A stretch of DNA of 64,000 bases from Streptomyces sp. NL15-2K (GTDB lineage: Bacteria > Actinomycetota > Actinomycetes > Streptomycetales > Streptomycetaceae): contig NZ_CP130630.1 in the NCBI RefSeq assembly GCF_030551255.1, positions 1,958,501-2,022,500 of the forward strand, written 5' to 3'. Every line of letters begins with the position of its first letter. Within the stretch, counting starts at the first letter, position 1. Both the position numbers and the translations under genes were made by a program. This document shows, in pieces, positions 1 through 64,000 of the stretch. Below the pieces are notes generated by a model. It saw only the letters and a program-made list of their open reading frames with translations, did not search any database and was not told where the DNA came from.

Positions 1-1602
1 CGGTCGCGGCGGCGCTCTGGACGGCGGCGCGGCTGGGCTGGGTTCCGGTGAGCAGCGTAGTGATCGCCAGGACCACGACACCGAGGACGGCCTCGGCGGC
101 GACCGACCGGCGCAGACCGCGCCGGTGGCCGTCACCGTCGGAGGGGGACGGCGAGCCGGAGGGATCGGGCCGTCCGGCAGATCGCGCGAGGCGGTTGGCC
201 CGTCGGGGCTGTCCGTTCCCTCGGCTGTGTCGCTGCCTGAGGATGCGCCGACGCCGACGGTCTGCGCCACGCGCACGCGTTCGGGCGCGGCTGCCGGGAC
301 GGTTTCCGCTGGCTGCTCCTGGGTAAGCTGCGCGGTCCACTGGCGGGAGAACCACGCTGCGGTCAGCACCACGGCCACCGCGCCGGCCTTGAGGGTGAGG
401 AGCCTGCCGTACTCGGTGGTGGACAGGGCCTCCAAGGAGCCGACCTGCCTCCACGACTGGTACAGGCCGGTGGTGACCAGGACGACGACCGAGGTGAAGG
501 CCAGCCGGGAGAAGCGCGCGACCGCCGCTGCCGGGATCACCGTGTCGGCTGGTGCCCGGAACAGGGCGACGGCCAGCGCGACCAGACCGCCCAGCCACAC
601 CGCCATGGCGAGCAGGTGCAGCACGGAGACGGGGATCGCCAGCGGCACCTGGAGCCCGGCGGAGGCGTGCTCGGCGGCGGCCCAGGTCAGGGCCAGGCCC
701 ACGGCGAACAGCACGCCCATGACGCGTACGCCGATGCCGAACCACGGTTCCCCAGCGGGCTGATCGGCTGGCGGCTCGGCGACCGGATCGCGCAGTGTTC
801 TGTCCGACTCGCGGCGGAGCCGGGTCGCAAGCAGCCCCAGGAGGATTCCCGCCGCCGCGAGCAGCACCAGCCGCGCCCCCAGGGCCAGCCCGGCCCTGCC
901 CGTGATGGTCTTGCCAAGGAGCGACAGGTCGAACATCGCGGTGAGACCCTTGCCGGTCTCGTACGGGCCGCGCAGCAGCAACAGGACGACGGTGGAGGCG
1001 AACAGTGCCGCCCAGCCGGCAAGCAGCAGCCTGCGCAGCGGGCGCAGGTTCGCGCCCGCCGGCCAGCAGACGAGGGTGAACAGGGCGACGCCGATGAGCA
1101 GGGCGAGGCCGCCGTAGGCGACGTAGCGGAAGAAGCCGTAGGGACGGGAGGTGGAGGTGTCGGCCGCGGATTCGGTCGGTACTGCGGCGGTGGTGGTGGA
1201 GGGCTGGCCGATGGAGAAGGTGAACGCGCCGGAGACCGGGTGGCTGTCGGCGGAGATGACCCGCCAGGACACCGTGTAGGTGCCCTCGGGCAGCTTGCCC
1301 GCCAGCATCACCCGTGCCGTGTCCATTTTCCCGCCGGCGTGCGTGACCGGCCCGCGGTCGACCCGCAGATTCTTCGGGGACAGGACCCGCAGTGAGGCGC
1401 CGGAGAAGCTGACGGATTCGCTGAAGGCGAGCGTGATCTGCTTCGGGGCGGTTTTGAGGACGGAGACGTCAGCCGGGTCGGACCTGGTCAGGATGGCGTG
1501 GGCGGAGGCGGGTCCGGCGCCGCCGAACAGGAGGGCGAGCACGGCGCCGACCAGGAGCAGGGCGGTCAGCGGGGTCCTGGTCCGGCGCGGTGCCGTGGGC
1601 AT
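1..1602 (-). CDS. CopC-CopD copper resistance fusion, cut by the left edge and apparently frameshifted
   Basis: The product binds copper outside the membrane (CopC) and moves it across (CopD). ATG at 1602 follows CGGAGG. A signal peptide of about 34 residues ends ASA and leaves His35 (HAIL) as the mature N-terminus, as in CopC. The CopC motif SADSHPVSGAF follows, then several CopD membrane helices. The frame is open to base 1, but from about 220 downward it stops looking like protein. The expected late segment (GLRRSVAAEAVLGVVVLAI, about 118-62) sits in another reading frame. I infer a one-base indel between about 120 and 300, either a real mutation or a base error. The C-terminus lies beyond the window. 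The family is clear; intactness is not. Confidence 0.85.
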   Translation of the reverse strand, partial: MPTAPRRTRTPLTALLLVGAVLALLFGGAGPASAHAILTRSDPADVSVLKTAPKQITLAFSESVSFSGASLRVLSPKNLRVDRGPVTHAGGKMDTARVMLAGKLPEGTYTVSWRVISADSHPVSGAFTFSIGQPSTTTAAVPTESAADTSTSRPYGFFRYVAYGGLALLIGVALFTLVCWPAGANLRPLRRLLLAGWAALFASTVVLLLLRGPYETGKGLTAMFDLSLLGKTITGRAGLALGARLVLLAAAGILLGLLATRLRRESDRTLRDPVAEPPADQPAGEPWFGIGVRVMGVLFAVGLALTWAAAEHASAGLQVPLAIPVSVLHLLAMAVWLGGLVALAVALFRAPADTVIPAAAVARFSRLAFTSVVVLVTTGLYQSWRQVGSLEALSTTEYGRLLTLKAGAVAVVLTAAWFSRQWTAQLTQEQPAETVPAAAPERVRVAQTVGVGASSGSDTAEGTDSPDGPTASRDLPDGPIPPARRPPPTVTATGAVCAGRSPPRPSSVSWSWRSLRCSPEPSPAAPPSRAPPRP

Positions 1603-1682
1603 GAAGCAGCCTCCGGGTGGTTGAGCCGTATGTGCGGTCGTGGGCCGTGTGGGCTGTGCTGTGGTGGGGGATGCGGCTGCGG

Positions 1683-2207
1683 CTACGACGCGCTCGGGCC
1701 CGGTGTCGGGCCGATGCCCCGTAGTTGCTGAATGGTGCCGCCGAGCTTGGCCCGGAAGCCCTCCAGCATCTCTGGCTCTTTCGCGCTGACGATCCAGCGG
1801 GAGCCGACGAGGTACTTGCCACCGTAGATGGCCGCGCTGTCCAGCCAAGTCTGCTTGTACTTCTCCTCGGGGAAGGTGGTGATGAGGTAGTCGACCTTCT
1901 TCGTGTGGCACAGGCCCTGGCGCAGTTCGTCCGCCTCGATACGGATCTTGGCCTTGCAGCCGGTCAGGGAGGCGATCACCTCGACCTTGGCCGGAGCCAC
2001 GACACCGGCCGCGGGGGCGGCAGACATTTCCGACGGCTTGCTGCCGGCCGACGCATCGCCGTCACCACCACTGCTGCAGGCCGTGGCCAGGGGGAGAAAC
2101 GCGAGGCTTGCAGCCAGTGCGGTGCCGCGTATGAGGCGGACGGTGGGCAGAGCACGGCCGGCGCGTCCTCGCTGTGACTGTTCTGGCTGCTCGGGATGCT
2201 GTGGCAC
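1683..2207 (-). CDS. Secreted lipoprotein of unknown function
   Basis: A 174-residue protein. I chose the GTG at 2207 because GGAG lies six bases upstream. The N-terminus has an arginine-containing stretch, a hydrophobic segment and a lipobox-like LATAC, followed by a Ser/Gly/Asp-rich linker typical of Streptomyces lipoproteins. The folded part begins near VEVIASLTGCKAKIRIEADE and contains two cysteines (in TGCKA and GLCHTKK) that could pair or bind metal. I recognise no named domain. It lies 80 bases upstream of the CopC-CopD gene on the same strand and may be transcribed with it, so a role in extracytoplasmic copper handling is possible but only inferred from position. Confidence 0.7.
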   Translation of the reverse strand: MPQHPEQPEQSQRGRAGRALPTVRLIRGTALAASLAFLPLATACSSGGDGDASAGSKPSEMSAAPAAGVVAPAKVEVIASLTGCKAKIRIEADELRQGLCHTKKVDYLITTFPEEKYKQTWLDSAAIYGGKYLVGSRWIVSAKEPEMLEGFRAKLGGTIQQLRGIGPTPGPSAS

Positions 2208-2353
2208 GTGCCTCTCCGAATCAGGGTTGTTCCTGCCCGCACCAGCGGCCAGGTGTACGACAAGGGGTACGGGTGAACGCTGAGCCCTGTTCACCCCGTA
2301 TGTCACCGTGAACCCGTGGAGCGGCCGGAACACCGCCCCACGGACCCGGTGAC

Positions 2354-3832
2354 TCACGCCGAGACGCGGGTGCGCTCAGGCTGAACGGTGTGCGCGTTGT
2401 GCTGGTCCGCCCAGTGCTGCAGGGCGCTCATGCAGGCGTGGTCGAGGTGCCGCAGCCCGGCGAGGTTGAGCTCGATGGGCCGTTCGGCGGGCAGTTGCTC
2501 CAGGGCATCGAGGATGCGGGGCAGGCGCAGAAAGGTGGCGTGGCCCCGGATCCGTACCCGTACCGGGCCACTGCCCGAGTCGGCGTCGTCGACGTCGATG
2601 TGGACGTGCGAGGTCTCCCAGGCCGTCTTGACCACCGCCAGCAGCAGCCCGATCAACACGCCCTCGAACATGTTGGTGACCAGGATCGCCCCCGCCGTGA
2701 TCACCAACACCACCGCCTCGCCCCGGTGTTCACGCCACAGCGGCCCCAGCTCCTTGACGGGCAGGAGCTTGAAGCCCGAATGGATGAGCACACCGGCGAG
2801 CGCGGCGGTCGGGATCATGCCGAGGGCGCCGGGCAGCAGCGCGGCGAACAGCAGCAGCCACACGCCGTGCAGGACGCGGGAGACCTTGGTCTTGGCGCCC
2901 GCCTGGACGTTGGCGGCGCTGCGCACGATCACCGCGGTCATCGGCAGCGCGCCGAGCAGCCCGCACAGGGTGTTGCCCGCGCCCTGGGCCATCAGCTCCT
3001 TGTCGTAGTCGGTCTTCGGGCCGTTGTGCAGCCGGTCCACGGCGGCGGCACTGAAGAGCGACTCGGCGGAGGCGATCAGGGTGAACGCGACGATGGTGGT
3101 CAGCAGTCCGACTTCGGCCAGCTGGCCGAAGTCACCGAGGGCGGGCGGCTGGATCGCCTCCGCCAGGCCGCTGACCTCGACGCGGGCGATGGGCAGGTCG
3201 AAGGCGGCGGTGGCCAGGGTCGCCGCGCCGACCGCGACCAGCGGACCGGGCAGTAGTTGTGTCTTGCCAGGCAGCTTCTTCCACAGCGTCATGACGGCGA
3301 CGGTTCCCGCCCCGATGCCGACGGCGGTCAGGGCCGAGTCCGAGAACAGGACGTCGACGACGAGGTCGGGCAGTCCGGCGATGTTCGCGGTGCCGGTGCC
3401 CGGGGCCTTGCGGTCGGCGAGCGCGTAGATCTGTCCGAGGATCAGTACGAGGCCGATGCCGGCGAGCATGCCGTGGACGACGGACAGTGAAATCGCGCGG
3501 AAGAAGCGGCCCAACCGCAGTACCCCGAGAGCCAGTTGGAGCAGTCCGGAGGCGAGGACGATCACGCCGAGGGCGGAAAGACCGTAGTCCTGTACGGCGG
3601 TGAGGACGAGCACGGTCAAGCCGGCGGCGGGCCCGCTGACCTGGAGGCTGCTGCCGGGCAGCAGCCCGGTGACCAGGCCGCCGACGATACCGGTGATCAG
3701 GCCGAGTTCGGCCGGCACGCCGGAGGCGACGGCGACACCCACGCACAGCGGCAGGGCGACGAGGAAGACGACCAGGGAGGAGGTGAAGTCGGTGCGCAGG
3801 GCGGACCGGAGGGAGGAGAAGGGTGAGGTCAT
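2354..3832 (-). CDS. SulP-family anion transporter, probable bicarbonate importer
   Basis: A 492-residue integral membrane protein with the SulP arrangement: about 10-12 hydrophobic helices beginning SSLVVFLVALPLCVGVAVAS and a short C-terminal STAS-like tail (about 410-480) that faces the cytoplasm. SulP proteins carry sulfate, bicarbonate or other anions. ATG at 3832 is preceded by an AGAGAG ribosome binding site. A beta-carbonic anhydrase gene ends or starts only about 80 bases upstream on the same strand. SulP-carbonic anhydrase pairs and fusions are known, so bicarbonate/CO2 supply is the likeliest role. The substrate is inferred from context, since the sequence alone cannot separate sulfate from bicarbonate carriers. 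Confidence 0.9.
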   Translation of the reverse strand: MTSPFSSLRSALRTDFTSSLVVFLVALPLCVGVAVASGVPAELGLITGIVGGLVTGLLPGSSLQVSGPAAGLTVLVLTAVQDYGLSALGVIVLASGLLQLALGVLRLGRFFRAISLSVVHGMLAGIGLVLILGQIYALADRKAPGTGTANIAGLPDLVVDVLFSDSALTAVGIGAGTVAVMTLWKKLPGKTQLLPGPLVAVGAATLATAAFDLPIARVEVSGLAEAIQPPALGDFGQLAEVGLLTTIVAFTLIASAESLFSAAAVDRLHNGPKTDYDKELMAQGAGNTLCGLLGALPMTAVIVRSAANVQAGAKTKVSRVLHGVWLLLFAALLPGALGMIPTAALAGVLIHSGFKLLPVKELGPLWREHRGEAVVLVITAGAILVTNMFEGVLIGLLLAVVKTAWETSHVHIDVDDADSGSGPVRVRIRGHATFLRLPRILDALEQLPAERPIELNLAGLRHLDHACMSALQHWADQHNAHTVQPERTRVSA

Positions 3833-3915
3833 GGCGTTCTCTCTGTGGGGAAAGGAACGTCGCGTGGGGAGCGACCGGAGGAAACGGGTGTGTGCGGGGC
3901 CGTGGTCCGGTCGGT

Positions 3916-4524
3916 TCACAGGGGCTTGAAGGCGCGGGTGCCGGGCACGGCGAAGAGGACTTCGCCGGTCTCGACGGTGTAGTACCAGCCGTGCAGCCAC
4001 AGCCGTCCCGACGACAGGCGCCGCGCGATGAAGGGGTAGCTGCGCAGGTGGTCGAGCTGGGTGAGCACGTGCTGCTGGGTCACGGCGACGGGGTCATCGC
4101 CCAGGCCCTGGGTCTGAAACGGCTCGTCGGCCGGGGTGCGGTGTCCGGCCCGGGAGAGCCAGCGCCGTACGAGCGGCATCGTCTGGACGTTCTGCTCGCG
4201 CATCAGCCCTTGTACGGCGCCGCAGTGCGAGTGGCCGCACACGATGATGTCGGGCACCTGCAGGGCCCGCACGGCGAATTCGAGTGATCCGGCGACACCG
4301 CAGGCGGCCTGCCCGCGATAGGGAGGAACGATGTTGCCCGCGGTGCGCAGCTCGAAGAGGTCACCGGGGCGGGCGCCGGTGAACATCGAGAGGATGACGC
4401 GGGAGTCGGAGCAGGAGATGAACAGGGCCTGGGGCTGCTGGCCCCGGGCCAGCTGTGCGAACTCCTCCTGCTGGTCGGCGATCTTCGCGGGGAATGCACG
4501 GGCGTGCTCGATGAGGGTGTGCAT
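3916..4524 (-). CDS. Beta-class carbonic anhydrase
   Basis: A 202-residue zinc enzyme that interconverts CO2 and bicarbonate in the cytoplasm. The zinc and catalytic signature is complete: Cys38, Asp40 and Arg42 in CSDSR, and His98 and Cys101 in GHSHCGA. Length and motif spacing match the family. ATG at 4524 begins MHTLIEHARAFP. The SulP transporter gene follows 83 bases downstream on the same strand, suggesting an operon in which imported bicarbonate is equilibrated with CO2, perhaps for carboxylases or pH control. I see no signal peptide, consistent with a cytoplasmic enzyme. Confidence 0.95.
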   Translation of the reverse strand: MHTLIEHARAFPAKIADQQEEFAQLARGQQPQALFISCSDSRVILSMFTGARPGDLFELRTAGNIVPPYRGQAACGVAGSLEFAVRALQVPDIIVCGHSHCGAVQGLMREQNVQTMPLVRRWLSRAGHRTPADEPFQTQGLGDDPVAVTQQHVLTQLDHLRSYPFIARRLSSGRLWLHGWYYTVETGEVLFAVPGTRAFKPL

Positions 4525-4713
4525 GGGAATCGGCCTCGTAACTCTTCGTGGGGCTCTCAGTGCGAAAGGGTGCGAAGAGTGCGTGCTGCGCGCGTCCGGG
4601 TAGGCGTCACCGAGCCGTGGCGGGCGATCGGGTGGACGCTCGCACCGCGGCGGCGGTGGTGATGGTGTTGGGGAGTCTCGGACGATGGACCACTGCGGGC
4701 AGCACGCTGCCGG

Positions 4714-5106
4714 TCAGCAGCGGAATGTCTGCAGGCTGCTGGGGGTGGGCGCTACTCCGGAGGCCGGGTTGCAGGCGTCTCTTGCCGTATGTGGCAGGGC
4801 CGGGCCGGAGCCGGCGGACACGATGGCGGTGTCTCCCGCGGCCTTGTCCAGCGGTGCGGGCTCGGAGACGGGCTGGCTCGCTCGGGGTAGCCACGCCGGA
4901 GCGTCGGCGGCCTCTCCATGGTGCTCCGAGCTCTTGTGCGAGTGTGCCAGCACGGACGTGGGTCCGTACGGCTTCCTGGACTCCGGTTCGACGGCCGGGG
5001 CCGTGGCGGGCACCGCCACGGGAGCGGCGGCGGAATGGTGAGGCGTGACGACGTGCAGCAGGAGGGCGGCAGCCAGCAGCACGACCGCTGCCGCCATACG
5101 CCGCAT
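4714..5106 (-). CDS. Small exported His-rich protein, unknown
   Basis: A predicted 130-residue protein. It starts MRRM and has a hydrophobic stretch (AAAVVLLAAALLLHVV) resembling a signal peptide or single anchor. Then comes a low-complexity Ala/Pro/Ser region with a histidine cluster (AHSHKSSEHHGE). The start at 5106 is tentative: a GGGGG run lies about 12 bases upstream and in-frame GTG codons lie just before. No domain is recognised. The histidine cluster and the nearby CopC-CopD gene would fit a surface metal-binding protein, but that is speculation. Codon use is less convincing than in neighbouring genes. Confidence 0.5.
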   Translation of the reverse strand: MRRMAAAVVLLAAALLLHVVTPHHSAAAPVAVPATAPAVEPESRKPYGPTSVLAHSHKSSEHHGEAADAPAWLPRASQPVSEPAPLDKAAGDTAIVSAGSGPALPHTARDACNPASGVAPTPSSLQTFRC

Positions 5107-6157
5107 CACCACTGGACCCCCGATGTCTTGCTCCTGCCGACGCCGAAACGTTACCGGCCCCGCGCTCCCGGGCAGAGCCACCTCCCGGGTAAGGAGGGTG
5201 ACATGAGCAACACTGGCATGCTGATTGCAGGAGCAATCACCCGGTTCGGTGAACCTTGCCGGATGCAGGGAGGCGGTCAGGGGCGAGGGACCCTAGGCGC
5301 TGCACTCACGCCTACGGCACCTCCAGCGCATGGGCCATGGCCGAGTTCGTCACCACCAGGCCGACCGTGGACGGTCTCCAGTTCCCCGACGACCGGAACC
5401 GGATCAGCTCGGCCAGTGACACACCGCCAGGGGCAGACGAGCCGAAGCGATGCGCAAGCGAGCTGACGCCTGCCCCCGAACCGGCATCCGCAGAGCGGCA
5501 GGGACCGGCAACGGTGCTGAGCAGGGCCCGTAAGCACAGCGCCTACACGTGTCAGGTCATCACTGGGTTCACTCTTCCGGGACAACTGTGCACGCCAGAG
5601 CGGGCCGACGAAGCGCTCAGCCCAACAGTCACTCAGCGTGCCTACGGCCACGATGGTTTTCCACTCGCCACTCCACGTGCCCACGGCCCTCACTGGGGAG
5701 AATCTGGGGAGTATCGGTCCCGTTGGGGAGCGCGTGGGGAGAATCGGCCGCATAAGACGGCACGCCCGTGAAAGACGCTGAAAGACTCATCTGCCCAGGT
5801 CAGCCACGGGTGTAGGTGAATCACCGCAGGTCCACGCCACTAGCTGGACAACTTCATGACGTACGTCCCGTGGTCGTCGGCCTCGACGAGCCCCGGCAGC
5901 GAGCCGCCCTCACGCAGGGGCGTGATGTAGCGGGTCGCGGTGACTTCCTTGAGCATCGCCCCAGGCTACTGGGGGGTGCCGGCGCAGGCCGGCGGCGCCC
6001 CGTGGGGCCGTGCCGCATACCGACAGCGGATCGATAGCTGTGATTTACCCACGTCCGCCCTCGAACAGGTTTAGATCTCGACACGGTCTGAACAGGCCAG
6101 GCCTGCGGACCGTACCTCCCACCGGATCACGAAAACCTCCCTGAAGGGAACGCCAGC
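5107..6157. other. Gene-poor kilobase with one gene fragment
   Basis: No convincing intact gene is seen on either strand. Open frames here lack ribosome binding sites, recognisable domains and consistent codon bias. Near 5730-5710 and 5690-5660 there are repeated GGGGAG(A/T)AT-like motifs on the plus strand. The only recognisable relic is the HipA-like N-terminal fragment at 5840-5956. The last 100 bases contain the leader of the Rieske gene. Confidence 0.6.
5840..5956 (-). pseudogene. N-terminal fragment of a HipA-like kinase-family gene
   Basis: Reading leftward from ATG at 5956, a 38-codon frame begins MLKEVTATRYITPLREGGSL and ends at TAG. From memory, this matches the N-terminus of a conserved Streptomyces family annotated as HipA-like or PI3/PI4-kinase-like. 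Those proteins run several hundred residues and continue past YVMKF, whereas here the frame reads YVMKLSS and stops. No continuation is visible downstream in any frame. The rest of the gene appears to have been deleted, so this is a relic. The family assignment rests on a short stretch and should be checked. Confidence 0.55.
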
Positions 6158-6643
6158 ATGACCAGCGCATCGTTCAAGCCCACATCGGGACCTGCCCGTC
6201 GAACCGTCGTGGCGGCCGCCGGAGCCGCGGGGCTCGCCGTCGCGCTGACCGCGTGCGGAGACTCCGACGACTCCTCCTCCTCGTCCGGCAGCACCGAGGC
6301 CGGCAGCGACGCGAGCAGCGGCGGTTCGGGAGCCTCCGAGAGCGCCGGGGCCGGTGGCGCCGCGCTCGCCGCGACCGCCGACATCCCCGAGGGCGGCGGA
6401 AAGGTCTTCGCGGACAAGAAGGTGGTGGTCACCCAGCCGACGGCGGGCGAGTTCAAGGCGTTCTCGGCCACGTGCACCCATCAGGGCTGTGCCGTGAAGG
6501 GCATATCCGACGGCCTGATCAACTGCCCCTGTCACAACAGCAACTTCTCCATCACGGACGGCAGCGTCAAGAGCGGTCCGGCGAAGCAACCGCTGCCCGC
6601 CGTGCAGATCACCGTCAGCGGGGACTCGATCACGCTGGCGTGA
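6158..6643 (+). CDS. Tat-exported Rieske [2Fe-2S] lipoprotein
   Basis: A 161-residue extracytoplasmic electron-transfer protein. The N-terminus has a twin-arginine motif (GPARRTVV), a hydrophobic core and a lipobox ending at Cys33 (LTAC). A Ser/Gly-rich linker of about 40 residues follows, then the Rieske fold. Cluster ligands are visible: Cys106 and His108 in CTHQGC, Cys123 and His126 in CPCH. The usual disulfide cysteines Cys111 and Cys125 are also present. ATG at 6158 follows AAGGGAA. Its stop lies three bases from the stop of the convergent isochorismatase-like gene. The redox partner is not encoded nearby. Confidence 0.93.
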   Translation: MTSASFKPTSGPARRTVVAAAGAAGLAVALTACGDSDDSSSSSGSTEAGSDASSGGSGASESAGAGGAALAATADIPEGGGKVFADKKVVVTQPTAGEFKAFSATCTHQGCAVKGISDGLINCPCHNSNFSITDGSVKSGPAKQPLPAVQITVSGDSITLA

Positions 6644-6646
6644 CAC

Positions 6647-7297
6647 TCACGCCCGTCCTGTGCGGCGGGGCCGCTTGAAGCAAGCCAGCACCTCGTCCGT
6701 GGTCGCGACCGTGGCGACCAATGCGAGGGTGTGGCGGACCATCGCGGGGGTGTAGTCGGAGGGCACCCCCGCGATGGCGTCCGTCGGTACGAGGGCGGTG
6801 TAGCCGCGGTTGACGGCGTCGAAGACGGCGTTGGGGATCGCCACGTTGGCGGAGACGCCGGTCACGACCAGCGTGCGGCAGCCCAGGTTGCGCAGCAGCG
6901 CGTCGACCTCGGTGCCCTGGATCGGGGACAGCCCGTGCAGCCGTCGTACGACCAGGTCCTCCTCGGCGACCTCGATCGGGGCCGCCACGCGGACCGCGGT
7001 GGTGCCCGACAGCTGCTGGACGGGCAGCCGCTCGGCGGCGCGGAAGAGCCGGGCGTTACGGCTCGCGCCCCGGCCGTCCGGGCGGCGCTCGGCGATCGCG
7101 TGGATCACCTGGACGCCGTTCTCGTGTGCGGCGGCGACCAGCCGGGCGACGTTGGCGAGGGCGCCGCGGGAGCGTGCCTCCTCGGCGAGCTCGGGCAGGG
7201 CGCCGTCCGCTCCGACGACGCCCTGCTGGCACTCGACGGTGAGCAGGACGGTGGTGGCGGGATCGAGAAGCTCGCTGAGGCGTTCGTACGACGGCAT
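6647..7297 (-). CDS. Isochorismatase-fold hydrolase-like protein with altered triad
   Basis: A 216-residue protein with the alpha/beta fold of isochorismatase-like cysteine hydrolases. ATG at 7297 follows GAGGGGG. Positions expected to hold the Asp-Lys-Cys triad are changed: Glu22 in VECQQG instead of Asp, Arg118/Arg119 in VVRR where Lys is usual, and Ala153 in TGVSANVAIPNA instead of the nucleophilic Cys. EntB- and PhzD-type isochorismatases also lack the Cys but keep the Asp, so this protein may use another chemistry or only bind a ligand. It is divergent from the split-barrel flavoprotein gene at 7434, and the spacer carries a double operator. Confidence 0.8.
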   Translation of the reverse strand: MPSYERLSELLDPATTVLLTVECQQGVVGADGALPELAEEARSRGALANVARLVAAAHENGVQVIHAIAERRPDGRGASRNARLFRAAERLPVQQLSGTTAVRVAAPIEVAEEDLVVRRLHGLSPIQGTEVDALLRNLGCRTLVVTGVSANVAIPNAVFDAVNRGYTALVPTDAIAGVPSDYTPAMVRHTLALVATVATTDEVLACFKRPRRTGRA

Positions 7298-7376
7298 GGT
7301 TCCCCCTCGTCGCCGACGGCGTGGAGCGGGCGAGACTAGCCACCATTGCGCGGGGACGGAAGACGACCCATCCTTT

Positions 7377-7418
7377 TCTGACGTGATGTCAGAGGATCTC
7401 CTCTGACACGACGTGAGA
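7377..7418. promoter_or_regulatory. Double dyad operator between divergent genes
   Basis: Two similar 17-bp elements, TCTGACGTGATGTCAGA (7377-7393) and TCTGACACGACGTGAGA (7402-7418), start 25 bp apart. The first is a dyad with TCTGAC/GTCAGA arms. A further near-palindrome, GTCAGAGGA-TC-TCCTCTGAC (7388-7407), bridges them. They lie directly upstream of the flavoprotein start at 7434 and 80 bases from the divergent start at 7297. This is a likely repressor site, but no regulator gene adjoins it. Confidence 0.6.
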
Positions 7419-7433
7419 GAAAGAGGGGGCCGC

Positions 7434-7901
7434 ATGACCGTCACTCAGCGCCGAGGCCGGAAGATCATGATGACGCCCGGTGAGCTGGACGAGTTCCTCA
7501 CCAGTCAGCGCACCTGCCGGGTCGCCACCGTGTCGCCCGACGGCGCCCCGCACGTGAGCACGCTCTGGTTCGCCTGGGACGGCACCTCCCTGTGGCTCTA
7601 CTCCGTGGTGCGCAGCAAGCGGTGGGCCGATCTGCGCCGCGATCCGCGGGTCGCGATCGTGGTGGACACGGGTGAGGAGTACGACGAACTGCGGGGCGTC
7701 GAGCTGTCCGGGACCGTGGAGTTCGTGGGTGAGATCCCGCGCACCGGGGAGCTGTGCGCGGAACTCGACCTGCCCGAGACCCTGTTCGCCCGTAAGAACT
7801 TCCGGCTGGACGAGGTGCCGCACGACGGCCGGCACGCCTGGGTGCGGCTGACACCGGAGAAGATCGTCTCCTGGGACTTCCGCAAGCTGGGCCCGATGTA
7901 G
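7434..7901 (+). CDS. Pyridoxamine-phosphate-oxidase-like flavin/F420 split-barrel protein
   Basis: A 155-residue protein of the FMN- or F420-binding split-barrel superfamily. Such proteins act as reductases, oxidases or haem-degrading enzymes; the substrate cannot be told. Typical features are the early strand RVATVSPDGAPHVSTLWFAW, the SVVRSKRWADLRRDPRVAIVVD segment that contacts the cofactor phosphate, and the C-terminal VSWDFRKL. ATG at 7434 follows AAGAGGGGG. Its stop is one base from the stop of the convergent LysR gene. Expression is probably controlled by the double dyad just upstream. Confidence 0.85.
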   Translation: MTVTQRRGRKIMMTPGELDEFLTSQRTCRVATVSPDGAPHVSTLWFAWDGTSLWLYSVVRSKRWADLRRDPRVAIVVDTGEEYDELRGVELSGTVEFVGEIPRTGELCAELDLPETLFARKNFRLDEVPHDGRHAWVRLTPEKIVSWDFRKLGPM

Positions 7902-7902
7902 C

Positions 7903-8805
7903 TCAGCCCACTTTCTCGGCCGCCGCCTGCAGGGCCCGCACCGCCGCCCGGATCGACGGGCGGCGGTCGGCGTCCGCGCGCCAGACTACGTACACATGGC
8001 GGCGCACCCGCTGCCGGAGCGGGACGGTGACGACCTCGGCGGGCATCGGGTGGCGGCCCAGCAGGGGCGCGATGCACACCCCCAACCCTGCGGCGACGAG
8101 ACCGAGTTGGGTGTGGGTCTCGGCGGCGCGGTGGCCGACGTTCGGCTCGATGCCCTTGGAGCGCAGCGTGAACATCAGCCACTCGTGGCAGAACTCGCCC
8201 TGGCCCCAGGTGATCCACTCGTCCTCGGCGAACTCGGCGAGGTCCACCTCGTCGCGCCCCGCGAGCCGGTGATCGGCCGACATCGCCACGTCGGCGGGGT
8301 CGTCCAGGATCGGCGCCTTGACCAGGCCGTCGGGCAACGGCATCGGCTTGTTGTACCAGTCGAGCACGACCGCGAGGTCGAGGTCGCCGCGGATGACGCC
8401 GGAGATGCCCTGTTCCGGTTCCAGCTCGCTCGAGCGCACGCGCAGGGCCGGGTGCCGCGCGCGCAGGGCCGCGAGCGCCGTGGGGAACAGTCCGCGCGCG
8501 GCCGTCGGGAACGCGGACAGTCTGAGCTCGCCGACGACCTGTCCGCGCTGCGCCTCCAGGTCGGACTGGGCGAGTTCGACCTGCGAGAGGATGCGCGCCG
8601 CGTGCTCGGCCAGCAGCCGGCCCGCGTCCGTGAGCCGCACGCCCCGCCCGTTCTTGGCGAGGAGCTGCTGCCCCACCTCCCGCTCCAGCTTGGCCATCTG
8701 CTGCGAGACGGCCGACGTCGTGACATGCAACCCCTCGGCCGCGCCGCTGACCGAGCCGTGCCGGGCGAGGGCGTCGAGGGTGCGCAGGCGCTCCAGGTTC
8801 AACAT
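7903..8805 (-). CDS. LysR-family transcriptional regulator
   Basis: A 300-residue regulator. The winged helix-turn-helix occupies about residues 1-60 (MLNLERLRTLDALARHGSVS, then AAEGLHVTTSAVSQQMAKLE), followed by the linker helix and a periplasmic-binding-like effector domain (about 90-295). It is divergent from an EamA-family exporter 74 bases away, the usual layout for a LysR protein that controls its neighbour and itself. Directly repeated ACGAGATT-containing sites and an AT-rich palindrome occupy the spacer. The ligand is not deducible, though the partner suggests a metabolite to be exported. Confidence 0.92.
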   Translation of the reverse strand: MLNLERLRTLDALARHGSVSGAAEGLHVTTSAVSQQMAKLEREVGQQLLAKNGRGVRLTDAGRLLAEHAARILSQVELAQSDLEAQRGQVVGELRLSAFPTAARGLFPTALAALRARHPALRVRSSELEPEQGISGVIRGDLDLAVVLDWYNKPMPLPDGLVKAPILDDPADVAMSADHRLAGRDEVDLAEFAEDEWITWGQGEFCHEWLMFTLRSKGIEPNVGHRAAETHTQLGLVAAGLGVCIAPLLGRHPMPAEVVTVPLRQRVRRHVYVVWRADADRRPSIRAAVRALQAAAEKVG

Positions 8806-8815
8806 GTAAGCAATA

Positions 8816-8858
8816 CTACGAGATTCTGGGTACGAAATTTCGATTGTGCTACGAGATT
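8816..8858. promoter_or_regulatory. Probable LysR operator region
   Basis: The 10-mer CTACGAGATT occurs at 8816-8825 and again at 8849-8858, exactly 33 bp apart (three helical turns). Between them lies the perfect palindrome CGAAATTTCG (8833-8842). The arrangement fits recognition and activation sites for the divergently encoded LysR protein controlling the exporter gene at 8880. Confidence 0.55.
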
Positions 8859-8879
8859 GTGCGCACCATCGTGGTCCGC

Positions 8880-9911
8880 ATGAGTTCCGTCACCGCCTCC
8901 CCGACCGCCACCCGGACCGGCTCCCGCTCCCGCCCCACCCTCGACTGGCGTCTGCGCTTCGGCGTCCTGGCGCTGATCTGGGGCTTCAGCTTCCTGCTCA
9001 TCAAGGTGGGCACCGAGGGCTACGCCCCCTTCCAAGTCACGCTCGGACGCCTGGCGTTCGGCACGGCGGTGCTCGCGGCGGCGATGGCCGTCAAGCGCGA
9101 ACGCCTCCCGCGCGGGGCGCGCACCTGGGTGCATCTGACGGTCGCCGCGTTCTTCCTCAACGCGCTGCCCTTCTCCCTCTTCGCCTACGCCGAGTTGACG
9201 ATTCCGTCCACGCTCGCGGGCATCTGCAACGCGACCTCGCCGCTGTGGGGCATGGCACTGTCCCTCGTCGCCCTCTCCGAGGACCGGCCGACCCGGGTCA
9301 GGGTCGCGGGGCTCGGCCTCGGCTTCCTCGGCGTGCTGACGGTCCTGGGCGCCTGGCAGGGCTTCGACGGCCTGGACGCCACGGGCACGGCGATGGCCCT
9401 GCTGGCCTCGCTCAGCTACCCCATCGGCTGGATCTACGTCCGCCGCACCCTGGCCGGCACCGGCCACTCGCACCTGTCACTGACCAGGGCCCAGTTGCTC
9501 CTCGCCACCCTCCAACTGGCCGTGGTCACACCACTCTTCACCACCCTCCCGACCCACCTCCCCGCCGTGCCCCTGCTCGCGATCGTCGCCCTGGGCGCCC
9601 TCGGCACGGGCGTCGCCATGCTCGTCCAGTACGGCATCGTCGCCGAGGTCGGCCCGACCACGGCCCAGATGGTCACCTACTTCATCCCGGTCATCGCCAC
9701 GGCCGCCGGCGTCGCGATCCTCGGCGAGTCCATGACCTGGTCGACCCCGGTGGGCGCGGCGATCGTGCTGGCGGGAGCGGCACTGACCCAGGCGAGGCCC
9801 CGGCGGGAGCGCCGACCCGGCGGGACCGACTCGGACTCCGCGCCGGCAGCCGGGGGCGGTGGCGCCGGGGCCACGTCTGTGCCCGGGGGTCGGGAGGGGG
9901 CCGGCGTTTGA
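8880..9911 (+). CDS. EamA/DMT-family exporter
   Basis: A 343-residue membrane protein with ten predicted helices in two EamA repeats (about 25-160 and 180-310), the drug/metabolite transporter fold. The first repeat begins LIWGFSFLLIKVGTEGYAPF. I place the start at the ATG at 8880 because upstream codons lie in the operator. No strong ribosome binding site is visible, so an upstream start at 8844 cannot be excluded. The last 35 residues are a Gly/Ala/Asp-rich hydrophilic tail not typical of the family. It is divergent from LysR and followed by foldback repeat copy 1. Confidence 0.88.
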   Translation: MSSVTASPTATRTGSRSRPTLDWRLRFGVLALIWGFSFLLIKVGTEGYAPFQVTLGRLAFGTAVLAAAMAVKRERLPRGARTWVHLTVAAFFLNALPFSLFAYAELTIPSTLAGICNATSPLWGMALSLVALSEDRPTRVRVAGLGLGFLGVLTVLGAWQGFDGLDATGTAMALLASLSYPIGWIYVRRTLAGTGHSHLSLTRAQLLLATLQLAVVTPLFTTLPTHLPAVPLLAIVALGALGTGVAMLVQYGIVAEVGPTTAQMVTYFIPVIATAAGVAILGESMTWSTPVGAAIVLAGAALTQARPRRERRPGGTDSDSAPAAGGGGAGATSVPGGREGAGV

Positions 9912-9972
9912 GAGGGCCGACGCCCGGGAGGGAAGCGGGGCCCAGGACAGGACCGGGCCGGACAGGCCTGGG

Positions 9973-10211
9973 CTAGGGCCTGTTGCGAAAGTGGCGTCGT
10001 TCGCCCGAAGGGCGGACCGCGCGGCGTCCGGTGCGTGCTCTGGGGGTCCCCCGGCCGAAGGCTGGGGGGACTGCCGCCCGGAAGTCCTCGTACTGGGCGT
10101 ACTCGGGCTTTCGGGCGGTGCGGCGAGTGGGGGCACCTCCCACGCCCTAAAGGCAGTGGGGGAGCGTGCCGGGCGTCGCGCGGCAGGCGCCACTTTCGCG
10201 ACAGGCCCTAG
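9973..10211. repeat. CTAG-bounded foldback element, copy 1
   Basis: A 239-bp element whose 24-bp ends are inverted repeats with one mismatch (left CTAGGGCCTGTTGCGAAAGT, right its complement). It has no coding capacity and could fold along much of its length. Related copies lie at 19344-19492 and 23242-23420. This copy is longest because two smaller palindromic units are nested inside: GGGGGTCCCCC...GGGGGGA near 10043, and GTGGGGGCACCTCCCAC... near 10130. It lies between an exporter gene and the AraC gene, whose TAG stop is in the right terminal CTAG. It resembles a MITE. Confidence 0.8.
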
Positions 10212-11179
10212 GCCTGGGCGTCATCCCGGATCTGCCGTACGAGGTGGGTCTTCGACGCCCGGCGGGAGCGGAAGTCGCCGGGGGTCATGTCGAACTCCTT
10301 GCGGAACGCGAGGTGGAATCCGACCTGGCTGCGGTAGCCGATGCGTTGCGCGATGTCGTGCTGCGGCACGGAGGTGTCCGCCAGCAGTCGTCTGGCCTCC
10401 TGCAGGCGGCGCACCGTCAGATGCCGCATGGGCGGCTCGCCCACCAGTTCCCGGAACATCTGCGAGAACGTCGAGCGGGACATGCCTGCCTCACGGGACA
10501 GGGACTCCACCGTCCAGGGCTCGGCGTAGGAGCCGTGGATCGCCATCAGCGCCTTGCTGATGCCCGGGTGGTGCAGCGCGCTCAGCGCGGGTGACTCCTC
10601 CGCCAGTTGCTCCATGGCGATCCGCAGGGAGAGCACGAACACGGTCTCGAAGGCCCGCAGTGTCACGAGCCGGGAGCCGGGAGCCGTACGCCCGATCTCG
10701 GAGGGCAGGGAGTCCAGGGTGCGCAGCAGCAGTGGCTCGTCCTCCAGCATGTGGCGCCGCAGGACGATGATCCGGGGCAGGGCGTTGTAGAGCCCCGGTT
10801 CGCCGATGGCGCTGTAGTGCAGGCTCGCGCAGAGCATGCGTGTGCGGTACGGCGGTGTCCCGACCCTGACGACGCCGGACTCGCCGGGGCGGCAGTGCGG
10901 CACCAGGGCGGACAGCGGTGTCGCCTGTACGCCGTGCTCGGCGGCGAAGGTGCGGGCGGTGCCGTGCGGGAAGATCGCCAGGTCGCCCTCGTGCAGTTCC
11001 ACGGGTTTGGGATCGTCGCCGAAGGTTATGGCACAGGAGTTGTTGAGCATGTAATGAACAATTGCGCAATTGTCGTCGTGGCCCTTGACTCCCCAGGTTC
11101 CACCTGCCTCCCACATGCTGTGAAAGATGTCGGTGAGCCACAGCGGGCGCAGCAGCTCGCTCAGCACGTCGTCATGCAC
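10208..11179 (-). CDS. AraC-family regulator with cupin sensor domain
   Basis: A 323-residue regulator with an N-terminal cupin-type ligand domain (about 10-190, including FGDDPKPVELHEGDLAIFPH) and a C-terminal pair of AraC helix-turn-helix motifs (about 215-300; SLSREAGMSRSTFSQMFREL and IAQRIGYRSQVGFHLAFRK). It is divergent from the PhzS-like monooxygenase and probably controls the aromatic cluster. The final codons GCC TAG overlap the terminal CTAG of foldback copy 1, so the repeat supplies the stop codon. The gene may therefore have been slightly shortened or lengthened by that insertion. Confidence 0.92.
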   Translation of the reverse strand: MHDDVLSELLRPLWLTDIFHSMWEAGGTWGVKGHDDNCAIVHYMLNNSCAITFGDDPKPVELHEGDLAIFPHGTARTFAAEHGVQATPLSALVPHCRPGESGVVRVGTPPYRTRMLCASLHYSAIGEPGLYNALPRIIVLRRHMLEDEPLLLRTLDSLPSEIGRTAPGSRLVTLRAFETVFVLSLRIAMEQLAEESPALSALHHPGISKALMAIHGSYAEPWTVESLSREAGMSRSTFSQMFRELVGEPPMRHLTVRRLQEARRLLADTSVPQHDIAQRIGYRSQVGFHLAFRKEFDMTPGDFRSRRASKTHLVRQIRDDAQA

Positions 11180-11304
11180 GGACGATCCTTAAAGCGATTC
11201 GGCTCATGATTAATTGATCGTAGCCATCGCTCCCAGAACGATGAGAGGCGAAGCCGGGCTCATTGGCCGGTTTACGGGGTTGAAGTTCTGGGGGGACGCG
11301 TTCC

Positions 11305-12603
11305 ATGAGGTTTCTGATTGCCGGTGCCGGCATCGGCGGCCTGACCGCCGCGCTGAGTCTTCATTCCGTCGGAATGCGCGACGTGCGAGTCCTGGAGGCC
11401 GTGCCGGAGATTCGCCCTCTGGGAGCCGGGGTGAATCTGCTGCCCAACGCGGTGCGCGAGCTGGCCGCCCTGGAACTGACCGAAAACCTCGCCGACCTGG
11501 GTGCCGATCTGACCGAACTCGGCTACTACAACCACCTCGGACAGGAGATCTGGCGCGAACCCCGCGGCCGGGCGAGCGGCTCCCGGTGGCCTCAACTGGC
11601 GCTGCACCGCGGTGCCCTGCAGACGGCCCTGGCCGACAGCGTCCGCGCCCGCCTGGGGAACACGGCGATCACCACCGACGCGCGTGTCACCGGCTTCACG
11701 CCCCTGCCCGGCGGGGGCGTCGAGGTGAGTGTGGCTCACCGCGCCGGCGATCGGCCGACGGAGCGGATCCGGGCGGACGTGCTGGTCGGGGCCGACGGGC
11801 TGCGGTCCGCCGTACGGCAGGCCCTGTATCCGCAGGAAGGGGAGCCGCGCTTCAACGGCACCGCCGTGTGGCGGGGAATGACGCGCAGCGCGCCCTTTCA
11901 CGGCGGTCGCGCGATGGTCGTCATGAGGGACGGCCGCTGGAAGGCGGTCGTCTACCCGCTGGCCGTACGCCCGGATGCGGAGGGCCTGGTTCCGGTGAAC
12001 TGGGCGGTATCCCGCGCCGTACCGGAGGAACCCCTGTCCCTGGACGCCGCGCCCGTTGACGCCGACGACGGCTTCCCCGCGGCGGTGGCCGGCTGGCGGT
12101 GCGGGGATCTGCGGATGGCCGCTCTCGTGGCGGACTCCGAAGCGGTCGCGTCCTTCCCCATGCTCGACCGGGACCCCGTGCCCCGCTGGTCGTTCGGCGC
12201 CGTGACCCTGCTCGGGGACGCCGCGCACGCCATGGCCCCGATGGGTTCCAACGCGACGACCCAGGCGGTGCTGGACGCACGTAGCCTCGCCCATGCCCTG
12301 GCCACCCACGACGACCCGGTCGCGGCCCTCGCGGCGTACGACCGGGACCGCCGACCCCGGATGAACCGGCTGCAGCTGCTCAACCGGGCCAAGGGGCCGG
12401 AGGTCGTGATCGATCTGGTCCACGAGCGGGCCCCGGAGGGCTTCGGACGGGTGGAGGACGTGGTCCCCACCGACCGGCTGGCCCAGGTGGCCCGCGCCTA
12501 TGCCCGCGCCGCCGGCTTCGACGTCGCGTCCGTCAACGCCCCATCGCCGTACGGCCGTCCGATCCGGCCGCACCGGCCGCGCCCCGCCGTGCGCGAGCGC
12601 TGA
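11305..12603 (+). CDS. FAD-dependent monooxygenase, PhzS-like
   Basis: A 432-residue single-component flavin monooxygenase that would hydroxylate an aromatic substrate with NAD(P)H and O2. The N-terminal dinucleotide-binding motif is [18 protein letters not shown]. The mid-protein motif [16 protein letters not shown] carries the DG dipeptide, and [19 protein letters not shown] binds the FAD ribityl chain. It resembles PhzS and 3-hydroxybenzoate-type hydroxylases. ATG at 11305 follows GGGGGGA. It is the first gene of a rightward set (HpaB-like, MFS, NmrA) facing the AraC regulator. The substrate is probably a chorismate-derived aromatic acid, inferred from context. Confidence 0.9.
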
Positions 12604-12697
12604 GGCGAACCGCCCGAGCGGACCCGCTCGGCGCCGGCCCGCCCCCTCCGTTCCACTTCCCACCGCCCATCAACAGCACCCTGTGTCAGGAGAGAGC

Positions 12698-14196
12698 ATG
12701 ACCCGCAGCGGCCAGGAATACCTCGAATCACTACGCGACGGCCGTGCCGTCTGGCTCGACGGTGAGCTGGTCAAGGACGTCACGGAGCACCCCGCCTTCC
12801 GCAACACGGCCCGCTCGATGCGCACCTCTACGACATGGCGCGGGACGCGGAGCTGCGGGACGTGCTGACGGTGCGCCCCGAGGGGCAGGACCGGGCGGTG
12901 CTGCGTGCCTACCACGTGCCGCGCACGCAGGCCGAACTGGTCGAGCGGCGCAAGGCGTTCAAGACCTGGTCCGAGGCCAGCTTCGGCTTCCTGGGCAGGT
13001 CGCCCGACTACATGGCCGCGGGCATCGCGGGCTTCGTCTCGACGCCGGAGATCTTCGCCGGGGAGACCTTCGACGGGCGCGACAACCTGGCCGCGTACTA
13101 CCGGCGCATGACGGAGGGCGACCTCTACCAGTCGTTCACCATCACCAACCCCCAGATCGACCGCACCAGGGCGGCCGGCGAGCAGGAGGAGGACGACCTG
13201 TACGTGCGGGTCGTCAAGGAGCGCGACGACGGCATCGTGGTGCGCGGCGCCAAGATGATCGGCACCGGCGCGGTGTTCGGTGACGAGATCATCGTCGGCA
13301 CCATCGAGCCGTTGCAGCGCCAGGACGTCGAGTACGCGCTGTGCTTCTCCGTGCCCCTCGACACCCCGGGGCTGAAGTTCATCTCCCGGACCTCCTACGA
13401 AGGCCAGGCGCGCAGCGTCTTCGACAACCCGTTGTCCGCCCGCTTCGACGAGAACGACGCGCTGCTCGTCTGCGACGACGTCTTCGTGCCCTGGGAGCGG
13501 GTGCTGACCTACCGGGACGTCGACACCACCTTCCGGATGTGGTGGTTCACGCCCGCCTACAACAACTTCGTCCACCAGGCGGCCACCCGCTTCTGGACCA
13601 AGCTGGAGTTCCTCACCGGGCTCGCGATCCTGGTCACCCGGGCGAACAACACCTATGACCTGCCGCCCGTTCAGATGCAGATCGGCCGGCTCATCGGGTG
13701 GCTCAACATCGCCAAGTCGATGGTGCTGGCGGCCGAGACGACGTACGAGCGGGTGGGAGGCGAGGGCGGTGCCGTGCACATCAACCGGGAGATCGCCTCG
13801 GCGCACCGGGCCATGGCCGGTGACCTCTATCCGAAGGTGCTCGCCGAGATCAAGATGCTGGCGGGCGGCGGTCTCATCCAGCTCCCGGCCTCCGGCTACG
13901 ACCTGAAGCACCCCGAACTCGGTCCGCTGGTGGCCAAGTACGTGCGCTCGCCCGGCACCCCGGCGGAGCAGCGGATCAAGCTGCTCAAGCTCGCCTGGGA
14001 CGCGCTGGGTTCGGAGTTCGCCGCACGGCACGAGCAGTACGAGCGCTTCTACCACGGCGCTCCCCACGTCTACCTGCCCGGCATCGTGCGCGACGGCAAC
14101 CCGGACCTGCTGGCCGCCTTCACCCAGTCGTGCCTGGACGGGTACCAGCTGGACGAGCTGCCGGGCGGTACGGGGGGTTTCGATGGCGGGCGCTGA
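12698..14196 (+). pseudogene. HpaB-type 4-hydroxyphenylacetate 3-hydroxylase family gene with frameshift
   Basis: This encodes the large component of a two-component FADH2-dependent aromatic ortho-hydroxylase. ATG at 12698 has a good AGGAGAG site and reads [20 protein letters not shown]. After about 40 codons the frame fails at 12817-12821 and the family sequence resumes in the +1-shifted frame as [13 protein letters not shown], continuing to 14196. Restoring one base (TCGAT-GCG to TCGATCGCG) would give a continuous protein of about 499 residues, the usual length. The rest is well conserved (for example YEGQARSVFDNPLSARFDEN), so the change is recent or a base error. The stop overlaps the MFS start, implying translational coupling. 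Confidence 0.8.
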
Positions 14197-15622
14197 CCGC
14201 CGGCGAGCGCTGGCCCTGCTCGCCTGCACCCAGTTCGTCCTGATCCTCGACACCTCGATCATCAACGTGGCGGCGCCGTCCATCGGCGAGAGCCTGGACA
14301 TCTCGCCCGCCGCACTGTCCTGGGTGGCCAACGCCTACCTCGTCTCCTTCGGCGGGCTGCTGCTGCTCAGCGGTCGTGCCGCCGATCTGCTGGGGCAGCG
14401 CAGGGTGTTCGTGGCCGGTCTGGGCGTCCTCGCGGCCGCATCCCTGCTGGGTGCCCTCTCCGACAGTGCCGCCCTGCTGATCACCGCCCGCGCGGTGCAG
14501 GGCGTCGGGGCGGCCATGGCCGCGGCGGCGGCGTTCGCCCTGATCCTCACGCTGTTCGAGGACGGCCCGGAACGGCACCGGGCGCTGGGCGTGTTCGCCG
14601 CGATGGCCGGTGCCGGTGGCGCCGCGGGCACGGTGCTCGGCGGCGTGCTCACCAGCTGGCTGGGCTGGGAGTCGACCTTCGCGCTGAACGTGGTGGCCGG
14701 TATCGCCCTGGTCCTGCCCGTGCCGCGGCTGCTGCCGCCCGGGACGTCCGGCGGGCGCGAGCGCGGCTTCGACGTGCCCGGCGCGGTGGCGGTCACCGCC
14801 GGTCTGGGGCTGCTGGCCTACGCCGTGGTCAACGCGGGCGAGGCCGGCTGGAGTTCCACGCCGACGCTGGTCACCGGGGCCGCCGCCGTCGTACTGCTCG
14901 CGGCGTTCGTCCTGGTCGAACGCAGGGTGGCGCACCCACTGGTCCCGCTCGCCGTGCTGGGCAGGCCGACGCTGCGGCTGGCCAACATCCTGGCCGCGCT
15001 GTGGCAGATGTCGCTGTTCCCGATGTTCTTCCTGGTGAGCCTGTACCTGCAGGCGGTGCTCGGGTACGAACCGGTGCTCGGCGGCCTCGCCCTGCTGCCG
15101 CTGTGTCTGGTCGTCATCACGGTCGCCTCCACCGCGGACCGGCTGATCGGCCGGTTCGGCCTGCGCGCGGTGATGGGCGCCGGGTTCTTGCTGGTGGCCG
15201 TCGGCATGGGCTGGCAGTCGCTGCTTTCGGCCGACGGCTCCTTCGTGGCGGACGTCCTGCCGCCGAGCCTCGTGCTGGGCGTCGCGCTGCCGCTGGTCTC
15301 CATCACGGCGAACGTCGCGGCCACTCTCGACACCCGCGAGGAGGAGGCCGGCCTCGCCTCCGGACTGGTCAACACCAGCTTGCAGTTCGGCTCCGTCCTC
15401 GGTCTCGCCGTCCTGTCCGGAGTGGCCGCCGCACGCACCGACGCCTCCTCCGCGGCGCGCGACGTGGCGCTCACCGACGGCTTCAGCACGGCCTTCCTGG
15501 TCGGGGCCGTGCCGGCCCTGGTCGCGCTGCTGCTCACCCCCCGGCTGCGGCTGCCCGCACCGGACGCCCCGGCACCGCCGGAGGCGAGCACCGCCGTCGA
15601 GCACCGGCGCGCCGTGCCCTGA
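14183..15622 (+). CDS. DHA2-family MFS drug/metabolite exporter
   Basis: A 479-residue protein with about 14 membrane helices, the DHA2 layout of proton-driven efflux pumps. Motifs include FVLILDTSIINVAAPSIGESL in helix 1, SGRAADLLGQRRVF (motif A) between helices 2 and 3, and ARAVQGVGAAMAAAAA in helix 4. It starts 14 bases inside the end of the HpaB-like gene, so the two are probably translated together. In the aromatic cluster it would export the product and give self-resistance. No sign of disruption is seen. Confidence 0.92.
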   Translation: MAGADRRRALALLACTQFVLILDTSIINVAAPSIGESLDISPAALSWVANAYLVSFGGLLLLSGRAADLLGQRRVFVAGLGVLAAASLLGALSDSAALLITARAVQGVGAAMAAAAAFALILTLFEDGPERHRALGVFAAMAGAGGAAGTVLGGVLTSWLGWESTFALNVVAGIALVLPVPRLLPPGTSGGRERGFDVPGAVAVTAGLGLLAYAVVNAGEAGWSSTPTLVTGAAAVVLLAAFVLVERRVAHPLVPLAVLGRPTLRLANILAALWQMSLFPMFFLVSLYLQAVLGYEPVLGGLALLPLCLVVITVASTADRLIGRFGLRAVMGAGFLLVAVGMGWQSLLSADGSFVADVLPPSLVLGVALPLVSITANVAATLDTREEEAGLASGLVNTSLQFGSVLGLAVLSGVAAARTDASSAARDVALTDGFSTAFLVGAVPALVALLLTPRLRLPAPDAPAPPEASTAVEHRRAVP

Positions 15623-15694
15623 TCGCGCCCGCCCGGCCCGCCCGGTCCGGGGACCGTGCGCCCACTGAATGAACACCACGAAGAAAGGCACGAC

Positions 15695-16615
15695 ATGACA
15701 CAAGATCACCGCAAGCACGTCCTCGTGACCGGAGCCAACGGTTTCCAGGGCGGTGCGGTGGCCCGGCTGCTGGCCGGCCAGGGGCACGAGGTCCGCGGCC
15801 TCGTCCGGGACGAGGCGAAGGCCGCGTCGGCCTCAGCGGCCGGGGTCACGCCGGTGCGCGGCGACCTGGGCAGCATCGAGGACCTGCGCGCCGCCTTCCG
15901 GGGCGTCACGCACGCGGTCGTCGTGATGCCTCTGGAGTACGACCCCGAGACGGTGGCCGGGTACGCCCGCAACATCGCCGAGGCGGCCCGTGAGGCCGGG
16001 GTGCGACGGCTGGTCTACAACGTCAACACCCCGGTTCCCGACGAGACCACGCCGTACGCCGGTTTCGAGACGCGCCGCCTGGCGGAGGAGGTGCTGCGGG
16101 CCGGTGAGGTGCCCGTGGTCGTGGTCAGGCCGCCGGTCTACCTGGAAAACCTTTTCAGCCCCTGGAACGGACCCGCGATCGTCGACGACGGTGTCCTCGC
16201 CTACCCGCTGCCCGCCGAGCAGCGCGTGGCCTGGATGTCGCACGACGACCTCGCGCGTGTGGTGTCCCGGGCCCTGGACGACGACGTGCCGGCCGGGCAG
16301 GTACTGAACGTCGGCGGCGCCGACGTGCTCACCGGTCCGGAGCTGGCGGCCGCGTTCGGGCAGGCCCTGGGCCGTGAGATCCGGTATGTCCCGCTGGAGG
16401 TCACGCAGTTCGAGCAGGGGCTCGCCCAGATGCTCGGCACCGAGGCCGCGGCCGGTGTCGCGGGGATCTACCACTACGCCGGCACGGGCCGGGCGGGCGA
16501 CCTGCTCGCTCCGTCGCCCGCCGCCGTGGAGAGCGCTCTGGGTGTACGGCTCACGCCGGTGATCGAGTGGGTCAAGGCACAGCCCTGGGAACACTGGGCC
16601 CGGTCCGCCGGGTGA
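15695..16615 (+). CDS. NmrA-like NAD(P)-binding protein
   Basis: A 306-residue atypical short-chain dehydrogenase of the NmrA/TMR type. The N-terminal nucleotide-binding motif is VLVTGANGFQGGAVARLLA. The usual YxxxK catalytic pair is not evident, as in NmrA redox-sensor proteins, although some relatives reduce quinones or isoflavones. ATG at 15695 follows AAAGG, and the longer upstream frame lacks a ribosome binding site. It follows the exporter by 72 bases on the same strand and is probably cotranscribed. It could be a tailoring reductase or a redox-sensing regulator of the cluster. Confidence 0.85.
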   Translation: MTQDHRKHVLVTGANGFQGGAVARLLAGQGHEVRGLVRDEAKAASASAAGVTPVRGDLGSIEDLRAAFRGVTHAVVVMPLEYDPETVAGYARNIAEAAREAGVRRLVYNVNTPVPDETTPYAGFETRRLAEEVLRAGEVPVVVVRPPVYLENLFSPWNGPAIVDDGVLAYPLPAEQRVAWMSHDDLARVVSRALDDDVPAGQVLNVGGADVLTGPELAAAFGQALGREIRYVPLEVTQFEQGLAQMLGTEAAAGVAGIYHYAGTGRAGDLLAPSPAAVESALGVRLTPVIEWVKAQPWEHWARSAG

Positions 16616-16689
16616 CCCACGGCCGTGACCGGGGCGCGCGCTGACAGGGCCGCGCCCCGGCAGGCGGCACGTCGGTCGGACAACGTACG

Positions 16690-17723
16690 GGGGGGAAGAG
16701 ACGCGCTGCGGGTTCTCCTCGTCGTCCGAGCCGCGCGGGGTGGTACCCGCGATGGGGCGCATGGTGATCTCGCCGTCCTCGATGCGGAAGAACAGCTCGG
16801 GGCTCGCTCCGATCAGCAAGGTGTCGCCGCGCGGCGCGAGTACATGTACGGCGACGGGTTGCGGGCCCGCAGCCGCCGGTACACGGCCTCGGGCGCCAGC
16901 TCGGTGCGGACGTCTACGCGGTGACCGATCTGGATCTGGTAGATGTCCCCGACCCGGATGTGCTCCAGGCACCGGTCCGCCCAGCGCAGAAACGTCGCCC
17001 GGTCCACGCTGTCGTGCACCGACCGCGGCCGGGGCGCCTCGGGCACGGGTGCCACGTCCTCCCGCCCGGCCGCCCGCCGGGCGATCTCCAGCAGCCCGGG
17101 ATCGTGCCGTGCGACGAACTCCGCGCTGTCGGCGCGCAGTTCACTGACCGTGCCGTCGGTGCGGTCGTACCAAACGGTGTGCCGGAAGACGGTGAGCGTG
17201 ATGTCGGGGCCCCGCGGCGGCTTGGTCCGCTCGCCCAGGTCCTCCATGTGCCAGTTCGACTCGTAGGCCAGGCTGGTCAGGAACCCGAAGGACCAGCTCT
17301 GGGGGGACAGGTCCGTCCGCACCTCGAACAGGTCGCTCCGGGCTGCTTCCAGGAGCGCCCACAACTGCTCCGGCCGCTCGGCGCTCAGCTCGGCGAGGAG
17401 CCTCGGCTCCCGGTCGGCGCGGGGGTGGCCGCCCGGCGCAGTCCGAGGTCCTCGGCGTGTCCCAGCAGGGCTCGGACGAGCGCCGGTTCGCCCGTGAGGC
17501 GGACGGTCACCCCGCGCGTGCCCGCGATGACCCGGATGTCCAGCAGGCGCCCGCAGCCGACGACCGCCCGGTCGGGATCCCGTCCGGTGCCGGAGGCGTT
17601 CTCAAGGAGGAAGACGTCGTCGACCGGGTGGGTGCGGCGCAGCTCTTCGTAGAGGTCGAGCGGGTCGTGCGCCGGCAGCCCGGACGCCGTGACGCGTACG
17701 TGGATCGGTGCGCTGCGCGCCAT
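16690..17723 (-). pseudogene. Truncated, frameshifted TrpE/PabB-like chorismate enzyme
   Basis: Reading leftward from ATG 17723 (ribosome binding site GAGGGGAA), the sequence resembles component I of anthranilate or aminodeoxychorismate synthase. Three successive frames are needed: MARSAPIHV to about 17427; then PRADREPRLLAEL through NPSPYMY to about 16840; then APRGDTLLIGASPELFFRIE to IAGTTPRG near 16720. Each join is explained by a missing base; the first lies in a C run. After IAGTTPRG the sequence ends, so the C-terminal catalytic half is gone. The gene is divergent from DAHP synthase and would have used its product's downstream chorismate. Confidence 0.8.
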
Positions 17724-17991
17724 CGTGTGATTCCCCTCGGTTCTCGCACGGTTCACAATTCCTCGCCGGCTCCGCCGAATTGGGTTCGGCGGCCGTGCCG
17801 GGGAGGTACCGATGGACAGCGAATCAGAGGCGACACGAGAGCGGCCAGACCAATTCGGGTGCGCGGAGCCGGCCCAATTCCGTAAGAGCTTGACGGCAAA
17901 AGGGCTGAGGAATTGGAGTGAGATGCCATGGCTGAGGGAGGGCGATGTGGAACGCTCCGGAATTGACCGAAGCGCCGTCGGAGGAGCCGGA

Positions 17992-19347
17992 ATGACGTCG
18001 GAAAGCGCACCCCGTTCGCACGAGGCCCAGGGGGGCGGCCCGGCGCCGGCCGACCAGCAGCCGGACTGGCCCGACCCGGTCCGGCTGCGCGACGTCACCG
18101 ACCAACTGGCGCAGGCGGCACCCCTGGTGTTCGCCGCGGAGTGCGACGCGCTGCGCTCCCGGCTCGCCGCGGTGGCGAAGGGGGAGGCGCTGCTGCTGCA
18201 GGGCGGCGACTGCGCGGAGACGTTCGCCGGTGCCACGCAGGAGTCCGTCGACGGCAAGCTGCGCACGCTGTTGCAGATGGCGGTCGTTCTGACACACGGG
18301 GCGTCGATGCCGGTCGTCAAGGTGGGCCGGATGGCGGGCCAGTTCGCCAAGCCACGCTCCCAGCCGTTCGAGCGGCGGGGCGACACGACACTGCCGGTGT
18401 ACCGGGGGGGGGACGCGGTGAACGGCCCGGGATTCACGGTGCGGGAGCGCACCCCCGATCCGGACCGGCTGCTGCGCATGTACGAGGCGTCGGCGACGAC
18501 GCTGAACCTGGTGCGGGCGCTGACCGCCGGGGGCTTCGCCGACCTGGCCCGGGTGCACGAGTGGAACCGGGCCTTCGTCGCCGCCTCGCCCAGCGGCCGG
18601 CGCTACGAGCGGCTGGCCGACGAGATCGAGCGGGCGCCGGCCTTTCTGCGCGCGTGCGGGGGCCGGACCGGCGCGCTGACCACCGCCGAGTTCTTCGTGA
18701 GCCACGAGGGCCTGTTGCTCGACTACGAGCGGGCATTGACGCGCACCGATGCGGCGACCGGGAGGACGTACGCCACCAGCGGCCATCTGCTGTGGATCGG
18801 CGAGCGGACCCGTCGGCCGGACGGGCCGCACGTCGAGTACTTCGCCAAGATCAGCAACCCCCTCGCCGTCAAGCTGGGGCCCGGTGCGACCGCGGACACC
18901 GTACTGCGGTACGTGGACCTCCTCGACCCCGACCGCGAGCCCGGGCGGCTCACGTTCGTCGTGCGGATGGGGGCGGAGCGGGTCCGCGACCTGCTGCCCC
19001 TGCTGGTGGAGAAGGTCGCTTCGGAGGAGGCACCCGTCTGCTGGGTCAGCGACCCGATGCACGGGAACACCTTCGTCACCGAGAGCGGCCACAAGACCCG
19101 GCACTTCGACGCCGTCGCCGAAGAACTGCGGGGCTTCGTGGAGGTGCACCGCGCCCTGGGCACGCACCCCGGGGGCGTCCACCTGGAGCTCACCGGCGAC
19201 GACGTCACGGAGTGCCTGGGCGGGAGCAGTGCCGTGGCCAGGGAAACGCTGCCGCAACGCTACGAAACGGCGTGCGACCCGCGCCTGAACCACTCCCAGG
19301 CCCTTGACCTGGCGTTCCTGCTCGCCGAGTGGTACCGGAACCACTAG
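17992..19347 (+). CDS. Class II DAHP synthase (plant type), pathway-specific
   Basis: A 451-residue enzyme that condenses phosphoenolpyruvate and erythrose 4-phosphate, the first step to chorismate. The metal-binding Cys74 lies in LLLQGGDCAETFAG, and WVSDPMHGNTFV is the conserved C-terminal motif. ATG at 17992 is preceded by GGAGGA; an in-frame upstream extension lacks a site. The usual YRGDAVN appears here as YRGGDAVN, with one extra Gly codon in a run of eight G residues. A second, cluster-linked DAHP synthase usually boosts shikimate flux for an aromatic natural product. The stop TAG lies in the CTAG that begins foldback copy 2. Confidence 0.93.
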   Translation: MTSESAPRSHEAQGGGPAPADQQPDWPDPVRLRDVTDQLAQAAPLVFAAECDALRSRLAAVAKGEALLLQGGDCAETFAGATQESVDGKLRTLLQMAVVLTHGASMPVVKVGRMAGQFAKPRSQPFERRGDTTLPVYRGGDAVNGPGFTVRERTPDPDRLLRMYEASATTLNLVRALTAGGFADLARVHEWNRAFVAASPSGRRYERLADEIERAPAFLRACGGRTGALTTAEFFVSHEGLLLDYERALTRTDAATGRTYATSGHLLWIGERTRRPDGPHVEYFAKISNPLAVKLGPGATADTVLRYVDLLDPDREPGRLTFVVRMGAERVRDLLPLLVEKVASEEAPVCWVSDPMHGNTFVTESGHKTRHFDAVAEELRGFVEVHRALGTHPGGVHLELTGDDVTECLGGSSAVARETLPQRYETACDPRLNHSQALDLAFLLAEWYRNH

Positions 19348-19492
19348 GGCCTGTGTCGAAAGTGGCGCCTGCCGGGCGGCGCCCGGCACGAACTCTCGCC
19401 GCACCGGGCGAAAGCCCAAGTAGATCCAGTACGAGGGCTTCCGCCCGGCCCGCCCTTCGGGCGGACGACGCCACTTTCGACGCAGGCCCTAG
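19344..19492. repeat. CTAG-bounded foldback element, copy 2
   Basis: A 149-bp element with inverted ends CTAGGGCCTGTGTCGAAAGT / complement. The inner part is shorter than in the other copies but keeps complementary CGGGCGAAAGCCC and GTACGAGGGCTT-like blocks. The left CTAG contains the DAHP synthase stop codon. The right CTAG is the insertion target of the adjoining IS481-family element. Before that insertion it would also have held the stop codon of the convergent MocR gene. Confidence 0.8.
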
Positions 19493-19493
19493 A

Positions 19494-20558
19494 TGTTCTG
19501 TCCACGGAGGTTGGTGACAGCGATCACTGACGTGTGGTCTTGAAATGGGTGAGGGCCTTCTGGCTCGGTGTGGATTGCGACATCTACGCCGGACGACAGA
19601 AAGGCCCTCGTGCCCCACCGTAATGCACCCCTGACCGAGACCGGACGCCTGCGCCTGGCCCGCTGCGTGGTCGAGGACGGCTGGACCCTGCGCCGGGCCG
19701 CTGAGCGATTCCAAGTCTCGCCAACCACCGCACAGCGATGGGCCGACCGCTACCGCCGGCTCGGCGAGCCTGGCATGGCCGACCACTCCAGCCGCCCCCG
19801 CACCAGCCCGCGACGGACCCCGACCCGTACCGAGCGCAGGATCATCAAAGTCCGCGTACTGCGCAGGTGGGGGCCAGCACGGATCGCAGGCCTGCTCCGC
19901 CTGGTGCCGTCCACCGTGCACCGGGTGCTGACCCGCTACGGCCTGGCCCGCCTGACCCACCTCGACCGGGCCACTGGGCGCGTCATCCGTCGCTACGAAC
20001 GTGCCAAGCCCGGCGAACTGGTCCACGTCGACATCAAGAAGCTCGGCAACATCCCCGACGGCGGCGGCCACAAGACCCTCGGACGCCAGGCGGGCCGCAA
20101 GACCCGGTCCGGCGCCGGCTACAGCTACCTCCACAACGCCGTCGACGACCACTCCCGCCTGGCCTACAGCGAGATCCACGCAGACGAGAAGAAGGAGACC
20201 GCTGTCGGCTTCTGGAGTCGCGCCCAGGCGTACTTCGCCACCTGCGGGATCACCGTCGAACGCGTCCTGACCGACAACGGCTCCTGCTACAAATCCCACC
20301 TGTGGCGAGACGCCCTGGCAGCAGCCGGGATCACGCACAAGCGAACCCGCGCCTACCGGCCGCAGACGAACGGCAAGGTCGAACGCTTCAACCGCACCCT
20401 GCTCGACGAATGGGCCTACGCCCGCCCCTACCGATCAGAGCAGGAACGACGCGACGCCTTCCCCAGCTGGCTGCACACCTACAATCACCACCGCGGACAC
20501 ACCGCGCTCAAGGGCCAACCACCCGCCAGCCGCGTCCCTAACCTCTCAGGGCAATACA
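19494..20558 (+). mobile_element. IS481-family insertion sequence
   Basis: A 1,065-bp element beginning TGT and ending ACA, with imperfect terminal inverted repeats of about 28 bp (left TGTTCTGTCCACGGAGGTTG; right end complement TGTATTGCCCTGAGAGGTTA). Both flanks carry the 6-bp duplication CCTAGA (19488-19493 and 20559-20564), which fits the known NCTAGN target preference of IS481-type elements. It carries one transposase gene and looks intact, hence recently active. Confidence 0.9.
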
Positions 20559-20563
20559 CCTAG
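19610..20563 (+). CDS. IS481-family transposase
   Basis: A 317-residue DDE transposase. The N-terminal helix-turn-helix (WTLRRAAERFQVSPTTAQRW) binds the element ends. The catalytic core has Asp141 in VHVDIKKLG, Asp222 in VLTDNGSCY and Glu258 in TNGKVERFNRT. GTG at 19610 follows AAAGG and matches the family start (PHRNAPLTETGRLRLARC). The last Thr codon is completed, and the TAG stop supplied, by the target duplication rather than by the element itself. The gene is complete and probably functional. Confidence 0.93.
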   Translation: MPHRNAPLTETGRLRLARCVVEDGWTLRRAAERFQVSPTTAQRWADRYRRLGEPGMADHSSRPRTSPRRTPTRTERRIIKVRVLRRWGPARIAGLLRLVPSTVHRVLTRYGLARLTHLDRATGRVIRRYERAKPGELVHVDIKKLGNIPDGGGHKTLGRQAGRKTRSGAGYSYLHNAVDDHSRLAYSEIHADEKKETAVGFWSRAQAYFATCGITVERVLTDNGSCYKSHLWRDALAAAGITHKRTRAYRPQTNGKVERFNRTLLDEWAYARPYRSEQERRDAFPSWLHTYNHHRGHTALKGQPPASRVPNLSGQYT

Positions 20564-21891
20564 ACGTAGCTGCGAACCGGCGCCGGCCCCACCGCGGAGG
20601 CGATCGCGTCCGCCAGCGGGCCCGTCTCCTGCGCCGTCAGCGTCGAGACCGTGATCCGGATCCCGGGCGGTGCGCTCATCCGGAAGCGGGCGCCGGGGGC
20701 GACGGCCCAGCCGGCGTGCAGGAGCCGGGCGACGGCTCCGGTCTCGTCGGGTACCGGGATCCACACGTTCAGGCCCGAGCGCCCGTGGGCCTCGATGTCC
20801 CGTTCCGCGAGCGCGTCGATGAGCAGGTCCCGGCGCTCGCGGTACGCGGCGGCCACCGCCGGCGAGTCCAGCGCGCCGTCGGCCCACAGTCGTAGCACGG
20901 CCCGCTGGGTGATCCGGCTGACCCAGCCGGGCCCGAGCCGCTGCCGCCCACGTACCCGGTCGACGGTGACGGCGTCCCCGGTGAGCACGCCCAGCCGCAG
21001 GTCGGGCCCGTAGCCCTTGGCGACCGAACGCACGAAGGCCCAGGTACGGGTCTCGCCGGCCAGGGGGCGCAGGGGCAGGTCGACGATCGCGTGGCCGTGG
21101 TCGTCCTCGATCAGCAGGGTCTGCGGATGTTCTCGCAGCACGGACCGCAGGGCACGCGCGCGCGTGGCGCTCACCACGGCGCCGGTCGGGTTCTGCGCCC
21201 GGTCGGTGACGATCAGGGCGCGGGCCCCGGCCGCCAGGGCCCGCCGTACGTCGTCGGGGAGCGGCCCCTCGTCGTCGACGCGTACGGAAGCCGTGCGCAG
21301 CCCGAGCGCCGGGACGAGATCGAGGAGGCTGCCCCAGCCGGGGTCCTCCAGGGCGACCGTGTCCCCCGGTTTGAGGTGGGCCGTGAGGACCCGCTCGATC
21401 GCGTCGAGCGACCCGGAGACGACGGCGAGGGGCCCGTCCGGCACCCCGTCGGCACGCAGCTCCGCCCGGGCGATCCGCGCCAACTCCGGTTCCACGGGCG
21501 CGTCTCCGTACAGGACCGGCTCCCGGTCGCTCTGCTCGGCCGCCGCGGCGAACGCCTTCGCCAGGGGCGGCAGCAGCGCCGGATCCGGATTGCCGTTGGA
21601 CACGTCCCGCACCCCCTCGGGCACGTCCACCCGGATGTGCTCGCGCCCGGTGGTGGCCGGCTTGGGCCGCACCCGGCTGCCCCGGCGTCCGGCGGTCTCG
21701 ATGACCCCGCGCTCGCGCAGCGTGCGATAGGCGGCCGCGACGGTATTGGGATTCACGCCCAACTCGGCGGCCAACTCCCGCATGGGCGGCAGCAGTTGAC
21801 CGGGCAGCAGCTCCCCCGCCCCCACCGCCTGTTCGATGCTCGCCGAAATCTCCGCTGCGCGTCGGCCGACGATTCGATACTCTCCTAGCAC
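20560..21891 (-). CDS. MocR-type regulator (GntR wHTH plus aminotransferase domain)
   Basis: A 443-residue protein. The N-terminal GntR winged helix (about 1-75, with PPMRELAAELGVNPNTVAAA) is joined to a fold-type I aminotransferase-like domain with the PLP-lysine motif SVAKGYGPDLRLG. MocR proteins use PLP as a signal or co-factor and often control vitamin B6 or amine genes. The start is GTG at 21891. No ribosome binding site is visible, but CATAAT lies about nine bases upstream on the coding strand, suggesting leaderless mRNA. It is divergent from two FMN-barrel genes. Its TAG stop lies in the IS target duplication. Confidence 0.92.
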   Translation of the reverse strand: MLGEYRIVGRRAAEISASIEQAVGAGELLPGQLLPPMRELAAELGVNPNTVAAAYRTLRERGVIETAGRRGSRVRPKPATTGREHIRVDVPEGVRDVSNGNPDPALLPPLAKAFAAAAEQSDREPVLYGDAPVEPELARIARAELRADGVPDGPLAVVSGSLDAIERVLTAHLKPGDTVALEDPGWGSLLDLVPALGLRTASVRVDDEGPLPDDVRRALAAGARALIVTDRAQNPTGAVVSATRARALRSVLREHPQTLLIEDDHGHAIVDLPLRPLAGETRTWAFVRSVAKGYGPDLRLGVLTGDAVTVDRVRGRQRLGPGWVSRITQRAVLRLWADGALDSPAVAAAYRERRDLLIDALAERDIEAHGRSGLNVWIPVPDETGAVARLLHAGWAVAPGARFRMSAPPGIRITVSTLTAQETGPLADAIASAVGPAPVRSYV

Positions 21892-21902
21892 AAACCCAAT
21901 TA

Positions 21903-21914
21903 TGCACTAGTGCA
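21903..21914. promoter_or_regulatory. Palindromic operator between MocR and FMN-barrel gene
   Basis: The perfect 12-bp palindrome TGCACTAGTGCA lies in the 36-base spacer of the divergent pair and overlaps a CATAAT -10-like box for the MocR gene. It is a likely MocR site controlling both directions. Confidence 0.6.
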
Positions 21915-21927
21915 ATGGAGAACGCCA

Positions 21928-22608
21928 ATGCAGGGGCCCCAGCAGACGACGACGCCCGCCGCCTACACCCCCACCGACCGCACCGTGCCCACACGCTCCC
22001 CGAACCGTGCCTCGTACGACAAGGAACTGGTGCACGCGATACTCGACGAGGGCTACGTCTGCCACCTCGGCTTCGTCCGCGACGGCGCGCCGATCGTGCT
22101 GCCCACGCTCTACGGCCGGGTCGGCGAGCGGCTCTACGTGCACGGCTCGACGGGTTCGCGCCCGCTGCGGATGACGGGTCAGGCCGACCCGGGGCTCCCG
22201 GTCTGCCTGACGGTCACCCATGTCGACGCGCTGATCCTGGCCCGCTCGGCCTTCCACCACTCGATCAACTACCGGTCCGTGGTGGTGCACGGCGTCGCCC
22301 ACGACGTGACGGACCCCGAGGAGAAGCTGGCCGCTCTGGACGCGCTGGTCGACCACGTCGTACCGGGCCGCGCCCGCGACTCCCGGCCGGCCGACAAGAA
22401 GGAGCTGGCTGCCACCGCCGTGATCCGCCTCGATCTCGACGAGGTCTCCGCCAAGGCCCGCACCGGCGGCGTCAACGACGAGCCCGAGGACCTCGCCCTC
22501 CCGCACTGGGCCGGCGTCGTCCCGCTGCGCAAGGGCTACGAGACCCCCGTCGCGGACGCCGGCTTGGCCCCCGGCACGGAGGTCCCCGACTACCTCGCGG
22601 TTCTGTGA
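21928..22608 (+). CDS. Pyridoxamine 5'-phosphate oxidase family protein
   Basis: A 226-residue split-barrel flavoprotein. It has the family's N-terminal helix (ASYDKELVHAILDEGYVCHL), the strand pair GFVRDGAPIVLPTLYGRVGE, and HSINYRSVVVHGVAHDV in the core. Such proteins bind FMN, and some are oxidoreductases of unknown substrate. ATG at 21928 follows GGAG. Its stop overlaps the next gene's start (TGATG), so the pair is translationally coupled. The divergent MocR regulator suggests a link to pyridoxal metabolism, though the exact reaction cannot be read from the sequence. Confidence 0.88.
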   Translation: MQGPQQTTTPAAYTPTDRTVPTRSPNRASYDKELVHAILDEGYVCHLGFVRDGAPIVLPTLYGRVGERLYVHGSTGSRPLRMTGQADPGLPVCLTVTHVDALILARSAFHHSINYRSVVVHGVAHDVTDPEEKLAALDALVDHVVPGRARDSRPADKKELAATAVIRLDLDEVSAKARTGGVNDEPEDLALPHWAGVVPLRKGYETPVADAGLAPGTEVPDYLAVL

Positions 22609-23240
22609 TGCTGATCCATCCCTGGGACGCGCCGCACGACGACGCCGAGTGGCAAAGCTGGCTGGCCGCCCACGACTTCGGACAGCTCGCCGTCAACGGC
22701 CGGCCGGGCGAGCCGCCGTACGTCCAGCCCCTGCATTTCACCTATGACGCCGAGCACGGCGAGGTCGTCACACATCTGGCCCGACCGAACCCTCTGTGGC
22801 ACGCACTGGAGGCGAATCCGGACGTCCTGCTGAGTGTGGTCGACGACTACGTGTACGTCCCCGGCCCCTGGCAGGCCTCGCCCGACGGCCCGTCCGAACA
22901 CGGCACGCCCACGAGCCTCTACGCGGCCGTCCAACTCCGCTGCCGGGCCCGCCTCGTGGACGACCCGGCCGGGAAAGCCTCGCTTCTCAACCGACAAGTG
23001 GGCCATTTCCAGCCGGAGGGCGGCTCCGCGCGGGTGGCGGTGGGCGCGGAGCCGTACGGGCGGATGCTGTCCGGAATCCGCGGGCTACGGCTCGAAGTGG
23101 TCACGGTCCGGGCGAAGTTCAAGTACGCCAGTCACCGTCCCGAGGAGGTCCAGGACCGGATCGCGGCCGGGCTGGCGGACCGGAGCGGTCCGCGCGACGC
23201 GGCGGCACGCGAGCACCTGCTGCGCCGGCGCGGAACGTGA
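22608..23240 (+). CDS. PaiB-like FMN-binding protein
   Basis: A 210-residue protein of the FMN-binding negative regulator (PaiB) group, again a split barrel. It begins MLIHPWDAPHDDAEWQSWL and contains FGQLAVNGRPGEPPYVQPLHF, HLARPNPLWHAL and the helix HFQPEGG. PaiB proteins were described as repressors but are structurally enzymes. The ATG shares bases with the stop of the preceding flavoprotein gene. It is followed one base later by foldback copy 3. Function beyond FMN binding is unknown. Confidence 0.85.
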   Translation: MLIHPWDAPHDDAEWQSWLAAHDFGQLAVNGRPGEPPYVQPLHFTYDAEHGEVVTHLARPNPLWHALEANPDVLLSVVDDYVYVPGPWQASPDGPSEHGTPTSLYAAVQLRCRARLVDDPAGKASLLNRQVGHFQPEGGSARVAVGAEPYGRMLSGIRGLRLEVVTVRAKFKYASHRPEEVQDRIAAGLADRSGPRDAAAREHLLRRRGT

Positions 23241-23241
23241 G

Positions 23242-23420
23242 GTAGGGCCTGTTGCGAAAGTGGCGTCGTCGCCCGAAGGGCGGCCGCGCGGCGTCCGGTG
23301 CGGGCTCTCGGCGTGCCGCCCGGAAGCCCTCGTACTGGGCGTACTCGGGCTTTCGGGTGGTGCGGCGAGAGCCCGTGCCGGGCGTCGCGCGGCAGGCGCC
23401 ACTTTCGCAACAGGCCCTAG
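23242..23420. repeat. CTAG-bounded foldback element, copy 3
   Basis: A 179-bp element with ends GTAGGGCCTGTTGCGAAAGT and the complement of CTAGGGCCTGTTGCGAAAGT. The interior is nearly the same as copy 1 without its two nested palindromic units (shared blocks include CGCGCGGCGTCCGGTGCG and CGTACTGGGCGTACTCGGGC). It starts one base after the PaiB-like stop and ends 32 bases from the end of the convergent EamA gene. Confidence 0.8.
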
Positions 23421-23452
23421 GGGCCCGTCGCTCGCAGAAGGGCCCTTCTCCG

Positions 23453-24406
23453 TCACACGAGCACCGGTTCCCCCTCCGGCTCCGCCGCGCCCCGCGCTTC
23501 CGCCACCGCGAGCCCCGCGACCGAGCCGAGCAGGAGCAAGGTGCCGACCACCGTGGCCGGGGTGAGCCGCTCACCGAGCACGGCGACGGCCAGCACCGCC
23601 GCGCTCACCGGTTCCAGCAGCATGATGACGGACACCGTGGCCGACCGGACGACGGCCGCGCCCGCGAAGTAGAGGCCGTAGGCGAGGGCCGTGGGGACGG
23701 CCGCGATGTAGGCCAGCAGCCACAGGAGGCGGGCCGGTTCGGCGGTGTGCGGCACCAGCCCCTCGGCCAGGGCGAGCGGCAGCAGGCACAGGCTGGTGAC
23801 CGCGAACGCCCCCACGGACGTACTGGCGGTGTCCACCCCGCCATCGCGGCCCCACCGGCGGGTGAGCAGGGTCATCACGCTGTACCCGGCCGCCGACAGC
23901 AGCGCGAGCAGGACGCCCCACGGGCGTACGGCCGCGTCCTCGCCGCCGAGCGTCAGCACCCCCAGTCCGGCGAGCGCCCCGACGACGGCGACGATCCCGC
24001 CGTTCCCGAGCCGCTCCCCCAGGGTCAGCCGCGCGCCGAGCGTGATGAGGACGGGCCCGGCGCCGAGCGTGACGACGGTGGCCACGGCGAGTCCGGTGGA
24101 CCGCACGGCCGCGAAGTAGGCCGTCTGGAACACGGCCAGTCCGACACCTGTGACACCGACCCGCAGCGCCTTGCGACGCAGCGGTTCCCGTACGGCGGTC
24201 CGGGCGCCGCCCGGACGCAGGAGACGGGCGGCGAGCAGCAGCACGAGCCCGGCCGCGCAGCGCCAGAAGGACAGGGCGACGGGCCCGATGTCACTGGCCC
24301 GGTAGGCCAGGGAGGCGGCCGCGCCCGCGGTGCCCCAGGCGACACCGGCGACGATCAGATAGAGGAGGCCTCGCCCGATGGGCAGGCCGGAAGCAGTATG
24401 CGACAC
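23453..24406 (-). CDS. EamA/DMT-family exporter
   Basis: A 317-residue protein with ten predicted helices in two EamA repeats ([20 protein letters not shown] begins the first; RRWGRDG links to the second). GTG at 24406 follows GGAGAGAACAC. Members export amino acids, nucleosides or drugs; the substrate is unknown. The next gene upstream on the same strand is another EamA protein of different sequence, so the two are paralogues separated by 213 bases in which I see no gene. Confidence 0.88.
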
Positions 24407-24619
24407 GTGTTCTCTCCGCAGATGCGCACGATGCGCCGAAGTTCAGGGAGGACGCCCGCTCGGCGGGGTCCACGGACTTCTTCTGCGGGCAGCACCGTCC
24501 GCCCGGCGGCATGCCGGGCTCAGCCCAGGGGGTCTCAGGACCGCCCCTGGTGTCCGGAGGCCCGCCTCAGGCGGCCGGAGGCGGAAGAACGAGTGCGTTC
24601 GTATGCATGATCCGGCAGC

Positions 24620-25612
24620 CTATGGGGCGGTCCCGCGCGCCGACAACTCCCTTTCGGTGCCGCCCCTGGCGACCGGCTCCGGGGAGCTCTTGGCGGGCGC
24701 CGACGACTGCGCGATGAACGCGCCGGCCAGGACGACGGCTCCGCCGATGATCTGCGGTGCCGAGAGGTGCTCGCCGAGCAGGAACCAGGCGAGGACGGTC
24801 GCGATGACCGCTTCGAGGCACGCCACGACACCGGCCACCTGCGGGGAGAGCCGGCGCACCGAGAGCACGCCGGTGGCATAGGCGACAACCGTGGTGACTA
24901 GCACGATCCAGGTCAGCAGCAGACCGGCCGCGACCGGGCTGCCGTCCATGTCCACGGTGCGGGCGAGCACGGACCATTCCATGGTCCAGGGGCGGGCGAC
25001 GGCGGTCAGGACGGCCGTGCCGACGAGGAGGCCGTACGCGATGACCCCGAGCGGGTCGGGTGCCTGGTCGCCCGAGGCGCTGCCGTGGTCGGCGAGGACG
25101 AAGTAGCCGGCCTGGCAGCAGGCGGCGCCGAGGGCCAGGAGCAGACCGAGGGCGTCGAAGCTCAGGCCCGACCAGACCTCCACGACGCAGGCGAGCCCGC
25201 CGACCGCGAGGACCACGCCGAGTGCGGCGGCCCGCGTCACCGGCCGCCGCTGCACGAACCGCACCCAGCCGAGCACGAAGGCGGGGCCGAGGTACTCGAC
25301 GAGCAGGGCGACTCCGACGGGGATCCGGGAGATCGCGGCGAAGTAGCAGGCCTGGACGCCGGCCACGGCGAGCAGACCGAACCCGGCGAGCAGGGCGGGG
25401 CGGCGGCGCGGCAGCGCGCGGTGGCGCCAGGCGACCGGCAGCATCACCAGGGCCGCGGCCACGACGCGCAGCCACACCACGTGGAGCGGGTCGAGCCCCG
25501 CCTCGATCAGTGGTTTGGCCGCGACCCCGGATCCGCCGAAGGCGAGCGCGGACGCCAGTGCGAGACCGAGCCCGACGCTCTTTCCCCGGCTGCCGTGACT
25601 GCTCTCAGACAT
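24620..25612 (-). CDS. EamA/DMT-family exporter
   Basis: A 330-residue membrane protein with two five-helix EamA repeats (LALASALAFGGSGVAAKPLI begins the first, and ATGVLSVRRLSPQVAGVVAC lies in the second). The hydrophilic C-terminal tail is Ser/Pro/Glu-rich. The ATG at 25612 begins MSESSHGSRGKS; a GTG four codons earlier is possible. Neither has a ribosome binding site, so leaderless translation is plausible. Dyads lie just upstream. Substrate unknown. Confidence 0.88.
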   Translation of the reverse strand: MSESSHGSRGKSVGLGLALASALAFGGSGVAAKPLIEAGLDPLHVVWLRVVAAALVMLPVAWRHRALPRRRPALLAGFGLLAVAGVQACYFAAISRIPVGVALLVEYLGPAFVLGWVRFVQRRPVTRAAALGVVLAVGGLACVVEVWSGLSFDALGLLLALGAACCQAGYFVLADHGSASGDQAPDPLGVIAYGLLVGTAVLTAVARPWTMEWSVLARTVDMDGSPVAAGLLLTWIVLVTTVVAYATGVLSVRRLSPQVAGVVACLEAVIATVLAWFLLGEHLSAPQIIGGAVVLAGAFIAQSSAPAKSSPEPVARGGTERELSARGTAP

Positions 25613-25630
25613 ATGCACCGGCACATGATG

Positions 25631-25659
25631 ACAGGCGATGACATGAGCGTCATCCCTGT
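25631..25659. promoter_or_regulatory. Dyad upstream of the EamA gene
   Basis: GATGAC (25637-25642) and GTCATC (25649-25654) form an inverted repeat that extends outward as ACAGG and CCTGT. A second short dyad, GTTGA/TCAAC, follows at about 25659-25677. The site lies 20 to 65 bases upstream of the exporter start and is a candidate operator. No adjacent regulator gene is seen. Confidence 0.45.
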
Positions 25660-25705
25660 TGACACCTGTCTCAACGGCTGGACGGCACTACCCCGAGGGC
25701 GCTCA

Positions 25706-26248
25706 TCAGGCGCGATCCGTCTCCAGGCGGCTGTCGACCCGTGCGAACACCTCACGCGCGTCGATCCCCGCACGGTCCAGCACCTCGACGGCCCGCGCCT
25801 GCGGGTCCACGACGATCGCCGCGAGCAGGTCGACGCCGTGGGCCGGCCCACCGCCGCGCCGTTCGGCCCGCGCGCGGGCGTACTCCATCGCGCCCGCGGC
25901 CAGCGGCGAGTAACCCTCGGCCTGCGTCACCACGGGTACGGCGCCGGAGTCCTCGACGCTGCCCTGCCAGCGCAGGCCGTAGCCGATGCTGCGCTGGACG
26001 AGGTAGCCGAGCAGGCGGGCGAACTGCGGTTCCCCGTCGAAGACGGCCCGCACCTCGGGGTCGGACTCCAGCAGTGAATGCAGCAGATGGGCCGTGTCGA
26101 CCTGCCGGTCCCCGTCCCTGAGCGCCCGTCGCCGGGCACCGGAGACCACCGCTGCCAGTTCGGCACTGAGCCTGGCATCGTCGTCCGTGTGGGCCGGGCG
26201 CCGACCGGCGGGCTCGTGGGCCGCCTGCCGGGGGATACGGGGTTGCAC
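25706..26248 (-). CDS. Clp N-terminal-domain protein
   Basis: A 180-residue stand-alone protein with two Clp-N repeats, the substrate or adaptor-docking domain found at the N-terminus of ClpA/ClpC. Repeat 1 contains VDTAHLLHSLLESDPEVRAV. Repeat 2 contains AEGYSPLAAGAMEYARARAE and HGVDLLAAIVVDPQARAVEV. There is no ATPase domain. GTG at 26248 is preceded by a GGGGTAGGGGG run. It might regulate ClpC-ClpP proteolysis by occupying adaptor sites, but this is inferred from the domain alone. Confidence 0.8.
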   Translation of the reverse strand: MQPRIPRQAAHEPAGRRPAHTDDDARLSAELAAVVSGARRRALRDGDRQVDTAHLLHSLLESDPEVRAVFDGEPQFARLLGYLVQRSIGYGLRWQGSVEDSGAVPVVTQAEGYSPLAAGAMEYARARAERRGGGPAHGVDLLAAIVVDPQARAVEVLDRAGIDAREVFARVDSRLETDRA

Positions 26249-26422
26249 ACCCCCTACCCCATCAGTCCCGCCGGCCTTGCGTCATCCACGGGAGGAAGCA
26301 TTTTGACGTCCCACGGGAAGGGGACACGGCGCGACGTATCTCCTCCTTGCGGATGAGATCACGCTGTTTTCCCCGAAGGGCGCGCGCCGCCTTGCGCCAC
26401 GCCCTCTCGCCCACGTTTCGCA

Positions 26423-26479
26423 CGGACGCATACGTCTCGCCCGGATGCATACGTCTCGCCCGGATGCATACGTCTCGCA
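26423..26479. repeat. Three 19-bp tandem repeats upstream of the SRPBCC gene
   Basis: The units are CGGACGCATACGTCTCGCC (26423-26441), CGGATGCATACGTCTCGCC (26442-26460) and CGGATGCATACGTCTCGCA (26461-26479). Each contains GCATACGTCTCGC. They end 95 bases before the SRPBCC start. A weaker partial copy (TCGCACGGACG) precedes them and CGCACAGACG follows. They lie in a 326-base gene-free spacer and could be an array of regulator sites. Confidence 0.8.
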
Positions 26480-26574
26480 CAGACGAAGAGATCTGACGGT
26501 TCATCAGTATTGAATGTTCCGGGCTGCGCGGCTACGTTCCGCGACACCGTAGCCCGACACGAAGAGGTGGTCGC

Positions 26575-27003
26575 ATGGCCGAAGTCAGCGCGGAGGCACG
26601 GATCGGGGCACCCGCGGAGAAGGTCTGGGACCGGCTGACCGACTGGTCCTCGTACGGCGAGTGGAACGCGACCCACACCAGCTTCCCCAAGGGCGGCCCC
26701 GAGTCCCTCGCCGTGGGCGGGACGTTCCAGGAGAACATGAAGCTCATGGGGTTCCCGGCCGAGGTCGAGTGGACCATCGAGGAGCTGGAGCCGGCCCGGG
26801 TGTTCGCGATCCGCGGCAAGGGCCCGATGGCCGTGACCGTCGCCACGCGCTACACCCTCACGCCCGACGGCGACGCCACGTCGGTCCGCATCGACGGCGA
26901 GTTCACCGGCGCGGCCGTCTCGCTGATGGCGGGCAAGCTCAAGGACTCGGCGACGGCCGCCCTGAACGAGTCGCTGCGCAAGCTGGCCGGACTGGTGAGC
27001 TGA
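26575..27003 (+). CDS. SRPBCC-family (polyketide cyclase/dehydrase-like) protein
   Basis: A 142-residue START/Bet v1-like protein with a hydrophobic ligand cavity. Typical features are the opening strand VSAEARIGAPAEKVWDRLTD, the WNATHTSF turn, and the long C-terminal helix (MAGKLKDSATAALNESLRKLA). ATG at 26575 follows GAGGTGGTCGC. Ligand and role are unknown; such proteins range from polyketide cyclases to stress proteins. The tandem 19-bp repeats upstream may regulate it. A strong hairpin follows the stop codon. Confidence 0.85.
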   Translation: MAEVSAEARIGAPAEKVWDRLTDWSSYGEWNATHTSFPKGGPESLAVGGTFQENMKLMGFPAEVEWTIEELEPARVFAIRGKGPMAVTVATRYTLTPDGDATSVRIDGEFTGAAVSLMAGKLKDSATAALNESLRKLAGLVS

Positions 27004-27018
27004 CGGCCGCACGCAGCA

Positions 27019-27050
27019 AGGCGCCCCGCGGATCGCTCCACGGGGCGCCT
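27019..27050. terminator. Hairpin terminator between convergent genes
   Basis: AGGCGCCCCG (27019-27028) pairs with CGGGGCGCCT (27041-27050) around a 12-base loop. It lies 16 bases after the SRPBCC stop and before the end of the convergent PadR gene. There is no U-tract, as is common in Streptomyces. Confidence 0.75.
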
Positions 27051-27102
27051 GCCGCACTACGGACGGTCCGGCCGTACGACCGGCTGTCCGGCCGCCGGGC
27101 CA

Positions 27103-27717
27103 TCAGTCCTCGTCGGCGAGGATCAGGTACAGCTTCTTGCGGGTGTCGTTGATGACAGCGAGCGCCTTCTCGCGCTGCTCCTTGCTGCCGGTCTTCCAGA
27201 CCTGCCCGAAGGCCTCCATCAGACCGAAGCCGGCCTGCCGGATCTCGCCAAGGGCCTCCCAGTCGACACCGCGCGAGGCTTCCTCCCACGGCGCGTCGGG
27301 CCCCTCGTCGGCCGCGGTACGGCCGGCGTCGGTGAGCGAGAACAGATTCTTGCCGCCCTCACTCTCGCTGGTGATCAGCCCCTCGTCCTCCAGCAGCTGG
27401 AGGGTGGGGTACACCGAACCAGGGCTGGGCTTCCACGCCCCGCCGCTGCGCTCGGCGATCTCCTGGATCATCTCGTAACCGTGCATGGGCCGGTCCTTCA
27501 GCAGGGCCAGGATCGACGCGCGCACATCACCGCGCCGCGCCCTGCCCCGCGGTCCGCCACGACCCCTGTGACCCCAGGGCCCCGGACCGAAGCCCGGTCC
27601 TCCGAAGCCGGGACCGCCCGGCCCGAAGGGGCCGAAGGCACCACGTCGACCGTCGAAACCGCCTTGGTCCTGACGACCGCCACCACCGTGTCCACGCTCG
27701 AATCCATGGGAACGCAT
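27103..27717 (-). CDS. PadR-family transcriptional regulator
   Basis: A 204-residue regulator. A Gly/Phe/Pro-rich N-terminal stretch (FGPGGPGFGGPGFGPGPWGH, about 25-65) precedes the PadR winged helix (DVRASILALLKDRPMHGYEM; SGGAWKPSPGSVYPTLQLLE; KNLFSLTDAGR). The C-terminal dimerisation helix follows. ATG at 27717 has GGAG eight bases upstream. The low-complexity N-terminus is an extension relative to classic PadR. A dyad and a palindrome upstream suggest autoregulation; a likely further target is the divergent PhzF-like gene. Confidence 0.92.
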   Translation of the reverse strand: MRSHGFERGHGGGGRQDQGGFDGRRGAFGPFGPGGPGFGGPGFGPGPWGHRGRGGPRGRARRGDVRASILALLKDRPMHGYEMIQEIAERSGGAWKPSPGSVYPTLQLLEDEGLITSESEGGKNLFSLTDAGRTAADEGPDAPWEEASRGVDWEALGEIRQAGFGLMEAFGQVWKTGSKEQREKALAVINDTRKKLYLILADED

Positions 27718-27734
27718 CGCAATCACTCCATTCC

Positions 27735-27770
27735 ATCGTTGATCTGTCGCGATGTCTCAACGATATATCG
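27735..27770. promoter_or_regulatory. Probable PadR operator
   Basis: ATCGTTGA (27735-27742) and TCAACGAT (27757-27764) form a perfect 8-bp inverted repeat, overlapped by the palindrome CGATATATCG (27761-27770). The region is AT-rich for this genome and lies between the PadR gene and the divergent PhzF-like gene. PadR proteins often bind such dyads at their own promoters. Confidence 0.6.
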
Positions 27771-27889
27771 GAACTGTTCGCATGGCAAGGCCCGGATGCG
27801 ACGGCCGTTCGACGGCGCCCCCAGAAACCGGTCCAGCGTTCCGGAATTGGCCTTGGCCCGCCCCTCCACGCCCCCCCTAGCGTCAGGGC

Positions 27890-28699
27890 ATGCACATCCG
27901 AATCGTCGACGCCTTCACCGACCGTCCCTTCGCCGGCAACCCGGCCGGAGTGCTCCTCCTCGACGCCTTCCCGGACGACGGCCGGCTCCAGCGGGTGGCC
28001 ATGGAGGTCAACCACGCCGAGACCGCGTTCGCCCACCGCCTGCCCGAGGGCGGCGAGGCGGACTGGGCGCTGCGCTGGTTCACACCCACCAACGAGGTCG
28101 CTATGTGCGGCCACGCGACGCTGGCCACGGCCCACGTCCTGCACCGCACCGGCGTCCACGAGGGCCCGGTGCGGTTCGCCACCCGGAGCGGTGTCCTCCT
28201 CGCCACGCCGGGCGAGGACGGCTCGATCACCCTGGACTTCCCGACGGCGCCGCTCACCGCGGTCGAGGTCCCGGAGGGAGTCGCCGAGGCACTGGGAGCC
28301 GAGCCGCACGCCGTCCGCGACACCGGTCCGAACGTCGGCGACCTGCTGCTCGAACTCGCCGACGAGAAGACGGTCCGCTCCCTGACCCCGGACCTCAAGG
28401 CCCTGGGCCGCCACTCCGAGCGCGGCATCATCGCCACCGCCCGCGCCGAGGACCCCTCACGCGGCTACGACTTCGTCTCCCGCTGCTTCTTCCCGAACGT
28501 CGGCGTCGACGAGGACCCGGTCACCGGCAGCGCGCACACCGCCCTCGCCCCCTATTGGTCGGAGCGCCTGGGCCGCCCCGTCCTCACCGGGCTGCAGGCC
28601 TCGCCGCGTTCCGGCCGTGTCCGCACCGAGCTGCGCGGCGACCGGACGTTGCTGAGCGGTCGCGCGGTCACCGTGATCGAGGGCGACCTGCTCGTCTGA
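27890..28699 (+). CDS. PhzF-family isomerase
   Basis: A 269-residue protein with the diaminopimelate-epimerase-like fold. The N-terminal signature DAFTDRPFAGNPAGVLLL is followed by VNHAETAF, which includes the catalytic Glu (as Glu45 of PhzF). FTPTNEVAMCGHATLA and the C-terminal DEDPVTGSAHTAL form the two phosphate-like loops. True PhzF isomerises a dihydrohydroxyanthranilate; most homologues have unknown substrates. It lies 8.5 kb from the aromatic cluster with unrelated genes between, so membership is unlikely. Control by the divergent PadR regulator is possible. Confidence 0.9.
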   Translation: MHIRIVDAFTDRPFAGNPAGVLLLDAFPDDGRLQRVAMEVNHAETAFAHRLPEGGEADWALRWFTPTNEVAMCGHATLATAHVLHRTGVHEGPVRFATRSGVLLATPGEDGSITLDFPTAPLTAVEVPEGVAEALGAEPHAVRDTGPNVGDLLLELADEKTVRSLTPDLKALGRHSERGIIATARAEDPSRGYDFVSRCFFPNVGVDEDPVTGSAHTALAPYWSERLGRPVLTGLQASPRSGRVRTELRGDRTLLSGRAVTVIEGDLLV

Positions 28700-28726
28700 G
28701 CAGCGCAGGAGGGCGTACGAACGCGA

Positions 28727-28758
28727 GAGGGGCGTACATGATCGTCGTACACCCCTCA
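28727..28758. terminator. Probable hairpin between convergent genes
   Basis: AGGGGCGTAC (about 28728-28737) can pair with GTACACCCCT (28747-28756) with small internal mismatches. It lies between the ends of the PhzF-like and CPBP genes and could terminate both. Confidence 0.5.
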
Positions 28759-28777
28759 AGGAAGTCCTCGAACGTCC

Positions 28778-29593
28778 TCACGCCGTCGGCAGCCAGCCCA
28801 CCTTCCCGGCCAGCAGCGCGTATCCCACGAACGCCCCGATGTCGAGCAGTGAGTGCGCCACCACCAGCGGCCCCACCCGGCCCCAGCGGCGGTAGAGGTA
28901 GACGAACACCACGCCCATCACCATGTTCCCGATGAAGCCGCCGATGCCCTGGTAGAGGTGGTACGAGCCGCGCAGTACGGAACTTGCCACCAGCGCGGTG
29001 CCCGGCGTCCAGCCCAACTGGCCCAGCCGGCGCAGCAGATAGCCGACGACGATGACCTCTTCGAGGACGGCGTTCTGCACGGCCGAGAGAATCAGCACCG
29101 GATACTTCCACCACACGTCGGGCAGCGCCTCCGGCACGACCGTGAGGTTGAAGCCGAGGCCGCGTGCGGCCAGGTAGAAGGCGATACCGGTGCTGCCGAT
29201 CACCGCCGCGATCGCGGCCCCGCGGCCGAGGTCCGGCCAGGGCCGGGTGCGGTCGAAGCCGAGGGTGCGCAGGCCCTGCCCCTCACGCAGCAGGAAGTGC
29301 GCGACGAGGGCGACGGGCACGAGCGCGGAGGCGATCCCGAACAGCTGCCAGGCGAGATCGAGCCAGGGTCGGCCCGGCGCGGCCGAGGCGTTGAGGGTGG
29401 CCGCCTGGTCCTTGAGGCCGCCGGGTTTGGTGACCGATCCGACAAAGCTGATCAGGGCGGACACACCACTCGCGCCGAGCGAAACGCCCAGGACGAGCAG
29501 CGTCTCGTCCCGGAGGATCCGCCTCAAGGGCCGCTCATGGGGAAAAGACTCAGCCACCGGGCCCGCCTCCGACTGCACACCTGCCTCCAGCAT
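28778..29593 (-). CDS. CPBP-family intramembrane protease-like protein
   Basis: A 271-residue membrane protein of the CPBP/Abi family, whose members include CAAX prenyl proteases and immunity proteins. About eight helices are predicted. The glutamate motif reads EEVIVVGYLLRRL, so Val replaces the Arg of the common EExxxR. The histidine motifs are SYHLYQG and AHSLLDIGAFVGY. ATG at 29593 follows AGGACG. Catalysis is plausible since both Glu and His residues remain. Target unknown; the next gene upstream is a GCS2-type ligase with no obvious link. Confidence 0.85.
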   Translation of the reverse strand: MLEAGVQSEAGPVAESFPHERPLRRILRDETLLVLGVSLGASGVSALISFVGSVTKPGGLKDQAATLNASAAPGRPWLDLAWQLFGIASALVPVALVAHFLLREGQGLRTLGFDRTRPWPDLGRGAAIAAVIGSTGIAFYLAARGLGFNLTVVPEALPDVWWKYPVLILSAVQNAVLEEVIVVGYLLRRLGQLGWTPGTALVASSVLRGSYHLYQGIGGFIGNMVMGVVFVYLYRRWGRVGPLVVAHSLLDIGAFVGYALLAGKVGWLPTA

Positions 29594-29710
29594 CACCGTC
29601 CTGGGACGTCACAGCTTGCCCGATCAATCTGGGGCGGGCGACAGCGACCCCCGCACACACACCGCCGTACGGTGTCCAGGACCTCGGCTCTCGGGCGGCC
29701 GACGCGGCCC

Positions 29711-31228
29711 TCACCCCAGTGGCACCGGCTCCGGCAGGCCCACCGGCCACGTGTGCACCGGTTCCCCCTTGTGCATCAGCTCGCGGTACCTCCGCGTCGT
29801 GGCGGCCAGCGCCGCCTCCCGCGAGAGCCCCGTCTCCAGCGCCCGGTGGAAGGTCGCCGCCTGCCAGGACGCGCCGTTGACCCGGCGCCGGCACCGCTCC
29901 TCGATCACGCCGAGGTACAGGTCCCGGTCGGCGGGCTCCACTCCCCACGCGTCGAGGCCGGCCTCGGCGAGCGGCAGCAGTTCGTCGCGGACGAGGCTGA
30001 CGGCGTCGACCTCGGCCGTGCCGCCGTATCGTCCGCGCCGGGGCCAGGTGAGGCGGGCGTCGATGCCGTGCCGGCACGCGGCGTCGAAGTTGGCGGCGGC
30101 CGCCTCGAACGGCAGCCTGCTCCACACCGGCCGCGACTCCTCGGCGAGGGCCCGGACGACGCCGTAGTAGAAGGCCGCGTTGGCGATGACGTCCGTGATG
30201 GTGGGGCCCGCGGGCAGCACGCGGTTCTCCACGCGCAGATGCGGGACCCCGTCGGCGATGCCGTAGACCGGGCGGTTCCAGCGGTAGACGGTGCCGTTGT
30301 GCAGGACGAGCTCGGCGAGCTTGGGGACGCCGCCCGCGTCGAGGACCTCCAGCGGCTCCTCGTCGTCGCAGATGGGCAGCAGGGCCGGGTAGTAGCGCAG
30401 GTTCTCCTCGAACAGGTCGTACGCCGAGGAGATCCACCGCTCCCCGAACCAGGTGCGCGGCCGTACCCCCTGGGCCTGGAGTTCGGGCGGGCGGGTGTCG
30501 GTGGACTGCTGGAACAGCGGCGGGCGGGACTCCCGCCACAGCTCGCGGCCGAACAGGAACGGTGAGTTGGCGCCGACGGCGACCTGGGCGGCGGCGACGG
30601 CCTGCGCCGCGTTCCACACGTCGGCGAAGCGGCCCGGGGTGACCTGGAGGTGCAGTTGCACCGACGTGCAGGCGGCTTCGGGCGCGATCGACTTCGAGGT
30701 GCAGCTGAGGCGCTCCACCCCGTCGATCTCCAGGGCGAAGTCCTCGCCTCGGGCGGCCACGATCTGTTCGTTGAGCAACGCGTAACGGTCGACGTCGGAG
30801 AGGTTGGAGGAGACCAGGTCGTCGCGGTCGAGCGTCGGCAGAATGCCGATCATCACGATTCCCGCGTCGAGCTCTCCCGCTTTCCGGTCGGCATATGCCA
30901 GCGACGTACGGAGTTCCTCGGCAAGCCGATCGAATACCCGGCCGCCCAACCGGTGTGGAGCTATGTTGACTTCCAGGTTGAACATGGCGAGTTCTGTTTG
31001 GAAATCGCGGCTCGCGATCCGCTCCAGCACTTGCGCATTCAGCATTCTCGGCATGCCGTCGGCACCGGTGAGATTCAGTTCGATCTCCAGCCCCATGAGG
31101 TTCTTCGGGCGATCGAACCGCTTCTCCGCCAGGAGTCGCTCCAGGCCCGTCAGGCACCGCCGCAGCTTGTCGCGGTAGTGCTGGCGATCGGACAGGGCGA
31201 ACGGCGCCGCCACGACCTTCTCCCCCAT
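29711..31228 (-). CDS. Glutamate-cysteine ligase family (GCS2) protein
   Basis: A 505-residue protein of the ATP-dependent carboxylate-amine ligase GCS2 family, which includes EgtA and YbdK. Visible blocks are the early substrate strand NLMGLEIELNLTGADGMPRM, the ARGEDFALEIDGVE region, TSVQLHLQVTP, and GVPHLRVENRVLPAGPTITD. ATG at 31228 is preceded by GGAAGGA. Known members make gamma-glutamylcysteine. No ergothioneine genes (egtB-egtE) or mycothiol genes adjoin, so the actual amine partner is uncertain. Monocistronic by spacing. Confidence 0.85.
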   Translation of the reverse strand: MGEKVVAAPFALSDRQHYRDKLRRCLTGLERLLAEKRFDRPKNLMGLEIELNLTGADGMPRMLNAQVLERIASRDFQTELAMFNLEVNIAPHRLGGRVFDRLAEELRTSLAYADRKAGELDAGIVMIGILPTLDRDDLVSSNLSDVDRYALLNEQIVAARGEDFALEIDGVERLSCTSKSIAPEAACTSVQLHLQVTPGRFADVWNAAQAVAAAQVAVGANSPFLFGRELWRESRPPLFQQSTDTRPPELQAQGVRPRTWFGERWISSAYDLFEENLRYYPALLPICDDEEPLEVLDAGGVPKLAELVLHNGTVYRWNRPVYGIADGVPHLRVENRVLPAGPTITDVIANAAFYYGVVRALAEESRPVWSRLPFEAAAANFDAACRHGIDARLTWPRRGRYGGTAEVDAVSLVRDELLPLAEAGLDAWGVEPADRDLYLGVIEERCRRRVNGASWQAATFHRALETGLSREAALAATTRRYRELMHKGEPVHTWPVGLPEPVPLG

Positions 31229-31787
31229 CGAAGCGTCCTTCCTCGCGATGGGCAGGCCGATGCGCCGGCCGCCAATGTCCGGGTCAGGTGGGATGATGCC
31301 CAGCCGGGACGATCGATAACGTCCCGCCTCGACCCGGGGCCCGCTACGCTGTCGACATGACCGGCGGCACATTCACCGGGCATGGTGCACTGTGCGGATT
31401 CGAGTGCCCCGAAGGGCTCGTGAAAAACGCCGACGAGAATAGGCCGACCGCTCGCCGGGCATTTTCCGAGGTCATCGCCACGCGGTCGGCCCGGAATCGG
31501 GATGATTCCCGCGAAACGCCGACCGAATGAACCCTTGCTCTACTCGTCGGAAACGACTAGACGAAACACCGTGTGAACATATGTCGTATAAACTTCGCGA
31601 ACAAGGCAGAAGGCTGGCGCCCGCGGCCCTCGGTACTGCCGTCAGGTGACCTACGGCAGGCGTCTTCCGCATCCCTCGCCATCGGACCACGGCCCCCGCC
31701 TCTCTGACCCCGTGAGCTGACAGCGTCGTCCGCCCCCAGCCCCGCCCTCGCGCCACCGTGCCTGTCGAACGAGAGAGGCGACCCACC
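31229..31787. other. Long intergenic region
   Basis: This region separates the GCS2 gene from the hypothetical gene at 31788. A 57-codon plus-strand frame (31357-31530, MTGGTFTGHG) has no ribosome binding site and is left uncalled. GGAATC/GATTCC form a small dyad near 31500. The section 31545-31600 is AT-rich for this genome and may hold promoters. Confidence 0.5.
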
Positions 31788-32372
31788 ATGCCCCTGCACG
31801 TCCCCCCGGCTCCCGCGCCCGCACTTCGCTCCGTCCTCACCGCCCTCGGTTCCCCCACCGCGGTCCGCGAGGCCCGAACTCCCTCCCTGCTGCACGCCCA
31901 GGGACCCGCCACACCCGAGCTGCCGCTGCCGGTGCACGTCCTGGACGGCGTGGACAGCGCGGGCGTCCCCGCCACCCGGCTGGCCGGCTGGCGCTTTCTG
32001 ATCCGCTGCGGCGACCGCGCGGTGGCCGCGGCGGAGACCATGCTGACCCCCGACGGCTGGGCGTTCTCGCGGTTCTTCGAGGGTCCGTACGTCGCCGCCA
32101 CCGAGCGCGCGCTGCGCCAGGCCGAGACCGTCGCGCAGCCCTACCAGCCGCGTCTGCTGTCGATCCCCGGCCTCTACATGCTCGCGCTCTGGCTGCACGG
32201 CGACTGCACCGCCGACGGCGCCACCGGCCACCCCGCCGCCACGGACCTGCTCGTCCCGCTGGCGCCCGCGCCGCCCGGCATCGCCGCCCACCGTCCGCAT
32301 CAGGTCGCCGAGTTGCTGCCGGTGCTGACTCATCGGGTGACTCCGGCGCCGCTGCTGGGTTCGCCCGCCTGA
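31788..32372 (+). CDS. Conserved hypothetical protein
   Basis: A 194-residue soluble protein; ATG at 31788 follows GAGAGG. I recognise no domain. The N-terminal 40 residues are Pro/Ala-rich, then comes a likely folded domain (VPATRLAGWRFLIRCGDRAV, EGPYVAATERALRQAE, SIPGLYMLALWLHGD). The alpha/beta pattern and codon use mark it as real. It stands alone between structured spacers and is followed by a strong hairpin. Confidence 0.75.
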   Translation: MPLHVPPAPAPALRSVLTALGSPTAVREARTPSLLHAQGPATPELPLPVHVLDGVDSAGVPATRLAGWRFLIRCGDRAVAAAETMLTPDGWAFSRFFEGPYVAATERALRQAETVAQPYQPRLLSIPGLYMLALWLHGDCTADGATGHPAATDLLVPLAPAPPGIAAHRPHQVAELLPVLTHRVTPAPLLGSPA

Positions 32373-32393
32373 GAATCCCCCTCACACCGACGC

Positions 32394-32431
32394 GCGTACC
32401 CCGTTCCCGAATTCCGGGGAGCGGGGTACGC
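32394..32431 (+). terminator. Hairpin terminator
   Basis: GCGTACCCCG (32394-32403) pairs with CGGGGTACGC (32422-32431), and the loop itself contains a TTCCCG/CGGGGA stem. It lies 22 bases after the stop of the hypothetical gene. Confidence 0.75.
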
Positions 32432-32493
32432 CGCTGTTTCGAGTGCCCTTAGGCTCTTGGGGAGTTTCGGCGGTGGCCAACGGTGGCCAATTC

Positions 32494-32543
32494 GCTCTTA
32501 CGAGCGCTTTATGGCTCGTAAGAGCCGGGCCGGCCTCCGGCCC
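32494..32543. other. Two adjacent perfect hairpins in a gene-free spacer
   Basis: GCTCTTACGAGC (32494-32505) pairs perfectly with GCTCGTAAGAGC (32514-32525) around the 8-base loop GCTTTATG. Immediately after, GGGCCGG (32527-32533) pairs with CCGGCCC (32537-32543). The direct repeat GGTGGCCAA occurs twice just upstream (about 32473-32491). The 427-base spacer 32373-32799 holds the terminator at 32394, these hairpins and probably the promoter of the DUF5999 gene; no other gene is seen. Confidence 0.7.
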
Positions 32544-32799
32544 GTCCGGACTAGCTCCATTCGGTCACCGCCAACCACCCAAAGTGACAGTGCAGTTGGA
32601 GTGAACCGTCCGAGCGGGTGGTGCGTCATCAACCTGTGAAGAAGCGGTGCTGCTAAATCCCTGCGGATTGACGCCCGTGGGGCAACACTGGGTTCCGACC
32701 GACACATCACAACGGGGGGCGGCCATGAACGACGCTTCAAGCCGCGCAACAGACACAACAGCCATCTCATCCGTCACGACAGAGCGAAAGATCCCACCA

Positions 32800-33006
32800 A
32801 TGTGCCAGCACCAGCCACCGTGTCCGACAGCCGACTCCGCCGACCGGGAATCCGCCCGTCTCGTGGCGCACCACCCGGAGCAGGGATGGAGCCTGCTGTG
32901 CAACGGCGTTCTGCTCTTCGAGGACACCGGTGAGCTCCTGCCGGACGGCCGGGTCATCGCCCCGCGCCGCCCGCTGGGCACCGGCAAGGTGATGACGGCC
33001 GCCTAG
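32800..33006 (+). CDS. DUF5999 small protein
   Basis: A 68-residue protein beginning MCQHQPPCPTADSADRESAR and containing HHPEQGWSLLCNGVLLFEDT and LPDGRVIAPRRPLG. This is a small family I know only from Streptomyces and relatives; its function is unknown. The cluster C-x-H-x3-C at the start plus a later Cys could bind metal. I chose the ATG at 32800 because homologues begin there. An in-frame ATG at 32725 has a GGGGGG sequence upstream and would add 25 residues (MNDASSRATD), so the true start is uncertain. Confidence 0.75.
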   Translation: MCQHQPPCPTADSADRESARLVAHHPEQGWSLLCNGVLLFEDTGELLPDGRVIAPRRPLGTGKVMTAA

Positions 33007-33196
33007 ACCAGGGCGGCAGCGGGCGGTCCGCCGGATCATCGGATCGCCCGGAGAACATGAGGGGCCGGCTCGCAGCCAGCGACTGCGCACCGGCCCCGAC
33101 GCATGTCCGGGGTCGGTCACTCCCCGTAGTCCGCCGTGTGTGATGCCGTTCGTGGCACGGCCCCTTCCCATGGTCACCCTCTTTCCGGAAGACTCC

Positions 33197-33210
33197 TGGA
33201 AGTTTCGAGA
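33197..33210. promoter_or_regulatory. Candidate LacI-type operator upstream of its own regulator
   Basis: TGGAAGTTTCGAGA, 23 bases before the LacI start, resembles the perfect site CCGAAAGTTTCGG upstream of the sugar-binding protein gene. It suggests autoregulation. Confidence 0.45.
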
Positions 33211-33232
33211 GCGCGTCGACGGAGGTGGGGAA

Positions 33233-34282
33233 GTGGCAGCACACGAGGCCGACGCCGAGACCGGGCCGCAGGCCCGGGGCAAGGTCACGATCACGGAGAT
33301 CGCCCGGCGGGCCGGGGTCTCGGTGCCGACCGTGTCCCGGGTCGTCAACGGCCGGTCCGACGTCTCGCCGCAGACCCGCGCCCGGGTCGAGGACCTGCTG
33401 CAACGACACGGCTACCGCAAGCGCCCGGTCGCCCCCGGCACCCGCGCCGCCCTGCTCGACCTCGTCTTCAACAACCTCGACAGCCCTTGGGCGGTGGAGA
33501 TCATCCGGGGAGTCGAGGAGGTCGCCCACGCGGCCGGGGTCGGCACCGTGGTGTCGGCGATCCACGGGCGCGCCGGCGACGCCCGCGAATGGCTGCGCAA
33601 TCTGCGGGCCCGCGCCTCCGACGGCGTCATTCTCGTCACCTCGGCGCTGGAGCCCGTACTGCACGAGGAGTTGCGCATCCTCGGCGTCCCGCTGGTGGTC
33701 GTCGACCCGGCCGGCTCTCCCGCCCTCGACGTGCCCACCATCGGCGCCGCCAACTGGTCGGGCGGCATGGCGGCCACCGAGCACCTGCTGTCGCTGGGCC
33801 ATCGCAGGATCGGCCTGATCGCCGGTCCGCGCCGGCTGCTGTGCTCCCGGGCCCGCTTCGACGGCTACCGCGCGGCCCTGGAGGGCGCCGGCCTCGCGGT
33901 CGACGACTCCCTCGTCGTGCCCGGCGACTTCCACCCCGAGTCCGGATTCACCGGCTGCACCGCTCTGCTGGACCTGCCCGAGCCGCCGACCGCGGTGTTC
34001 GCGGCCAGCGACCAGATGGCGCTCGGCGCGATCGAGGCGCTGCGGCGGCGCGGGCTGAGGGTTCCGGAGGACATGAGCCTGGTCGGTTTCGACGACCTTC
34101 CGGAAGTCCGCTGGTCGGCTCCGCCTCTCACCACGGTCCGCCAGCCACTCGCCGACATGGGCAAGCTCGCCGTCCGCACGGTGCTCCGGCTGGCCCGCGA
34201 CGAACAGCCGGACTCGCCGCGGGTGGAACTGGGCACGGAACTGGTGGTGCGAGCGAGCACGGCACCGCTCCTCCCAGCGTGA
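33233..34282 (+). CDS. LacI-family repressor, probable xylan/xylobiose regulator
   Basis: A 349-residue repressor. The N-terminal helix-turn-helix and hinge are ITEIARRAGVSVPTVSRVVN and VSPQTRARVEDLLQRHGY, followed by the periplasmic-binding-like effector domain ending with VGFDDLPEVRWSAPPLTTVR. GTG at 33233 has GGAGG seven bases upstream; the longer frame from 33140 has none. It faces the GH10 xylanase gene across a strong terminator and belongs with the sugar importer and GH43 genes. BxlR-type LacI proteins repress xylobiose genes in other Streptomyces. The ligand is inferred. Confidence 0.9.
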   Translation: MAAHEADAETGPQARGKVTITEIARRAGVSVPTVSRVVNGRSDVSPQTRARVEDLLQRHGYRKRPVAPGTRAALLDLVFNNLDSPWAVEIIRGVEEVAHAAGVGTVVSAIHGRAGDAREWLRNLRARASDGVILVTSALEPVLHEELRILGVPLVVVDPAGSPALDVPTIGAANWSGGMAATEHLLSLGHRRIGLIAGPRRLLCSRARFDGYRAALEGAGLAVDDSLVVPGDFHPESGFTGCTALLDLPEPPTAVFAASDQMALGAIEALRRRGLRVPEDMSLVGFDDLPEVRWSAPPLTTVRQPLADMGKLAVRTVLRLARDEQPDSPRVELGTELVVRASTAPLLPA

Positions 34283-34289
34283 CAACAGG

Positions 34290-34326
34290 CGTTGCCGGGC
34301 GCCCCACTCTCCGGCGCCCGGCAACG
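34290..34326. terminator. Bidirectional terminator
   Basis: A perfect 14-bp stem: CGTTGCCGGGCGCC (34290-34303) and GGCGCCCGGCAACG (34313-34326) with a 9-base loop. It lies between the convergent LacI and xylanase genes, eight bases after the LacI stop. Confidence 0.9.
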
Positions 34327-34346
34327 GGTCCCTGCCCTGCGGCGCC

Positions 34347-35426
34347 CTACTTCTTCAGCGCCTCCCTGATCGCGAAGTAGGCCGGCTTCGGCGCCAGCTG
34401 CTCGTCCCACGGCAGCGCCGCGCCCTCGCCCTCGAAGAACGCCGGGATCCACGAGTACTTGTCCGTGTAGTCCCACAGCGTGATGCCGACGCAGCGGCGC
34501 ACCGCGAGACAGGCCTCGGTCAGGTCGCGGTACCACTCCGCCTGCGTGGCCAGCTTCGCCTCGTCCGCGGGCACGTACATACGGATGTCGACCTCGGTGA
34601 GCGCGGTGTCCAGCCCGAGCCGCGAGAAGCGTCGGAGGTTGTCCTCCAGCGTGGTCGGATAGCCGTACTGGAGCGCCAGGTGCGCCTGGAGGCCGATGCC
34701 GTGCAGCGGGACGCCCTGTGTCTTGAGTTCCTTGGCCAGCTTGTAGTAGGCGTCGCTCTTCGGGCCGATGGACTCGATGTTGTAGTCGTTGAGGTACAGC
34801 TTGACGCGCGGGTCGGCCTGGTGGGCCCAGCGCAGCGCGTCGGCGATGTAACCGGGGCCGAGCGTCTTGTAGAAGATCGTCTCCCGGTAAGTACCGTCCT
34901 CGTTGAAGGCCTCGTTGACGACGTCCCAGGCGAAGACCTTGCCGCGGTAGTGCCGTACCTCCGCCTGGATGTGCTTCTTCAGTACGGCCCTCAGCTCGGG
35001 GGCCGTCCACTCGCGGCTCGTGAGCCAGCCGGGCAGCTGGCTGTGCCAGACCAGGGTGTGGCCGCGCACCTTCTGGTGGTTGGCCCGGGCGAGGTTCACG
35101 ATCTCGTCGCCCTTGGTCCAGTCGAAGACGCCCTGCTGGGGTTCGGTGGCGTACCACTTCATGCCGTTGCCGGGGGTGATCTGGTCGAACTCGCTGCCGA
35201 GGAGGGCCTTGTACGGCTCGTCGACGAGCTCGGGGTTGTCGGTGGCGCTGCCGAAGTAGCGGCCGTGGCGCTGGGCGAGGTCGGCGAGGGTGGGCTGCTT
35301 GCCGTGCTCCTCGCCCGCCTGGGCCGCCGGGCCGGTGGCGACCCCGGCGGCGACCAGGACGGCGGCGAGGGCGCCGGCGAGTCTGAGCCGGGTGCGGGAG
35401 CGGAGCGTCGTACGGATGGTGCGCAT
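34347..35426 (-). CDS. Secreted GH10 endo-1,4-beta-xylanase
   Basis: A 359-residue enzyme that hydrolyses internal xylan bonds outside the cell. A signal peptide (about 1-37, Arg-rich start, hydrophobic core, ending AAQAG) precedes the GH10 barrel. Visible motifs are MKWYATEP, GHTLVWHSQLP, WDVVNEAFNEDG with acid/base Glu172, and LTEVDIRMY with nucleophile Glu278. No carbohydrate-binding module is attached. ATG at 35426 follows GAGGAG. It is the last gene of a leftward set with the sugar ABC importer, so released xylo-oligosaccharides would be taken up by the same regulon. Confidence 0.95.
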   Translation of the reverse strand: MRTIRTTLRSRTRLRLAGALAAVLVAAGVATGPAAQAGEEHGKQPTLADLAQRHGRYFGSATDNPELVDEPYKALLGSEFDQITPGNGMKWYATEPQQGVFDWTKGDEIVNLARANHQKVRGHTLVWHSQLPGWLTSREWTAPELRAVLKKHIQAEVRHYRGKVFAWDVVNEAFNEDGTYRETIFYKTLGPGYIADALRWAHQADPRVKLYLNDYNIESIGPKSDAYYKLAKELKTQGVPLHGIGLQAHLALQYGYPTTLEDNLRRFSRLGLDTALTEVDIRMYVPADEAKLATQAEWYRDLTEACLAVRRCVGITLWDYTDKYSWIPAFFEGEGAALPWDEQLAPKPAYFAIREALKK

Positions 35427-35481
35427 GGTGCGACTCCTCACGGTCGGATGTGGGTGTGAGCCGTACGTCCGCGGGCGCGCG

Positions 35482-36324
35482 TCATCCCTTCGTGGCGCCG
35501 GCGGTGAGGCCGCCGACGAGCTGACGCTCGGCGACCGAGTAGAAGGCGAGGGCGGGGACCATGGCCAGCACGAGGTAGGCGAAGACGCGGGCGGTGTCGG
35601 CGGAGTACTGGCCCTGGAACTGCTGGACGCCGATGGGGATGGTCCACCACGTGGAGTCGGTGAACACCAGCAGCGGCAGGAAGAAGTTGTTCCAGCTGGT
35701 GACGACGGCGAGGACCGAGACGGTGCCGAGGGCGGGCCGCGCCATGGGCAGCAGCACCCGCCAGAAGAAGCCGAACGGACTGCAGCCGTCGAGCGTGGCC
35801 GCCTCCTCCAGCTCGCCGGGGATCTGCCGGAAGAAGCCGCGCAGGATGATGATCGTCATCGGCAGTCCGAAGGCGGCCTGCGGGAGGATCACGCCGAGGG
35901 GGTTGTCCAGCAGGCCCATCGAGCGCAGCAGCAGGAACAACGGCAGGGCCGCCACCGCGAACGGGAACATCAGCCCCATCGTGAACAGCGTGAACAGCAA
36001 CTCCCGCCCGCGGAAGGCGAACCGCGCGAAGGAGAACGCGGCGAGCGCGGAGACCGCGACGACGATGACGGTCGTCGCCACCGCGATCAGCGTGCTGCTG
36101 CCGAGCAACTGCCAGAAGGAGCCGGAACCGAGGATGCCGGTGTAGTTGGAGGTCACCCACGGGTCGGGCAGGCCGATCGGGTTGCCGGAGAGCTGGTCGG
36201 TGGACTTGAAGCCGGAGAAGACCGCGTAGAGCAGCGGTACGGCCATCACTGCGCCGACAGCGACGAGGACGACGTGGACCGGGAAGGTCTTCCCGCGCTT
36301 TCTGCTGGGGGACCTGGTCGTCAC
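35482..36324 (-). CDS. Sugar ABC transporter permease (MalG type)
   Basis: A 280-residue inner-membrane permease with six helices. The cytoplasmic EAA loop reads EEAATLDGCSPFGFFWRVLLP, which docks the ATPase. The start GTG at 36324 has GGAGG upstream and overlaps the stop of the first permease (GTGA), so the two are translationally coupled. It pairs with the gene at 36321-37328 as a heterodimeric channel. No ATPase is encoded here; Streptomyces sugar importers of this kind commonly share the ATPase MsiK encoded elsewhere. Confidence 0.93.
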   Translation of the reverse strand: MTTRSPSRKRGKTFPVHVVLVAVGAVMAVPLLYAVFSGFKSTDQLSGNPIGLPDPWVTSNYTGILGSGSFWQLLGSSTLIAVATTVIVVAVSALAAFSFARFAFRGRELLFTLFTMGLMFPFAVAALPLFLLLRSMGLLDNPLGVILPQAAFGLPMTIIILRGFFRQIPGELEEAATLDGCSPFGFFWRVLLPMARPALGTVSVLAVVTSWNNFFLPLLVFTDSTWWTIPIGVQQFQGQYSADTARVFAYLVLAMVPALAFYSVAERQLVGGLTAGATKG

Positions 36325-37328
36325 TTCCCGCCTCCTCGCATGGTCGTGGTGGCCCCTTCGAGGTCGCGGCGGAGCACGAACCGCTGGTAGGCGAGGGCGA
36401 AGACGAGGCTGATGCCGAACATGACCACGCTGATCGCGCTGGCGTAGCCGACCTGGTAGCGCTTGAAGCCGTACTGGAACATGGTCACGGCCATGGTCTC
36501 GGAGTGGTGGTCGGGGCCGCCCGCGGTGGTCACCCACACCAGGTCGAAGAGCTGGATGGAACCGATGACGGACAGGAAGACGCTGATCCGCAGGGTGGGC
36601 GCGAGCAGCGGCAGGGTGACGTTCCGGAACCGCTGCCAGGCGTTCGCGCCGTCGATCAGCGCCGCCTCGGTCAACTCGGCCGGGATGGACTGGAGTCCGG
36701 CCAGGTAGAGCATCATGTGGAAGCCGAAGTACTTCCAGGTCATGACGAGGAAGAGGGTCGCCATGACGGTGGAGGGATCGGCGAACCACTCCCCGCCCAG
36801 CCCGTCCAGGCCGATGCCGCCCAGGATCCGGTCGGCGAGGCCGTCGTCCGGGGCGAAGATCATGCTGAACAGCACGCCGGTGATGGCCTCGGACAGGACG
36901 TACGGCGCGAAGAACAGCATGCGGTAGACGGCCCGGCCGCGCACCTTCTGGTTGAGCAGGACGGCCATGGCGAGCGCGAACGGCAGCTGGAGGGCGAGCG
37001 ACAGCAGCACCAGGACCAGGCAGCGCCACAGGTCGCCCAGGAAGACCTCGTCCTGGAAGAGCCGGGTGAAGTTGTCGCCGCCGATGTAGTCGGAGGGCAT
37101 GCCGAAGCCGCTCCAGCGGAAGAAGGCGGCGTACAGGGCGAACAGGATCGGCAGCAGCACCAGGACGCCGAACAGCACCAGGGCGGGGAGCTGGAAGCCG
37201 ACCGCGGTGAGCCAGTTCAGTGCGCGGCGCCGGGCCCGCCCCCGGGCCGCGCCTGCGGCCGGGGGCGGGGGATCGACGTCGGGGCCGGTCCGTTTGTCCG
37301 GCAGGAAGGTGGGGGTCGTGGAGGACAC
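36321..37328 (-). CDS. Sugar ABC transporter permease (MalF type)
   Basis: A 335-residue permease. The cytoplasmic N-terminus is rich in Pro, Ala and Arg (to about 45), followed by six helices starting VGFQLPALVLFGVLVLLPIL. The EAA loop is LTEAALIDGANAWQRFRNVT. I place the start at GTG 37328, six bases after the stop of the binding-protein gene; the ribosome binding site would be GAAGAG. It forms the channel with the downstream permease. The substrate is probably xylobiose or related oligosaccharides, inferred from the flanking GH10 and GH43 genes. Confidence 0.92.
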   Translation of the reverse strand: MSSTTPTFLPDKRTGPDVDPPPPAAGAARGRARRRALNWLTAVGFQLPALVLFGVLVLLPILFALYAAFFRWSGFGMPSDYIGGDNFTRLFQDEVFLGDLWRCLVLVLLSLALQLPFALAMAVLLNQKVRGRAVYRMLFFAPYVLSEAITGVLFSMIFAPDDGLADRILGGIGLDGLGGEWFADPSTVMATLFLVMTWKYFGFHMMLYLAGLQSIPAELTEAALIDGANAWQRFRNVTLPLLAPTLRISVFLSVIGSIQLFDLVWVTTAGGPDHHSETMAVTMFQYGFKRYQVGYASAISVVMFGISLVFALAYQRFVLRRDLEGATTTMRGGGK

Positions 37329-37333
37329 GTCGG

Positions 37334-38626
37334 CTACTGCTCTTCCTTCGCGGTCTTCGTGATCGACTCGGTGACCTGCTCGGGGGACTTGGAGCCGGCG
37401 ATGAGCGCGGCCACGCTGTCGTTGACCTCCTGGCCGAGGGCGGGCGCGTAGGCCTGGTCGAGGTAGAGCTGGAAGCCGGTGGCACCCTTCAACTGCTTCT
37501 GTACGGCAAGGATGTTGGGGTCGGTGAGCGCGCTCTCGGCGGCCGGGACGACCGGGAGGACGCCGGTCTTCTTGACCAGTTCCACGTCGGTGGCCTCGGA
37601 GGCGAAGAACTTCAGGAAGTCGACGGCCGCCTGCGGAGCGCCCTGGCGCAGGGCGTGGCCGCCGCCCCCGCCGAACACCTCGGTGATGGCGCCCTTGCCG
37701 CCCTCGACCGCGGGGAACGGGAAGAAGCCGAGGTCGTCGCCGAGGCCCTTGCCTTGGTCCGCCTGGACGACCGGTGCCCACTGGCCCATGAGCTCCATCG
37801 CCGCCTTGCCGTTGCCGACGGTGGCGGCCTGGCCGTTGGGCGTGGAGTAGGCGGCGCCGAGGAAGCCCTTCTGGAACGGCTGGAGGTCGACGAGTTCCTG
37901 CAGGTGCTGTCCGGCCTGGACGAAGTCGTCGCCGGTGAAGTCCTTGTCGTCGTTGGCCTTCTGCAGCGCCTCGGCGCCCGCCGTGCGCATCGCGAGGTAG
38001 GCCCAGTAGTACATGCCGGGCCACTTCTCCTTGCCCGCGAGGGCGAGGGGGGTGATGCTCTTGGCCTTCAGCTTGTTCACCGCGTCGAGGAAGCCGCTCC
38101 AGGTGGTGGGGGGCGTGCTGACGCCCGCCTGCTTGAAGAGCGCCTTGTTGTACCAGAAGCCGATCATGCCGATGTCGAACGGGATGCCGTACACCTTCTC
38201 GTCGAGCAGGTACGGCTCCCTGGCGACCGGCAGCAGAGCGTCGGCCCAGTCCTTCGTCCGGTCCGTGAGGTCCTCGACGAGCCCCGCGTCGACCTGCTGC
38301 TTCAGTACGCCGCCGCCCCAGGTGTGGAAGATGTCGGGGAGCTTCCCCGAGGCGGTCAGCGCCGTCATCTTCGACTTGTAGGCGTCGTTCTCCAACTGGA
38401 CGATCTTTATCTTCACCTTGGGGTTCTGGGCCTCGAACTTCTTGGCCAGTGCGGCCCAGACGCCCTTCGTGGGCTCAGTGGTGGAGATGTTCCACCACTC
38501 GACGGTGGTCGTCCCCGACGACCCTCCGTCCGAGTCGCCGCCGCAGCCGCTCAGTGCCGTCATGCTCAGCCCGGCCGCGGCGGACGCCGCCAGGAAGCCG
38601 CGGCGGGACAGTGCCGGGTCGCCCAT
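37334..38626 (-). CDS. Extracellular sugar-binding lipoprotein of the ABC importer
   Basis: A 430-residue family 1 solute-binding protein. The Tat-like start LSRRGFLAASAAAG leads to the lipobox LSGC, so it is anchored outside the membrane by lipid. Its mature part begins TTTVEWWNISTTEPTKGVWA and shows the bilobal pattern of BxlE/MalE-type proteins. ATG at 38626 follows AAGGAG. First gene of the importer operon (binding protein, two permeases, then xylanase). Two LacI-type operators lie 50 to 80 bases upstream. The likely ligand is xylobiose. Confidence 0.92.
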   Translation of the reverse strand: MGDPALSRRGFLAASAAAGLSMTALSGCGGDSDGGSSGTTTVEWWNISTTEPTKGVWAALAKKFEAQNPKVKIKIVQLENDAYKSKMTALTASGKLPDIFHTWGGGVLKQQVDAGLVEDLTDRTKDWADALLPVAREPYLLDEKVYGIPFDIGMIGFWYNKALFKQAGVSTPPTTWSGFLDAVNKLKAKSITPLALAGKEKWPGMYYWAYLAMRTAGAEALQKANDDKDFTGDDFVQAGQHLQELVDLQPFQKGFLGAAYSTPNGQAATVGNGKAAMELMGQWAPVVQADQGKGLGDDLGFFPFPAVEGGKGAITEVFGGGGGHALRQGAPQAAVDFLKFFASEATDVELVKKTGVLPVVPAAESALTDPNILAVQKQLKGATGFQLYLDQAYAPALGQEVNDSVAALIAGSKSPEQVTESITKTAKEEQ

Positions 38627-38674
38627 TTTGCGCTCCTTGGGTACGGGACGGCGCGTCCACGCCTGTCCGCTGGA

Positions 38675-38707
38675 CCGAAAGTTTCGGAGTAGATCCTGAA
38701 AGGTTCG
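38675..38707 (-). promoter_or_regulatory. Operator pair upstream of the sugar importer operon
   Basis: CCGAAAGTTTCGG (38675-38687) is a perfect 13-bp palindrome with a central G. A degenerate copy, CTGAAAGGTTCG (38696-38707), is centred about 21 bp away (two helical turns). The spacing fits cooperative binding of the LacI-family protein encoded at 33233. Confidence 0.7.
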
Positions 38708-38809
38708 TTGTTGCCGCACCCTAGAGACAGCTGCCAAACGGTGGCAACCCCTTGTACGCGGGCAATGTTGGGGGAGTCCGTCGCCGACTTGTTCCGGAAA
38801 GCGCCCGCT

Positions 38810-40315
38810 TCACGAGCCCGACGGGGTGTACGCGAACCAGTCGAAGGAAGCGCTGCCTTCGGTGACGTACATGCCGATCACCCGGCCGGTGAAGCCCCCG
38901 GCGACCTGCGTGGACAGATAGCGGCCGTCGAGTTCGGCCAGCGGCTCGCCGTCCGCGACCCGGAAGGCGATGGTGTCGGGGCCGCCGGGCCTGATTCCGG
39001 GGGCCTCCTCGCCGGGGACCGTGGCGGTGGGCGGCACGGGAGATGACGTACGGACCTCGACGACCAGCGTGACCGGCCCCGGCGCGAGCGACTGACGTGC
39101 CAGGCGCTGTCGCAGCGGAGCGATCCGGGCGATCACGCTCACCTCTCCCCCGGCGACCTCGAGGTCGTAGTGGTGGGCCTCGTCGAGGCGAACGGACAGG
39201 CCGGCGCGGCCCGTTCCGGGTTCCAGACAGGCCTCGATCCGGCAGTCGGAATGCTGCTGCCGACGCCCGACGAAGGTGTGGCCCGGCCGGTCGAGACTGT
39301 CCCCCGTGGCATGCAGGGTCAGCTGTCCCGGCCGTTCGCTCAGCGACCAGGAACCCTCCGGCCTGCTGCGCGGCGAGAGCCAGTACGGCGCCAGGTGCTC
39401 GGCGTCGAAGTCGTCCAGTTCCGGCGGGAGTTCGACGGGATGCCAGGCGGCCGGCGCCGGATGCCGCTCGCGCACCGGGCCGACCCGCGGCCATCCGTCC
39501 GCCCATTCCACCGGCGCCAGGAACGTCTCGCGGCCCAGCACGTGGAAGGACGGGAAGAAGCCGCGGGGGCGGGTGCCCAGGAGCAGCATCCACCACGTGC
39601 CGTCAGGTGCCTGAACCAGGTCGGCGTGGCCGGTGCACTGGATCGGCAGGTCGGTGCCGCGGTGGGACAGGATCGGGTTGGCCGGCGCCGGCTCGTAGGG
39701 GCCGCGCGGGGAGCGGGCGCGGGCGATGGAGACGCCGTGGCCGTGCGCGGTGCCGCCCTCGGCGAGCATGAGGTACCACCAGTCGCCGACGCGGTACAGG
39801 TGCGGCGCCTCGGGATGCTGGAGCCCCGTCCCGGACCACACCGGGAGGGGCCCTTCCAGCACCTTTCCCGTCGCGGGATCGATGCGCGCGAGTCGGACGC
39901 CGGAGACGGCACACCAGCAGGAGCCGTCCTCGTCCCACGCGAGGTCGGGATCGACTCCCGGCAGGTCGATCCGCACCGGGTCGGACCACGGCCCCTCGGG
40001 ACGGTCGCTGGTGACAAGGAAGTTGCCCTGGCCGGAGACGTTGGTCGTGATCATGTAAAAGCGGCCGTCGTGGTACCGGATCGTCGGGGCGTAGATACCT
40101 CCGGAGGCCACGGCGTCGTCCGGCAGCTCCAACTGCCCCGGCCGGTCCAGCACGTTGCCGATCTGCCGCCAGTGCACGAGGTCACGGCTGCGGAAGAGGG
40201 GGACGCCGGGGACGTACTCGAAGCTGGAACACACGAGGTAGTAGTCCTCGCCCACCCGGCACACGCTGGGGTCCGGATGGAAGCCGGCGATCACTGGATT
40301 GTCGTACGTCCGCAT
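38810..40315 (-). CDS. GH43 beta-xylosidase/arabinofuranosidase, cytoplasmic
   Basis: A 501-residue enzyme without a signal peptide. The five-bladed propeller (about 1-310) holds the catalytic base Asp15 in GFHPDPSV, the modulating Asp122 in [12 protein letters not shown] and the acid Glu169 in [10 protein letters not shown]. The C-terminal half (about 330-500) is the beta-sandwich domain of the GH43 group that includes XynB-type xylosidases. It would release xylose or arabinose from imported oligosaccharides. It is transcribed in the same direction as the importer but starts independently, with its own operator-like site upstream. Confidence 0.93.
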
Positions 40316-40348
40316 GCGCGTCAGTCCCTTCGAGCGTCGCGAAAGGTG

Positions 40349-40360
40349 CGAAACATTCGG
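40349..40360 (-). promoter_or_regulatory. Candidate LacI-type operator upstream of GH43
   Basis: CGAAACATTCGG lies 34 bases upstream of the GH43 start and shares the CGAA/TTCGG arms of the importer operator; a further GCGAAAGG lies just before it. Confidence 0.45.
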
Positions 40361-40605
40361 TTGATCTGGCGAACGTTACGGAGCTGCACTGTAGGTGGCC
40401 CTGGGAGCAGGAACAAGACGCCGAGCGGTCGCCGAGAACAGCGGGGACCGCAGCCGGTGGAGCACGCCCGGCCGGTCTTAACGCAAGCTTGACGCGCTCA
40501 GCCTCCTCATCCGCGGGCCCGAGCGTCACTCTCCGCTTACGCTGGTCGCGCCGTACGCGTGAGGGCCTCAGCCACACGCTGAGCCGCACCCCAGGAGCAC
40601 GCCCG

Positions 40606-42558
40606 ATGGCCACCACCGAACACCCCCCGACCAGTCGCCTGCGCTCATGGATGCTGGAGGGCCTGTCCGACATGGGGAAAGGCGGCGGCCACCAGGGACC
40701 ACACGCCGCACCGGAACCCGCGCACAAGGGCCAGCGGTGGTGGCGGGTCATGTGCCTGACCGGTGTCGACTACTTCTCCACCCTCGGCTACCAGCCGGGC
40801 ATCGCGGCCCTCGCAGCCGGCCTGCTGTCACCCATAGCGACCATCGTGCTGGTGATCGTCACCCTGGCGGGCGCCCTGCCCGTGTACCGGCGCGTGGCCG
40901 AGGAGAGCCCTCACGGCGAGGGTTCGATCGCGATGCTGGAGCGGCTGCTGTCCTTCTGGAAGGGCAAGCTGTTCGTCCTCACCCTGCTCGGCTTCGCCGC
41001 CACCGACTTCCTGATCACCATCACGCTGTCGGCGGCGGACGCCTCCACCCACCTCGTGGAGAATCCTCACCTCACCAGCACCCTCCACGACCAGCGGTTG
41101 CTGATCACCCTCGTCCTCGTGGCGCTGCTCGGCGCGGTCTTCCTCAAGGGCTTCCTGGAGGCGATCGGCGTCGCCGTCGCGCTCGTGGGCCTCTACCTCG
41201 CGCTCAACGTCGCCGTGGTGATCGTCGGCCTGTGGCACGTCGTCACCGCGGGCCACGTGATCACCGACTGGTCCAGCGCCCTGACCGCCGAGCACGGCAA
41301 CGTCTTCGTCATGATCGGCGTGGCCCTGATCGTCTTCCCCAAGCTCGCGCTCGGCCTCTCCGGCTTCGAGACCGGCGTCGCCGTGATGCCGCACGTCAAG
41401 GGCGACCCGGGCGACACCGAGGAGAAGCCCGTCGGCCGGATCCGGGACACGAAGAAGCTGCTGACCGCGGCCGCCCTGATCATGAGCGTGTTCCTGATCG
41501 CCACCAGCTTCATCACCACCCTCCTGATACCGGAGAAGGAATTCGAACCGGGCGGCAACGCCAACGGCCGCGCGCTGGCCTACCTGGCGCACAACTATCT
41601 CGGCAACGCGTTCGGCACGGTCTACGACGTCTCGACGATCGCCATCCTGTGGTTCGCCGGCGCCTCGGCGATGGCCGGGCTGCTCAACCTGATGCCCCGC
41701 TACCTGCCCCGCTACGGCATGGCCCCGCACTGGGCCCGCGCCGTGCGCCCCATGGTCATCGTCTTCACCCTCGTCGCCTTCCTGGTCACCTGGATCTTCG
41801 ACGCGGACGTCGACGCCCAGGGCGGTGCCTACGCGACCGGCGTCCTGGTGCTGATCAGTTCCGCCGCGATCGCGGTGACCATCGCCGCCCGCAAGGCCGG
41901 TCAGCGGACCTGGACCGTCGCGTTCGCCGTGATCTCCGCGGTGTTCCTCTACACGACGGTGGTGAACGTCATCGAGCGCCCCGACGGCGTGAAGATCGGC
42001 GCCTGCTTCATCGCCGGCATCATCCTGCTCTCCCTGCTGTCCCGGCTGGCCCGCGCCTTCGAGCTGCGCGTGACCAGCGTGACGCTGGACGACATGGCGG
42101 AACGTTTCATCAGGGACATGGCCAGCCGCAAGATTCGGTTCATCGCCAACGAGCCCGACCAGCGGGACCAGGCCGAGTACCGCGACAAGATCGAGCAGAT
42201 CCAGCAGGACAACGACATCCCCGGGGAGGACTTCGTCTTCGTCGAGGTCACCGTCCTCGACCCCTCCGAGTTCGAGGCGGGCCTGACCGTGCGCGGTGAG
42301 GTCCTGCACCACCGCTACCGCGTCCTGACCCTGGAGTCCTCCTCCATCCCGAACGCCCTGGCGGCCCTGCTCCTGCACGTCCGCGACACCACCGGCCGCA
42401 CCCCGCACATCTACTTCGAGTGGACCGAGGGCAACCCCTTCGCCAACTTCCTGCGCTTCTTCCTCTTCGGCCAGGGCGAGGTCGCCCCGGTCACCCGAGA
42501 GGTCCTGCGCGAGGCGGAACCGGACCGGGTCCGCCGCCCGCGCGTCCACACGGGCTGA
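40606..42558 (+). CDS. APC-superfamily amino acid permease
   Basis: A 650-residue membrane protein. After a 45-residue hydrophilic N-terminus come 11-12 helices of the amino acid-polyamine-organocation type, including [20 protein letters not shown] in helix 1 and [18 protein letters not shown] in a central helix. A cytoplasmic C-terminal domain of about 150 residues follows ([20 protein letters not shown]). ATG at 40606 has AGGAG nine bases upstream. The substrate is unknown. The long tail suggests regulation. The neighbours (GH43, DUF1707) give no clue. Confidence 0.88.
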
Positions 42559-42600
42559 GCAACGCACCCCGGCCGAGCCCGCGAGCCCCGGGCCCGCCTC

Positions 42601-43209
42601 TCAGTCGCGCATCGCCTTCCGGCCGAACCCGCGTCGCGGCGGACGCACCTCGACCTGCCCAAAACTCAGCTCTCCGGTGACCTCGACGCGCAACACCACG
42701 GGGGCACCGGACACGGCGGCCCGACGCGTCTTGATCTTGGCGTAGTTCGTCACCAGCGCGTCGGTGTCCACCACGACGCCCGGCCGGGTCACCAGCCTCA
42801 GGGCGCCGCCGCGCATGTCGAGGTCGATGCGCAGGGTGTCGTACGTGATCACGGCCTCGGTGAAGTCGAGCGTGACCTCGCCCCAGTCGGAGCGGATCTC
42901 CATCCGCCGCGGCACCACCCAGCCCTCGCCGCGCCGTGCCGAAGCGCCCTTCTGTTCGATCCGGACGACGCCCTTGGCCTCGACCGCACCCCCGTCCGCC
43001 ACCGACGGCAGGTCCGCCGTCAGAGCGGCCAGTTCACCTATCGTGCGCGCGGACAGAGCGGCTTCCAGGCGCTCGTCGAGCTCCTCGGCGGTCAGCCGGC
43101 CGTCTCCCGCGGCGATGCGCAGCACGTCCACGACGCGGTCCCGGTCCGCATGCGAGGCCCGTAGCTCCGATTCCGGCGACACACCGGTGCGCAACAGTTC
43201 TCCGGCCAT
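42601..43209 (-). CDS. DUF1707 SHOCT-like domain protein
   Basis: A 202-residue protein with the N-terminal DUF1707 domain (LRASHADRDRVVDVLRIAAG, then DGRLTAEELDERLEAALSAR), followed by a beta-rich region (IRSDWGEVTLDFTEAVITYD and so on) resembling an adhesin-like or cell-wall-active domain. ATG at 43209 has GGTGGAG upstream. Function unknown; the domain is common in actinobacteria. It is divergent from the HTH-Mop gene, and the spacer holds a ModE-like dyad nearer to that gene. Confidence 0.85.
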   Translation of the reverse strand: MAGELLRTGVSPESELRASHADRDRVVDVLRIAAGDGRLTAEELDERLEAALSARTIGELAALTADLPSVADGGAVEAKGVVRIEQKGASARRGEGWVVPRRMEIRSDWGEVTLDFTEAVITYDTLRIDLDMRGGALRLVTRPGVVVDTDALVTNYAKIKTRRAAVSGAPVVLRVEVTGELSFGQVEVRPPRRGFGRKAMRD

Positions 43210-43264
43210 GGCTCCACCCCGATCTCCCGGGCGCCCGCTCGGACACCCCATCGCTCGACAAACT

Positions 43265-43280
43265 AACGCTATATCGCGTT
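43265..43280. promoter_or_regulatory. ModE-like dyad upstream of the HTH-Mop gene
   Basis: AACGC-TATATC-GCGTT is an inverted repeat whose CGCTATAT half resembles the CGnTATAT half-site of ModE operators. It lies between the divergent DUF1707 and HTH-Mop genes. Confidence 0.45.
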
Positions 43281-43336
43281 ACACTCAACGGCCAACCCCA
43301 CCTCGCCGTTCCCCTTCGCCGCCTATCGTGACCGGC

Positions 43337-43732
43337 ATGCAGTCCTACACAATCGGCCAGGCGGCGCGGCTGCTCGGCGTGAGCCCCGACACCGCCCGCC
43401 GCTGGGCGGACGCGGGCCGGGTGGCGACCCACCGCGACGACAGCGGGCGGCGGCTCATCGACGGGCGGGACCTGGCCGCGTTCTCGGTGGAGCTCGCCAA
43501 GGCCCAGAGCTCCGACGAGGACACGCCGTACACCTCGGCCCGCAACGCCTTCCCCGGCATCGTCACGGCGATCAAGCTGGGCGACGTGGCCGCCCAGGTC
43601 GAGATCCAGGCCGGACCCCACCGCCTGGTCTCCCTCCTGACCCGGGAAGCCGTCGAGGAACTCGGCCTGGAGGTCGGCATGGAGGCCACCGCCCGCGTGA
43701 AGTCGACGAACGTCCACATCGACCGCGCATGA
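43337..43732 (+). CDS. HTH-Mop molybdate-responsive regulator
   Basis: A 131-residue protein fusing an excisionase/MerR-like helix-turn-helix (MQSYTIGQAARLLGVSPDTA RRWADAGRVATHRDDSGRRL, about 1-55) to one Mop/TOBE molybdate-binding domain (about 65-131; SARNAFPGIVTAIKLGDVAA, VKSTNVHIDR). It works like a compact ModE: molybdate binding to Mop would alter DNA binding. It directly precedes modA. The ATG at 43337 has only a weak ribosome binding site. Regulation of the mod operon is inferred from position and domains. Confidence 0.9.
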   Translation: MQSYTIGQAARLLGVSPDTARRWADAGRVATHRDDSGRRLIDGRDLAAFSVELAKAQSSDEDTPYTSARNAFPGIVTAIKLGDVAAQVEIQAGPHRLVSLLTREAVEELGLEVGMEATARVKSTNVHIDRA

Positions 43733-43825
43733 ACAGCCACCGCAGGCGCCTCCCGTGAAAACGCACATGCCCACCCCCATCCGTATCGAACCCTGCTCAT
43801 GCGATGCCACAGGGGACTAACACCT

Positions 43826-43835
43826 CGCATATGCG
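43826..43835. promoter_or_regulatory. Palindrome upstream of modA
   Basis: CGCATATGCG is a perfect palindrome 65 bases before the modA start, just upstream of a TATGAT -10-like box (43840-43845). It resembles the dyad before the HTH-Mop gene and is a candidate site for that regulator. Confidence 0.5.
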
Positions 43836-43900
43836 GAAGTATGATCGGTGCATCGGAGGGGCCGACGGACTCCTCCCCCAGCAGACCGAGGGAGCAGCCC

Positions 43901-44728
43901 GTGACGACCCGTACCGCGCACCGGACCCGCCGGATCCTGCAGGCGGCCGGCGCGGGAGCCGCGGCGCTGCTGGCCCTGAGCGCCTGCTCCTCCTCGACCG
44001 GCTCTTCCAGCACGGGGTCCGACACCGCCGTCTCCGGCTCCTCGGCGAAACTCTCCGGCACAGTGACCGTCTTCGCGGCCGCCTCGCTCCAGGAGAGCTT
44101 CACGACCCTGGGCAAGGAGTTCGAGAAGGAGCACCCGGGCACCAAGGTGGTCTTCAACTTCGGCGGCAGCGACACGCTCGCCGCGAGCATCACCGGCGGC
44201 GCCCCGGCCGACGTCTTCGCCGCGGCCAGCACCAAGACGATGGCGATCGTGACGGACAAGAAGGACGCGGCCGGCACACCGGCCACCTTCGTCCGCAACC
44301 AGCTGGAGATCGCCACCCTGCCCGGCAACCCCGACAAGGTCGCCTCCCTGAAGGACCTCACCAAATCGGGCCTGAAGGTCGTGCTGTGCGACAAGACGGT
44401 GCCGTGCGGCTCCGCCGCCCAGACCGCCCTGGAAGCCAGTGGCCTCGAACTCACGCCGGTCTCGTACGAGCAGGACGTCAAAAGCGCCCTGACGAAGGTC
44501 GAGCTGAAGGAGGCCGACGCCGCCGTCGTCTACAAGACGGACGTGAAGGCGGCGGGCGACAAGGTGCAGGGCGTGGACTTCCCCGAATCGGCCGAGGCCG
44601 TCAACGACTACCCGATCGCCCTCCTCAAGAACGCCCCCAACCCCACCACGGCGAAGGCCTTCATCGAGCTGGTGAAGTCCGCCGGGGGCCAGAAAGTCCT
44701 GACCGAGGCGGGGTTCCTCAAGCCGTGA
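43901..44728 (+). CDS. modA: Molybdate-binding lipoprotein ModA
   Basis: A 275-residue solute-binding protein. An Arg-rich N-terminus and hydrophobic core end in the lipobox LSAC, followed by a Ser/Thr/Gly linker. The ModA domain begins GTVTVFAAASLQESFTTLGK and includes FNFGGSDTLAASITGGAPAD, the Ser-containing oxyanion loop. GTG at 43901 follows GGGAG. Its stop overlaps the modB start (GTGA). It captures molybdate (or tungstate) for the ModBC importer. Confidence 0.95.
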   Translation: MTTRTAHRTRRILQAAGAGAAALLALSACSSSTGSSSTGSDTAVSGSSAKLSGTVTVFAAASLQESFTTLGKEFEKEHPGTKVVFNFGGSDTLAASITGGAPADVFAAASTKTMAIVTDKKDAAGTPATFVRNQLEIATLPGNPDKVASLKDLTKSGLKVVLCDKTVPCGSAAQTALEASGLELTPVSYEQDVKSALTKVELKEADAAVVYKTDVKAAGDKVQGVDFPESAEAVNDYPIALLKNAPNPTTAKAFIELVKSAGGQKVLTEAGFLKP

Positions 44729-45579
44729 CCGGGCCCGACAAGACCGACACCGTCGCCCTGCCGGGTGGACCGCGGCGTCGGCGTGTCCGGACGGGCGGTG
44801 GCCGAGGCGTGCCGCTGCCCCTCCTGGTCCCCGCCCTCGTGGGCCTGGCGTTCCTCCTCCTGCCGCTGATCGCCTTGCTCGTACGGGCCCCCTGGCGCAA
44901 CCTGCCCGAGCAGCTGACCAGCGCCGAGGTCTGGGAGGCGCTGCGCCTGTCCCTGGTGTGCGCCACGGCGGCGACCACCCTCAGCCTGGTCATCGGCGTC
45001 CCACTGGCCTGGCTCCTGGCGCGCACCGACTTCCCCGGCCGCGGTCTGGTCCGCGCCCTGGTGACCCTGCCCCTCGTCCTGCCCCCCGTGGTCGGCGGCG
45101 TGGCCCTGCTGCTCGCGCTCGGCCGCAACGGCGTCGTCGGACAGTGGCTGGACTCCTGGTTCGGGATCACCCTTCCCTTCACCACGACGGGCGTCGTCCT
45201 GGCGGAGACCTTCGTGGCGATGCCGTTCCTCGTCATCAGCGTGGAGGGCACCCTGCGCGCCGCCGACCCGCGCTACGAGGAGGCGGCCACCACGCTGGGC
45301 GCCTCCCGCTTCACCGCGTTCCGCCGCGTCACGCTGCCGCTGATCGCGCCGGGGATCGCGGCGGGCTCGGTGCTGGCCTGGGCGCGGGCGCTGGGCGAGT
45401 TCGGGGCGACGATCACCTTCGCGGGCAACTTCCCCGGCCGCACGCAGACCATGCCCCTCGCGGTCTACCTGGCCCTGCAGAACGACCCCGCGGCCGCGAT
45501 CGCCCTCAGCCTGGTACTCCTGGCGGTCTCGATCGCGGTGCTGGCGGGACTGCGGGACCGCTGGATGACAGCGCCATGA
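44725..45579 (+). CDS. modB: Molybdate ABC transporter permease ModB
   Basis: A 284-residue permease with a hydrophilic Arg/Gly-rich N-terminus (to about 30) and six helices (LLVPALVGLAFLLLPLIALL first). The ATPase-docking EAA loop reads YEEAATTLGASRFTAFRRVT. GLVRALVTLPLVLPPVVGG is characteristic of ModB/CysT permeases. GTG at 44725 overlaps the modA stop, so translation is coupled. It is separated from modC by an unusual 423-base spacer, whereas mod genes normally overlap or abut. Confidence 0.95.
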   Translation: MTGPDKTDTVALPGGPRRRRVRTGGGRGVPLPLLVPALVGLAFLLLPLIALLVRAPWRNLPEQLTSAEVWEALRLSLVCATAATTLSLVIGVPLAWLLARTDFPGRGLVRALVTLPLVLPPVVGGVALLLALGRNGVVGQWLDSWFGITLPFTTTGVVLAETFVAMPFLVISVEGTLRAADPRYEEAATTLGASRFTAFRRVTLPLIAPGIAAGSVLAWARALGEFGATITFAGNFPGRTQTMPLAVYLALQNDPAAAIALSLVLLAVSIAVLAGLRDRWMTAP

Positions 45580-45647
45580 GCCCCAGCCGCACAACCTCAC
45601 AGGCAACCGACGCATCGAGCCGACGGCAGCCGCACGCCTGGCCACCC

Positions 45648-45760
45648 CGCCAAACCACGGACAGCCGCGCCCAACCACTCCGTCAGACTGCGGACAGCCG
45701 CGCCCAACCACCCCGCCAGACCGCGGACAGCCCCGCCCAACCACCCCGTCAGGCTGCGGG
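45648..45760. repeat. 33-bp tandem repeat array between modB and modC
   Basis: Three full units (45648-45680, 45681-45713, 45714-45746) and a partial fourth (to about 45760), each close to CG(C/T)CAGACCGCGGACAGCC followed by CGCCCAACCACCC. The units remain open in one plus-strand frame as an 11-residue repeat (RQTADSRAQPP). This frame has no start signal or domain. The surrounding 45580-46002 spacer is strongly C-rich on the plus strand, and I see no gene in it. Confidence 0.8.
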
Positions 45761-45925
45761 CATTCGTGCCGCCTGGGGCGGCACGGGTGGGCGCAGCCGG
45801 CACCCCGCCAGCGCCGGGCCGCGCGACCCACCCCCGGCCGGCACCCACCCCGCTGCACGCATGAACACGGTCCACAGAAATCCCCGGCGCCAACCCCGCC
45901 CACGCAACGAACGTACGAAGCACCT

Positions 45926-45949
45926 CCCAACCCCCAACCCCCAACCCCC
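45926..45949 (-). other. Possible G-quadruplex on the minus strand
   Basis: The plus strand reads CCCAA, CCCCCAA, CCCCCAA, CCCCC in succession, giving four G-runs of three to five separated by TT on the minus strand. It lies about 55 bases before the modC start, within the repeat-rich spacer. Confidence 0.6.
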
Positions 45950-46002
45950 GCTCCCCACACCACACGCCGCCACAACCAACCCCGCTCCAGGACCCCCACC
46001 TC

Positions 46003-47091
46003 ATGACCGACCTCGACGACACCACAGCCGACGCCCCCTCCGACCGCACCAGCGACGGCCTCGACGCCCGGCTAGTCGTAGACCACGGCACCTTCCGCCT
46101 CGACATCACCCTGACCGCCGCCCCCGGCGACGTCGTAGCCCTCCTCGGCCCGAACGGCGCGGGCAAGACCACCGCCCTGCGCGCACTCGCCGGTCTCGTC
46201 CCGCTCACCGGCGGCCATCTGCGTCTTGACGGCACCGCATTGGACCGTAAACCCCCCGAGTCCCGCCCCGTCGGCGTCGTCTTCCAGGACTACCTGCTCT
46301 TCCCCCACCTCACCGCCCTCGACAACGTGGCCTTCGGCCCGCGCTGCCAGGGCGCCACCAAGGCCGAGGCCCGCGCCCAGGCCGCCGAGTGGCTGGACCG
46401 CATGGGCCTGGCCGAACACGCCGGCGCCAAGCCCCGCAGGCTCTCCGGCGGCCAAGCCCAGCGCGTGGCCCTCGCCCGCGCCCTGGCCACCCGCCCCCGC
46501 CTGCTCCTCCTCGACGAACCGCTCGCCGCCCTGGACGCCCGCACCCGCCTGGAGGTACGGGCCCGACTCCGCCGCCACCTGGCCGAGTTCGAGGCCGTCG
46601 CCGTCCTGGTCACGCACGACCCGCTGGACGCCATGGTGCTGGCCGACCGGCTGGTGGTCGTCGAACACGGCAGGATCGTCCAGGAGGGCACGCCCGCCGA
46701 CATCGCCCGCCACCCGCGCACCGACTACATCGCGCAGCTGGTCGGCCTCAACCTCTACAAGGGGCAGGCCGACGGCCACACCGTCCGACTCGACGCCGGC
46801 CCCGCCATCACCACCACGGAAGACCTCGCAGGCCCGGTCTTCGTCGCGTTCCCTCCGGGAGCCGTGACCCTCTACCGCGACAGGCCGACCGGCTCCAGCG
46901 CCCGCAACCTCTGGCGCTGCGAGGTGGCCGGCCTGGAGACCCACGGCGACCAGATCCGCGCGGACCTCACCGGCGAGCTCGCCCTCGCCGCCGACCTCAC
47001 CACGGTCGCCGCGGCCGAACTCGACCTGCACCCGGGCGCACCGGTCTGGGCGGCGGTCAAGGCGACGCAGACACACGCATACCCGGCATAA
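46003..47091 (+). CDS. modC: Molybdate ABC transporter ATPase ModC
   Basis: A 362-residue ATPase. Walker A is GPNGAGKTT (49-57), the Q-loop lies at Gln95 (VVFQDYLLF), the ABC signature LSGGQ is at 147-151, Walker B LLLLDEP is at 167-173, and the H-loop is LVTHDPLD. A C-terminal Mop/TOBE-type domain (about 285-360) can sense molybdate. It powers the ModB channel. ATG at 46003 has only a poor ribosome binding site and lacks the usual overlap with modB, so it may have its own promoter in the spacer. Confidence 0.95.
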   Translation: MTDLDDTTADAPSDRTSDGLDARLVVDHGTFRLDITLTAAPGDVVALLGPNGAGKTTALRALAGLVPLTGGHLRLDGTALDRKPPESRPVGVVFQDYLLFPHLTALDNVAFGPRCQGATKAEARAQAAEWLDRMGLAEHAGAKPRRLSGGQAQRVALARALATRPRLLLLDEPLAALDARTRLEVRARLRRHLAEFEAVAVLVTHDPLDAMVLADRLVVVEHGRIVQEGTPADIARHPRTDYIAQLVGLNLYKGQADGHTVRLDAGPAITTTEDLAGPVFVAFPPGAVTLYRDRPTGSSARNLWRCEVAGLETHGDQIRADLTGELALAADLTTVAAAELDLHPGAPVWAAVKATQTHAYPA

Positions 47092-47156
47092 GACCCGGCG
47101 GCGGCTACGGTGGAGCCCCGGACCCCAGGACCACCCCCATCCTCAGCGAGGCCCCC

Positions 47157-47576
47157 ATGAGCCTGAGCATCCGCAACCAGCTCCCCGGCACCGTCGCCGC
47201 CGTCACCCCGGGCGAGGTCATGGCAACGGTCAAGGTCCGCCTGACCGGCGGCCAGGACCTCACCGCGGCGATCACCCGGGAGGCGGCCGACGACCTCGGC
47301 CTCGGCACCGGGTCGGCCGTACGCGCGCTGGTGAAGTCGACGGAGGTCTCCCTCGCCACCGCCCCGGTCGAGGGCCTGTCGATCCGCAACCAACTCCCGG
47401 GCACGGTCACCGACATCGCCACCGGCGGCGCCATGGCCACCGTCAGGATCGGCATCGAGGACGGCGAGCTGACCGCCGCGATCACCAACGACGCGGTCAC
47501 CGACCTCGGCCTCTCGACGGGCGTCCCGGTGGTCGCCCTGATCAAGTCGACCGAGGTCGCCCTGGCGAGTGCCTGA
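47157..47576 (+). CDS. Double-Mop molbindin (ModG-like)
   Basis: A 139-residue protein made of two Mop domains: 1-68 and 72-139. Both begin with LSIRNQLPGTV and end with (V/I)KSTEV(S/A)LA, an obvious internal duplication. Such molbindins assemble into rings that store or buffer molybdate in the cytoplasm. ATG at 47157 follows GAGG. It is the last gene of the mod locus and is convergent with gcvP. Confidence 0.93.
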   Translation: MSLSIRNQLPGTVAAVTPGEVMATVKVRLTGGQDLTAAITREAADDLGLGTGSAVRALVKSTEVSLATAPVEGLSIRNQLPGTVTDIATGGAMATVRIGIEDGELTAAITNDAVTDLGLSTGVPVVALIKSTEVALASA

Positions 47577-47648
47577 ACCCGGCGACTACCTGAACCCGGA
47601 ACCATCCAAACCCGGCGACCACCCGAACGCCTCTGTCCGCGCCGCGTC

Positions 47649-50534
<2,886 letters not shown>

Positions 50535-50600
50535 TGCGGAGGCCTCCTGGTCTGACGCGACCTGCGAGGGGCACCACGGCGCGGGTACCCGGACGGCCTC

Positions 50601-50797
50601 CCCCTCTGTCATCTCAACCTGAGAGCTTCACCGGGGCGCCCGAGAGCTCCCGGCTTGCACCGTCGGTGAGAGCGGAAGCCGTCGACACCCGCCCTGCTTT
50701 CCAGAGTGACCTCGTCCGTGCGGTACGTGGGCCTGAGAGATTCCGGGGAGGATTTGCTCCTTCGGCGCCTCCGATGATGTCTGGAGGACTCTCCCGC
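50601..50797 (-). promoter_or_regulatory. Tandem glycine riboswitch
   Basis: The gcvP leader, read leftward, has two successive aptamers of the glycine class. Aptamer 1 starts GGGAGAGTCCTCC (50795 down) and closes with CCGGAATCTCTCAGGC. Aptamer 2 starts CTCTGGAAAGCAGGGC, includes CACCGACGGTGCAAGCC and closes with GGTGAAGCTCTCAGG, then GACAGAGGGGGAGG. The GGAGAG...CTCTCAGGC elements are diagnostic. It should switch gcvP expression on when glycine is plentiful. Confidence 0.93.
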
Positions 50798-50920
50798 ACA
50801 GGGTCAGCAGCCGCTTGCCAGCGTACCAGCGAGGTCGACGCACGATCCCTCGAGTGGCCACGCTCACCAATGTGCTCTTTCGTAGTGCTTACGGATGAGT
50901 TGCGACCAAGTGGAGGGCCC

Positions 50921-51292
50921 GTGCAGACCGACATCGATCCGCGCAACCTGATAGGCCGCAAGGTGTTCGACCGCAATGGCACCAAGATCGGCACGATCGA
51001 CGAGATCTACCTCGACGACGCGACCGGCGTTCCCGAGTGGGCGGCCATACGCACCGGCCTGTTCAGCAGGGACGCCTTCGTCCCCTTGGAGCCCAGCGAG
51101 CTGAGAGAGGGCACCCTGCACGTCCCCTTCGACCGCGCCCTGATCAAGGACGCCCCCGACTTCGGCGTGGGCCGCCACCTCTCCCCGGAACAGGAACTCC
51201 AGCTCTACCACCACTACGGCCTCGACGTGGCCGCTCCCCGCACGCTCCCGGACCACGACTTCGGCAAAGTGGCAGGCACGGACGAATCCTGA
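50921..51292 (+). CDS. PRC-barrel domain protein
   Basis: A 123-residue protein with a single PRC-barrel (about 8-85: NLIGRKVFDRNGTKIGTIDE, then IYLDDATGVPEWAAIRTGLF) and a C-terminal acidic helix (LSPEQELQLYHHYGLD). PRC-barrels occur in RNA-processing (RimM) and photosynthetic proteins; stand-alone actinobacterial versions are uncharacterised. GTG at 50921 follows GGAGGGCCC. It is divergent from gcvP, the only plus-strand gene in this region, and convergent with dinB. The following spacer has a C-rich strand bias and a 16-bp direct repeat at 51313 and 51383. Confidence 0.88.
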   Translation: MQTDIDPRNLIGRKVFDRNGTKIGTIDEIYLDDATGVPEWAAIRTGLFSRDAFVPLEPSELREGTLHVPFDRALIKDAPDFGVGRHLSPEQELQLYHHYGLDVAAPRTLPDHDFGKVAGTDES

Positions 51293-51534
51293 CGCCCGAC
51301 CGCCCGAGAACCGCTCAGCCACATCCACCACAAGCCGCCACAGCGTCCAGGCCACGACCTCCCACCCACATCCGCGTACACGGCTCAGCCACATCCACGC
51401 TGCTGGACCAGCCTTTTCCCCTCTCCCAGACCCTGCGCGTCCGACCAGCCCCTCCAACACAGCCACAACCTGCGCCCCCGGCCGGGCGCGGGCGGCGCCG
51501 ACGCCGGGCTGCGCGCGACGCGCCCCCAGGCCCC

Positions 51535-52917
51535 CTAACCCGAACGCACCCCACCGCCGTCCACCACAACCCCACCCTCCCCAGATCTCCCCCGCACCAA
51601 GGGCAACGGCTCCGCCGGCTCCAGATCAGGGTCGTCAACCCGAAACGTCCGCACCCGCCCCGGCTCCGAATCAGGCGTCTCGAACCGCACGGTCACCCTC
51701 CCCAGCCCACTCCCCTGCACCCACCCATGCCCGTACTCCGCATGCCGCACATCGTGCCCCGCAGGCCACCGCCGCTCCACAGGCACCTCGGGCTCCTGGA
51801 CAGGCGCATCCTCGGCCTCGTCCACGGGCGCATCCGCCCGCTCTCCCGCCGCCTGCGCGAACAGATCCTCCTGCGTGTAGTCGGCAAGCCCGCTGACCCC
51901 CACGCCCAGCAGCCGTACGCCACCCGTCGTGTCCACGGAGTCCAGCAGCCGGGCCGCAGCCTCACGCACGACCGCCGGATCGTCCGTGGGCCCACGCAAC
52001 GTCTCGGACCTGGTCAGCGTCGAGAAGTCGTACCTCCGCACCTTCAGCACGATCGTCCGCCCGGACAGCCCCGCGCCCCGCAGCCGCCGCACGCACCGGT
52101 CGGCCAGCCGCTGCACCTCCATCCCCACCCGGACCCGGTCGTGGATGTCGATGTCGTAGGTGTCCTCCACGGACACCGACTTCGTCTCCCGCTCGGCCAC
52201 CACGGGCCGCTCGTCCCGCGCCAGCGCCATGGTGTAGAGCCCGTGCCCATGGGCCTTCCCCAGCAGCCGTACGAGCTCGTCCTCGCCCGCCTCCACGATC
52301 TCCTCGACCGTGGTGATCCCGGCCCGCCGCAGATGGTCCCCCGTCGCCGGCCCCACCCCCGGCAGGGTCCGCACGGTAAGAGGCCCGAGCAGCGCCCGCT
52401 CGGTCCCCGGCTCGATCACCACCAGCCCGTCGGGCTTGGCCTGTTCCGAGGCGATCTTGGCGAGCATCTTGGAGGCGGCGAGCCCCACCGAGCCGGTCAG
52501 CCCGGTGACGGCCCGTATGTCGGCGCGCAGCTTCACCCCCACCAGCCGCGCAGACTGCTCGTCCCAGGCCGCTTCCCCGGCCTCCAGATCCACGAACGCC
52601 TCATCCAGGCTCAGCGGCTCCACGAGCGGGGACAGCGCCCGCAGCAGCCCCATCACCTGGTCGCTGATCGTCCGGTAGAACGCGAAGCGCGGCACGAGAT
52701 ACGCGGCGTTCGGCGCGAGCCGGCGGGCCTGAGCCATCGGCATCGCCGAGTGAACCCCGAAAACCCGTGCCTCGTACGAAGCCGTGGCCACCACCCCACG
52801 CGGCCCCAGCCCGCCCACGATGACGGCCTTCCCGCGCAGGCTCGGCTTGGACCCCTGCTCCGCCGAGGCGAAGAAGGCATCCATGTCGAGATGCAGGATC
52901 GTGGGCGCGCTTCTCAC
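51535..52917 (-). CDS. dinB: DNA polymerase IV (Y family)
   Basis: A 460-residue translesion polymerase. Metal-binding acidic residues lie in ILHLDMDAFFASAEQ (motif I) and PLSLDEAFVDLE (motif III). The helix-hairpin-helix LPGVGPATGDHLRRAGITTV and the little-finger domain with RRYDFSTLTRSETLRGPTDD follow. Beyond about residue 345 a poorly conserved acidic tail replaces a simple clamp-binding end. GTG at 52917 is the start consistent with homologues. It is the first of the minus-strand genes downstream of the MerR block. Confidence 0.94.
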   Translation of the reverse strand: MRSAPTILHLDMDAFFASAEQGSKPSLRGKAVIVGGLGPRGVVATASYEARVFGVHSAMPMAQARRLAPNAAYLVPRFAFYRTISDQVMGLLRALSPLVEPLSLDEAFVDLEAGEAAWDEQSARLVGVKLRADIRAVTGLTGSVGLAASKMLAKIASEQAKPDGLVVIEPGTERALLGPLTVRTLPGVGPATGDHLRRAGITTVEEIVEAGEDELVRLLGKAHGHGLYTMALARDERPVVAERETKSVSVEDTYDIDIHDRVRVGMEVQRLADRCVRRLRGAGLSGRTIVLKVRRYDFSTLTRSETLRGPTDDPAVVREAAARLLDSVDTTGGVRLLGVGVSGLADYTQEDLFAQAAGERADAPVDEAEDAPVQEPEVPVERRWPAGHDVRHAEYGHGWVQGSGLGRVTVRFETPDSEPGRVRTFRVDDPDLEPAEPLPLVRGRSGEGGVVVDGGGVRSG

Positions 52918-52975
52918 ATCTCCGATGCTGCCCTACGCCACTGACAATGGCCCCGCCCGCGGACCGGGAGGGCTG

Positions 52976-53620
52976 TCAGACCGCCCGGTTGCGCCGCCGC
53001 GCCAACTCGTCCGCGGGGTTGTGCCCGACGAGGGTCTCCCCGGTGTCGACCCGCTCCCCGTGCAGCTGCGAGAGAGCGCTCTCGACGTCCCGCCACACCA
53101 CACCGACGGCGATTCCGAAGATGCCCTGGCCGCCCTGGAGCAGTGCGTGGACCTCGTCGGGCGAGGTGCATTCGTAGACCGTGGCGCCGTCGCTCATCAG
53201 CGTCATGCGTTCCAGGTCACGGAAGCCGCGCTCCCTGAGGTGCTGGACGGCGGTGCGGATGTTCTGCAGCGACACACCGGTGTCGAGGAACCTCTTGACG
53301 ATCTTGAGGACGACGACGTCCCGGAAGCTGTACAGACGCTGCGTCCCGGACCCGTGGGCGGGCCGTACGCTCGGTTCGACGAGCCCGGTGCGGGCCCAGT
53401 AGTCCAGTTGCCGGTAGGTGATCCCGGCGGCCGCACAGGCCGTCGGACCGCGGTAGCCGATCTGCTCGGACGCCATGGACGTCGCCCCTCCGCTGCTCGG
53501 CACGGCCGTCGGTCGCTGCGGAGCGTGATCGGCCGCGCTGCCGTGAAGCGGATACGGACCGCTCTCCCCGAGACTGCGTCCGGGGGCACCCCCAGTCGTA
53601 CCGTCGCCGCTGCTTCTCAC
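52976..53620 (-). CDS. MerR-family regulator (Rv1830-like)
   Basis: A 214-residue regulator. A 50-residue low-complexity N-terminus precedes the MerR helix-turn-helix (GYRGPTACAAAGITYRQLDY, then WARTGLVEPSVRPAHGSGTQ RLYSFRDVVVLKIVKRFLDT). The rest is a helical and ligand-like region ending in LARRRNR. GTG at 53620 follows GGAGG; an ATG at 53476 (MASEQIGYRG) is an alternative. It matches the position and type of M. tuberculosis Rv1830 next to a DUF151 gene. A good promoter and a dyad lie upstream. Confidence 0.9.
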   Translation of the reverse strand: MRSSGDGTTGGAPGRSLGESGPYPLHGSAADHAPQRPTAVPSSGGATSMASEQIGYRGPTACAAAGITYRQLDYWARTGLVEPSVRPAHGSGTQRLYSFRDVVVLKIVKRFLDTGVSLQNIRTAVQHLRERGFRDLERMTLMSDGATVYECTSPDEVHALLQGGQGIFGIAVGVVWRDVESALSQLHGERVDTGETLVGHNPADELARRRNRAV

Positions 53621-53650
53621 GCCGACCTCCGTCCTTGACCTGCCTTCTCG

Positions 53651-53706
53651 ACGGTAGGCAGTCACCAGGGGTGCGTCAACGATCGCCACACTCGGCACGC
53701 CGAGTG
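53651..53706 (-). promoter_or_regulatory. HrdB-type promoter and dyad upstream of the MerR gene
   Basis: Read on the minus strand, TTGACG (complement at 53674-53679) and TACCGT (53651-53656) are separated by exactly 17 bases. Upstream, CACTCGGC (53689-53696) and GCCGAGTG (53699-53706) form a perfect 8-bp inverted repeat around AC. It is a candidate binding site for a MerR-type or other dimeric regulator. Confidence 0.65.
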
Positions 53707-53874
53707 ATAATCACCCTAAGAGTGGTTTCCCGTGCCCCACCGCGGGGAAAGGCTAGCCGAATGCGCTCGGACGGGGCCGCGGACGCTCTCACGCGCCGCT
53801 GGCAAATGCCGTCATTTGAGGCGCCACCGGACGAGGAAAGGCCCGGCACTCCGTGTGTCCGCCAGGCCCATGGC

Positions 53875-54348
53875 TCACTGACTGCTGGAGCCGAAGTCCT
53901 CTGGAGAGATCTGGTCGAGGAATTCGCGGAACTTCTCCACCTCGTCCTCCTGCTCGTCCGGAATCGCGATGCCCGCGTCGTCGAGCACACCGTCACTGCC
54001 GTAGATCGGCGTCCCGGTGCGCAGGGCCAGCGCTATGGCGTCGGACGGCCGTGCGCTCACCTCGACCCCACTGGCGAACACCAGCTCCGCGTAGAAGACG
54101 CCCTCACGCAGGTCCGTGATGCGCACTTCGGTGAGCTCCTGGCCGACGGCCTCCAGCACGTCCTTGAACAGGTCGTGGGTCAGCGGTCGGGCGGGAGCCA
54201 TGCCCTGCTGGGCGAAGGCGATCGCCGTGGCCTCCCCGGGCCCGATCCAGATGGGGAGGTAACGGTCGCCTCCCACTTCACGCAGGAGCACGATCGGTTG
54301 GTTGGAGGGCATTTCGACCCGGACACCTACGACATCGAGCTCGTTCAC
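53875..54348 (-). CDS. DUF151 bifunctional nuclease-family protein (Rv1829-like)
   Basis: A 157-residue protein of the DUF151/BFN family. The domain (about 1-130) contains VRVEMPSNQPIVLLREVGGD, RYLPIWIGPGEATAIAFAQQ and SARPSDAIALALRTGTPIY, typical of the family. An acidic C-terminal tail (DEQEDEVEKFREFLDQISPE) follows. Some plant and archaeal members have nuclease activity; the bacterial role is not settled. GTG at 54348. It lies between two MerR genes exactly as Rv1829 lies between Rv1830 and Rv1828. Confidence 0.93.
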   Translation of the reverse strand: MNELDVVGVRVEMPSNQPIVLLREVGGDRYLPIWIGPGEATAIAFAQQGMAPARPLTHDLFKDVLEAVGQELTEVRITDLREGVFYAELVFASGVEVSARPSDAIALALRTGTPIYGSDGVLDDAGIAIPDEQEDEVEKFREFLDQISPEDFGSSSQ

Positions 54349-54428
54349 ACAGCAACCCTAGGCCGTGCCCGGGACGTTTGGGTAGTCGAGCAGGAAACGG
54401 GTGGCCGATCCGGCCGTCGTACGCCCGC

Positions 54429-55166
54429 TCAGGGCAGCCGCACTCCGAGGGCGGTCTGTACCAGTGCGGCGTGCAGTTTCACCGTGAGCCCGGCCAGTTC
54501 CTTCGTACGCGCCTCGGCATGCGCCCTGGTCTGGGGGTTGCGGTGGCGCTTGAGCGGGGCGACCACTTGGTCCACGAGCCCCGCCTCGCGGTCGGCCGCG
54601 GCCTTCATCACGCGCAGATGCCGCGGCTCGATCCCGAATCGCCCCAGCTCGGCGACGAGCGAGGCGACGGTGGCCGCCTCCGCGTCGTACGCTCCGTCCG
54701 GCAGCGGGCTGATGAGCCCGTACGACTCCCACTCCTGAAGCTCCTGCTCACCGATCTCGGCGGCGGCCATCAGCTCGTCCCGCCCGATCCGGACCGCCGT
54801 CGGCCCTTCGACAGCCTCCGGAACGGCCTCGCCGTCGCGCTGGCGGCCCAGCGCCGGCAGCTGTACGGCTTCGCCGCGCTCCATGGCGTCGAGGTACTCA
54901 CGGATCACCTTGAGCGGCAGATAGTGGTCCCGCTGCATCCTCAGGACGTGACCGAGGCGCTCGACGTCCTCGGCGCTGAACTTGCGATACCCCGAGGGGG
55001 TCCGCTGCGGCTCGATGAGCCCCTCCGACTCCAGGAAACGGATCTTGGAGATGGTGACTTCGGGGAACTCCTCACGCAGCACGTTCAGCACCGTGCCGAT
55101 GCTCATCAGCCCACTGTCCGCGGCGGCGATGCCGTGCCCGGCACCGCCGCTCGGTGTTTGAACCAT
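54429..55166 (-). CDS. MerR-family regulator (Rv1828-like)
   Basis: A 245-residue regulator. The MerR helix-turn-helix is SIGTVLNVLREEFPEVTISK, IRFLESEGLIEPQRTPSGYR and KFSAEDVERLGHVLRMQRDH. A central linker is followed by a C-terminal domain (DELMAAAEIGEQELQEWESY, GLISPLPDG) that resembles a second winged-helix-like module, as in Rv1828. ATG at 55166 follows GGGAAGG. It ends 81 bases from the DUF151 start. A hairpin lies just upstream, between garA and this gene. Confidence 0.93.
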   Translation of the reverse strand: MVQTPSGGAGHGIAAADSGLMSIGTVLNVLREEFPEVTISKIRFLESEGLIEPQRTPSGYRKFSAEDVERLGHVLRMQRDHYLPLKVIREYLDAMERGEAVQLPALGRQRDGEAVPEAVEGPTAVRIGRDELMAAAEIGEQELQEWESYGLISPLPDGAYDAEAATVASLVAELGRFGIEPRHLRVMKAAADREAGLVDQVVAPLKRHRNPQTRAHAEARTKELAGLTVKLHAALVQTALGVRLP

Positions 55167-55172
55167 GGACCT

Positions 55173-55205
55173 TCCCTGGGGGTCCCCCCGGACGGCGTCC
55201 GGGAG
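55173..55205 (-). terminator. Hairpin between garA and the MerR gene
   Basis: On the minus strand TCCCGGAC and GTCCGGGG pair around GCC, and GGGGACCCCC follows. The unit resembles the GGGGGTCCCCC palindrome nested in foldback copy 1. It may attenuate or process the garA-merR transcript. Confidence 0.45.
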
Positions 55206-55209
55206 AGGG

Positions 55210-56040
55210 TCAGTAGCCCCGCTGGCTCGCGTAGAAGACCAGCCGGTACTTGCCGATCTGCACCTCGTCACCGTTGTTCAGGGCGACCTGGTCGATGCGC
55301 TCACGGTTGACGTACGTACCGTTCAGGCTGCCCACGTCGGCCACCGTGAACGAGCCGTCCGGACCACGGCGGAACTCCACATGCCGGCGGGAAACCGTCA
55401 CGTCGTCCAGGAAGATGTCGCTCTGCGGATGACGTCCGGCCGTGGTCAGGTCGCCGTCCAGCAGGAAGCGGCTGCCCGAGTTCGGCCCGCGGCGCACCAC
55501 CAGCAGCGCCGAGCCGAGCGGCAGGGCGTCGACGGCCGCCTGCGCCTCCGGGGAGAGCATGGGAATCGGCGTCTGGCCCGTGGCCTCGGCGTCGTAGGCC
55601 TCGAGTCCGGAGATGGAGATCGTGGAGGTCGTCTCGGACGGACGCTCGGCCGCGGCTCCGGCCCGCAGCGGCGCGCCGCAGTTGGAGCAGAAGCGGCTGT
55701 TCTCCGCGTTGCGGTTACCGCACCTCGTACACACCAGGGCCGACATGGACGGATCCTCCTGCCGCGGCTGCCCCCCGGGGGCATGGGACGCGTACGGGTC
55801 TGCGGAAAACCCTCCACCCGTACTTGAGGTTGACGGTTGCCCGAAACCTATGCCTCCGGACTGGGCAGGGTCAACAGACGGCGCGCCCTGACCTCCGGGA
55901 ATGTCACCGCCCGGACCACCGACCTGATCCCGGAACAGCGGGCGCTGGCCCTCTGCGTCAGGCTGTGCGCGATGACGAGCGGTCGCGTTGTCGCTGCCCT
56001 CTCGCGCGCTCTTGCCGAACAACTTCGCAAACAACTTCAC
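55210..56040 (-). CDS. garA: GarA/OdhI-like FHA protein with zinc-ribbon extension
   Basis: A 276-residue regulator of 2-oxoglutarate and glutamate metabolism. Order: basic N-terminal segment (VKLFAKLFGKSAREG), Gly/Pro/Ser-rich linker to about 95, zinc ribbon with Cys104, Cys107, Cys118, Cys121, an ETTS phosphorylation motif at 136-139, and the FHA domain (about 178-270) with GRHPQSDIFLDDVTVSRRH and VADVGSLNGTYVNRE. In mycobacteria, PknB/PknG phosphorylate ETTS, which then folds back on FHA and shuts off enzyme inhibition. M. tuberculosis GarA lacks the ribbon and is about 110 residues shorter. GTG at 56040 follows AAGGGG. Confidence 0.94.
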   Translation of the reverse strand: MKLFAKLFGKSAREGSDNATARHRAQPDAEGQRPLFRDQVGGPGGDIPGGQGAPSVDPAQSGGIGFGQPSTSSTGGGFSADPYASHAPGGQPRQEDPSMSALVCTRCGNRNAENSRFCSNCGAPLRAGAAAERPSETTSTISISGLEAYDAEATGQTPIPMLSPEAQAAVDALPLGSALLVVRRGPNSGSRFLLDGDLTTAGRHPQSDIFLDDVTVSRRHVEFRRGPDGSFTVADVGSLNGTYVNRERIDQVALNNGDEVQIGKYRLVFYASQRGY

Positions 56041-56230
56041 GGGCGATTCCCCTTGACCGAAACAGACCCGCCCGTGGGGCAGGACGAACCCTGATTGAAC
56101 ACACCGGTCGACCCGGACATCCTCACAACGTCCGTATCCACCAGACAGTTTCCACCACGCACCACCCATTCGGTGCGCCGACCCCCCGCAACCTCATGCC
56201 CTGGCCGGACGCCCCCCATGCACCCCCGGT

Positions 56231-57064
56231 TCACTGGGAGGACGACCGAGCGTAGTCAGGCCGCTTCGCTGCTCGCAAGGCGTCCACGACGATCTTGTCC
56301 GACCGCTCGACGGTCACGGTGGCCTGCTCCTTCTCAAGAGTCTGCACCACGCCTCCAGGGATGTTGAGCGCCGGTTCGAGATCCTGCGGCTTGCCGATGA
56401 CCTTGAAACGATAGGGGGCGTTGATCTTGTTCCCGTCGACACTCACGCTCTTGCCCGAGTCGGTCAGGTACGTGCCCGCGACGACTCGTACGCCGTTCAC
56501 CTGGATCGCCTCCGCCCCGGCCGCGCGAAGTTCCTGGACCGCGTCGAGCAGCATGTTCGCCTCGACCGTCCCCTTCGTGTCATCGATGGTCATGGTGATG
56601 CCGGGCCCCTGCGCGGCCACCGTTCCCGCGAGGATGCCGAGCTGCCTCTCCTTCTCGACCGTCTGCTTGCGGGCCTCTTCGGCCTGGTCCGAACTGTTCT
56701 CCAGCTCGTCCCGCTGCTTCTCGAGACCCTGCTTCTCGTCTTCAAGACGCTGAGTACGGTCGTCCAGTTCGTCGAGGATGCGAACAAGATCTTCCTGACG
56801 CGCACCCCGTAGAGCACTGTCGCTGTCACTGTTCGACGCCACCTGGACGGCCAGACCGAACCCCAGGCCGAACAACAGCACGGCGACGATGAGTTGGGCA
56901 CGCGTGACACGCGGCGGCCACAACCCCTTCACCAGACGTTGCCGGCCGGTCAGCTGCGGCTCCGCATCGGAGGCGTTCCCGGCCGGAGGAGAAGCCGCCG
57001 CCGGCACCTCTTCGGGCAGTTCCCTGCGCAGCCTGTTGCCAGGATTCTCGTCCCGCTTGCTCAT
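56231..57064 (-). CDS. DUF881 membrane protein (Rv1825-like)
   Basis: A 277-residue protein with a cytoplasmic Pro/Ala/Glu-rich N-terminus, one membrane helix (QLIVAVLLFGLGFGLAVQVA, about 58-77), a long coiled coil (about 90-140), and the external DUF881 domain (about 145-260: GPGITMTIDDTKGTVEANML, AEAIQVNGVRVVAGTYLTDS). ATG at 57064 follows GAGG, six bases after the stop of the small basic protein. The DUF881-Sbp-DUF881 trio is conserved across actinobacteria and suspected to act at the cell envelope; its exact function is unknown. Confidence 0.93.
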   Translation of the reverse strand: MSKRDENPGNRLRRELPEEVPAAASPPAGNASDAEPQLTGRQRLVKGLWPPRVTRAQLIVAVLLFGLGFGLAVQVASNSDSDSALRGARQEDLVRILDELDDRTQRLEDEKQGLEKQRDELENSSDQAEEARKQTVEKERQLGILAGTVAAQGPGITMTIDDTKGTVEANMLLDAVQELRAAGAEAIQVNGVRVVAGTYLTDSGKSVSVDGNKINAPYRFKVIGKPQDLEPALNIPGGVVQTLEKEQATVTVERSDKIVVDALRAAKRPDYARSSSQ

Positions 57065-57069
57065 CGGCC

Positions 57070-57402
57070 TCACGCCCGGAACACGTGCCGGCGGATCGCT
57101 GCGGCGTTCGAGAAGATACGGATCCCGAGGACGACGACGACACCGGTGGACAGCTGGGCTCCCACGCCCAGCTTGTCGCCCAGGAACACGATCAGCGCGG
57201 CCACGACCACGTTCGACAAGAACGACACGACGAAGACCTTGTCGTCGAAGATGCCGTCGAGCATGGCCCGCAGACCTCCGAAGACGGCGTCGAGTGCCGC
57301 CACGACGGCGATCGGCAGATAAGGCTCGACGACCGCCGGAACCTCAGGCCGGACCAAAAGGCCGGCCACGACTCCGACGACGAGGCCCAGTACGGCGATC
57401 AC
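57070..57402 (-). CDS. Small basic protein Sbp (DUF1290; Rv1824-like)
   Basis: A 110-residue protein with about three membrane helices (MIAVLGLVVGVVAGLLV first; VSFLSNVVVAALIVFLGDKL). The conserved central motif is YLPIAVVAALDAVFGGLRAM. The C-terminus is basic (RIFSNAAAIRRHVF). It overlaps the end of the upstream DUF881 gene by four bases and precedes the second DUF881 gene, so the trio is translationally coupled. Function unknown; in Firmicutes sbp adjoins ftsAZ, which hints at division or envelope work. Confidence 0.93.
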   Translation of the reverse strand: MIAVLGLVVGVVAGLLVRPEVPAVVEPYLPIAVVAALDAVFGGLRAMLDGIFDDKVFVVSFLSNVVVAALIVFLGDKLGVGAQLSTGVVVVLGIRIFSNAAAIRRHVFRA

Positions 57403-58295
57403 GATGTGCCCTTCTCGGTTTTCTGCTGTGCTGTACGTACGGTCACACTCGGTGCGGCGGGCAGCCGGAGGTCGTCCTCCACGGAGATGGCGGTCCGGAT
57501 GCCGAAGTTCTCCTGCAGCGCGTGCAGATACAGCCCGTCGGCGCTGTTCTGGAATCTGCCGCTCATCCCCTTGCCGTCCCCCACGGCAAGCACCGTATAC
57601 GGCGGAACCAGCGGCTTGTTGTCGACCAGTATCGCCTCACCCGCGGCCCTGATCGCCGACAGCGTCGTCAACCGCTGCCCGTTGATGGAGACGGCCTCCG
57701 CGCCCGACTCCCACAGGCCGTTGACCACGCGCTGCATGTCACGGTCGCGCACCCGCCCGGTGTCGGAGAACCCCGAGGTCTCCCGCGGGTCGCCGTCACC
57801 TTCCGTGGTGGCTTCCTTGGCGTCGTCCACGACCAGTTTCACGCCGGGGCCGCGCACCTCGGTCGAACCCGCCAGAAGCCCCAAGAGCTCCGTCTGGTCA
57901 CTGTCGCCGGTCTTCTTGAGGGCCTCGCGCTGCCGCGCGCTCACGTTGTCCCGCAGCTTGTCGACGGAGTCCTCGAGTTTGTCCGCCGCCTCGGTCTCCC
58001 GGTCGATGCGGTCGATCAGTTCCTCGCGCTCCTTGGCCACGGCGGGCGCCGCGACCCTCGCCTGTGCCGCGCCGACGGTCACCACCAGAGCCGCGAGCAC
58101 CAGGCCGGCGGCCAGACCGAGCTTCGCCCTGAGAGTCTTCGGCATGCCGCCGTCGCCACTGGCCCTCTTCCGGGCGGCCGCTTCGGCGTAGCCGTCGTCG
58201 AGGCTGTGGTCCATGACGTTGGTGAGCAGCGACATGGACGCGTCCGGACGCGACGCGCGCGTGGGGGTGCTCCGAACGGGGGGCTGCTGCGGCAT
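57399..58295 (-). CDS. DUF881 membrane protein (Rv1823-like)
   Basis: A 298-residue protein: hydrophilic N-terminus (to about 55), one membrane helix (LGLAAGLVLAALVVTVGAAQ), a coiled coil (about 85-130, EREELIDRIDRETEAADKLE), and the DUF881 domain (GPGVKLVVDDAKEATTEGDG, GAEAVSINGQRLTTLSAIRA, PPYTVLAVGDGKGMSGRF). The start at 58295 (MPQQPPVRS) lacks a clear ribosome binding site; an ATG at 58304 is possible. It is the first gene of the DUF881-Sbp-DUF881 set. The two DUF881 copies are clearly diverged, suggesting different partners. Confidence 0.92.
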   Translation of the reverse strand: MPQQPPVRSTPTRASRPDASMSLLTNVMDHSLDDGYAEAAARKRASGDGGMPKTLRAKLGLAAGLVLAALVVTVGAAQARVAAPAVAKEREELIDRIDRETEAADKLEDSVDKLRDNVSARQREALKKTGDSDQTELLGLLAGSTEVRGPGVKLVVDDAKEATTEGDGDPRETSGFSDTGRVRDRDMQRVVNGLWESGAEAVSINGQRLTTLSAIRAAGEAILVDNKPLVPPYTVLAVGDGKGMSGRFQNSADGLYLHALQENFGIRTAISVEDDLRLPAAPSVTVRTAQQKTEKGTS

Positions 58296-58401
58296 GCCGC
58301 ACATCGTCGCACGTCGCGCCCGCTACCTCCGAATGGCCCCAGCGCACGTACCGGACAGGCTCCCTTGGGGACACCTGTCCGGCACGCGCGCGTGCTGTGA
58401 T

Positions 58402-60897
58402 TCAGCGCCCGGCGCTGTCCACGACCGCCGACCACTCGTCGAGCAGAGCCTGCGCCGAGGCGTCGTCCGGCCCCTCCGCCCACAGGTGGGTGACCGCCTC
58501 GGCCGGGTCGGGCAGCACCATCACCCAGCGCCCGTCGGTCTCGACGACCCTCACACCGTCGGTGGTGTCCACGAAGCGATCTCCGGCCGCCTCCACGACC
58601 CGCCGCATCACAAGCCCCTTCACGGCCCAGGGAGTCGCCAGATCACGCTTGAGCACGTGCGCTCGCGGTATCCGCGCATCGATCTGGCTGAGCGTCAACT
58701 GCGTCCGTGCCACCAGCCCGATCAGCCGTACGAAGGCCGCCGCGCCGTCGAAGACACTGCTGAACTCGGGGACGATGAAGCCACCCTTGCCGTCACCGCC
58801 GAAGATGGTCGTGTCGTCGCGCCCGACCCGGGTCAGATCGTCGGGAGACGTCGTCGTCCACTCCACCTGCGTGCCGTGATACGCCGCCACCTGCTCGGCG
58901 ATCCTCGTAGTGGTCACCGGCAGAGCCACCCGGCCGCTGCGCCGCTCCGCGGCGACCAGATCGAGCATCACGAGCAGCGCCCGGTCGTCCTCGATGATGC
59001 GGCCCTTCTCGTCCACCAGCGACAGCCGCTCACCGACGGGGTCGAAGCGCACTCCGAAGGCGGCGCCCGAGGACGCCGCGATCTCACCGAGCCGCACCAG
59101 CCCCGACCGACGCATGTCGGCCGTCTCCGTCGGCCGCGATTCGTTCAGACCGGGATTGATGGTGAGCGAGTCCACACCGAGCTTGCCGAGCAGGCTGGGC
59201 AGCACGAGCCCTGCGCTGCCGTTCGAGGCGTCGACGACGACCTTGAGCCCCGACTCGGCGATTCCCGTCGTATCGACGTTCCGCAACAACGAGCCGGTGT
59301 ACGAATCGAAGACGCTGGCCGGGAAGTGCAGATCCCCGATCTCGCCTGGGAACGCCCGCCGGTACTCCTGCCGCGCGAACACCCGGTCCAGCTTGCGCTG
59401 ACTCGCCTGGGAGAGGTCGGCCCCCCTGCCGTCGAAGAACATGATGTCCACGGAGTCCGGCACGCCCGGCGTGGTCCGGATCATGATCCCGCCGGCACTG
59501 CCCCGACCGGTCTGCTGCCGGGCCACGGGCAGCGGTACGTTCTCCAGGTCGCGTACGTCGATGGCGCTGGCCTGCAAGGCGGAGATGACCGCCCGCTTCA
59601 GCGCACGGGCACCACGGGAGTGGTCGCGGGCCGTCGTGACGGTCGAGCCCTTCTTGAGGGTCGTCGCGTAGGCGCCGGCCAGACGGACGGCGAGTTCGGG
59701 CGTGATCTCCACGTTCAAGATCCCGGAGACTCCGCGGGCGCCGAAGAGATGCGCCTGCCCCCTGGACTCCCAGATGACCGACGTGTTGACGAACGCGCCG
59801 GCCTCGATCGTCTTGAACGGGTAGACCCGCACGTTGCCCTGAACGATCGATTCCTCACCGATCAAGCACTCGTCCCCGATGACGGCGCCGTCCTCGATCC
59901 GGGCCGCGCGCATGATGTCGGTGTTCTTTCCGACGACACAGCCGCGGAGATTGCTGTGCTGGCCGACGTACACGTTGTCATGCACAACGGCCTTGTGCAG
60001 AAACGCCCCGGTTTTCACGACGACGTTCGAGCCGACGACCGAGTGCTCCCGGATTTCGGCGCCGGCTTCGACCTTGGCGTAGTCCCCGATGTAGAGAGGA
60101 CCACGCAGAACCGCGTCCGGATGCACCTCGGCGCCCTCGGCCACCCACACACCCGGCGAGATCTCGAAACCGTCGATCTCGACGTCGACCTTGCCCTCCA
60201 GGACGTCGGCCTGCGCCTTCACGTAGCTCTCGTGGGTACCGACGTCCTCCCAGTAGCCCTCGGCCACATAGCCGTAAACCGGCTTGCCCTCCTTCATCAA
60301 CTGAGGAAAGACGTCGCCGGACCAGTCCACGGGCACATCGGGTTCGACATAGTCGAAGACCTCGGGCTCCATCACGTAGATACCCGTGTTCACGGTGTCC
60401 GAGAAAACCTGGCCCCAGGTCGGCTTCTCCAGGAAGCGCTCGACCTTGCCCTCCTCGTCGACGATCGTGATGCCGAATTCCAATGGATTGGGCACACGCG
60501 TCAGACAGACGGTGACCAGGGCACCTTTTTCCTTGTGGAAATTGATGAGCTCGGTGAGATCGAAGTCGGTCAGGGCATCACCGGAGATGACAAGGAAGGC
60601 ATCGTCCTTCAACGCCTCCTCGGCGTTCTTGACGCTTCCGGCGGTACCGAGTGGCTTCTCCTCATTGGCATAGCTGAGCTCCATTCCGAGCTCTTCACCG
60701 TCACCGAAGTAGTTCTTTACCAGTGACGCCAGGAACTGGACGGTAACGACGGTCTCGTTGAGCCCATGCCTTTTGAGCAGCCGCAGAACGTGCTCCATGA
60801 TCGGCCGGTTGGCCACCGGCAGGAGCGGCTTGGGCATGCTTGAGGTCATTGGACGAAGGCGCGTGCCTTCGCCTCCGGCCATCACGACGGCCTTCAT
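58402..60897 (-). CDS. Sugar-nucleotidyltransferase / phosphohexomutase fusion
   Basis: An 831-residue protein with three parts: an NTP-transferase domain (about 1-230; MKAVVMAGGEGTRLRPMTSS, GDALTDFDL), a left-handed beta-helix (about 245-365; imperfect hexapeptides such as VWVAEGAEVHPDAVLRGPLY), and a phosphoglucomutase/phosphomannomutase-like region from about 380 with the phosphoserine loop ARDHSRGARALKRA. It would make GDP-mannose or a related sugar nucleotide and could interconvert 6- and 1-phosphates. ATG at 60897 has AGGAGG at longer-than-usual spacing. It separates the DUF881 block from the phosphatidyltransferase. The preferred sugar is inferred. Confidence 0.92.
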   Translation of the reverse strand: MKAVVMAGGEGTRLRPMTSSMPKPLLPVANRPIMEHVLRLLKRHGLNETVVTVQFLASLVKNYFGDGEELGMELSYANEEKPLGTAGSVKNAEEALKDDAFLVISGDALTDFDLTELINFHKEKGALVTVCLTRVPNPLEFGITIVDEEGKVERFLEKPTWGQVFSDTVNTGIYVMEPEVFDYVEPDVPVDWSGDVFPQLMKEGKPVYGYVAEGYWEDVGTHESYVKAQADVLEGKVDVEIDGFEISPGVWVAEGAEVHPDAVLRGPLYIGDYAKVEAGAEIREHSVVGSNVVVKTGAFLHKAVVHDNVYVGQHSNLRGCVVGKNTDIMRAARIEDGAVIGDECLIGEESIVQGNVRVYPFKTIEAGAFVNTSVIWESRGQAHLFGARGVSGILNVEITPELAVRLAGAYATTLKKGSTVTTARDHSRGARALKRAVISALQASAIDVRDLENVPLPVARQQTGRGSAGGIMIRTTPGVPDSVDIMFFDGRGADLSQASQRKLDRVFARQEYRRAFPGEIGDLHFPASVFDSYTGSLLRNVDTTGIAESGLKVVVDASNGSAGLVLPSLLGKLGVDSLTINPGLNESRPTETADMRRSGLVRLGEIAASSGAAFGVRFDPVGERLSLVDEKGRIIEDDRALLVMLDLVAAERRSGRVALPVTTTRIAEQVAAYHGTQVEWTTTSPDDLTRVGRDDTTIFGGDGKGGFIVPEFSSVFDGAAAFVRLIGLVARTQLTLSQIDARIPRAHVLKRDLATPWAVKGLVMRRVVEAAGDRFVDTTDGVRVVETDGRWVMVLPDPAEAVTHLWAEGPDDASAQALLDEWSAVVDSAGR

Positions 60898-61013
60898 GTC
60901 GGAAGCGTCCTCCTCTAAGAGACGACGGTCTAGCCGACTTCACCCGTCCAGATTGTCCCGCACTTTTCCGCCGCGGGCCATCGCGCCGCTACAGCTGCTT
61001 CAACCGGCGGGGG

Positions 61014-61622
61014 TCAGTCGGTCATGGCGTCCGCACGAACCAGGCGGCGGACTTGTACGACGTAGAGAACTCCTGCCCACCAGTACAGCGTTGTACCCCA
61101 TCCGGCGAACGCCCATCCGAAAATAGCAGCGAGTGACGAGATCCATCCACTTCCGTCACTGAGCAACAGCAACGGGAAGGCATACATCAGGTTGAACGTC
61201 GCTGCCTTGCCCAGGAAGTTCACCTGCGGCGGCGGATAGCCATGACGTCTGAGGATGCCCACCATCACCAGCAGAACCAGCTCTCGCGCCAAAAGTACAG
61301 CAGTCAACCAGATTGGCAGAATCTCGCGCCAGGTGAGGCCGATCAAAGTCGAGAGAATGTAGAGGCGGTCGGCCGCGGGGTCCAGAAGCCGGCCAAGGCT
61401 GCTGATCTGGTTCCAACGCCGAGCGAGCTTGCCGTCCAGGTAGTCACTGATCCCGCTCAGAGCCAGGACCAGCAGCGCCCAGCCATCACTCTTGGGGCCG
61501 CCGAACTCGGGCCGGAGGATGAGCCACAGGAAGACCGGCACGCCGACGAGCCGCGCCATGCTGAGGATGTTGGGGATGGTGAGGACCCGGTCCGTCTGTA
61601 CGCGGGTCTCCTGGACCTCCAC
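61014..61622 (-). CDS. CDP-alcohol phosphatidyltransferase (PgsA-like, Rv1822-like)
   Basis: A 202-residue membrane enzyme that transfers a phosphatidyl group from CDP-diacylglycerol to an alcohol, making phosphatidylglycerol phosphate, cardiolipin or a relative. The signature D-G-x2-A-R-x8-G-x3-D-x3-D is complete (LDGKLARRW then GRLLDPAADRL). About six helices are predicted. GTG at 61622 has AGGAGG seven bases upstream. It lies 54 bases downstream of the rRNA terminator, so promoters must sit close to or within its leader. It matches the position of pgsA2 in M. tuberculosis. Confidence 0.93.
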   Translation of the reverse strand: MEVQETRVQTDRVLTIPNILSMARLVGVPVFLWLILRPEFGGPKSDGWALLVLALSGISDYLDGKLARRWNQISSLGRLLDPAADRLYILSTLIGLTWREILPIWLTAVLLARELVLLVMVGILRRHGYPPPQVNFLGKAATFNLMYAFPLLLLSDGSGWISSLAAIFGWAFAGWGTTLYWWAGVLYVVQVRRLVRADAMTD

Positions 61623-61683
61623 CCGGGAGCCTCCTGTGGGAAACGTGCCAACGATGCTCCCTGACCTTACCGCAACGCAAAAA

Positions 61684-61722
61684 AGCTCTGGCTCTCGGGC
61701 TGTGCGCCCAAGAGCCAGAGCT
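61684..61722 (-). terminator. Terminator of the rRNA operon
   Basis: On the minus strand AGCTCTGGCTCTTGGGC and GCCCGAGAGCCAGAGCT form a 17-bp stem with one mismatch and a 5-base loop, followed directly by a run of T. It is a strong factor-independent terminator just after 5S rRNA. Confidence 0.92.
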
Positions 61723-61731
61723 CTAAAAGGA

Positions 61732-61850
61732 GTTCGGCGGCGTCCTACTCTCCCACAGGGTCCCCCCTGCAGTACCATCGGCGCTGTAAGGCTTAGCTTC
61801 CGGGTTCGGAATGTAACCGGGCGTTTCCCTCACGCTATAACCACCGAAAC
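61732..61850 (-). rRNA. rrf: 5S ribosomal RNA
   Basis: About 119 bases, read leftward from GTTTCGGTGGTTATAGCG to GGACGCCGCCGAAC. It contains the conserved TCCGAACCCGGAAGCTAAGC and GGTACTGC segments of bacterial 5S. The ends are set by pairing of the first and last helix and are accurate to a few bases. It lies about 90 bases after 23S and before the operon terminator. Confidence 0.95.
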
Positions 61851-61942
61851 ACTATGAAACTGTGAACGCCACACCATCGCCGTGTGGCCCGGCAACGGGG
61901 CTGTTCGTGGTTTCAGAACCAACACAGTGGACGCGAGCAACT

Positions 61943-64000
<2,058 letters not shown>

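Follow-up and report, generated by a model that had tools for sequence, protein, structure and literature searches.

The window examined here, a stretch of 64,000 nucleotides from the Streptomyces sp. NL15-2K genome, contains three foldback elements (Table 1), which raise the questions of whether they are mobile, what moves them and why they fold. The usual view of MITEs is that they arise passively, by deletion, from a single transposon. A preliminary description, made from the window alone, interpreted the three elements as MITEs with common inverted ends and a TA- or CTAG-containing target. Their positions are confirmed far beyond chance, as a 22-base end pattern (up to three mismatches) has six matches in the window, representing the two ends of each copy, against a mean of 0.00 in 100 shuffled windows. 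The inverted ends are common to all three copies, with the amendment that copy 2 shows the variant end GTGTCGAAAGTGG and is inverted relative to the other two. CTAG bounds copies 1 and 2 and the right side of copy 3, but the left side of copy 3 is GTAG (23242-23245). The interiors, described as complementary, do fold in copy 3 (z = -15 versus shuffles), but copy 2 lacks part of one core arm. The main difference between copies 1 and 3 is, as had been stated and as judged by eye, the two inserted palindromes. No transposase coding capacity is present in the copies, and the ORFs crossing them were judged by eye to be chance frames.

Table 1. Features of the three window copies and their immediate neighbours.
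Feature	Position	Strand	Remarks
Copy 1	9973..10211	+	239 bp including both CTAG; '+' orientation means G.T strand on top
Copy 1 element proper	9976-10208		bounded by TA dinucleotides
Copy 1 left terminal inverted repeat with CTAG	9973..9995	+	type A, IS5-like
Copy 1 side hairpin CGCCC-GAA-GGGCG	10002..10014	+	C-GNA-G loop on (+) strand
Copy 1 core hairpin	10021..10180	+	enlarged by two inserted palindromes; boundaries by eye versus copy 3
Copy 1 inserted palindromes	about 10041-10072 and 10125-10164		by eye
Copy 1 right terminal inverted repeat with CTAG	10189..10211	-	
TAG stop codon of ORF 10208-11179	10208-10210	-	within copy 1 right terminal inverted repeat
TAG stop codon of ORF 17812-19347	19345..19347	+	part of copy 2 left CTAG
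Copy 2	19344..19492	-	149 bp including both CTAG; '-' orientation; one core arm partly missing
Copy 2 side hairpin	19451..19463	-	
IS481-type element	19493..20563	+	directly abuts copy 2 right CTAG; limits by eye
IS481-type transposase ORF	19568-20563	+	second CTAG at 20560-20563
Copy 3	23242..23420	+	179 bp; GTAG left, CTAG right; '+' orientation
Copy 3 element proper	23245-23417		bounded by TA dinucleotides
Copy 3 side hairpin CGCCC-GAA-GGGCG	23270..23282	+	
Copy 3 core hairpin	23288..23389	+	102 bp; module common to IS630-type MITEs

The three elements are members of a large MITE population. From the examined parts of the NL15-2K genome 93 separate copies of 52-280 bp (flanks included) were extracted, all with inverted ends and 77 with CTAG at both ends, in support of the proposed target. 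Across the whole genome the end of the window copies has 78 matches at two mismatches or fewer, against 0 for the reversed control, and three copies that are 99-100 percent identical lie at unrelated places. At homologous loci in other genomes no element follows the gene, either for copy 1 (3/3 loci, about 520 bases) or for copy 2 (7 informative of 8 loci, about 230 bases); because the intergenic DNA differs, these loci provide no base-exact empty site. The sequence is thus neither confined to a single occurrence nor always found at orthologous places, and the MITE interpretation is supported. That the repeats are immobile and were spread by recombination is highly improbable, given the near-identical copies at unrelated places, the defined ends and target, and the homologous genes with no element behind them; nothing in favour of such an origin was found. 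A phage origin was rejected, since 50,697 phage records contained nothing that matched. No publication treating these elements was found by title and abstract start in the open-licence literature.

Judging by variants of the outer bases, insertion most likely duplicates the TA within CTAG. Among the 16 elements without two CTAGs, five deviate solely at one outermost base, and none has a four-base direct repeat other than CTAG. A four-base CTAG duplication in the manner of IS701 was considered because the IS701-type copies in the genome are also flanked by CTAG, but for the MITEs the one-sided outer-base variants favour TA duplication. The IS701 ends do not resemble end types A-C. Three elements have CCAG/CTGG ends, for which plain TA duplication does not account. 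One element is hetero-ended, pairing a type-C end with one of type A (L068:3004-3072).

The earlier guess of an IS5-like partner proved right for the window-type ends, which match IS5-family transposons. A Streptomyces plasmid of another strain (L264) carries an IS5-type transposase (DUF4096 followed by DDE_Tnp_1) between type-A-like ends with CTAG flanks on both sides, while in L164 only one end was found; unlike the MITEs, these IS5-type elements are full-length and coding. Type-B ends are found on both sides of an IS630 transposase in plasmids of other strains (L262 and L263). The expected transposase gene bounded by the same ends therefore exists in type-A-like form on plasmid L264, but the NL15-2K genome yielded no complete autonomous element whose ends are exactly of type A or type B. 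The IS5 candidates there are limited to one degenerate IS5, whose ends are A-like (L152), and two copies bearing related ends (L130 and L131); around the 23 IS630-domain loci, no type-B ends lie within about 1.5 kb, and searches of plasmids identified no partner for end types C, D and E. The MITEs are probably mobilised in trans, and which transposase acts on them today is an inference.

The window copies carry type-A ends, which are not IS630-like. However, a sister family in the same genome has IS630-type (type-B) ends around the core of the window copies. By eye, this hairpin core of about 102 bases is common to at least six unrelated end sequences, including IS630-family ends, and of 295 genomes sampled from the genus, 193 contain matches to it, some of them weak. 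A coding function of the core was also considered and rejected; some frames are open, yet inspection by hand places the variable positions in different frames on the two arms. The preliminary description, confined to the window, could see neither the IS630-type sister family nor the one-strand constraint and replication-linked orientation described below.

The core, an imperfect but conserved hairpin, is kept foldable on one strand only. In 49 distinct cores the stem mismatches comprise 446 G.T cells versus 1 A.C cell (25 versus 1 distinct states), and the G.T strand is the better-folding one in 88/88 oriented elements, with a mean stability gap between the strands of 15 kcal/mol (DNA parameters). 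Covariation among 31 distinct cores points the same way: in 5 pairs both sides have changed, against 0.8 for shuffles (0 of 500). Further features of the core are a G-G mismatch that hardly varies and an internal loop. On the folding strand, 36/37 matched side hairpins have a GNA loop, a loop type of exceptional stability in DNA. When whole elements are counted, A.C states are not uncommon (16 distinct ones versus 70 of G.T). Strand-biased mutation in place of selection was rejected because one-copy C>T and G>A changes (13 versus 6) seem too even for 25 versus 1 states. A first count, in which changes common to several copies were G.T versus A.C in 33 versus 0 cases and one-copy changes in 20 versus 9, pointed to selection solely through movement; this was weakened by a fuller count of 48:10 for shared changes and 22:6 distinct states for private ones. 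As the one-copy changes lean towards G.T too, selection via movement alone is not claimed.

The orientation of the elements is linked to replication, the direction of which was set from dnaA positions. It is concordant with replication in 62/88 elements of NL15-2K, in 60/75 elements of nine other genomes and in 27/36 of the youngest copies, and the transposase genes of NL15-2K have no clear orientation bias (IS701 type 10/23, IS5 type 13/27, IS630 type 12/19). In the favoured orientation, as derived by hand, the weaker-folding strand is the lagging-strand template and the folding strand the leading-strand template. This arrangement and the large stability gap would also be expected if hairpins with the stable strand as lagging-strand template blocked replication or were cut and were purged at once, with folding playing no role in movement. 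Such an explanation is possible but less than likely, since a hairpin that does nothing but harm would be expected to lose its pairing on both strands alike, and the strict pairing of the other strand in the core is left unexplained. In the disfavoured orientation, stability is only weakly lower (p = 0.08) and the ends are only weakly worse (p = 0.07), and CTAG integrity does not differ by orientation (p = 0.75); with contrasts this weak or null, loss driven by excision is not demonstrated.

An orientation tied to the fork is recognised as a sign of single-strand transposition (PMC5371812, accessible text), and together with the GNA loops on the folding strand it could suggest that the core itself is a single-strand mobile hairpin (HUH/Y1, REP- or IS200/IS605-like) and that the IS-like ends are its hosts or relics. 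This is quite unlikely, as here it is the leading-strand template that folds, the reverse of what the accessible part of PMC5371812 describes for IS608 and ISDra2, and the inverted-repeat ends with TA/CTAG flanks resemble those of DDE-transposase elements. IS200/IS605 or REP-like elements have no terminal inverted repeats, unlike the Streptomyces MITEs.

Alternatively, the hairpin may be a functional RNA, such as a processing or decay signal, that is spread by transposases, in which case the one-strand constraint would act on the RNA and the replication bias would be secondary to gene direction. The G.U-type pairs, compensatory changes, G-G mismatch and internal loop are RNA-like, and the folding strand is antisense to the flanking genes more often than sense (74 versus 50 flanks; p = 0.04). 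However, this explanation is doubtful: the flanking genes are almost without direction bias (65 versus 59), beside lagging-strand genes the elements still follow replication (38 versus 21 flanks), and no Rfam family matches the window copies at E up to 1. Abutting gene ends show no sense preference (13 sense versus 17 antisense), which counts against an RNA role and is also why a cis-acting terminator was rejected. The sole weak Rfam match in the searched stretch, at 12426-12486, is outside the copies.

The best model, which we hold to be probable, is that of trans-mobilised MITEs whose movement or survival hinges on single-strand folding at the replication fork. Exposure of the folding strand at the fork would allow the two ends to pair and be cut, which is the most likely reason for the foldability. 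Copies with the folding strand as lagging-strand template would be excised or lost, and those facing the other way would accumulate. From these patterns we infer a role for folding in excision, and excision as the cause of the orientation bias. Tentatively, and with less confidence, it can be proposed that one hairpin cassette has repeatedly swapped its transposase (IS5-type or IS630-type ends) across Streptomyces and was selected for one-strand folding at the fork, so that replication direction and a single-stranded hairpin would together gate a DDE double-strand system.

Among known systems, the RUP elements of Streptococcus pneumoniae (107 bp, 108 intergenic copies) likewise have IS630-Spn1-like inverted ends and a TA target, but are tied to one transposase family, while the Streptomyces core occurs between IS5-type and IS630-type ends; the accessible description in PMC2229807 does not mention strand-specific pairing or replication-linked orientation of RUP. 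The Correia/NEMIS elements of Neisseria, according to the same partial text, have 24-bp inverted ends, TA at the termini and a long stem-loop in the transcript (PMC2229807). They differ in genus and ends, and the Streptomyces MITEs target CTAG and can overlap TAG stop codons. IS200/IS605 and Tn7 (TnsE pathway) resemble the MITEs in an orientation tied to the replication fork (PMC5371812, accessible text), but use other transposase chemistry, and the Streptomyces folding strand is on the leading-strand template. The Streptomyces core is common to two transposase superfamilies, constrained as a single strand and oriented by replication. With it, two questions become testable, namely how bacterial MITEs come to exceed their parents in copy number and what makes palindromes so abundant in some bacterial genomes.

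Both IS5-ended and IS630-ended MITEs would insert at the TA of CTAG, and each new copy would bring CTAG at both edges; copies and other users of CTAG could therefore pile up side by side, and copies could sit on a TAG stop codon without changing the protein. Copies 1 and 2 do overlap stop codons (Table 1). For annotators of Streptomyces genomes, this is a recognisable family whose copies place hairpins beside the stop codons of genes and in some cases over them. Of the element boundaries, 32/171 fall in frame with a coding frame, versus 28/328 for other CTAGs (Fisher p = 0.001); in a second control, on the 18 other CTAGs of the window, 18 boundaries came out as 'none' and 18 went unscored. Special targeting of stop codons was rejected because of the similar ratios of in-frame to other-frame boundaries, 32:13 for elements and 28:10 for other CTAGs (p = 0.81), and the overlap therefore mostly mirrors where CTAG occurs.

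The sequence, when re-read, contains the three foldback elements of the preliminary description at exactly the positions proposed there; they are CTAG-bounded as described, except for copy 3, which has GTAG on its left. With up to three mismatches, the type-A (IS5-like) terminal inverted repeat occurs six times in the window, always at a MITE end (mean of 100 shuffles 0.00), and copy 3 folds with z = -15 relative to shuffled sequences. Copy 2 lies in the opposite orientation, and a portion of one arm of its core is missing. Modules like the palindromes inserted in copy 1 recur, nested in one another, in other type-A and type-C (third end type) elements of this genome.

Locations of the elements and associated features (window coordinates unless a locus or contig is named)
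Feature	Location	Remarks
Window	G000:C1:1958501-2022500	in 12.35-Mb contig, Streptomyces sp. NL15-2K
Copy 1	9973-10211	overlaps stop of ORF 10208-11179
Inserted palindromes, copy 1	10041-10072, 10125-10164	small, G-rich, in core arms
Copy 2	19344-19492	overlaps stop of ORF 17812-19347
IS481-type element	19493-20563	CTAG both sides; directly adjoins copy 2
Copy 3	23242-23420	
Stretch 99% identical to IS481-type element	G000:C1:597417-597894	adjoins another MITE
Element with two end types	L068:3004-3072	69 bp; type-C left end, type-A right end
Plasmid transposase unit	L264:2501-4560 (NZ_CP108601)	2 kb; bounded both sides
dnaA	5.767 Mb, own genome	

The type-A end occurs 78 times in the genome at up to two mismatches, and an IS630-type end (type B, CTAGTGCCCCGNCAGGCAACGTT) 147 times; both reversed controls gave 0. 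Copy 3 matches at least 61 stretches (40 of 307 candidates scored), some being both strands or two pieces of a single element. Scripted extraction from the fetched loci, which cover part of the genome, yielded 93 separate elements whose ends are paired (52-280 bp; 55 type B, 35 type A, 3 type C), 77 of them with CTAG at both ends. The type-A end is far rarer in relatives: of 12 same-genus genomes, 7 have 1-4 matches each, and eight genomes of other genera have none. The gene adjoining copy 1 has homologues in three Streptomyces loci (96, 92 and, partial, 84% protein identity), none with an element within ~520 bases past the gene, a base-exact empty site not being obtained. For the gene before copy 2, seven of eight homologues have a visible gene end and no element in ~230 bases, again not base-exact; the eighth, in the other orientation, is uninformative. 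Titles and abstract starts in the open-licence literature revealed no account of such elements in Streptomyces; the closest kind described is that of RUP and Correia elements (PMC2229807).

Many type-B-ended elements resemble copy 3 over bases 45-146 only, at 90-93%. This core, a hairpin, is matched at E up to 0.001 in 193 of 295 sampled genus genomes. By eye count, some 140 of these matches fall below 1e-10; the weak ones may be chance. The core is also present in Streptomyces and Embleya plasmids. At 29 loci of other genomes (L173-L201) the sequences that enclose it vary widely; most are flanked by CTAG and, by eye, they represent at least six unrelated end types. The L068 element, whose two ends join at the side hairpin (a small hairpin between end and core), looks like a natural end-swap chimera, suggesting that ends do get exchanged.

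Within the core, pairing is preserved on one strand, here termed the folding strand. The stems of 49 distinct cores comprise 1788 Watson-Crick, 446 G.T, 1 A.C and 211 other cells, with G.T and A.C scored symmetrically. Because resemblance to copy 3 was the basis on which the cores were collected, these cells count inherited G.T pairs repeatedly, and distinct pair states are the fairer measure: 25 G.T versus 1 A.C, or 15 versus 1 (read off the table) at pairs with a Watson-Crick majority. Among 31 distinct cores (34 given), likewise collected through their similarity to copy 3, 98.9% of cells are paired and five pairs have both partners changed, compared with 0.8 in shuffles (0 of 500 reach 5); when the partners are slid, there are 0-3 such pairs and pairing is 32-50%. 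A G-G mismatch is present in 48 of 49 cores, and an internal loop of two bases hardly varies. Whole elements of the own genome have 70 G.T versus 16 A.C distinct states, the better-folding strand is the same in all 88 oriented elements, and the side-hairpin loop reads G-N-A on the folding strand in 36 of 37 matched hairpins. Such strict pairing on one strand implies that its folding is useful to the element. The hairpin possibly has a role as RNA; the data fit RNA and single-stranded DNA alike.

With '+' denoting the folding strand on top, 34 elements left of dnaA are + and 18 -, versus 8 + and 28 - on the right, so that 62 of 88 are concordant, i.e. oriented with replication (Fisher 8e-5; type A 25/33, type B 35/52), as are 60 of 75 in nine further genomes where dnaA was matched (p = 1.6e-7), both p-values being rough because the elements are related by descent. 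By genome the latter are G201 10/15, G012 0/1, G007 3/3, G236 17/20, G009 5/6, G255 3/4, G180 14/17, G263 6/6 and G179 2/3; excluding G007 and G012, where dnaA is far from the middle and the terminus was assumed half a genome away, 57 of 71 are concordant. Among the youngest copies, those having a sibling of 98.5% identity or more, 27 of 36 are concordant, and in the oldest group 16 of 25 are; transposase genes are so in 10/23 (IS701 type), 13/27 (IS5 type) and 12/19 (IS630 type), some fragments having been dropped. Orientation correlates less strongly with the direction of flanking genes (74 vs 50), and beside lagging-strand genes the replication rule is still kept (38 vs 21 flanks). A link between orientation and the fork is already known for Tn7 and IS200/IS605 (PMC5371812). 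Copies 1 and 3 are concordant and copy 2 is discordant.

By hand derivation, the folding strand in the favoured orientation serves as template for the leading strand, and the strand that folds less well as template for the lagging strand; the bias thus indicates that copies with the folding strand on the lagging-strand template are rarer. The simplest joint reading of preserved pairing and orientation bias is folding-driven excision, in which the folding strand, as lagging-strand template, would fold and bring the two ends together, allowing excision (movement or loss), so that oppositely facing copies would accumulate. Immediate counter-selection of fork-blocking hairpins accounts for the bias almost equally well, but leaves the preserved pairing unaccounted for. 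Discordant copies show weak, non-significant tendencies in the direction expected, towards lower hairpin stability (p = 0.08) and poorer ends (p = 0.07); their CTAG integrity does not differ from that of concordant copies.

An IS5-type transposase between matching ends, guessed at in the preliminary description, is encoded by the Streptomyces plasmid unit of L264. Its CTAG-flanked ends, type-A-like with 2 mismatches in one and 1 in the other, enclose an acetyltransferase gene and a two-frame transposase with DUF4096 followed by DDE_Tnp_1. On a relative's contig (L164), an A-like end precedes an IS5-type transposase, and a second A-like end was looked for there and not found. In two Streptomyces plasmids (L262, L263), IS630-family transposases that contain a DDE_3 domain are bracketed by type-B ends. 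In the own genome the partners found were no more than relics or relatives of IS5 whose ends are similar (L130, L131, L152), none of 23 IS630 loci examined there has type-B ends within about 1.5 kb, and a CTAG-flanked 1104-bp IS5-type element shares only the first bases of its ends with type A. Passenger genes that follow type-A-like ends, with IS5-type reading frames nearby, were judged by eye to be cupin-like in L160, P-loop-kinase-like in L166 and VOC-like in L171; in L170 GNAT-like genes do so, with no transposase in view.

Of 16 elements without two CTAGs, five have only one outermost base changed (GTAG, TTAG, CTAC twice, CTAA), and no four-base non-CTAG direct repeats were seen among the 16; this pattern fits a TA duplication for which CTAG is the favoured site. 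TA duplication does not account for three elements that end in CCAG/CTGG; both flanking TA are apparently altered symmetrically (CA, TG), as if the flank were part of the stem. Among 171 element boundaries, TAG is in frame with the coding frame in 32 and in the two other frames in 13, against 28 of 328 in frame for other CTAGs of the same loci (32/171 vs 28/328, Fisher p = 0.001). The in-frame to other-frame ratio is 32:13 for elements and 28:10 for other CTAGs (p = 0.81); since the latter share the preference, that of the elements reflects where CTAG occurs. One CTAG is common to a MITE and its neighbour in several cases (another MITE, IS5, IS701 and, at copy 2, IS481), and MITE CTAG flanks seem to be landing sites for other elements. 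At L025, L026, L027, L030 and L113, IS701-type elements of ~1.43 kb, themselves flanked by CTAG, are immediate neighbours of MITEs.
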